From a virus, in the IMG/VR virus record IMGVR_UViG_3300034093_003606, positions 1 through 22,527 of that record: a stretch of 22,527 nt of DNA; one strand, given 5' to 3'. This document shows positions 1 to 22,527 of this stretch, one piece after another; the stretch's first letter is position 1; each line of letters begins with the position of its first letter. A program made the position numbers and the translations under genes. The notes below the pieces were generated by a model. It saw nothing but the letters and a program-made list of their open reading frames with translations. It did not search any database and was not told the origin of the DNA.

Positions 1-255
1 AAAGTAGAAGAGTTTAGGCAATTTTGCTTAGACAATAAAGTTCCTTTTACTTTGTTTGTTAATCCTAAAGGGGATAATAATCATTATCTTGCTTTTTGGA
101 ATTTTGCTAATAGAGAGAATGGTTATAACCGAGAAACAATAGGATCGGGAGAAAAGGTAAAGGTAGAGGTGAGGCCAATTTTGAGGATTATTAATAATTT
201 TATTTATGATCTTTCTGGAGGGCAAGTTCATTTGGCGCAAAGACCACTAGATTAA
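1..255 (+). CDS. Partial hypothetical protein, 3' end only
   Basis: The frame is open from the first base of the window to the TAA at 253-255, so this is the last 84 codons of a gene that begins outside the window. The visible part is mixed polar and aromatic (for example FVNPKGDNNHYLAFWNF), with no membrane segment and no motif I recognise. A short ORF starts at TTG 52 in the same frame, but nothing suggests a new start there. The next gene follows after 5 bp, which suggests co-transcription. Coding potential is good; function is unknown. Confidence 0.6.
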   Translation, partial: KVEEFRQFCLDNKVPFTLFVNPKGDNNHYLAFWNFANRENGYNRETIGSGEKVKVEVRPILRIINNFIYDLSGGQVHLAQRPLD

Positions 256-260
256 CAAAA

Positions 261-485
261 GTGTCATACATCCTAGAAATAGAGACTCCAGTGTGTATTA
301 ATTTGTTTATTTATGGTAAACATCATAAAGGATTAACTAATGCAATTTCTAGGGCCGAGATGTTTTTTCGCTTGCGACCTGACTCCGTTGCTCGTATCAT
401 GGACGATTTTGACGATAGCGAAGTCTGGAGCAGTTGCAGTGCCAAGTATCGCAAAGAAAGTGAAATTTACCTCTTGAAAACTTGA
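261..485 (+). CDS. Hypothetical protein, 74 aa
   Basis: The ORF starts with GTG 5 bp after the preceding stop and ends at TGA 483-485. No ATG lies near the 5' end, so the GTG start is inferred. The protein has an N-terminal hydrophobic strand region (ETPVCINLFIYGKHHKG) followed by an acidic, helical part (RPDSVARIMDDFDDSEVW). I do not recognise the family. The -35 box of the next gene's promoter (474-479) lies inside its 3' end, so the gene and that promoter overlap. Confidence 0.5.
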   Translation: MSYILEIETPVCINLFIYGKHHKGLTNAISRAEMFFRLRPDSVARIMDDFDDSEVWSSCSAKYRKESEIYLLKT

Positions 486-501
486 AAATACCTGATAAAT
501 T
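474..501 (+). promoter_or_regulatory. Promoter for the gene at 510, leaderless type
   Basis: TTGAAA (474-479), 16 bp, TAAATT (496-501), then 8 nt to the ATG at 510. The spacing and -10 form match the promoter family found throughout the window. The predicted +1 (7 nt after the hexamer) is at about 508, so the mRNA would have a leader of only about two bases. Confidence 0.55.
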
Positions 502-509
502 CACTCCTG

Positions 510-767
510 ATGAAAGCGCGAAAGACAATAGAGGTTGAGGTCATTAAAGAGCGGGTCAACCGCTTCCTCGCCCATAGCCGCAACGAAGACTCTCAAGTCC
601 GTAAGGGCCATCATGGCTTGGCGACCATGCTGCTGATGGACGTTGGAGCCTACAAGGGATTCCATTATTTGCGAAAAGAAGATGTTGCACCGGGAGTGAC
701 TTTCGGCGTAGAGTGGATCGACGGCAAACCAGTATTTCACGATGAAACCAGAACTTATTTTATCTGA
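510..767 (+). CDS. Hypothetical phage protein, 85 aa
   Basis: A basic N-terminus (MKARKTIEVEVIKERVNRFL) leads into a helix, then a segment around residues 35-52 reading LATMLLMDVGAYKGFHYL and an aromatic C-terminus. This layout, an N-terminal helix followed by a GxYKGFxYL stretch, resembles a small hypothetical protein I have seen in many phage genomes; its function is not known to me. No good Shine-Dalgarno precedes the ATG, which fits the leaderless promoter at 474-501. It overlaps the next gene by 26 bp in another frame, so translation of the two may be linked. Composition is slightly more GC-rich than its neighbours. Confidence 0.75.
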   Translation: MKARKTIEVEVIKERVNRFLAHSRNEDSQVRKGHHGLATMLLMDVGAYKGFHYLRKEDVAPGVTFGVEWIDGKPVFHDETRTYFI

Positions 768-954
768 TATAAAAGTAGCATCACTTACCGTTGATGATGT
801 AGTTAAGCTGCGAGTTGCTCTTAACAATGCAGAAAACGCTTTCAAACGTCTTATAGACCTAGAAAAGAATTGGCAAGTTATCTACAATGGTGAACTGACT
901 CAAGTCAAAGAAGCCAGAGAAGCTCTATCTAAGTCAATGCAGCGCGATCCGTAA
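742..954 (+). CDS. Hypothetical small helical protein, 70 aa
   Basis: The ATG lies inside the end of the preceding gene (26 bp overlap); the stop is TAA 952-954. The protein is predicted to be largely helical, with regular hydrophobic spacing (VDDVVKLRVALNNAENAFKRLIDLEKNW) that fits a short coiled coil over about residues 17-65. I see no catalytic or metal-binding motif. Its position in a run of tightly packed plus-strand genes supports it being real. Confidence 0.6.
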   Translation: MKPELILSDIKVASLTVDDVVKLRVALNNAENAFKRLIDLEKNWQVIYNGELTQVKEAREALSKSMQRDP

Positions 955-987
955 ACAAACAACTAAAACCCTCGACTGTAAAAACGC

Positions 988-1392
988 ATGAATAAAAAAA
1001 TTGTTTTGACCTTTGCTGTCTGTTCTGTTCTTCTATTTGGATTCTCTAAGAAGAACTATTCTGACGCTGAACTAATTAAAGCTATCCATAAGGTCGAATC
1101 TAATGGCAGAATTGATAAGAAGATCGTTGGAGATGGCGGAAAAGCTATTGGTCCACTTCAGATTCATTATGCAGCTTGGAAAGATGCTACAGACTTTGAT
1201 AAGTCGATTGGCGGCAAATACTCAGATTGTTATAATTTAGAGTATTCAAAGAAGATTTTTGTTGCTTACATGAGCAGATATGCTAAAGGTAAAGACGCTG
1301 AAACTAAAGCAAGGATCTGGAACGGCGGCATTGCTGGAGCAGATAAAGGATCAACTAAAAAGTATTGGACTAAAGTTAAGGCTAATCTTTAA
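988..1392 (+). CDS. Lysozyme-like glycoside hydrolase with N-terminal signal or anchor
   Basis: This 134-aa protein probably cuts peptidoglycan. Residues 5-19 form a hydrophobic segment after MNKK, a signal peptide or signal-anchor. The catalytic-domain-like part starts at DAELIKAIHKVESNGR, where Glu37 fits the catalytic Glu of transglycosylase/lysozyme folds. Then come AIGPLQIHYAAW (53-64), matching the GPxQI motif of lysozyme-like folds, and ARIWNGG (108-114) with KYW (125-127), as seen in small destabilase-like or goose-type-like enzymes. It is an endolysin, spanin-independent lysis factor or virion lysin candidate; no holin was recognised next to it, although small membrane ORFs lie nearby. 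The N-terminal segment could make it a signal-arrest-release endolysin, which is inference. Family assignment is fairly sure, role less so. Confidence 0.75.
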   Translation: MNKKIVLTFAVCSVLLFGFSKKNYSDAELIKAIHKVESNGRIDKKIVGDGGKAIGPLQIHYAAWKDATDFDKSIGGKYSDCYNLEYSKKIFVAYMSRYAKGKDAETKARIWNGGIAGADKGSTKKYWTKVKANL

Positions 1393-1403
1393 TTAAATTA
1401 TTT

Positions 1404-1775
1404 ATGGAAATTAAATTCAAAGACGGCAATTTGCAGATTGACTTACACAGTCTTCTTGATAATATCAGGGAAGAAGATTTGAGTGAGTTTTTGGAGAGCA
1501 TTTCCTGCAATGACAAGGTAATTAAACACGTTACCGATCAGATCCTTGACAAGTGGACAGAAAACGTCTACTCAGGAAGCTCAAACATCACTGCCTCTGC
1601 CGAGGTTTACTTTAGCCTTGACAAAGCATGGAGGGAGGTGGCAAAACGCTCTGGCGAGGTCGCAAAGCGCGAAATAGAGAGGCTAGAGGAGGCTCTCAAG
1701 CGGCGCAATGAAGAGTATTATAATTTGGTTAATGAGTATTCAAAAAAGAACAGAGAAGGTAGATATCAGGATTAA
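1404..1775 (+). CDS. Hypothetical protein with C-terminal coiled coil, 123 aa
   Basis: Starts with ATG 11 bp after the lysozyme-like gene and ends at TAA 1773-1775. The N-terminal 50 residues are acidic (IREEDLSEFLESISCNDKV). From about residue 72 to the end there is a long charged helix rich in Glu, Arg and Lys (REVAKRSGEVAKREIERLEE) that fits a coiled coil. I do not recognise a family. Several phage structural and assembly accessory proteins look like this, but that is not evidence of function. Confidence 0.65.
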   Translation: MEIKFKDGNLQIDLHSLLDNIREEDLSEFLESISCNDKVIKHVTDQILDKWTENVYSGSSNITASAEVYFSLDKAWREVAKRSGEVAKREIERLEEALKRRNEEYYNLVNEYSKKNREGRYQD

Positions 1776-1785
1776 ATAAAATAAT

Positions 1786-2040
1786 ATGAAAAATAAAATG
1801 CCCAAAAATACATCCCCAGATAAATGGTCCTGCCTTGAGTATGATGCGTTTCTTTTGCTTGGGGTATCTAAAACAATACTAGAAACTCTTAGTAAAGATC
1901 ATCCTCAATACGATATGTTCTCAAAAAGAATTGAGGAGCTTGAAATCCATTACTTGAATAGAAATGCTTTTCCCAGAGCGAAATGCAAACCATTTTCCGC
2001 AGAAGAAAGAATAGAGAAAATAGATATCAAGATTAAATAA
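1786..2040 (+). CDS. Hypothetical protein, 84 aa
   Basis: Starts with ATG 10 bp after the previous stop; a second in-frame ATG at 1798 (MPKNTS) is an equally possible start. The N-terminal half includes WSCLEYDAFLLLGVSKTILETL and the C-terminal half is lysine- and arginine-rich. I recognise no motif. The short spacing to both neighbours suggests the 988-2568 genes are one transcription unit, ending at the terminator at 2591. Confidence 0.6.
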   Translation: MKNKMPKNTSPDKWSCLEYDAFLLLGVSKTILETLSKDHPQYDMFSKRIEELEIHYLNRNAFPRAKCKPFSAEERIEKIDIKIK

Positions 2041-2048
2041 ATAACAAC

Positions 2049-2213
2049 ATGAAAACATACATAATCGGGAACTTAATTTTAGCTCCATTTGTTTTGGCAG
2101 CTTACCTTTTTAGGCAAGACTCTCCTGCATTGAGCAGCGTGATTTTGACTATTGGTTTTGCTTTTAGCGTTTCTTATCTATTCAAAAATACAAATTCAGT
2201 AACAAATAAATAA
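2049..2213 (+). CDS. Small two-segment membrane protein, 54 aa
   Basis: The ORF runs ATG 2049 to TAA 2211-2213, between two real genes with 8 bp and 1 bp gaps. It encodes a hydrophobic N-terminal segment (about residues 5-21) and a second (about 27-45), separated by FRQDSP, and ends NTNSVTNK. This fits a protein that crosses the membrane twice. The first 14 nt of the gene are identical to those of the next gene (both begin MKTYI). No function can be read from the sequence; a holin-like role is possible because of the nearby lysozyme-like gene. Confidence 0.6.
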   Translation: MKTYIIGNLILAPFVLAAYLFRQDSPALSSVILTIGFAFSVSYLFKNTNSVTNK

Positions 2214-2214
2214 C

Positions 2215-2568
2215 ATGAAAACATACATTGCTAAGTGGCCCGATGGTTCTATCAGCGTCTTAAATGCTATAGATAAGGACCATCTATACATTAAACTAGA
2301 TGCAGAAGGAGATCCTTATTGTTGCGAGCTATACGAGATTAAATCTGAAAGCGAAGATTTTCATTTTAGCTTTGAAATCGCAAAGCAAGGAGAAGAAATG
2401 TTTGTTGATATTGAACCAATAGAAACTGACGCGACTTTAAAGAAAACCAAATTGCCAAAAGATTCTTTTGAAAAGCACCTGAGTTTTTTAACTGGCAAGT
2501 CGCTAAAGCAAATCAAAGCTAATCCAAATATCCCAGAAATTAAGAAGCAAATGGGCATAGATCAATAA
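2215..2568 (+). CDS. Hypothetical acidic protein, 117 aa
   Basis: ATG follows the previous stop by one base. The N-terminal half looks like beta strands (YIAKWPDGSISVLNA), followed by an acidic region with the Cys pair PYCCELYEI. The C-terminal half is more basic and helical (SLKQIKANPNIPEIKKQMG). I do not recognise the family. It is the last gene before a clear intrinsic terminator, so it probably closes the transcription unit that begins near 988. Confidence 0.65.
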   Translation: MKTYIAKWPDGSISVLNAIDKDHLYIKLDAEGDPYCCELYEIKSESEDFHFSFEIAKQGEEMFVDIEPIETDATLKKTKLPKDSFEKHLSFLTGKSLKQIKANPNIPEIKKQMGIDQ

Positions 2569-2590
2569 AAAAGGTATCTTAAAAGACAAA

Positions 2591-2630
2591 AGAACCGATT
2601 CGGGGCAAGAATTGGTTCTATTTTGTTTCT
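2591..2630 (+). terminator. Intrinsic terminator after the 988-2568 unit
   Basis: Stem AGAACCGATTC (2591-2601) pairs with GAATTGGTTCT (2609-2619) with one G-T wobble and a 7-nt loop, followed by a T-rich tail (ATTTTGTTT). It sits 22 bp after a stop codon. Confidence 0.8.
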
Positions 2631-2694
2631 ATTTAGATAAGAATAAGGTAAGATAAGGTTTCTATTAGGGAAATATAGGAGAGACTAGTAATAT

Positions 2695-2781
2695 ATGTTA
2701 TTTGAGATAATATTGGGGTTTATTTTGATGGTTATTTTTGTCGTCGCATTGCTTGTTTTAGTTAGCACTTACGAGAACTAG
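2695..2781 (+). CDS. Transmembrane micropeptide, 28 aa
   Basis: ATG 2695 is preceded by a good Shine-Dalgarno-like GGAGA (about 2678-2683) and the ORF ends at TAG 2779-2781, directly before a terminator hairpin. The peptide is almost wholly hydrophobic (residues 1-24, containing GFILMVIFVVALLVLV), with a short polar tail STYEN. A TTTGTT - 16 bp - TAAGGT promoter-like pair lies at 2622-2649. Having a promoter-like site, a ribosome site, an ORF and a terminator together argues that this very short gene is real. Confidence 0.55.
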   Translation: MLFEIILGFILMVIFVVALLVLVSTYEN

Positions 2782-2817
2782 AAAGCCACCGAAAAACAGC
2801 GTTTTTATTGGCTTTTT
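2782..2817 (+). terminator. Intrinsic terminator after the 28-aa peptide
   Basis: AAAGCCA (2782-2788) pairs with TGGCTTT (2809-2815), and inside it AAAAAC pairs with GTTTTT around AGC. A T-run follows. The hairpin begins one base after the stop codon. Confidence 0.7.
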
Positions 2818-3411
2818 ATCAAATAATACACTTTATCTTACAGGAGTAAATATAAGAAGATATATAAGGTATAATATAGAATAGAATAGGAGTGTTCTTT
2901 ATGTAGATTAAGATTGGTGTTGGTTCTGCCCCCAATATATATATACAACTATATTACTATATACTCATATAAGAAAATAACCAAAAAGCCCAATGAAATG
3001 GCACTTTTTTGCATTTTTTGTAAATAAAATAATGACTAAAATGGAATAAATATTTGTCAATCTCTTTCTATTTTGTGCAGCGTTAGCTGCTCTGGCTTTG
3101 GGTTTGTATTGTTTCCTATAGGGGTTTTTATAAGGTTTTCACCGGGGTAAATACAAAATAATAATAACTAAACTCCAAATATTAATCAAAATTGTACCTA
3201 ATATAGGTAATAAAACAAAAATGTATTAGTTTTTCTCCGGGGTTTAATAGAATTAATTTTAATTTTGTTTTGTTTGGGGGAGTGGGGAAAGATAAACAGA
3301 ATTTTGTTTGCTTTTAGCTGTATAAATAATAATAAATATTTTGCGCCAATTTTGAACAAATAGGTGTAAATAAAGGAATTTTGCGCGATTTTGAAAGAAT
3401 AATGAACTAAT
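2818..3411 (+). other. AT-rich noncoding region with repeats and a possible short transcript
   Basis: About 590 bp with no convincing ORF. Contents: TTGGTG - 16 bp - TATATA (2914-2941), a promoter-like pair; AAAAAG...CTTTTT with inner CCA/TGG and a T-run (2983-3010), a weak terminator that could end a transcript of about 65 nt; a small GCAGC-GTTA-GCTGC hairpin near 3077; a repeat GTTTTC(A/T)CCGGGGT near 3135 and 3230; and a second repeat, ATTTTGCGC followed by ATTTTGAA, at 3338 and 3378. The repeats suggest protein-binding sites or an origin-like region, but this is inference. Confidence 0.45.
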
Positions 3412-3543
3412 ATGGTAATAATAATAATGGGAGTAATAGTCTTAATAAGTACAATATCTTCAGGTAACTATGTGGGAATCTTTTGTGGTTTAATTATGGT
3501 GCTGGGCGGCGCATTTTTTGGGGACAGTAATTATGAAAAATAA
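3412..3543 (+). CDS. Small membrane protein, 43 aa
   Basis: ATG 3412 to TAA 3541-3543. Residues 1-14 (MVIIIMGVIVLIST) and about 21-36 (containing FCGLIMVLGGAFF) are hydrophobic and separated by ISSGNY, so the peptide could cross the membrane twice; the tail is GDSNYEK. No strong ribosome site is visible. Its last codons lie against the promoter of the GP88-family gene. It belongs to the set of short hydrophobic ORFs scattered between cassettes; function unknown. Confidence 0.45.
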   Translation: MVIIIMGVIVLISTISSGNYVGIFCGLIMVLGGAFFGDSNYEK

Positions 3544-3546
3544 ATC

Positions 3547-3574
3547 TTGCACCGAGGCAGAAGTCTGCTAAGGT
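3547..3574 (+). promoter_or_regulatory. Promoter for the GP88-family gene
   Basis: TTGCAC (3547-3552), 16 bp, TAAGGT (3569-3574). The predicted +1 is 3581, exactly the G of the GTG start. The bases AAATAAATCTTGCA around the -35 are repeated at the promoter at 4568. Confidence 0.6.
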
Positions 3575-3580
3575 TTGAAC

Positions 3581-4210
3581 GTGATTCTTGCGACTGCTTT
3601 AGAAATTGTGGGTGGTTTATCCAACCCGTCGAAAATGCCATGCCATTCTTGGTCTACCCCGGCCAAGTATTGCAAAACAGGAAAGAAACTAGCTTTAGTT
3701 TCTGGTTCAATTTGTTCTAGTTGTTACGCTAACAAGGGTTTCTATCGGATGCCTAATGTTAAAAATTGTTTAGAAAAGCGATTTCAATCTCTTTCGCATC
3801 CTGAATGGGTAAGCGCAATGACTTTGTCTATCTCAGGATCGGAAGGGTCAGGCTTCTTTCGTTGGCATGATTCTGGCGACATACAATCGGTTGAGCATCT
3901 AGAAAAGATTGTCCAAGTAGCTAAAAACCTACCTACTATTCAATTCTGGATACCAACAAGAGAATATTCTTTTGTTTCTAATTACTTAAAGAAACACGGG
4001 GCTTTTCCTAGTAATTTAACTGTTCGCTTATCTGCTCTTATGGTAGATGGTCAACCCCCGGTTGGCATGGCTAAACGATTGGGCTTAACTACCTCGGGAG
4101 TTTCTACTTCTGGGTTTACTTGTCCAGCTAATAGTCAAGGCAACAAATGTTTATCTTGCCGCGCTTGCTGGGACAAGAATGTTAACAATATCAACTACAA
4201 AAAACACTAA
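3581..4210 (+). CDS. GP88-family protein, Cys-rich
   Basis: The 209-aa protein matches the phage family named gene product 88, whose role is not established. Visible signatures: PSKMPCHSW near the start, Cys21, Cys31, then CSSCYANKGFY (Cys45, Cys48), the hallmark FFRWHDSGDIQS (92-103), IQFWIPTRE, and a C-terminal Cys cluster CLSCRACW. The Cys groups suggest a metal or iron-sulphur site. I chose GTG 3581: a TTG at 3575 is in frame but lies upstream of the predicted transcription start, and an in-frame stop (TAA 3569) rules out anything earlier. The mRNA would be leaderless. A weak hairpin terminator follows at 4239. Family call is fairly sure. Confidence 0.8.
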   Translation: MILATALEIVGGLSNPSKMPCHSWSTPAKYCKTGKKLALVSGSICSSCYANKGFYRMPNVKNCLEKRFQSLSHPEWVSAMTLSISGSEGSGFFRWHDSGDIQSVEHLEKIVQVAKNLPTIQFWIPTREYSFVSNYLKKHGAFPSNLTVRLSALMVDGQPPVGMAKRLGLTTSGVSTSGFTCPANSQGNKCLSCRACWDKNVNNINYKKH

Positions 4211-4238
4211 AGCTTTTTAACTAAACCAGCAACGATTC

Positions 4239-4263
4239 AATAACGAAGAGGGTTATTTATTTT
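4239..4263 (+). terminator. Weak intrinsic terminator after the GP88-family gene
   Basis: AATAAC (4239-4244) pairs with GTTATT (4252-4257) around GAAGAGG, followed by TATTTT. The stem is only 6 bp and AT-rich. Confidence 0.4.
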
Positions 4264-4283
4264 GACTAGTTATTGATGGGAAA

Positions 4284-4311
4284 TTGCATAAGAAACAAGC
4301 TCAGGTAAGAG
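4284..4311 (+). promoter_or_regulatory. Promoter with short structured leader before the 20-aa peptide
   Basis: TTGCAT (4284-4289), 16 bp, TAAGAG (4306-4311). The expected transcript starts near 4318 and would fold AGGC/GCCT (4323-4334) before the ATG at 4361. The downstream TTATTC before that ATG is not a ribosome site. Confidence 0.45.
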
Positions 4312-4360
4312 ACGCCCCCGGTAGGCCACAGCCTCTGTTTCAGTTTAGTTATCCTTATTC

Positions 4361-4423
4361 ATGTTATCAGCAATTATTGTTTTGATTTTTCTACTTTGGT
4401 TTATTAATCAACTGACAGAATAA
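4361..4423 (+). CDS. Transmembrane micropeptide, 20 aa
   Basis: The ORF encodes MLSAIIVLIFLLWFINQLTE and stops at TAA 4421-4423, which is also the first unit of an AAT/TAA tract. One membrane span with a short polar tail. The same plan, hydrophobic stretch then a LTE/LTD/LLE-type end, recurs in the peptides at 9927 and 11726. A promoter of the window's common type lies about 50 bp upstream. Confidence 0.5.
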   Translation: MLSAIIVLIFLLWFINQLTE

Positions 4424-4465
4424 TAATAAAAGAGAACAATAATAATAAAAAGCTTTAATAATAAT
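4421..4465 (+). repeat. AAT/TAA spacer tract
   Basis: Runs of AATAAT with TAA stops in all frames, interrupted by AAAAGAGAAC and AAAAAGCTTT. One of nine similar spacers between cassettes. Confidence 0.8.
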
Positions 4466-4564
4466 ATGCAAATAGATCCTGAACACTTAGAGGGTTTTTG
4501 GAATAAGTTTATTATTTGTTTGGTTATCGGGCTGTGGCTGCTAGTCACTTGCAACAGAAAATAA
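4466..4564 (+). CDS. Single-span membrane peptide, 32 aa
   Basis: ATG follows directly on AATAAT; the stop is TAA 4562-4564. A polar N-terminal part (MQIDPEHLEGFWNK) precedes one hydrophobic span (FIICLVIGLWLLV) and a short basic tail TCNRK. By the positive-inside rule the C-terminus would face the cytoplasm. The end of the ORF overlaps the sequence AAATAAATC that leads into the next promoter. No ribosome site is visible. Confidence 0.5.
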   Translation: MQIDPEHLEGFWNKFIICLVIGLWLLVTCNRK

Positions 4565-4567
4565 ATC

Positions 4568-4595
4568 TTGCAAATGCCATAAACTGTGGTAATTT
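4568..4595 (+). promoter_or_regulatory. Promoter for the gene at 4605, leaderless type
   Basis: TTGCAA (4568-4573), 16 bp, TAATTT (4590-4595), then 9 nt to ATG 4605. Best match to the window's promoter consensus. The predicted leader is about 3 nt. Confidence 0.7.
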
Positions 4596-4604
4596 GGAGC
4601 CGCA

Positions 4605-4892
4605 ATGAATATTCAAGAGTTCAAAAAAATCTTCACTGACTACGGCGGGGCTATCTCGCCTGAACAACTAGAGCCTCTCGCAGAGTTTGCGCCAGACTTG
4701 CCCCTAGGGGTCAAGGTAGGCTACGGCTCCCGGTTCGCAACTACGGCGGGGCATTTTAAATTAGACTTAGAAAACAATACAAAATACCATCTGGACGTTC
4801 ACAATGTAGATCAATATGTCAGGGACATTTTTGTTCCTATTTCGGCTTATGAAGAAGTGCGCCGAATCTTTGGTTGGGAAAACAAATACTAA
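4605..4892 (+). CDS. Hypothetical protein, 95 aa
   Basis: The protein begins MNIQEFKKIFTDYGGAIS and has a Pro- and Gly-rich centre (LEPLAEFAPDLPLGVKVGYG) then a polar C-terminal half ending RRIFGWENKY. No motif recognised. Its ATG lies 9 nt after a promoter -10, with no Shine-Dalgarno, so the mRNA is probably leaderless. The next gene starts one base after its stop, suggesting a unit 4605-5641 of five small genes. Confidence 0.7.
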   Translation: MNIQEFKKIFTDYGGAISPEQLEPLAEFAPDLPLGVKVGYGSRFATTAGHFKLDLENNTKYHLDVHNVDQYVRDIFVPISAYEEVRRIFGWENKY

Positions 4893-4893
4893 T

Positions 4894-5076
4894 ATGAAAA
4901 TGCTAATTGATACGACTGACTTAACTATTCCTTTGAGATATTACAAAGGATGGAATATCGAGTTCACTACCAAAACAGAAAGGTTTAATTCTCCTATTCT
5001 TGGTTTATTTGGGTTTTCTTCAGTGATTGACTTAGAGAAAGCAATTGACTATGCTCTGGAAATGCGTTCAAAATAA
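4894..5076 (+). CDS. Hypothetical protein, 60 aa
   Basis: I place the start at ATG 4894, one base after the preceding stop; a longer frame starting at ATG 4816 would run inside the upstream gene. The protein (MKMLIDTTDLTIPLRYYKGW, later GLFGFSSVIDLEKAIDYALEMR) has strand-like then helical character. The last part resembles the end of small phage proteins in which a LEKAIDYA-type helix closes the fold, but I cannot name a family. Confidence 0.6.
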   Translation: MKMLIDTTDLTIPLRYYKGWNIEFTTKTERFNSPILGLFGFSSVIDLEKAIDYALEMRSK

Positions 5077-5113
5077 AAAAAATACATTAAAAAACTAATT
5101 AAGGAAAAAATCT

Positions 5114-5362
5114 ATGCGTATTTATTCTTGCCCCGGTTACAAAAACATAAAGTCATCAACTATTGCAGCGGCATCACAAGAGTATGCCGAAATCATTGGC
5201 CGTGATCGTTTTGGAAAAGATGCTTCTGTTCATATTGTAAATTGTGAACGGATGTTGCCTACTCAAGATGGATTCGATTTCAATGCAATTATTAAAGTTG
5301 GTGATTTAAGGCATACAACTTTGTTCACAGTTTATTTGGAAAAGCAGGTAAAGTCGGAATAA
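5114..5362 (+). CDS. Hypothetical protein, 82 aa
   Basis: The ATG is preceded by AAGGAAAA about 9 nt upstream, a usable ribosome site. The product starts MRIYSCPGYKNIKSSTIAAA and looks like a small alpha/beta protein (EYAEIIGRDRFGKDASVHIV, then strands to the end). No family recognised. It is the third gene of the 4605-5641 group. Confidence 0.65.
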   Translation: MRIYSCPGYKNIKSSTIAAASQEYAEIIGRDRFGKDASVHIVNCERMLPTQDGFDFNAIIKVGDLRHTTLFTVYLEKQVKSE

Positions 5363-5369
5363 GTAAACA

Positions 5370-5591
5370 ATGAAAATCCTGTACAAGAATACCACCTTTG
5401 AAACAAATACAATAATACTTTTAAATGATAACAAATATCTAATTACTGCCAGAGGAGAACTATTCCCAAACAACAAAAAGAGTAAAGCAATTACTTTTGA
5501 CTTTAAGAGATTGGATGGAGTTAAGCTAACAAACAAAGAAGAAAAGATTGGCGACAAAATCTTTGATGAAATAATAAAGGACAAACCATGA
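5370..5591 (+). CDS. Hypothetical protein, 73 aa
   Basis: Starts with ATG 7 bp after the previous stop. Strand-rich N-terminal half (MKILYKNTTFETNTIILLND), then a lysine-rich part ending IFDEIIKDKP. No motif recognised. Its TGA stop overlaps the ATG of the next 17-aa ORF (ATGA), an arrangement typical of translational coupling. Confidence 0.6.
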   Translation: MKILYKNTTFETNTIILLNDNKYLITARGELFPNNKKSKAITFDFKRLDGVKLTNKEEKIGDKIFDEIIKDKP

Positions 5592-5641
5592 TAATAATTT
5601 TGCTATTCATTCTGCTTTTCCTATTGGCGAATAATAAATAA
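5588..5641 (+). CDS. Transmembrane micropeptide, 17 aa, ATGA-coupled
   Basis: Encodes MIIILLFILLFLLANNK, a single membrane span with a polar, basic tail. The start overlaps the stop of the preceding gene by four bases and the stop TAA lies in the AATAATAAATAA tract. It is at the lower size limit for calling a gene; the ATGA junction and its likeness to the other spacer peptides are the support. Confidence 0.4.
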   Translation: MIIILLFILLFLLANNK

Positions 5642-5692
5642 CATTAGAATAATAACCGAATAATAATAAATAACTGAAATAATAATAATCTA
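5629..5692 (+). repeat. AAT/TAA spacer tract
   Basis: About 60 bp of AATAAT/AATAAA units. It is followed by a GC-rich island (5693-5770) that includes CAGCCCCGCCAGCC, repeated exactly near 7547. Confidence 0.8.
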
Positions 5693-5786
5693 GCCCCGAG
5701 TGGGGAACAGAAAAGCAGACAGCCCCGCCAGCCCACACGCAAGAGAAAAGCGCAGAAACAGGCCAGAAAATCGCAGAAAATATTTA

Positions 5787-5814
5787 TTGCAAATCTCAGG
5801 AAGTGGGCTAAGGT
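5787..5814 (+). promoter_or_regulatory. Promoter for the gene at 5859
   Basis: TTGCAA (5787-5792), 16 bp, TAAGGT (5809-5814). The predicted +1 is G5821, the first base of the hairpin at 5821-5844. Confidence 0.6.
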
Positions 5815-5820
5815 AGTGGG

Positions 5821-5844
5821 GTCGGTGGGAATTAACCCTCTGAC
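5821..5844 (+). promoter_or_regulatory. 5'-terminal leader hairpin
   Basis: GTC (5821-5823) pairs with GAC (5842-5844) and GGG (5827-5829) with CCC (5836-5838), separated by a 3x3 internal loop and closed by AATTAA. It begins at the predicted transcript start. The stem is modest, so support comes mainly from position. Confidence 0.4.
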
Positions 5845-5858
5845 TAACCATTGAAAAA

Positions 5859-6389
5859 ATGATCGTTGATAAGATTAGCTCGCAGGCGGGATTGGCTCGC
5901 TTCGCGTCATTCACCTACCAGAGCAAAACGACTGGCGAGGTTGCCCGATACACAATCCAGTTGGGTTTCTCATACAAGAATTGCTTGGAGAAAAGCAAAC
6001 TGGCTTTGGAAATCGAATCTGGTTCACTTAGTGGATTGGATAAGCAAGCGGCAGAAGAATTGCTTAACAGTTTCACTGCTTCCCTGAATGGGACGCAAGA
6101 GAATTACACAAAGGAACACGTTTACGTTGACGTGTCTGATTCGTCTGGCAAAACTGTTCAGGGAATTAAGCGAAACATTAATGACGGTTCACTTCAGATT
6201 TTCGGTTTGCTTCACAGCAAAGTCCAGATTACTCCCCCAACTATCGAAGACAAACCAGTTAAGTCCCGCCCCCTCACTATTGCCAAAAACAAACTGCGAA
6301 AGGATCTCCCTGTGGGTAAGTTTAGGGAATTCGCTTTGGAAAACCTTAATGTAGTTAAACTGAATGGCGAGACTTTGGAACTTGCCTAA
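5859..6389 (+). CDS. Hypothetical protein, 176 aa
   Basis: Begins MIVDKISSQAGLARFASFTY after an A-rich stretch. The protein looks strand-rich in its first 45 residues (ATG to YTIQLGFSYKN), then helical with LEIESGSLSGLDKQAAEELL, and ends with a KFREFALENLNVVKLNGETL segment that reads like a specific binding or dimer motif. I recognise no family. Composition is more GC-rich than the upstream genes and the ORF has strong coding character. A GC hairpin (6402-6425) follows, then the next gene, so both are probably read from the promoter at 5787. Confidence 0.75.
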   Translation: MIVDKISSQAGLARFASFTYQSKTTGEVARYTIQLGFSYKNCLEKSKLALEIESGSLSGLDKQAAEELLNSFTASLNGTQENYTKEHVYVDVSDSSGKTVQGIKRNINDGSLQIFGLLHSKVQITPPTIEDKPVKSRPLTIAKNKLRKDLPVGKFREFALENLNVVKLNGETLELA

Positions 6390-6401
6390 CGATAACTAAA
6401 C

Positions 6402-6425
6402 GGGAGCGGGGCAGTCCCCGCTCCC
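6402..6425 (+). other. Intercistronic GC-rich hairpin
   Basis: GGGAGCGGGG (6402-6411) pairs perfectly with CCCCGCTCCC (6416-6425) around CAGT. There is no T-run after it, so it is not a standard terminator. It may stabilise or separate the upstream mRNA, or attenuate the next gene. A hairpin of the same kind lies at 12736. Confidence 0.7.
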
Positions 6426-6452
6426 TAACTTCAACAATTAACTAAACAAAAA

Positions 6453-7283
6453 ATGAACTATCCTGTCAAAAACGCTCTTCGTCAACTGGTCTGCAAAGTC
6501 TATGATGCAGCCACCAAAGACAAACAAACAATCACAACTGTTTCACTTCCGGGTGATTGCTGGGAGTTTGAACATTACATTAATGATAACTACAACTTCA
6601 GAAAGTGGTTTGGTTATGCAATCAAGGAACTCAAGTCCTATTGCTTTGAGAAAAACAAAATAGTTTTCAATACCAATCAACAATACTCCAAGGATCTTAC
6701 TGAATCAGGTATCTTTGAGTATCTCAATGAAGAGATTAACGAAATACCTACAATTTGGGCAAAGAGTGAATGTGTCTTTTCTTGGTTTGACTTCTGTGGC
6801 AATCCTACTTTCTTTAATTTGGATTACTGCAATAACAAAACAGCAAAGCAAACTCACTTACTAACTTTTAATCTCGCTTGGCGTTGTTCAGATAATATCC
6901 CAACAGATATCTTAACTGCCTGTAAATACCAAACCAAACAACAAGCAGTTCTTGATTATCTGCAAAAGGTTATTGATACAGAATACAAAGAGTTTAGGTA
7001 TCAGATTACATTTTCTATCCCTTATGTATCTAATCACACACCAATGATTCTTATTTGTATCACTAATGATATCGGGGTGATTATTGAGGATTATGGTCTC
7101 TGCCAGAAAACAGAAAAGCTACCCGATCCCCCTGCCCTCATTAAAGTCCAGAAAGACAAACAAGATATCTATTCTGATTTGCTTAGTGGAATGAGTGATG
7201 CGGCAGTAATGGATAAGCATTCGCTTAAGACTATGCAACTAGCGGCGCACAAAGCATGGCTCACTATGTGGGGCAAATGGTAA
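6453..7283 (+). CDS. Hypothetical protein, 276 aa
   Basis: Starts MNYPVKNALRQLVCKVYDAA after CAAAAA, with no Shine-Dalgarno. The protein has many aromatic residues and Cys (Cys14, and several in the middle, such as CVFSWFDFCGNPTFF and LDYCNN), a C-terminal region rich in Lys and Asp (IKVQKDKQDIYSDLLSGMSD), and ends WLTMWGKW. Cys spacing does not form an obvious zinc site. I recognise no family. It is one of the larger uncharacterised genes here and is more AT-rich than the DUF932 genes that follow. Confidence 0.75.
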   Translation: MNYPVKNALRQLVCKVYDAATKDKQTITTVSLPGDCWEFEHYINDNYNFRKWFGYAIKELKSYCFEKNKIVFNTNQQYSKDLTESGIFEYLNEEINEIPTIWAKSECVFSWFDFCGNPTFFNLDYCNNKTAKQTHLLTFNLAWRCSDNIPTDILTACKYQTKQQAVLDYLQKVIDTEYKEFRYQITFSIPYVSNHTPMILICITNDIGVIIEDYGLCQKTEKLPDPPALIKVQKDKQDIYSDLLSGMSDAAVMDKHSLKTMQLAAHKAWLTMWGKW

Positions 7284-7333
7284 TTTAGTTTAGCTTCCTT
7301 GGGGTCAGGATAAAAAGCCCCTATTTTAATAAT

Positions 7334-7495
7334 ATGAATGACTTTTCTCAGATACTCAATAAGCTTGATGAAGTGGATATCAAATTAGGCTCTATTAATA
7401 ATAATGAAATAAATGATATCTTGATTGAATTAACTTTTGCTATTGATCTAATAACAGAACAACTTCAAATATTGAGCAAGAATAATATTAAATAA
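7334..7495 (+). CDS. Small helical hypothetical protein, 53 aa
   Basis: ATG follows AATAAT; stop TAA 7493-7495. The peptide (MNDFSQILNKLDEVDIKLGS, later IELTFAIDLITEQLQILSKN) has a clear heptad-like pattern of Leu/Ile and fits a short coiled coil. Unlike the other short spacer ORFs it is not a membrane peptide. A TTGGGG - 17 bp - TATTTT pair lies just upstream. GGGG/CCCC pairing at about 7301-7320 may be a weak terminator of the previous gene. Confidence 0.55.
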   Translation: MNDFSQILNKLDEVDIKLGSINNNEINDILIELTFAIDLITEQLQILSKNNIK

Positions 7496-7496
7496 A

Positions 7497-7542
7497 GTAA
7501 TAATAATAACAGAGGAATAAATAATAAGCATCTAATAATAAG
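7497..7542 (+). repeat. AAT/TAA spacer tract with GC island
   Basis: AATAAT-rich run followed by a GC-rich stretch (7543-7580) containing CAGCCCCGCCAGCC, the same 14 bases as near 5721. The segment to 7630 is purine-rich and shows no ORF. Confidence 0.75.
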
Positions 7543-7630
7543 GCCCAGCCCCGCCAGCCACCCAGCAAACCGGCCAAGATAACCAGACAACTAAGGGCAG
7601 TCAACTAAGAAAAAAAGTCAGAAAAAGAGA

Positions 7631-7658
7631 TTGTGTTTCAAAGGTATTTGGTTAATCT
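7631..7658 (+). promoter_or_regulatory. Promoter for the first DUF932 gene
   Basis: TTGTGT (7631-7636), 16 bp, TAATCT (7653-7658). The predicted +1 is G7665, the first base of GTTCTTTGACATCCCGT, which is identical at the second DUF932 gene. Confidence 0.65.
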
Positions 7659-7664
7659 GTCTGT

Positions 7665-7759
7665 GTTCTTTGACATCCCGTGAGTCGATCCCGAGCCCGC
7701 TTCGCGGGTTTCGGTATGGCATCGTGCTATCGGCAAACGGATAGAAAGGAACGCAACCT
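7665..7759 (+). ncRNA. Structured mRNA leader of DUF932 gene 1
   Basis: Predicted 5' leader of 95 nt. Helices seen: outer ATCCCGT (7675-7681) with ACGGAT (7737-7742), one bulge; inner GTCGAT (7684-7689) with ATCGGC (7729-7734); hairpin CCGAGCCCGC (7691-7700) with GCGGG...TTTCGG (7704-7714) around TTC; hairpin GGCA/TGCT (7718-7728) around TCG. Together they form a three-way junction. The ribosome site AAAGGA (about 7746-7751) follows directly, so folding could affect ribosome access. The second copy at 8908 keeps the fold with different bases. Confidence 0.65.
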
Positions 7760-8614
7760 ATGGCTAGAAACACTGTTCCCCATTCCACCAACTTCGGCTT
7801 TCCTGTTTCTTTGGAGCCGCTTCACACGCAGGACGGAGTTAACTCCGGTCTGTTTGGGACGGTCCGAAGGGACGAAACCGGAGTCAGGGTATTCAGTTCT
7901 GCTTCGGAGCGGTATGGTCTGCTTCTCAATTCCACCTTTGTCGAACAGATTGAGGAAGGAATCGCCAAGGCTGGCTTGTCTGGCTTTGAGCGGGAAGCTT
8001 TTGTGTATGATAATGGAGCCCGATCCGAGTTTCGGTGGACGTTTAAGAATCGGACCATAAAGGTTCCCCAAGTTGGGGACGATATGGCGTTTCGGATAAC
8101 TGCCCGAAACAGTTATGATGGGACTTGGAAAGCTTCTTTGTTGGATTCGGTAATGCGGCTCGCTTGCTTAAACGGCGCAATTCGTTCTGAGAATGGATTG
8201 CTGCTATCTAAGAAACACACAAGCCGCTTAGATGTTTCAGTAATCGTGGCCGGTTTGGAAACTATGCTGAAACGGTTTGAAGAATGGGCTTGGGACTTGG
8301 AATTGCTAGTGCTGCCCGTAGGGCAGGCGCAGGGAAGCCACATTCTGAGTCACGCTCAGGAAGACGGAGTGATCACGGGAAGCGTCAGGGACGGCATTCT
8401 GGGCTTTTGGAATGCGCCCAGACGGTCCGAAGATGCAGACCGGACCCTGTTTAACCTTTGGAACGCAGGGACGGAATACACGACCCACGTTCTGGGGCGG
8501 GAAAGGAATCAATATTCCCAAACAATCAATGCAAGGTGGACAGATTACATCCTGCACATATCGAGAGACACAGATCTACTAGCAGAAGCTTCAGAGCCAA
8601 TAATAAACAACTAA
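7760..8614 (+). CDS. DUF932-family protein, copy 1
   Basis: A 284-aa protein of the phage/plasmid-like DUF932 family (function not established). It has the family's central part: VGDDMAFRITARNSYDGTWKA, RLACLNGAIRSENGL, then KHTSRLDVSVIVAGLETMLKRFEEW, with the conserved NSYDG and the RxxCxNG cluster. The start is supported by AAAGGA 9 nt upstream. It is a close paralogue of the gene at 9005 (identical start MARxTVPHS and matching ends). Each copy has its own promoter, structured leader and terminator. Codon use is more GC-rich than in the flanking AT-rich genes. Confidence 0.88.
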   Translation: MARNTVPHSTNFGFPVSLEPLHTQDGVNSGLFGTVRRDETGVRVFSSASERYGLLLNSTFVEQIEEGIAKAGLSGFEREAFVYDNGARSEFRWTFKNRTIKVPQVGDDMAFRITARNSYDGTWKASLLDSVMRLACLNGAIRSENGLLLSKKHTSRLDVSVIVAGLETMLKRFEEWAWDLELLVLPVGQAQGSHILSHAQEDGVITGSVRDGILGFWNAPRRSEDADRTLFNLWNAGTEYTTHVLGRERNQYSQTINARWTDYILHISRDTDLLAEASEPIINN

Positions 8615-8620
8615 CACACA

Positions 8621-8653
8621 GACCGGGGACGATAAATCCCCGGTCTTTTTTTT
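8621..8653 (+). terminator. Strong intrinsic terminator after DUF932 copy 1
   Basis: GACCGGGGA (8621-8629) pairs with TCCCCGGTC (8637-8645); eight T follow. Confidence 0.95.
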
Positions 8654-8658
8654 GTCTA

Positions 8659-8780
8659 TTAATAATAAATAATCAAATAATAATAACACCAGAATAAATA
8701 ATAATACTCGAATAATAAATAATGCCAGAATAATAAAGAATAATGAAATAATAATAAATAATAACTAAATAATAATAGCA
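8659..8780 (+). repeat. Long AAT/TAA spacer tract
   Basis: About 120 bp of AATAAT and AATAAA units with short inserts such as CACCAG and TGCCAG. It is the longest such tract in the window. No ORF of more than a few codons. Confidence 0.85.
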
Positions 8781-8823
8781 GGGGCAGAGGGGGCGGGGCA
8801 GGGGCAGAGAAGGAGGGGCGGGG
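8781..8823 (+). other. G-quadruplex-type G-rich block
   Basis: GGGG runs at 8781, 8789, 8795, 8801, 8815 and 8820 with loops of 4, 1 and 2 nt between the first four. This fits a four-tetrad quadruplex on the plus strand. It is flanked by pure AT tract and lies just upstream of the promoter of the second DUF932 gene. Confidence 0.7.
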
Positions 8824-8830
8824 CTTTCCC

Positions 8831-8865
8831 AGTTACTTAAAATGGCTCACTTAGTTACCTTAAAA
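8831..8865 (+). repeat. Paired direct repeat upstream of DUF932 copy 2 promoter
   Basis: AGTTACTTAAAA (8831-8842) and AGTTACCTTAAAA (8853-8865), 22 bp apart, end 8 bp before the -35 box. Two helical turns between copies suits a regulator binding one face. None is seen before copy 1. Confidence 0.5.
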
Positions 8866-8873
8866 AAAAAGAC

Positions 8874-8901
8874 TTCCCAAATCAGGATTCCATGATAATT
8901 T
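8874..8901 (+). promoter_or_regulatory. Promoter for the second DUF932 gene
   Basis: TTCCCA (8874-8879), 16 bp, TAATTT (8896-8901). The -35 is poor but spacing and -10 fit. The predicted +1 is G8908. Confidence 0.55.
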
Positions 8902-8907
8902 GATCCT

Positions 8908-9004
8908 GTTCTTTGACATCCCGTTAGCTGATCCCGGCTCCACTTTCAGTGGTTCCGGGTTGGGATTGTCCTATCGGCGAACGGATTGAAAAGAGCATAC
9001 AACT
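8908..9004 (+). ncRNA. Structured mRNA leader of DUF932 gene 2
   Basis: Starts with the same GTTCTTTGACATCCCGT as copy 1. Helices: ATCCCGT (8918-8924) with ACGGAT (8981-8986); GCTGAT (8927-8932) with ATCGGC (8973-8978), where the G-T wobble has moved one place compared with copy 1; hairpin CCCGG...TCCACT region (8933-8944) with AGTGG...CCGGG (8948-8959) around TTC, with a different stem sequence; GGGA/TCCT (8962-8972), where a C-G pair of copy 1 is now G-C. The single-stranded linkers are conserved. AAAAGAG (about 8989) lies between the fold and the ATG. Confidence 0.65.
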
Positions 9005-9862
9005 ATGGCTCGTCAAACTGTCCCCCACTCCAGCAACTTCGCCTTCCCGGTGACCTTGGAACCGCTGACCGTCGAAGGTTACGATTCCGGGTTTTACGGT
9101 ACGGTGCGCCGGGATGAGGGATTCCCCCGAGTTCTCGGGGTTGCAGGTGAGCGGTACGGCCTGCTTCAGAACGGTGATTTCATCAACCAGATTGAGGAAG
9201 GCTTCAAAAAAGCTGACCTCAGCGGGTTTGAGCGCGAAGTCTCGGTCATGGATCACGGTGCGCGGTGTCAAGCTCAGTGGACTTTCAAGAACCGCACCAT
9301 TAAGGTGCGGAAAGTGGGCGATGAAATGGCGTTCCGCGTTACGGCGCGGAACTCCTACGATGGCTCATGGAAGGTCAGTCTGGTTGACACTATTGAACGC
9401 CTCGCCTGTCTCAACGGCGCGGTGCGGAGTGAAAAGGGAATCATGCTTCAGGGGAAGCACACTTCCCGGCTCAACGTTGACCGCATCGTGGGCGGATTGG
9501 GAACGATGCTTCAGCGGTTTGAGACTTGGGCGCAGGATTTGGATCTTCTGGTTCTTCCCATCACTCAGGCTCACGGTTCCCATATCTTGAGCCATGCTCA
9601 GGATGATGGGATCATCTCGGGGTCAACCCGAGACGGTATCCTGAGTTTCTGGAATGCGCCGCGCCGGAAGGAGGATGAGGAACGCACCGTTTACAACCTC
9701 TGGAACGCCGGGACTGAGTTCTTCACTCATGTCTTAAAACGGGAACGGTTCCAGTATGCCGACACCGTGAACGCCGAGTATACGGGTTGGATGATGGAAA
9801 TAGGCCGAGACAAGGACAAGCTCCTGCGGGTGACAACCCCGCTGGAACTAGTGAATAACTAA
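9005..9862 (+). CDS. DUF932-family protein, copy 2
   Basis: 285 aa, DUF932 family. It keeps MAFRVTARNSYDGSWKVS, RLACLNGAVRSEKG, KHTSRLNVDRIVGGLGTMLQR and the C-terminal LSFWNAPRRKEDEERTVYNL. By eye about two thirds of the residues match the copy at 7760 along the full length, with no gap of note, so this is a duplication followed by divergence. Third positions are richer in G and C than in copy 1, which suggests that the copies were not recently duplicated in place. DUF932 proteins are common in phages and plasmids; their role is open. Confidence 0.88.
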   Translation: MARQTVPHSSNFAFPVTLEPLTVEGYDSGFYGTVRRDEGFPRVLGVAGERYGLLQNGDFINQIEEGFKKADLSGFEREVSVMDHGARCQAQWTFKNRTIKVRKVGDEMAFRVTARNSYDGSWKVSLVDTIERLACLNGAVRSEKGIMLQGKHTSRLNVDRIVGGLGTMLQRFETWAQDLDLLVLPITQAHGSHILSHAQDDGIISGSTRDGILSFWNAPRRKEDEERTVYNLWNAGTEFFTHVLKRERFQYADTVNAEYTGWMMEIGRDKDKLLRVTTPLELVNN

Positions 9863-9869
9863 ACATCAA

Positions 9870-9903
9870 AGCCGGGAGCGTAAAACCTCCCGGCTCTTTT
9901 TTT
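9870..9903 (+). terminator. Strong intrinsic terminator after DUF932 copy 2
   Basis: AGCCGGGAG (9870-9878) pairs with CTCCCGGCT (9887-9895), followed by CTTTTTTT. Confidence 0.95.
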
Positions 9904-9926
9904 GTTAGTTAGAAGGATTTCACTTT

Positions 9927-9989
9927 ATGCTAATATCAATAATAATCTTGGTAATAATGATATATTTTATCTTTAGTTTGCTCGAATAA
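9927..9989 (+). CDS. Transmembrane micropeptide, 20 aa
   Basis: Encodes MLISIIILVIMIYFIFSLLE, one membrane span. AGAAGGA (9911-9917) gives a good Shine-Dalgarno with a 9-nt gap to the ATG, the clearest ribosome site of any of the spacer peptides. The stop TAA begins the next AAT/TAA tract. It sits between a strong terminator and the next promoter; I see no good promoter of its own. Confidence 0.5.
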   Translation: MLISIIILVIMIYFIFSLLE

Positions 9990-10051
9990 TAATAAATGAT
10001 CGAATAATAATAACTATAACAATAATAATAATTCTAATAATAATAAATAAA
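9985..10051 (+). repeat. AAT/TAA spacer tract
   Basis: About 65 bp of AATAATAAT units. The rest of the gap to 10147 is AT-rich and holds no ORF that I can support. Confidence 0.8.
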
Positions 10052-10147
10052 ACAAATATCACTAGAAACTCACAAAAAAGGCTATTCTTATTTACTTTCA
10101 GAGACAGAATTAGTTGATAAGGGAAAAAACAATAGCTGAAAAAGAAA

Positions 10148-10176
10148 TTGATTGTTTGGGTTCATTTATTTAAATT
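10148..10176 (+). promoter_or_regulatory. Promoter for the 10186 gene pair, leaderless type
   Basis: TTGATT (10148-10153), 17 bp, TAAATT (10171-10176), then 9 nt to ATG 10186. Predicted leader about 3 nt. Confidence 0.6.
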
Positions 10177-10185
10177 GGTATCGCC

Positions 10186-10395
10186 ATGTACATAACAACA
10201 CCTGAGCAAAGCAAAACCGAAACGGCCCTTGCCAAGAAAGGGTTCCGTTTCTCCAGTTGGATTCCGTTTCAGCCAAACGCTGAAAACCAGCCGTCTGAGG
10301 GAACCGAAACCCTTGGCACCATCGTGATGGTGAAGCGAGCCACTCGGTTCTCCACTGAGTACCGCGAAATCGAGCCTGATGGCTCCATCAACTAA
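10186..10395 (+). CDS. Hypothetical protein, 69 aa
   Basis: Begins MYITTPEQSKTETALAKKGF and is polar, with a central PFQPNAENQPSEGTE region and a C-terminal basic strand part. No motif is recognised. The start lies 9 nt after a -10 box without a ribosome site. Its stop overlaps the start of the next gene (TAATG), suggesting translation of both from one mRNA, ended by the terminator at 10603. Confidence 0.65.
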   Translation: MYITTPEQSKTETALAKKGFRFSSWIPFQPNAENQPSEGTETLGTIVMVKRATRFSTEYREIEPDGSIN

Positions 10396-10595
10396 TGGTT
10401 TGCGAAGACTACCCCTGCTGCGGGCATGAGCCCGGCAGTTGCCCCATCGTCAACGATCAGGGCGAACTCTGTTATCCCTGCGCCAAATGCGGCTTCCTGA
10501 TGCCCCCAAAGGCACGGAGCGCGGTTTGCCAGCCGTGCCACTCAAAGTGGCAACGCCAGTGGCGCGACGACCCTACTGGCCAAGACAGTGACTGA
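10395..10595 (+). CDS. Cys-rich small protein, likely zinc-binding
   Basis: 66 aa with eleven Cys, many in close pairs: C3, CC at 8-9, C16, then CYPCAKCG (26-33) and CQPC near residue 50, plus His11 and His52. Such clusters fit two zinc-ribbon or knuckle sites. Small proteins of this look are common in phage early regions, where they may bind DNA or host proteins. It has an ATG overlapping the upstream stop by one base. Zinc binding is inferred from the Cys pattern only. Confidence 0.75.
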   Translation: MVCEDYPCCGHEPGSCPIVNDQGELCYPCAKCGFLMPPKARSAVCQPCHSKWQRQWRDDPTGQDSD

Positions 10596-10602
10596 AATAC
10601 AG

Positions 10603-10629
10603 CCCCCGGTTAACAGCCGGGGGTTTTTT
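10603..10629 (+). terminator. Strong intrinsic terminator
   Basis: CCCCCGG (10603-10609) pairs with CCGGGGG (10617-10623) and six T follow. Confidence 0.95.
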
Positions 10630-10635
10630 GTTTCT

Positions 10636-10703
10636 ATAAATAATAATAACATTAAATAATAACGTAATAATAAATAATAATAAATAAATAACCTAATAAT
10701 ATA
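10636..10703 (+). repeat. AAT/TAA spacer tract with GC island
   Basis: AATAAT/AATAAA run followed by GGGGCGGGGC (about 10718), a motif shared with the G-rich block at 8781. No ORF. Confidence 0.8.
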
Positions 10704-10791
10704 GCGCGGCTTCTAGTGGGGCGGGGCTTCTTGTATTTGGTTTATCTATAGGCAGGTAGGTTCCTGCTCGAAAAGAAATAGAAAAAAGAAC

Positions 10792-10819
10792 TAGTAAAAC
10801 AGCCGATCCATGTTAAATT
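10792..10819 (+). promoter_or_regulatory. Promoter for the 10882 gene
   Basis: TAAATT (10814-10819) in the family form with TTAAATTGATTGCAG matching the 12410 site; the -35 at 16 bp is poor (TAGTAA). The predicted +1 is A10826. Confidence 0.5.
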
Positions 10820-10825
10820 GATTGC

Positions 10826-10881
10826 AGTTCGAGAGCGTTTCTCGAACAGCAGAAAACCAAAACGTCGGTTCAACGAAACTT
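10826..10881 (+). promoter_or_regulatory. Structured leader with 5'-terminal hairpin, copy A
   Basis: GTTCGAGA (10827-10834) pairs with TCTCGAAC (10840-10847) around GCGTT. The hairpin starts one base after the predicted +1. The sequence after it (AGCAG, AACC...GGTT) resembles copy B at 12422. Confidence 0.65.
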
Positions 10882-11133
10882 ATGAAGATAGCTCGCAGCC
10901 AAGAAGAAGCTCTCAGCAGAGCCACCGCAGCACTGTCCGCCGAACTCTACGAAGTGGAGAAGGACATCAAGGCAACTCTGGCCAGCATCGACGCCTACGC
11001 CGAGGCTGACATTCCGGACTACCTGCGGATTGCGCTGGCCAACGGCAAGACCAGAGTGGCGGATTTGACGGTGGCTCGCATGAGCCTGTACGACATCTCT
11101 TGGTACGGAACCAAGGAGGCTCCGAAAGCCTAA
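10882..11133 (+). CDS. Hypothetical protein, paralogue of the 12480 gene
   Basis: The start is placed at ATG 10882, after the structured leader; a longer frame from TTG 10822 would translate the hairpin. The 83-aa protein is almost wholly helical. It aligns with the 12480 product: SIDAYAEADIP against SIDSAVEAGKE, then GKTRVADLTVARMSLYDI against GKLADTILARETLFDI. Family unknown to me. Codon use is GC-rich. It ends before a terminator with a UUCG loop. Confidence 0.75.
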   Translation: MKIARSQEEALSRATAALSAELYEVEKDIKATLASIDAYAEADIPDYLRIALANGKTRVADLTVARMSLYDISWYGTKEAPKA

Positions 11134-11146
11134 ACGGACTTGCAAC

Positions 11147-11172
11147 GGTGGCTCCTTCGGGAGCCACCTTTT
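11147..11172 (+). terminator. Intrinsic terminator with UUCG tetraloop
   Basis: GGTGGCTCC (11147-11155) pairs with GGAGCCACC (11160-11168) around TTCG, then TTTTG. C(UUCG)G is an unusually stable loop. Confidence 0.9.
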
Positions 11173-11173
11173 G

Positions 11174-11231
11174 TAATAACATTAATAAATAGAACAATAA
11201 TAATAACATTAATAATAATAACATAAATAAT
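11174..11231 (+). repeat. AAT/TAA spacer tract
   Basis: AATAATAAT units leading straight into the ATG of the 22-aa peptide at 11232. Confidence 0.8.
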
Positions 11232-11300
11232 ATGGCAATCTTTCCTATTCTCTTGGGGGTATTTATAATTGCAATGATCTTAGCCAACAGAAGAAGATAG
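11232..11300 (+). CDS. Transmembrane micropeptide, 22 aa
   Basis: The ATG follows AATAAT. Residues 1-18 (MAIFPILLGVFIIAMILA) form a membrane span; the tail NRRR is strongly basic, so the C-terminus should stay in the cytoplasm. No ribosome site is visible. It lies between a terminator and a promoter, like the other spacer peptides. Confidence 0.45.
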   Translation: MAIFPILLGVFIIAMILANRRR

Positions 11301-11325
11301 GTGTTTATTTAACTGATTTATTCTA

Positions 11326-11353
11326 TTGCAAAACGGGCAATCTAAAGTAATCT
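11326..11353 (+). promoter_or_regulatory. Promoter for the 11363 gene, leaderless type
   Basis: TTGCAA (11326-11331), 16 bp, TAATCT (11348-11353), then 9 nt to ATG 11363. Predicted leader about 3 nt. Confidence 0.65.
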
Positions 11354-11362
11354 AGGAATCGC

Positions 11363-11638
11363 ATGAAGCACCTAACACTGTCCCCCTACCGCGCCGGAAT
11401 GAAGGTTTGGGTTTCCATTCCTCGTACCGACGACATTGAACACCGCGCTATCGCGGGTATGCTCTTCGCAGAGCGATCACAGTACTATTGCTGGGGCGAA
11501 GAACAACCCGGCCATCGCATCGGGTTGGAAGCTGTCGTTCAGGCTTCGAAGCTGTCTGGATTCTTCAAAGATCTTCAAGATCTTCACAAGCTCCGTGATG
11601 GCGTCATGGTTTACTTCCAAGCCACCGATTGCCCATAA
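11363..11638 (+). CDS. Hypothetical protein, 91 aa
   Basis: Begins MKHLTLSPYRAGMKVWVSIP and looks like a small alpha/beta protein; the middle reads AIAGMLFAERSQYYCWGEEQ, the end VMVYFQATDCP. No recognised family. Its ATG lies 9 nt after a -10 box and no Shine-Dalgarno precedes it. It is a single-gene cassette closed by the terminator at 11653. Confidence 0.7.
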   Translation: MKHLTLSPYRAGMKVWVSIPRTDDIEHRAIAGMLFAERSQYYCWGEEQPGHRIGLEAVVQASKLSGFFKDLQDLHKLRDGVMVYFQATDCP

Positions 11639-11652
11639 CACCATAACACACA

Positions 11653-11683
11653 AGCCCCTAGGATAAAACCTAGGGGCTCTTTT
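11653..11683 (+). terminator. Strong intrinsic terminator
   Basis: AGCCCCTAGG (11653-11662) pairs perfectly with CCTAGGGGCT (11669-11678); CTTTT follows. Confidence 0.95.
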
Positions 11684-11685
11684 GT

Positions 11686-11725
11686 TTTAATAATAAAGAA
11701 TAATAATAGTAATACTAATAATAAT
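11686..11725 (+). repeat. AAT/TAA spacer tract
   Basis: Short AATAAT run ending at the ATG of the next micropeptide. Confidence 0.75.
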
Positions 11726-11785
11726 ATGTTTGTCCTTATTCTCCTCTTCTTTATATTCTATGTTGTAGTTAAGCTGACAGACTAG
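11726..11785 (+). CDS. Transmembrane micropeptide, 19 aa
   Basis: Encodes MFVLILLFFIFYVVVKLTD and stops at TAG 11783-11785. The plan, about 15 hydrophobic residues and a K-L-T-D end, resembles the peptides at 4361 and 9927. Start directly follows AATAAT; no Shine-Dalgarno. Confidence 0.45.
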   Translation: MFVLILLFFIFYVVVKLTD

Positions 11786-11818
11786 GAAAACCCACTAAAA
11801 GAAAACACATAAAAGGTG

Positions 11819-11846
11819 TTGTTTATTTAAGATCCTGTAGTAAATT
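11819..11846 (+). promoter_or_regulatory. Promoter for the 11890 gene
   Basis: TTGTTT (11819-11824), 16 bp, TAAATT (11841-11846). Predicted +1 is A11853. Confidence 0.65.
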
Positions 11847-11852
11847 GAATGC

Positions 11853-11889
11853 ACCTCAGGCCAGTAACCTGAGAGCTGAAAGTAACACT
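11853..11889 (+). promoter_or_regulatory. Structured leader with 5'-terminal hairpin, copy C
   Basis: CTCAGG (11855-11860) pairs with CCTGAG (11868-11873) around CCAGTAA. The stem sequence is unrelated to copies A and B, but its place just after +1 and the AACACTATG end are shared with copy B. Confidence 0.6.
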
Positions 11890-12177
11890 ATGCAATACGT
11901 TCAAATCGAAGGCGGGACCATGACGGGTAAAATCATGCACACGCAAGGCGAGTGCAACCTTTGCGGTAAGGAGCGCCTTTCCGAATTCGTCGACGGGAAA
12001 ACCCGTATGGGACCGTGGGCGAACATGTGCATGCCTTGCTATCGCAAGGTAGGCGTAGGCCTAGGCGTGGGCCGTGGGCAACGCTACGCTGTGGTGACTC
12101 CGGAGTCCGGAAGCCTGAGCCTGAAAACCCAAGCGGCACAGGCGCACACGAGAGCAAAGGCCGATATGTTCGCTTAA
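11890..12177 (+). CDS. Putative zinc-binding protein, 95 aa
   Basis: The start at ATG 11890 is chosen because the longer frame from TTG 11845 would run through the leader hairpin. After MQYVQIEGGTMTGK comes CNLCGKERLSEFVDGK and then MCMPCYRKVGVG: two CxxC pairs about 25 residues apart that fit one zinc-ribbon site. A Gly-rich basic stretch (VGLGVGRGQR) follows, which could contact nucleic acid. No exact family is named. It ends before a terminator at 12196. Confidence 0.75.
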   Translation: MQYVQIEGGTMTGKIMHTQGECNLCGKERLSEFVDGKTRMGPWANMCMPCYRKVGVGLGVGRGQRYAVVTPESGSLSLKTQAAQAHTRAKADMFA

Positions 12178-12195
12178 CATTAGATTTAACACTAG

Positions 12196-12223
12196 CCCTC
12201 TGTAGTAATACAGGGGGTTTTTT
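12196..12223 (+). terminator. Intrinsic terminator
   Basis: CCCTCTG (12196-12202) pairs with CAGGGGG (12211-12217) with one wobble, then six T. Confidence 0.9.
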
Positions 12224-12227
12224 GTTT

Positions 12228-12286
12228 TAATAGAATAATAATAGAATAAAGAATAATAATAAAATAATAAATAATAATATACATAG
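12228..12286 (+). repeat. AAT/TAA spacer tract
   Basis: AATAAT units continuing into ATATACATAGTAGTATAG; followed by the GT-rich block at 12294. Confidence 0.8.
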
Positions 12287-12293
12287 TAGTATA

Positions 12294-12345
12294 GTGGTGT
12301 GGTGCGTGTGAGCGTGTGTGTGTATGCGGGTGCGCGTGTGTGAGA
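12294..12345 (+). repeat. GT/GC alternating block
   Basis: About 50 bp mostly of alternating purine and pyrimidine (runs of GTGTGT, GCGCGTGTGTG). Such tracts readily adopt Z-DNA under negative supercoiling. No ORF or promoter is seen in it. Confidence 0.7.
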
Positions 12346-12387
12346 GCTAAGGTGTATTGATACCCAAAAAGAAAAAGGAAAAAGGGA

Positions 12388-12415
12388 TTGCCAAAAAGGT
12401 ATTCTGTGTTAATTT
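12388..12415 (+). promoter_or_regulatory. Promoter for the 12480 gene pair
   Basis: TTGCCA (12388-12393), 16 bp, TAATTT (12410-12415). Predicted +1 is A12422. Confidence 0.65.
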
Positions 12416-12421
12416 GATTGC

Positions 12422-12479
12422 AGTTCGAGGGCGTTCCTCGAACCGCAGTAAACGAAACGCCGGTTTAAATTCAAACACT
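12422..12479 (+). promoter_or_regulatory. Structured leader with 5'-terminal hairpin, copy B
   Basis: GTTCGAGG (12423-12430) pairs with CCTCGAAC (12436-12443) around GCGTT. Against copy A one A-T pair has become G-C, keeping the stem. The hairpin starts one base after the predicted +1. Confidence 0.65.
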
Positions 12480-12722
12480 ATGTCGAAGTCTAAGACTCCT
12501 CAGTCCGTTGTCACCGCCTTGAATGAGGCGCGCTCCGCCCTCTACTCTCAACAGTTCGAACTGATCCGCAACTGCCAGCGGATTCAGCGTAGTATCGACT
12601 CCGCAGTCGAAGCGGGTAAGGAAGTCGACTCCTTCGACATCAACTTGCTGGCCGAAGCAAAGGGTAAGCTGGCCGATACTATCCTTGCACGGGAAACGCT
12701 ATTCGACATCCCGAACCTCTAA
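12480..12722 (+). CDS. Hypothetical protein, paralogue of the 10882 gene
   Basis: 80 aa. The start is at ATG 12480, matching the paralogue's position after the leader; longer frames from 12357 would run through the promoter. The protein is helical (ALNEARSALYSQQFELIRNC, then a GKEVDSFDINLLAEAKGKL segment) and ends ARETLFDIPNL like its paralogue's ARMSLYDI. Similarity of the leaders as well as the proteins shows that the whole unit was duplicated. A GC hairpin follows, then the next gene. Confidence 0.75.
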   Translation: MSKSKTPQSVVTALNEARSALYSQQFELIRNCQRIQRSIDSAVEAGKEVDSFDINLLAEAKGKLADTILARETLFDIPNL

Positions 12723-12735
12723 GTCTCACCACAAC

Positions 12736-12757
12736 GGCGGGGACGCAAGTCCCCGCC
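12736..12757 (+). other. Intercistronic GC-rich hairpin with GCAA loop
   Basis: GGCGGGGAC (12736-12744) pairs with GTCCCCGCC (12749-12757) around the GNRA loop GCAA. No T-run follows, so read-through to the gene at 12769 is expected. Same arrangement as at 6402. Confidence 0.75.
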
Positions 12758-12768
12758 ACACACACACC

Positions 12769-13041
12769 ATGAAACTCCTCGAAGACGCTTATCCGCTTTC
12801 CGCAACCTTTCCCATTGCAGGGGGGACTTGCTTCATCCGTTTCTTCATTAATTGGAATTTGACCGAAAAGGGACACGTTGAAATCGTGTCGCTTGAACCA
12901 CAGCATGAAGTCAACGGCATCGTCTGGGCTGCTTTCCTAGTCTGGGCCGAAGGACAAAAACCCGAGTGGACCCGATGGTTGGACGGTATCGTCGAAGACG
13001 CAAGGCACGCTCAAAACGACTGGCTCCTTTCACGCTATTGA
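12769..13041 (+). CDS. Hypothetical protein, 90 aa
   Basis: Start at ATG 12769, after CACACACACACC; no ribosome site is visible. The protein has a strand-rich N-terminal half (ATFPIAGGTCFIRFFINWNL) and many Trp in the C-terminal half (VWAAFLVWAEGQKPEWTRW). No family recognised. It is second in the 12480 unit and is followed by a strong terminator. Confidence 0.65.
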   Translation: MKLLEDAYPLSATFPIAGGTCFIRFFINWNLTEKGHVEIVSLEPQHEVNGIVWAAFLVWAEGQKPEWTRWLDGIVEDARHAQNDWLLSRY

Positions 13042-13070
13042 ACGAAAGTCAATTCGAAAGTTCTGCAACG

Positions 13071-13099
13071 GGGTGGGTCCGAAAGGGCCCACCCTTTTT
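13071..13099 (+). terminator. Strong intrinsic terminator with GAAA loop
   Basis: GGGTGGGTCC (13071-13080) pairs with GGGCCCACCC (13085-13094) around GAAA, with one wobble; TTTTT follows. Confidence 0.9.
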
Positions 13100-13371
13100 G
13101 CTTTTTGTCAACTTTTTTTTTCGAAAAAAAACCCCCGGGGCCCTTTTTTCATTCTCCCCTATTCAATTAAACTCTTCTAATAAACCAAATTAAAAAATTC
13201 ACGGGCCTTTATTTTCTCTATAGGTCTATTAAGTTAAAAAATAAAAAAAACAAAAGCCCTACCCTTTTTAATTAATACTATATATATCTCATACAACAAA
13301 AAAAACAAAAACAAAAATATACCCGAGCCTTTTCTCTTCTATAGTCCTTTTAAGATGCTAATAGAATTTTC
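13100..13371 (+). other. AT-rich spacer with palindromes and an imperfect repeat
   Basis: No ORF supported. It holds TTTTTTTTCGAAAAAAAA (13114-13131), then CCCCGGGG, and two similar segments, GCCTTT...CTATAGGTCTATTAAG (about 13205-13232) and GCCTTT...CTATAGTCCTTTTAAG (about 13326-13353). It separates the cassette region from the barrel gene. Confidence 0.6.
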
Positions 13372-13399
13372 TTGACAAAATGCCCCAAAGGTGTAAAAA
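13372..13399 (+). promoter_or_regulatory. Promoter for the barrel gene, leaderless type
   Basis: TTGACA (13372-13377, consensus), 16 bp, TAAAAA (13394-13399), then 9 nt to ATG 13409. Confidence 0.65.
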
Positions 13400-13408
13400 T
13401 AGTATGCT

Positions 13409-14107
13409 ATGAATACACTATTCAAAATTGCACTATTAATTGCAACACTAACTACAGCGGCCTTTGCCCAAAATGCCCCAGTTCGCGCCTCTTTTGAGGC
13501 TGGCTACACATCAACGTACCTTGTGAACGGTTTGTCTCGCACCAAGGCTACTCCTTTTGCAGGAGTTGGTCTTGGTTCGACATACTACGGCATTGATGTA
13601 GGAGTGTCTGGCACGATTCTCCCAGTTAATGAGAATCTCGATGAAAGTCACTGGGCTTTCAATGTAGGAAAGGGTTTCCAACTCTTTGAAGGCGTGACCT
13701 TGCGCACAGATGGTTCGGTAATTCGTCACCAAGCTGGCGATCCAAACATCCCAAACTCCACAGAAGCAAATATTAAGGTTGCTCTGCAGAATCCAATCTT
13801 TACTCCTTATGCCAAGGCAGTATATGATATTAATCTAGAGCAATATGGATATGGAGTTGGACTAGAGCGCCCAACTAGCGTGTTTGGCTGGTTCACTGTT
13901 ACTCCTGCTTTGGAGTACATTAAGTTAAGTGATTCTGCTAATGCCATTGCTAAGCTTGGAGTGAGCCGAGTATTCTTTGAGCGTCTAACAGTATTTGCTG
14001 AAGCTACTTATGTTCAGAATGATTTTGATGTAAATACCTTTAACTTTGCTCGCAAGGAGTTGAATGGCGAGGTGGTCGGGGCTGGTGGTTTGCGCTGGAC
14101 CTTCTAA
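13409..14107 (+). CDS. Putative outer-membrane beta-barrel with signal peptide
   Basis: 232 aa. MNTLFKIALLIATLTTAAFA is a classic Sec signal peptide with cleavage likely after AFA, before QNAP. The mature part alternates short aromatic strands and turns (FEAGYTSTYLVNGLSRT, then FAGVGLGSTYYGIDVGVSG) and ends GGLRWTF, with the terminal Phe used by the BAM machinery to recognise outer-membrane proteins. The start of the mature domain resembles TorF-like porins (STYLVNGLS against the family's SDYVFRGIS), which is a tentative match. A phage gene of this kind could alter the host surface or block superinfection, which is inference. It is a lone unit with its own promoter and terminator. Confidence 0.75.
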   Translation: MNTLFKIALLIATLTTAAFAQNAPVRASFEAGYTSTYLVNGLSRTKATPFAGVGLGSTYYGIDVGVSGTILPVNENLDESHWAFNVGKGFQLFEGVTLRTDGSVIRHQAGDPNIPNSTEANIKVALQNPIFTPYAKAVYDINLEQYGYGVGLERPTSVFGWFTVTPALEYIKLSDSANAIAKLGVSRVFFERLTVFAEATYVQNDFDVNTFNFARKELNGEVVGAGGLRWTF

Positions 14108-14131
14108 TAAGTAAAGAATAAATTAAATTCG

Positions 14132-14161
14132 CCCCTAGGTTGAAAAACTTAGGGGTTTTTT
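14132..14161 (+). terminator. Intrinsic terminator after the barrel gene
   Basis: CCCCTAGGTT (14132-14141) pairs with AACTTAGGGG (14146-14155) around GAAA; six T follow. Confidence 0.9.
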
Positions 14162-14177
14162 GTTTTTCTTATATAAT
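14149..14177 (+). promoter_or_regulatory. Promoter for phoH-like gene, overlapping the terminator
   Basis: TATAAT (14172-14177) lies 7 nt before ATG 14185. A possible -35, TTAGGG (14149-14154) at 17 bp, would lie in the 3' arm of the terminator. The same TATAAT - 7 nt - ATG arrangement occurs at 15184. Confidence 0.5.
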
Positions 14178-14184
14178 AGCTTTA

Positions 14185-14913
14185 ATGTCAAAACAAGATA
14201 AGTCCCCAAAGATTCTTCAAAGAGATAAATTCAAAGAAGAAATAAAGATTAGAGATCTCAATTGGACAGACAAACAAAAAGAATTCATAAATATAGCCCT
14301 GAGTAAGGACGTAAAGATGATTTTCATTAGCGGCCCCGCCGGGTCGTCTAAGACTTTGCTAAGCATCTATTGTGCTCTTCACCTAATTAAGGAAAAGAAG
14401 GTTAGTGATATTATGTATATCAGATCTCCAGTAGAGAGCAGCGATAGCAAAATCGGCTTCCTGCCCGGAGACGCAGACGAGAAATTAAAGTACTACAACT
14501 TACCCTTTGCTGACAAGCTAGACGAACTCTTATCTAAGCCATCTATTGAAGCTCTTAATAATCAAGGCAGGCTTCAAAGCCATCCATTGTCATTCGTGCG
14601 GGGCATGAGCTGGAACTGTAAAGCCATTATTTTAGATGAAGCTCAGAACTGCACTCAAAAAGAAATAGTTACCCTAATGACAAGAGTAGGAGAGTTCAGT
14701 AAGTGCTTTATATTAGCAGATCCTGATCAATCAGATTTGGCTTATGGCAAGTCTGGCGGTTTCGAGAAGCTTCAAGCTATGTTCTCAGACGAAGAGAGCA
14801 GAGAAAGAGGCCTTTACTCGTTCCACTTCACTGAAGAGGACATCAAGAGAAGCGATTTAGTAAAATTCATAGTTAAAAAACTAAAGGTTCTTTCTCCAAC
14901 CGTTCGCGTATAA
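14185..14913 (+). CDS. phoH: PhoH-like ATPase
   Basis: 242 aa from ATG 14185; a longer frame from TTG 14140 would start inside the terminator and is rejected. PhoH-type P-loop NTPase: GPAGSSKT (50-57) is Walker A, IILDEAQN (148-155) Walker B with the family's EAQN ending, and ADPDQSDL sensor-like motif follows. Phage PhoH proteins are common and often tied to phosphate stress or RNA metabolism, but the exact role is unproven. No ribosome site is visible and the mRNA is predicted to have a 1-nt leader. Its 3' end overlaps the convergent gene on the minus strand by 33 bp. Confidence 0.92.
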   Translation: MSKQDKSPKILQRDKFKEEIKIRDLNWTDKQKEFINIALSKDVKMIFISGPAGSSKTLLSIYCALHLIKEKKVSDIMYIRSPVESSDSKIGFLPGDADEKLKYYNLPFADKLDELLSKPSIEALNNQGRLQSHPLSFVRGMSWNCKAIILDEAQNCTQKEIVTLMTRVGEFSKCFILADPDQSDLAYGKSGGFEKLQAMFSDEESRERGLYSFHFTEEDIKRSDLVKFIVKKLKVLSPTVRV

Positions 14914-15177
14914 ATATTTTGTTAGCACAGCAGAAAATTTACGAACATTCTTCTCTGATTTATCCCAAAAAAACGCATGAGCGAACTCCTCAATAGTAAC
15001 AGACATTTCTCTTCGAGGCAAGAGAGATGCCTCTATAAATATTTGAGGACATTCATTCTCTGGAGAGTCGCAAAGACCCTCCGCCTTGTCTCTAGCGGGT
15101 ATTTTGATTTTACTAACAGAATACTCTACACCCTTGTCTGTCTTAAATTTAAAACTTTTAGTGTTTTTTTTAGGCAT
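14881..15177 (-). CDS. Putative metallopeptidase-like phage protein, degenerate HExxH
   Basis: 98 aa on the minus strand, the only gene I support there. It starts MPKKNTKSFKFKTDKGVEYS and later reads SVTIEEFAHAFFWDKSE followed by VLTKYLYANGWRKNL. This matches the layout of small phage proteins with an IHEALHAxFWD core and a LxxxLxxLGWR end. Here the HExxH position reads EEFAH (63-67), so the first His is replaced by Glu. Metal binding and peptidase activity are therefore doubtful. It overlaps the end of the PhoH gene tail-to-tail and starts 19 bp from the divergent zinc-ribbon gene. Confidence 0.7.
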   Translation of the reverse strand: MPKKNTKSFKFKTDKGVEYSVSKIKIPARDKAEGLCDSPENECPQIFIEASLLPRREMSVTIEEFAHAFFWDKSEKNVRKFSAVLTKYLYANGWRKNL

Positions 15178-15183
15178 ATGGTG

Positions 15184-15189
15184 TATAAT
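15184..15189 (+). promoter_or_regulatory. -10 element for the zinc-ribbon gene
   Basis: TATAAT, then 7 nt to ATG 15197, as for the PhoH gene. No convincing -35 (T-rich sequence only). Confidence 0.4.
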
Positions 15190-15214
15190 CTTTAATATGA
15201 AAATCTATTGTCAA
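15185..15214 (-). promoter_or_regulatory. Possible divergent promoter for the minus-strand gene
   Basis: On the minus strand, TTGACA (15214-15209), 18 bp, GATTAT (15190-15185), then 7 nt to the ATG. It overlaps the plus-strand TATAAT at 15184-15189, so the two would compete. Confidence 0.35.
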
Positions 15215-15583
15215 AAGTGCGGCTCTGGCACAGAATATTCTTTCAATAAGCCAAAATTTTGTTCTGGTTGTGGCTTTAGCTTTTCTATTGTAGCTAGTGC
15301 AGCTCCAAAAATCATAAAAAATACACCTAGAGTTACACAAATAGACGAAGAAGAGGAAATCTCTGTAGAAAGAGTGCCCGACATTTCAAAATTAGACTTT
15401 GAAATTGATGTAAAGCCCAACAAAGGATCAAAAATGCAAAATTTGATGGGGACTTATAATGGAGAAAGCAATAGCAGTCCAGACTTCAAAGCTCAAAGCT
15501 TCAATAAGCAAGAATCTTTGGAGTCTTTTAAGCGAGAAGCGGGTTTTTACCCATCTCGCCAATCCATGAATGAAGAAGAATAA
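15197..15583 (+). CDS. Zinc-ribbon protein, 128 aa
   Basis: Start placed at ATG 15197; the frame is open further upstream (ATG-like from 15086) but that part overlaps the minus-strand gene and lies upstream of the -10 box. The N-terminus has CQKCGSG (5-11) and CSGCGFS, two CxxC knuckles about 17 residues apart that make a zinc ribbon. The rest is acidic and disordered (IDEEEEISVERVPDISKLDF), with a Lys/Ser-rich end. It overlaps the sigma-like gene by 14 bp, so the two may act together; zinc-ribbon proteins often bind DNA or RNA polymerase. Confidence 0.75.
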   Translation: MKIYCQKCGSGTEYSFNKPKFCSGCGFSFSIVASAAPKIIKNTPRVTQIDEEEEISVERVPDISKLDFEIDVKPNKGSKMQNLMGTYNGESNSSPDFKAQSFNKQESLESFKREAGFYPSRQSMNEEE

Positions 15584-16250
15584 AATAAAATTTGAATCTT
15601 GCATCAATTTAATTAATACTGAAATCTTAAAGCGCAAAAACAAGTGGACCTTGTCAACGCTTAACTGGATTGATTTCGAAGATGTGTCTCAAATCATAAG
15701 ATTCCATATTTATAAAAAATGGGAGCTTTACGACGAGAACAAACCCATGCTGCCTTGGGTTAATAGAATCATATCTAATCAAATAAAGAATCTAATAAGA
15801 AACAACTATGGAAATTATGCCAGACCTTGTTTAAAATGTGCCGCAGCTCTAGGAGAAAACGAATGCCGCATATACGGCAAGCAAGAGCAAGCTTGTCCAA
15901 TGTTTAATAATTGGTCAAAGACTAAAAAAAATGCTTACGATTTAAAAATGGCAGTGTCTATAGAAGATCACTCTTACGAAATCAATAATCAACTTTGCGT
16001 TAATTTAGATATACAAAAAGCAACTCAAAATTTGCACCAAAAGATGAAGCAAATTTTAAAACCAGTAGAATGGAAGGTATATGAGCTATTATATATCGAC
16101 TATAAAACAGAAGAGCAAGTATGTAAGATTTTAAAATTTAAATACGATAAAAAAGCTAAGAGCGCTTACAACAAGCAACTCAAAAATATCCAAAAGTCAA
16201 TAATAAAAAAAGCCAAGCAATGTTTGGCTAACGGAGAAATAGACCTATGA
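15570..16250 (+). CDS. Sigma-70-like RNA polymerase factor (late-type)
   Basis: 226 aa. Residues about 30-80 resemble sigma region 2: IDFEDVSQIIRFHIYKKW then MLPWVNRIISNQIKNLIRNN, the pattern of a helix that contacts RNA polymerase and the -10 strand. A Cys-bearing insert follows (CLKC, then C and C up to ACPMF), which fits a bound zinc. The C-terminal part (ILKPVEWKVYELLYIDYKTEEQVC) looks like the region 4 helix-turn-helix. In phages such proteins turn on late genes, so this one may serve the packaging/structural genes that follow. It overlaps its neighbours at both ends (14 and 4 bp). Confidence 0.75.
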   Translation: MKKNKIKFESCINLINTEILKRKNKWTLSTLNWIDFEDVSQIIRFHIYKKWELYDENKPMLPWVNRIISNQIKNLIRNNYGNYARPCLKCAAALGENECRIYGKQEQACPMFNNWSKTKKNAYDLKMAVSIEDHSYEINNQLCVNLDIQKATQNLHQKMKQILKPVEWKVYELLYIDYKTEEQVCKILKFKYDKKAKSAYNKQLKNIQKSIIKKAKQCLANGEIDL

Positions 16251-17341
16251 CAGAAATAGAATTAACCCAAGAACAAAAAGACATCATTATTCGTACTTGG
16301 AATGATAGAAAAGAAAATCCTCCCAGTTTGCAAGAGTTGACTCAGATTGTTTTCTCTGAAATCCCAAATATAGATGGAAGAAGCGTCTATGGGAAATGCG
16401 TAAAAAAGTTTTTAGCCTCTAGAGATTTAAAAGTTAAAACTAAAAGCGAATACACTCCAAAAGACAGAGTAGTTTTATCTGACGAGCAGAAAGATTATAT
16501 TGTTAACAATGCGGCAATGATGACTGCCACAGAATTAGCCAGAGATCTTTTCGATAATTATGGCTTAACGAATTTATCTATAGAAGCTCGCTCTATTCAG
16601 GAGTATTTAGATAGCTTGCCCAAGCAAGTGCAAACTTCAGCCGGTCTTGCCTCTGAAGAAGAAAGTCAAGAAGACTACAAGCCGCCCAAAAACCAAGAGA
16701 GATCTATAGTTAGAGTTAACAGATATGTTTTAAATGGAATAGATAAAGATAAAATTACAGCTAAGCAAAAAAAAGATTTAAATTCTTTAATTTCTTATCT
16801 TCATACTTATAGATTTTTACACCAAATAGCAACTTATACAAATACTGTCGACAGGGATTTATTTGAGAGCAGCTTTGTCAGATACACTTACGATAAATCA
16901 GATTTAACTCAAGAAGAGGTAGATCAATACATAGTCTTGGCTACTGAAGTCGTAATCTCTTCTAATATTCAAGAAACAATAGCTACTTTACAAGATCAGA
17001 TAGATCAAGAAGTTTCGTCAGGGTCAAAAATCCCAATGCCTCTAGTGGAGGCAGTGACTTCTGCTCGCACAGAATACAATCAGTGCGTTACTCGCCAACA
17101 AAAACTGCTCAACGATCTAAAAGTCAAGAGAAGCGAAAGGCTTTCTAGTCAAGTAAAAGATAACGCCTCTATTCTTAATCTAGTGCAAATGTGGAAAGAC
17201 GAAGACACTAGAAAAGAAATGATAAAAATGGCAGACATGAGAAGAGAAGTTTTAAAAACTGAGATTGGCCGCTTATCATCTATGGATGATGTTAAAGCTA
17301 GAATTTTTGGTTTGACAGAGGAGGAAGTATTAGATGGTTAA
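16247..17341 (+). CDS. Probable DNA-binding/packaging protein with duplicated HTH
   Basis: 364 aa; ATG overlaps the preceding TGA (ATGA). The first 120 residues hold two related units: LTQEQKDIIIRTWNDRKENP... and LSDEQKDYIVNNAAMMTATE..., each a helix, then a likely helix-turn-helix. An acidic linker (EEESQEDYKPP) leads to a long helical region (LNSLISYLHTYRFLHQIATY and the coiled-coil-like VTSARTEYNQCVTRQQKLLN). It lies just before nuclease and terminase genes and shares an 8-bp overlap with the former. A small-terminase role is possible but not shown by motif. Confidence 0.6.
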   Translation: MTEIELTQEQKDIIIRTWNDRKENPPSLQELTQIVFSEIPNIDGRSVYGKCVKKFLASRDLKVKTKSEYTPKDRVVLSDEQKDYIVNNAAMMTATELARDLFDNYGLTNLSIEARSIQEYLDSLPKQVQTSAGLASEEESQEDYKPPKNQERSIVRVNRYVLNGIDKDKITAKQKKDLNSLISYLHTYRFLHQIATYTNTVDRDLFESSFVRYTYDKSDLTQEEVDQYIVLATEVVISSNIQETIATLQDQIDQEVSSGSKIPMPLVEAVTSARTEYNQCVTRQQKLLNDLKVKRSERLSSQVKDNASILNLVQMWKDEDTRKEMIKMADMRREVLKTEIGRLSSMDDVKARIFGLTEEEVLDG

Positions 17342-18254
17342 ATGTAAAATTTGCAATTTAGAATTCGAAACAGATAAACTTTTTCATGGACATCTCAAAT
17401 CTCACAAATTGAGAATGGTAGAATACTACCAAACTCATGAGCCGAGGTATGATTTGCTTACTGGAGAATTAATAAACTTCAAAAACAAAGATTATTACTT
17501 CTCTAATGACTTCAATAACAAAGTCTCAATGAAAAAGTGGTTGAAAGAGCAAACTATAGACGCCCAGAAAGATTATTTAAAAAAATTTCTCTCGCAAAGA
17601 AAAGAAAAGCACAAACTAGTTTATGCGCCTACTGAAGTTGAGCTTCGCTCTATTACTAGTCCTCCTGTTCCTTATTATCACAGTCTTTTCTCTGATTATT
17701 ATAGGTTGTGCGACGAGATGGGCTTTAAAAATAAATATCAATACCCAAAAGAAGAGCTAAAATATAAAATTAAAGACGGTTTTAGTATTTATATTGATAC
17801 TAGAGAGCAGATGCCTCTAGTTATAGATTACCCTACCGAAATTAAAGGCCTAAAATTCGGAGACTACGCTATTAATGACCCAGAAAACAAATGTTATATA
17901 GAAAGAAAGTCTATCTCTGATTTCATTGGCACAATGAGTGGTGGATACGATAGATTCTGCCGTGAAATAGAAAGATCAATAGCAGCAGAAGCAAATCTAA
18001 TAGTATTGGTAGAGCGCCCGCTTCAAGAGTGCTTGAGCTTTCAGTATCTTAATTACGTCTCTAAGAAAATAAAAGTCACTCCAGAGTTTGTTTTCTTCAA
18101 TGTGAGAGAGCTAATTCAAAAATATAATAATGTACAATTCTTATTTGTAGACGGTAGAGAAGAATGCGTTAGAATAATGAAAAAAGTATTTTTTAGTAAA
18201 AGTCAATACAAAAAATACGACTTACAATTAATGTACGACTTGAAACTACTATAA
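17334..18254 (+). CDS. ERCC4-type nuclease with N-terminal C2H2 zinc finger
   Basis: 306 aa. The strong ribosome site AGGAGG lies 9 nt before the ATG, inside the previous gene. The N-terminus is a C2H2 finger: Cys4, Cys7, His20, His24 with spacing x2, x12, x3. The C-terminal half has the ERCC4 nuclease motif: IDTREQ (154-159), GD (176-177), then ERKSISD (190-196), fitting GDx(n)ERKx3D. It cuts branched or flapped DNA in related proteins; here it may trim DNA before or during packaging. The fusion of the finger and the ERCC4 domain next to the terminase is notable. The catalytic residues are all present. Confidence 0.85.
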   Translation: MVKCKICNLEFETDKLFHGHLKSHKLRMVEYYQTHEPRYDLLTGELINFKNKDYYFSNDFNNKVSMKKWLKEQTIDAQKDYLKKFLSQRKEKHKLVYAPTEVELRSITSPPVPYYHSLFSDYYRLCDEMGFKNKYQYPKEELKYKIKDGFSIYIDTREQMPLVIDYPTEIKGLKFGDYAINDPENKCYIERKSISDFIGTMSGGYDRFCREIERSIAAEANLIVLVERPLQECLSFQYLNYVSKKIKVTPEFVFFNVRELIQKYNNVQFLFVDGREECVRIMKKVFFSKSQYKKYDLQLMYDLKLL

Positions 18255-18255
18255 T

Positions 18256-20094
18256 ATGTGGCACGAAACAACAAAGTATAAAAAGAAAACAGAAAACTAC
18301 AATGAGATTTTTAAAAAGCTTCAAGGAGAGTTAGAAGACAAGGAAGCCAAGATAACTCTTTGTAAATTTCTACGCCAAAATTTATATTTTACTACTTATT
18401 TACTAACAGGTATTAAACTAGCGCCTTATCAGGAAATTACTTTGAAAGGAATGTTTAATAGAAATTTTAATATGTGCGTTTGGGGTCGTGGTTGCTCTAA
18501 GTCTTTCATTGCTAGCGTGTATTGTGTCCTACAATGCATATTTGAGCCGAACACGAAGATCCTAATAGCTGGCCCTACGTTTCGTACAGCTAGAGCGATA
18601 TTTAATAACATAGAAAAAATGTCTGAAAGCAAAGGCGCAGATTTACTGCTGCAAGCTTTTGGAGCTAAGAGCAAGAGAAACGATCTTTACGAATGGGACA
18701 TTAATGGCGGATCTATTAGAGCTATTCCTCTAAGCGGCGAAAAGATTCGTGGTTTCCGCGCAAACATTCTTGTACTTGACGAGTTCTTACTTCTTCCAGA
18801 GGAAATTATCAAAAATGTATTGATGCCATTCCTTGTCGCCCCGCAAGACATGACAAGGCGTATTAATATTCGTGAAATGGAAGACTTGCTCATTGCAGAA
18901 GGCAAGATGAAAGAAGAAGATAGAATGGTCTTTATAAATAACTCTAAAATGATAGCTCTTTCTTCTGCGAGTTATACTTTCGAAAACCTTTACAAGACCT
19001 ATCAAGAGTGGATCAATAAAATAACATCGCCAGAGAAAGAAGACTCTACTTATTTCGTTTCTCAGTTAGGCTATGAGGCTTTGCCGCAAGAGATGATAGA
19101 TAAAACAATTATTGAAGAAGCTCAAAGTGGTGGAACTTCTCACTCCGCATTTCTTAGAGAGTATTGCGCTCAATTTACTGATGGATCTGATAGTTATTTT
19201 AGCGCTAAGAAAATGGAAGAGTGTACTTTGAAAGATGAGCTTCCTCATACGCTGATTAAAGGATCTACTAATAAAAAATATATTATTGGAATTGACCCAA
19301 ACATGAGCGATAGCCCAAATGCAGACTATTTTGCTATGGCGGTGATGGAGCTAGACGAAGAGACTGGAGTAGGAATACTAGTTCATACTTATGCTGGGCT
19401 TGGAAATTTAAATAACCACGTTAAATATTTTGGATATCTAATGACTTACTTTAATGTTGTTATGATAGTAAGCGACAATGCAGGCGCAGATATATTTTTA
19501 GACACTTGCAACCAATCTGATGTTTTTAAAGAAAATAAAATAAATGTGAAGGCTTTGGAATTCTCAGCGGACGCTGAAGGGGCAGAGTACGACGCACAAT
19601 TAAGAAGCGCTAGAGCTCAATATAATCTATCGGAACACAGGATAGCATTTAATCAAGTGTTCTCTTCTGGATTCATCAGGAAAGGCAATGAATTTTTACA
19701 AGCTTGCATAGATTACAAAAAAGTTCTATTCGCATCTAGAACCTGCTCTAATGAAAAGTTTTTCAGTCAAGTTATAGACACTAAAATCCCAAGAGAGCTT
19801 ATATTTTCTGCTGATAGGCAAGACTGGAGTAATTTAGATTTCATAGAAAACCAAGACGACTTTATTTATCAGACGAAAAAACAATGCTCTCTAGTAGAAT
19901 ATACTACCACTTCTAGAGGTATGCAAAATTTTGATTTGCCTCAACATTTGAAGAGAGGTTCTTCAGCTACAAGAGCAAGAAAAGATAATTATTCTGCATT
20001 TATGTTGGCTAACTGGGGAGTAAAATGTTATAACGATATAATGAAACAAACAGTAGAAAATAATCAATTCACATTTACTCCTGTGATGTTTTAG
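18256..20094 (+). CDS. Terminase large subunit
   Basis: 612 aa, usual length for the family. It packages DNA into the head. ATPase: GRGCSKS (77-83) as Walker A, then ILVLDEF with Asp175-Glu176 as Walker B. Nuclease: IIGIDPNMSDSPNADYF with Asp347, and VMIVSDNAGADIF with Asp407, fitting the RNase H-like endonuclease acidic residues. ATG is one base after the previous stop, and the bases before it form TATAAT, though overlap makes a promoter uncertain. Portal follows two genes later, as expected in the head module. Confidence 0.93.
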   Translation: MWHETTKYKKKTENYNEIFKKLQGELEDKEAKITLCKFLRQNLYFTTYLLTGIKLAPYQEITLKGMFNRNFNMCVWGRGCSKSFIASVYCVLQCIFEPNTKILIAGPTFRTARAIFNNIEKMSESKGADLLLQAFGAKSKRNDLYEWDINGGSIRAIPLSGEKIRGFRANILVLDEFLLLPEEIIKNVLMPFLVAPQDMTRRINIREMEDLLIAEGKMKEEDRMVFINNSKMIALSSASYTFENLYKTYQEWINKITSPEKEDSTYFVSQLGYEALPQEMIDKTIIEEAQSGGTSHSAFLREYCAQFTDGSDSYFSAKKMEECTLKDELPHTLIKGSTNKKYIIGIDPNMSDSPNADYFAMAVMELDEETGVGILVHTYAGLGNLNNHVKYFGYLMTYFNVVMIVSDNAGADIFLDTCNQSDVFKENKINVKALEFSADAEGAEYDAQLRSARAQYNLSEHRIAFNQVFSSGFIRKGNEFLQACIDYKKVLFASRTCSNEKFFSQVIDTKIPRELIFSADRQDWSNLDFIENQDDFIYQTKKQCSLVEYTTTSRGMQNFDLPQHLKRGSSATRARKDNYSAFMLANWGVKCYNDIMKQTVENNQFTFTPVMF

Positions 20095-20102
20095 TGTAAT
20101 TT
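20074..20102 (+). promoter_or_regulatory. Possible promoter for the fibre-like gene, leaderless type
   Basis: TTTACT (20074-20079), 17 bp, TAATTT (20097-20102), then 9 nt to ATG 20112. It overlaps the end of the terminase gene, so the match may be chance. Confidence 0.35.
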
Positions 20103-20111
20103 CTATATAGT

Positions 20112-20993
20112 ATGGCCAATTTAGTCAGGAGGAAACAGGTGGATCAAACTGAGTTTTCCGGCTTCTTTATAGAAGTTGGAGACGTGAATTACTATCCATT
20201 ATTAGACAATCCTTCTGGTTTTTTAGACTCTAGCGCTCTTAACTCTGCCACTGGAACTTTAGACACAAAGATAAATAATGTATCTGGTATTTTAGCCAAC
20301 TCTATTCAGAGCACAGGAATAAATGCCAATTTATACACAGACAATGTAAGCGGGGCAATCTCTACTAGACTCCAATCTTCTGGAGCGGCGTTAGCAACAG
20401 TAGACACAGCTCTCAGTGGGTATATTATTTCTGTTAGTGGTAATTTAAATAGTAATATCACTGGAGCTAGTGGAATTTTAAATACTAAAATTGATACAGC
20501 TAGTGGATATTTAAAAACATATACCGATACTGTATCTGGAGTTCTAAATTCTCAAATTACTGCTGCTTCAAATGCTACTGTTATCAATAATATTGTTAGC
20601 GGAGCAGGCTTTAATTTTACTGGAACTAAGATTTTTAATTCTCCAATTTCTGCGCAGAGAATAAATCTAAGTGGAATTAACACCCCTAGTTCTATATCAA
20701 TAATCGCAAGCTCTGGTTACGCTTCTGTGGTAGGAAACGCAGGAACATTCGTAAGTTATTATGAAACAGGAGCAAATAGTTCTTTATGGGCGGTCGCTGA
20801 TTCTGCTGGGTTGCCAATGTTGGAGCTTTTTGATGATTATACTTTAATATTGGGTCACTCTAGTAGAAAGTCGGTAGTTCTAAGCGGCATATCTGGATAT
20901 GTGCTGCTGCCCAGCCTGCCAAACCAAAACCAAACGGGATCTCTTCCTTCTGGAACCTTATTCCGTAGTGGAAATTACTTAATGATTTTATAA
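20112..20993 (+). CDS. Fibre-like structural protein with 11-residue repeats
   Basis: 293 aa. Residues 47-152 are a tandem 11-residue repeat: SGNLNSNITGA, SGILNTKIDTA, SGYLKTYTDTV, SGVLNSQITAA at 109-152, with similar units from 47 on and one 7-residue step at 102-108. An 11-residue period with hydrophobic positions fits a right-handed trimeric coiled coil, as in phage fibres. The C-terminal 140 residues look beta-rich (SPISAQRINLSGINTPSSIS...), a likely tip or head domain. The location between terminase and portal is odd for a tail fibre; a head fibre or decoration protein is also possible. No homologue is named. Confidence 0.65.
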   Translation: MANLVRRKQVDQTEFSGFFIEVGDVNYYPLLDNPSGFLDSSALNSATGTLDTKINNVSGILANSIQSTGINANLYTDNVSGAISTRLQSSGAALATVDTALSGYIISVSGNLNSNITGASGILNTKIDTASGYLKTYTDTVSGVLNSQITAASNATVINNIVSGAGFNFTGTKIFNSPISAQRINLSGINTPSSISIIASSGYASVVGNAGTFVSYYETGANSSLWAVADSAGLPMLELFDDYTLILGHSSRKSVVLSGISGYVLLPSLPNQNQTGSLPSGTLFRSGNYLMIL

Positions 20994-20995
20994 AA

Positions 20996-22527
20996 ATGAG
21001 AAAGCCTAAGACACAAGAAATTAAGCCAATGATGACGGCCTATGCTGCTACGGCTGGGGAGAATACTCCCATACCTGCGCGTAGAAATTTGGCTGGCGAC
21101 ATTGAAAGAACAGATAGGTTTCATAATATTGATTATGGTCTAGTGCCTTTCAAGTATTCTAACAATGTTTCTAACAAGAGTGCTCTTAATGTTAGAGATG
21201 CTGTAATACTTTGCCAAAAGGCTTATTATAATTTCTCTTCTTTCAGAAATGTAATTGATCTAATGACAGAGTTTTCTTGTAGTAAAATTTATTTTACTGG
21301 CGGTAACAAGAAGTCTAGAGATTTCCTAGACGCCTTATTCAAGAAAATTAATATTGAGAACTTTGTAGATAAGTTTTTTAGAGAATACTATAGGTCTGGA
21401 AATGTTTTTATTTATAGATTCGATTATAAAGTAAAGCAAGATGATATAGCAAAGATCACTCAGGTTTTTGGGTCTGAATCTTTAGGGGCTTCTAGTACCT
21501 TAGAGCTTCCATCTAAATACATGGTATTGAATCCAGCAGACATTCAATATGGAGGAAATATTTCTTTTGTTAATGGAAACTATTATAAGATTTTGACTGA
21601 TTACGAACTCCAAAGACTAAGAAATCCAACTACAGACGAAGATAAGGAAGTTCTCAGAAGTTTAACTGAAGAAAATCGTCTCAAGATCCAAAGAAAGACT
21701 TACTCAGGCGCAGGGGCTTATATAACTATTCCTTTGGACACCAAGCAAGTATCTGCTGTGTTTTACAAGAAGCAAGACTACGAACCATTCTCTGTTCCAA
21801 TGGGCTTTCCAGTATTAGAAGACATTAACTGGAAGCAAGAAATGAAAAAGATGGACATGGCATTAACTAGAACTACTCAGCAAGCTGTTCTATTAATTAC
21901 GATGGGCTCAGAATTAAAGAGCGGCGCTTTAAATATTAATCAAAAGAATATAGAAGCTATGCAAGCTCTTTTCCAAAATCAATCAGTAGGAAAAGTTCTC
22001 GTTTCTGACTTTACCACAAAGGCTCAATTCATTATTCCTGATATTGCTAACATTCTTGATCCTAAAAAGTATGAAGTAGTAAACACTGACATTCAGCAAG
22101 GCCTAAATAACATTCTAATTGGAGATGAAAAGTTTTCTGCTACTAGCATTAAAGTAAACATCTTCTTCCAAAGACTAGAACAAGGTCGTCAAGCCTTTTT
22201 AAATGACTTTTTGGCCCCTGAGATTAAGAGACTTTGCAAAAATATGGGTTTCAAAAATTTTCCTACTCCTCATTTTGAGGAAATAGACATTAGAGATGCT
22301 TCTGTTTGGCAAAGAGTTTCTGCTCAATTAGTTCAGCTTGGGGTTCTTACTCCTGAAGAGGGAATTCAAGCTATTGAGACTGGAAGACTGCCAATATTTG
22401 ATGAGTCTGTAGAGTCTCAAAGAAAATTTAAAGATCTTAAAGAGGAAGGCCTTTACGCTCCGGTCGCTAGCGGCGCTGGTGCTGCTGGAGGATTAAATAC
22501 CGGAAGACCTCAAGGAGCAAAGTCTCC
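20996..22527 (+). CDS. Portal protein, 3' end cut by the window
   Basis: Starts with ATG 20996, 2 bp after the previous stop, and is open to the end of the window (510 codons visible). Portal proteins form the dodecamer through which DNA enters and leaves the head. Support: position after terminase, size, and typical sequence features: an AVILCQKAYYNFSSFRNVID helix, MVLNPADIQYGG, the strand-rich middle (TKQVSAVFYKKQDYEPFS) and the C-terminal helices NTDIQQGLNNILIGDEKFSA and LTPEEGIQAIETGRLP, which read like the portal clip and stem. The last visible residues are Gly- and Ala-rich (GAGAAGG), common near portal C-termini. Confidence 0.85.
   Translation, partial: MRKPKTQEIKPMMTAYAATAGENTPIPARRNLAGDIERTDRFHNIDYGLVPFKYSNNVSNKSALNVRDAVILCQKAYYNFSSFRNVIDLMTEFSCSKIYFTGGNKKSRDFLDALFKKINIENFVDKFFREYYRSGNVFIYRFDYKVKQDDIAKITQVFGSESLGASSTLELPSKYMVLNPADIQYGGNISFVNGNYYKILTDYELQRLRNPTTDEDKEVLRSLTEENRLKIQRKTYSGAGAYITIPLDTKQVSAVFYKKQDYEPFSVPMGFPVLEDINWKQEMKKMDMALTRTTQQAVLLITMGSELKSGALNINQKNIEAMQALFQNQSVGKVLVSDFTTKAQFIIPDIANILDPKKYEVVNTDIQQGLNNILIGDEKFSATSIKVNIFFQRLEQGRQAFLNDFLAPEIKRLCKNMGFKNFPTPHFEEIDIRDASVWQRVSAQLVQLGVLTPEEGIQAIETGRLPIFDESVESQRKFKDLKEEGLYAPVASGAGAAGGLNTGRPQGAKS

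Follow-up and report, generated by a model that had tools for sequence, protein, structure and literature searches.

What is the sequence that stands before each of the two DUF932 genes of this phage, and what does it do there? DUF932 is a widespread protein family in phages, plasmids and bacteria whose function is unknown. The stretch of DNA analysed here (22,527 nucleotides, hereafter the window) comes from an uncultured tailed phage, of which it is a 22.5-kb piece carrying terminase, PhoH-like, GP88-like and ERCC4-like genes. Two of its proteins score 38.5 and 32.7 bits against the Pfam curated cut-off of 23 and are thus members of DUF932 (PF06067); they are paralogues with 66% amino-acid identity. 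Each is encoded in a monogenic unit with a strong terminator of its own, after which a fresh promoter serves the next gene:

7760..8614, + strand, DUF932 gene A (284 aa; PF06067, E 8e-8)
8620..8646, + strand, intrinsic terminator 3' of gene A
9005..9862, + strand, DUF932 gene B (285 aa; PF06067, E 1.4e-9; AlphaFold2 model with pLDDT 84)
9870..9895, + strand, intrinsic terminator 3' of gene B

Single-sequence folding of the segments upstream of the two start codons, leader A (95 nt) and leader B (97 nt), gave one common nested fold with energies of -35.6 and -41.2 kcal/mol and z of -2.3 and -4.6, respectively. A 5'-terminal closing helix (P1) is followed by stacked P2 and P3 and by a three-way junction carrying the hairpins P4 and P5:

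7665..7759, + strand, leader A, structured 5' UTR RNA of DUF932 gene A (fold, covariation model match, conservation)
7665..7671, + strand, A P1 5' strand GUUCUUU (5'-terminal), pairing with 7746-7752
7675..7681, + strand, A P2 5' strand AUCC(C)GU, pairing with ACGGAU at 7737-7742
7684..7689, + strand, A P3 5' strand GUCGAU, pairing with AUCGGC at 7729-7734
7690..7715, + strand, A P4 variable hairpin, its stem fast-changing yet always paired
7718..7728, + strand, A P5 hairpin GGCA-UCG-UGCU, with a C-G to G-C compensation relative to copy B
7746..7752, + strand, A P1 3' strand AAGGAAC, candidate Shine-Dalgarno/ribosome landing zone, 7 nt before ATG
8908..9004, + strand, leader B, structured 5' UTR RNA of DUF932 gene B
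8908..8914, + strand, B P1 5' strand GUUCUUU, pairing with 8990-8996
8918..8924, + strand, B P2 5' strand, pairing with 8981-8986
8927..8932, + strand, B P3 5' strand GCUGAU, pairing with 8973-8978
8933..8959, + strand, B P4 variable hairpin
8962..8972, + strand, B P5 hairpin GGGA-UUG-UCCU
8990..8996, + strand, B P1 3' strand AAAGAGC, 8 nt before ATG

A closing helix like P1 of leader A was reached in only 3 of 500 shuffled sequences. The preliminary description had both leaders opening with the same 17 bases, and GTTCTTTGACATCCCGT is indeed identical at 7665 and 8908; the inner helix that it reported (GTCGAT or GCTGAT with ATCGGC) is present as well, as are hairpin stems that differ in sequence and still pair (CCCGC/GCGGG versus CCACT/AGTGG round TTC, and GCA/TGC versus GGA/TCC). 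Two of its assignments have to be revised: CTATCGGC and ACGGAT, taken for conserved linkers, are really the 3' strands of inner helices, and the ribosome site, placed directly after the structure, would be the 3' strand of the outer helix itself (AAGGAAC in A, AAAGAGC in B). A conserved uORF or N-terminal extension was also considered and rejected: candidate frames differ between the copies, and stops occur in both window leaders and in leader B of the related phage L001.

From the position of hexamers resembling a -10 element, we infer that transcripts start at the G of GUUC:

7653..7658, + strand, -10-like hexamer TAATCT of unit A, 6 nt before the predicted +1
8896..8901, + strand, -10-like hexamer TAATTT of unit B

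All seven leaders considered have such a hexamer (TAATCT, TAATTT, TATTCT, TAGGTT or TTAACT) upstream of the G, at a spacing of exactly 6 nt. The earlier placement of the leaders at +1 is plausible, but a standard sigma-70 scan, which found no consensus promoter match near the DUF932 leaders, does not support it.

To what extent is this pairing selected? Leader alignments comprise five close sequences from three phages, three orthologous leaders being supplied by the IMG/VR phages L001 (A and B) and L002 (B) in addition to the window pair, and all five fold alike (z -2.3 to -4.6). In a structural alignment made by hand, standard pairs fill 163 of 164 cells, and compensated double changes occur at six pairs, five of them within P4. 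Because the hand alignment favours P4, an independent count on a program-made alignment matters: there, 94.7% is paired and five pairs have changed on both sides, the covariation score is 0.238 versus 0.136 +/- 0.021 in shuffles (1 of 500 reaching it), and pairing falls from 94.7% to 38-54% when the partners are slid along. Between A and B, all 10 changed pairs still pair (P = 7e-5 for random substitution at these sites, again on the hand alignment that favours P4). Fourfold-degenerate sites of the two genes are 31% identical, that is, saturated, and 51 of 62 leader-core positions (82%) are identical (Fisher P 3e-10 versus silent sites). Five one-sided changes (P1 TA/TG twice; P3 GC/GT, TG/CG and CG/TG) swap Watson-Crick pairs for G.U; as these are neutral on the + strand alone, selection acts on the RNA. 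A DNA cruciform and a minus-strand RNA were rejected as candidates, since the same five changes, read from the opposite strand, give A.C mismatches.

As the window and L001 are alike in their intergenic DNA as a whole (86-100% conserved), the comparison of orthologues alone is not special. P4 changes even from one orthologue to another, whereas the core is kept (P 2e-5 and 3e-6), and in leader A of L001 P4 is wholly different in sequence and still paired; a drifting P4 beside a steady core speaks for a core that is specifically recognised and against a mere hairpin or base pairing as such. Fold, compensation and conservation together bear out the original proposal that both DUF932 mRNAs have a cis-located structured RNA at their 5' ends, and a selected 5' UTR secondary structure, shown by compensatory changes, is well supported. 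At +10 the base is C in both window leaders (7674 and 8917) and in L002 B, and A in both leaders of L001 (1671 and 2913); that the two copies change in concert may point to gene conversion or to a common trans-acting partner.

The leader was found solely before DUF932 genes by covariance model R1 within the three records (window, L001, L002). Searches with R1 returned no leader beyond the known copies at 78 distant DUF932 phage loci, where the proteins that aligned over their full length are 22-28% identical and the genes mostly lie close behind other genes, and only the known copies at 80 loci of terminase relatives, a common group with 209 members in IMG/VR. Wider leader patterns gave extra matches in IMG/VR that were chance-like and lacked the fold; neither the leader pattern nor the DUF932 protein was found in bacterial and archaeal genomes, the window DUF932 had no match in cultured phages, and its plasmid relatives were confined to Vibrio/Aliivibrio (24-28%). 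Retention of the protein with loss of the pairing, which the preliminary description had held to speak against the RNA, is thus seen at a distance (leader at 0 of 78 loci) and not among close members, five of five of which keep it.

Two further phages, L176 (ATG at 2605) and L207 (ATG at 302), carry near the same place a DUF932 gene of another subfamily, the two proteins being 59% identical to each other; that of L176 has no BLASTP similarity to DUF932 B and no phage match. Model R1 misses their leaders, which share no alignable core with those of the window. In both, nevertheless, the predicted first base is the G of GUUC, at a distance of exactly 6 nt from a -10-like hexamer (TAGGTT and TTAACT), and the first nucleotides (7 of 7 in L176, 6 of 7 in L207) close onto a zone 7-20 nt before AUG, a closure reached in 0 of 500 shuffles for L176 and in 17 of 500 for L207. 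We read this as a closing architecture that is deeply conserved at distant DUF932 genes, the L207 case being weak by itself.

Both units lie in an island (from about 7.6 to 13.1 kb, within window 7500-13200) with a G+C content of about 42-52%, versus 32-40% in the rest of the phage, that consists mostly of single-gene units, most with a strong intrinsic terminator, separated by spacers rich in AATAATAA; we regard the island as moron-like. Most of the fetched contigs of terminase relatives stop directly upstream of the gene at 13409, within the island, and since many related contigs end inside it, the island may be hypervariable. Other units of the island have folded leaders of their own. Two small paralogous genes are preceded by a stem of ~13 bp with the loop GCGUU:

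10819-10884 and 12416-12482 of the window, 4964-5028 and 6556-6623 of L017, and 1352-1419 of L138, + strand, second leader type (five copies, matches of model R2)

This type has no Rfam match at the gathering threshold, and its loop could pair with a downstream AACGC or AACGU into an H-type pseudoknot. Unit E, which encodes a zinc-ribbon-like protein, has a different 5'-end hairpin (window 11848-11892; L017 5988-6032), with a stem that varies by phage (CUCAGG/CCUGAG versus UCGGG/CCCGA). In L176 (3700-3826) and L207 (1400-1532) the next unit likewise has a strongly folded leader before a small gene (CCGGTGCGG..CACCGGAC in the former versus CCGGTGGGG..CCCACCGG in the latter). As the DUF932, small-paralogue and unit E leaders differ in type, leader types go with gene families in the island.

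How might such a leader act? P1 covers bases 8-16 before AUG and so overlaps the translation initiation region, as in an operator. With the leader folded alone, AUG itself is unpaired and it takes 5.9-9.2 kcal/mol to free the pre-AUG strand; once 36 nt of coding region are added, the pre-AUG strand gains other partners and the cost of freeing the 5' strand drops to 1.3-5.1 kcal/mol. Shine-Dalgarno pairing at the gene starts of this phage is not above background (mean -2.34 versus -2.33 kcal/mol), which is why the proposed effect is termed occlusion of the 30S landing zone and not sequestration of a Shine-Dalgarno sequence; that of leader B is poor. Most window genes lack such a sequence and have an A-rich stretch before the start, so the host probably initiates largely without it. 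A single stable fold was obtained, and neither a conserved alternative fold nor a ligand clue was seen for the DUF932 leaders; with Shine-Dalgarno use weak and a ligand clue absent, the 'switch' of the preliminary description is unsupported.

The leader is probably an RNA control element for the DUF932 genes. In the mechanism that we propose, each gene would form a one-gene transcription unit of promoter, leader, gene and terminator, and the first ~90 nt of its mRNA would fold as a three-way junction whose closing helix clamps the 5' end onto bases 8-16 before AUG, covering the landing zone of the 30S subunit. Ribosome entry would then compete with the closing helix, and a partner reading the sequence-constrained core would shift the balance between the two. 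The core is constrained and each protein family has its own leader type, for which an operator with a specific partner is the best fit; it is quite possible, if short of probable, that the leader is a translational operator of the DUF932 genes, read by a partner that is most likely DUF932 itself. Translational control is here deduced from the placement of P1, and autogenous control with the encoded DUF932 protein as partner is a guess. That DUF932 proteins in general would be RNA-binding autogenous regulators with the leader as their operator is rather unlikely; the idea draws on the GUUC/pre-AUG closing helix being kept where the DUF932 proteins are dissimilar by BLASTP. Comparison of the AlphaFold2 model with the PDB gave weak, unrelated matches only, none of them convincing, and comparison with BFVD gave good scores only for other DUF932/TIGR03299-like phage proteins; an RNA-binding fold was recognised for DUF932 in neither.

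Known systems offer partial parallels for such an operator. Riboswitches that sequester the ribosome site and leaders of r-protein genes have a conserved junction core, and their P1 is paired to the ribosome landing zone. The DUF932 leader is alike in both respects, whereas it stands outside the Rfam families and is restricted to one phage group. The autogenous operator of gene 32 in T4 and RB69 likewise has a folded 5' element adjoining the ribosome-binding region, in T4 a pseudoknot of ~28 nt followed by >40 nt with little structure (PMC535899); the DUF932 leader is instead a three-way junction of ~90 nt in which the closing helix itself lies over the pre-AUG zone, and the partner of this leader is putative. 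The gene 43 operator of the same phages is similarly placed just 5' of its own gene and reaches the ribosome site, but is a single hairpin of 16-18 nt (PMC3014915), in contrast to a multibranched RNA at +1.

Several other readings of the leader have to be weighed against a translational operator. It might be a generic 5'-terminal structure that has no specific partner and guards the mRNA against 5'-end-dependent decay, which would accord with a paired +1 base in all seven DUF932 leaders, with the other one-gene units (10.8, 11.85 and 12.4 kb) starting in or beside a hairpin, and with the strong terminators that end most island units; as a mere hairpin would drift throughout, whereas the core is nearly invariant beside the drifting P4, and as leader types differ between gene families, we consider this somewhat unlikely, albeit the most serious of the alternatives. 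A mere descent of the A/B likeness, by duplication or gene conversion of a functionless fold, is the least probable reading of all: the genes are paralogous (66% at the amino-acid level) and the +10 base changes in concert within genomes, but the core is kept where silent sites are saturated, stems change with compensation, and P4 of L001 A pairs despite its wholly different sequence.

The remaining two give the RNA a specific target of another kind. In a riboswitch, a small ligand at the three-way junction would stabilise or open P1, and a conserved-core junction adjoining the ribosome landing zone is a riboswitch-like layout; this RNA, though, has no Rfam relative even at permissive thresholds, was found in a single phage group, always before genes of unknown function, and has neighbours with other leader types, which speaks against a common ligand, so that a riboswitch seems improbable. 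Slightly less probable still is a nascent RNA of the put kind, which would bind RNA polymerase and carry it past pauses or terminators. The two stem-loops of HK022 putRNA act on the polymerase across terminators, and the DUF932 leader resembles them as a structured nascent RNA of a phage, at or near a putative +1, recalling putL in position and length (PMC9378689). Their architecture differs by inspection, however, putRNA consisting of two stem-loops and a triplex without a closing helix beside AUG; the 3' strand of the DUF932 leader lies against the start codon, a placement that put does not need, and the DUF932 units are monogenic and terminated, the next gene having its own promoter.

No match to Rfam 15 was obtained at the gathering threshold, only chance-level ones at E <= 10, and no paper linking DUF932 with an RNA motif or describing the leader was found in the literature searched, in agreement with the earlier statement that the RNA had not been described. 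A structured cis-regulatory leader is a known kind of element, while this RNA family is new: a covariation-supported family outside Rfam, from a group of phages with many relatives in IMG/VR. As the leader possibly answers to DUF932, it may provide a direct handle on what DUF932 binds.
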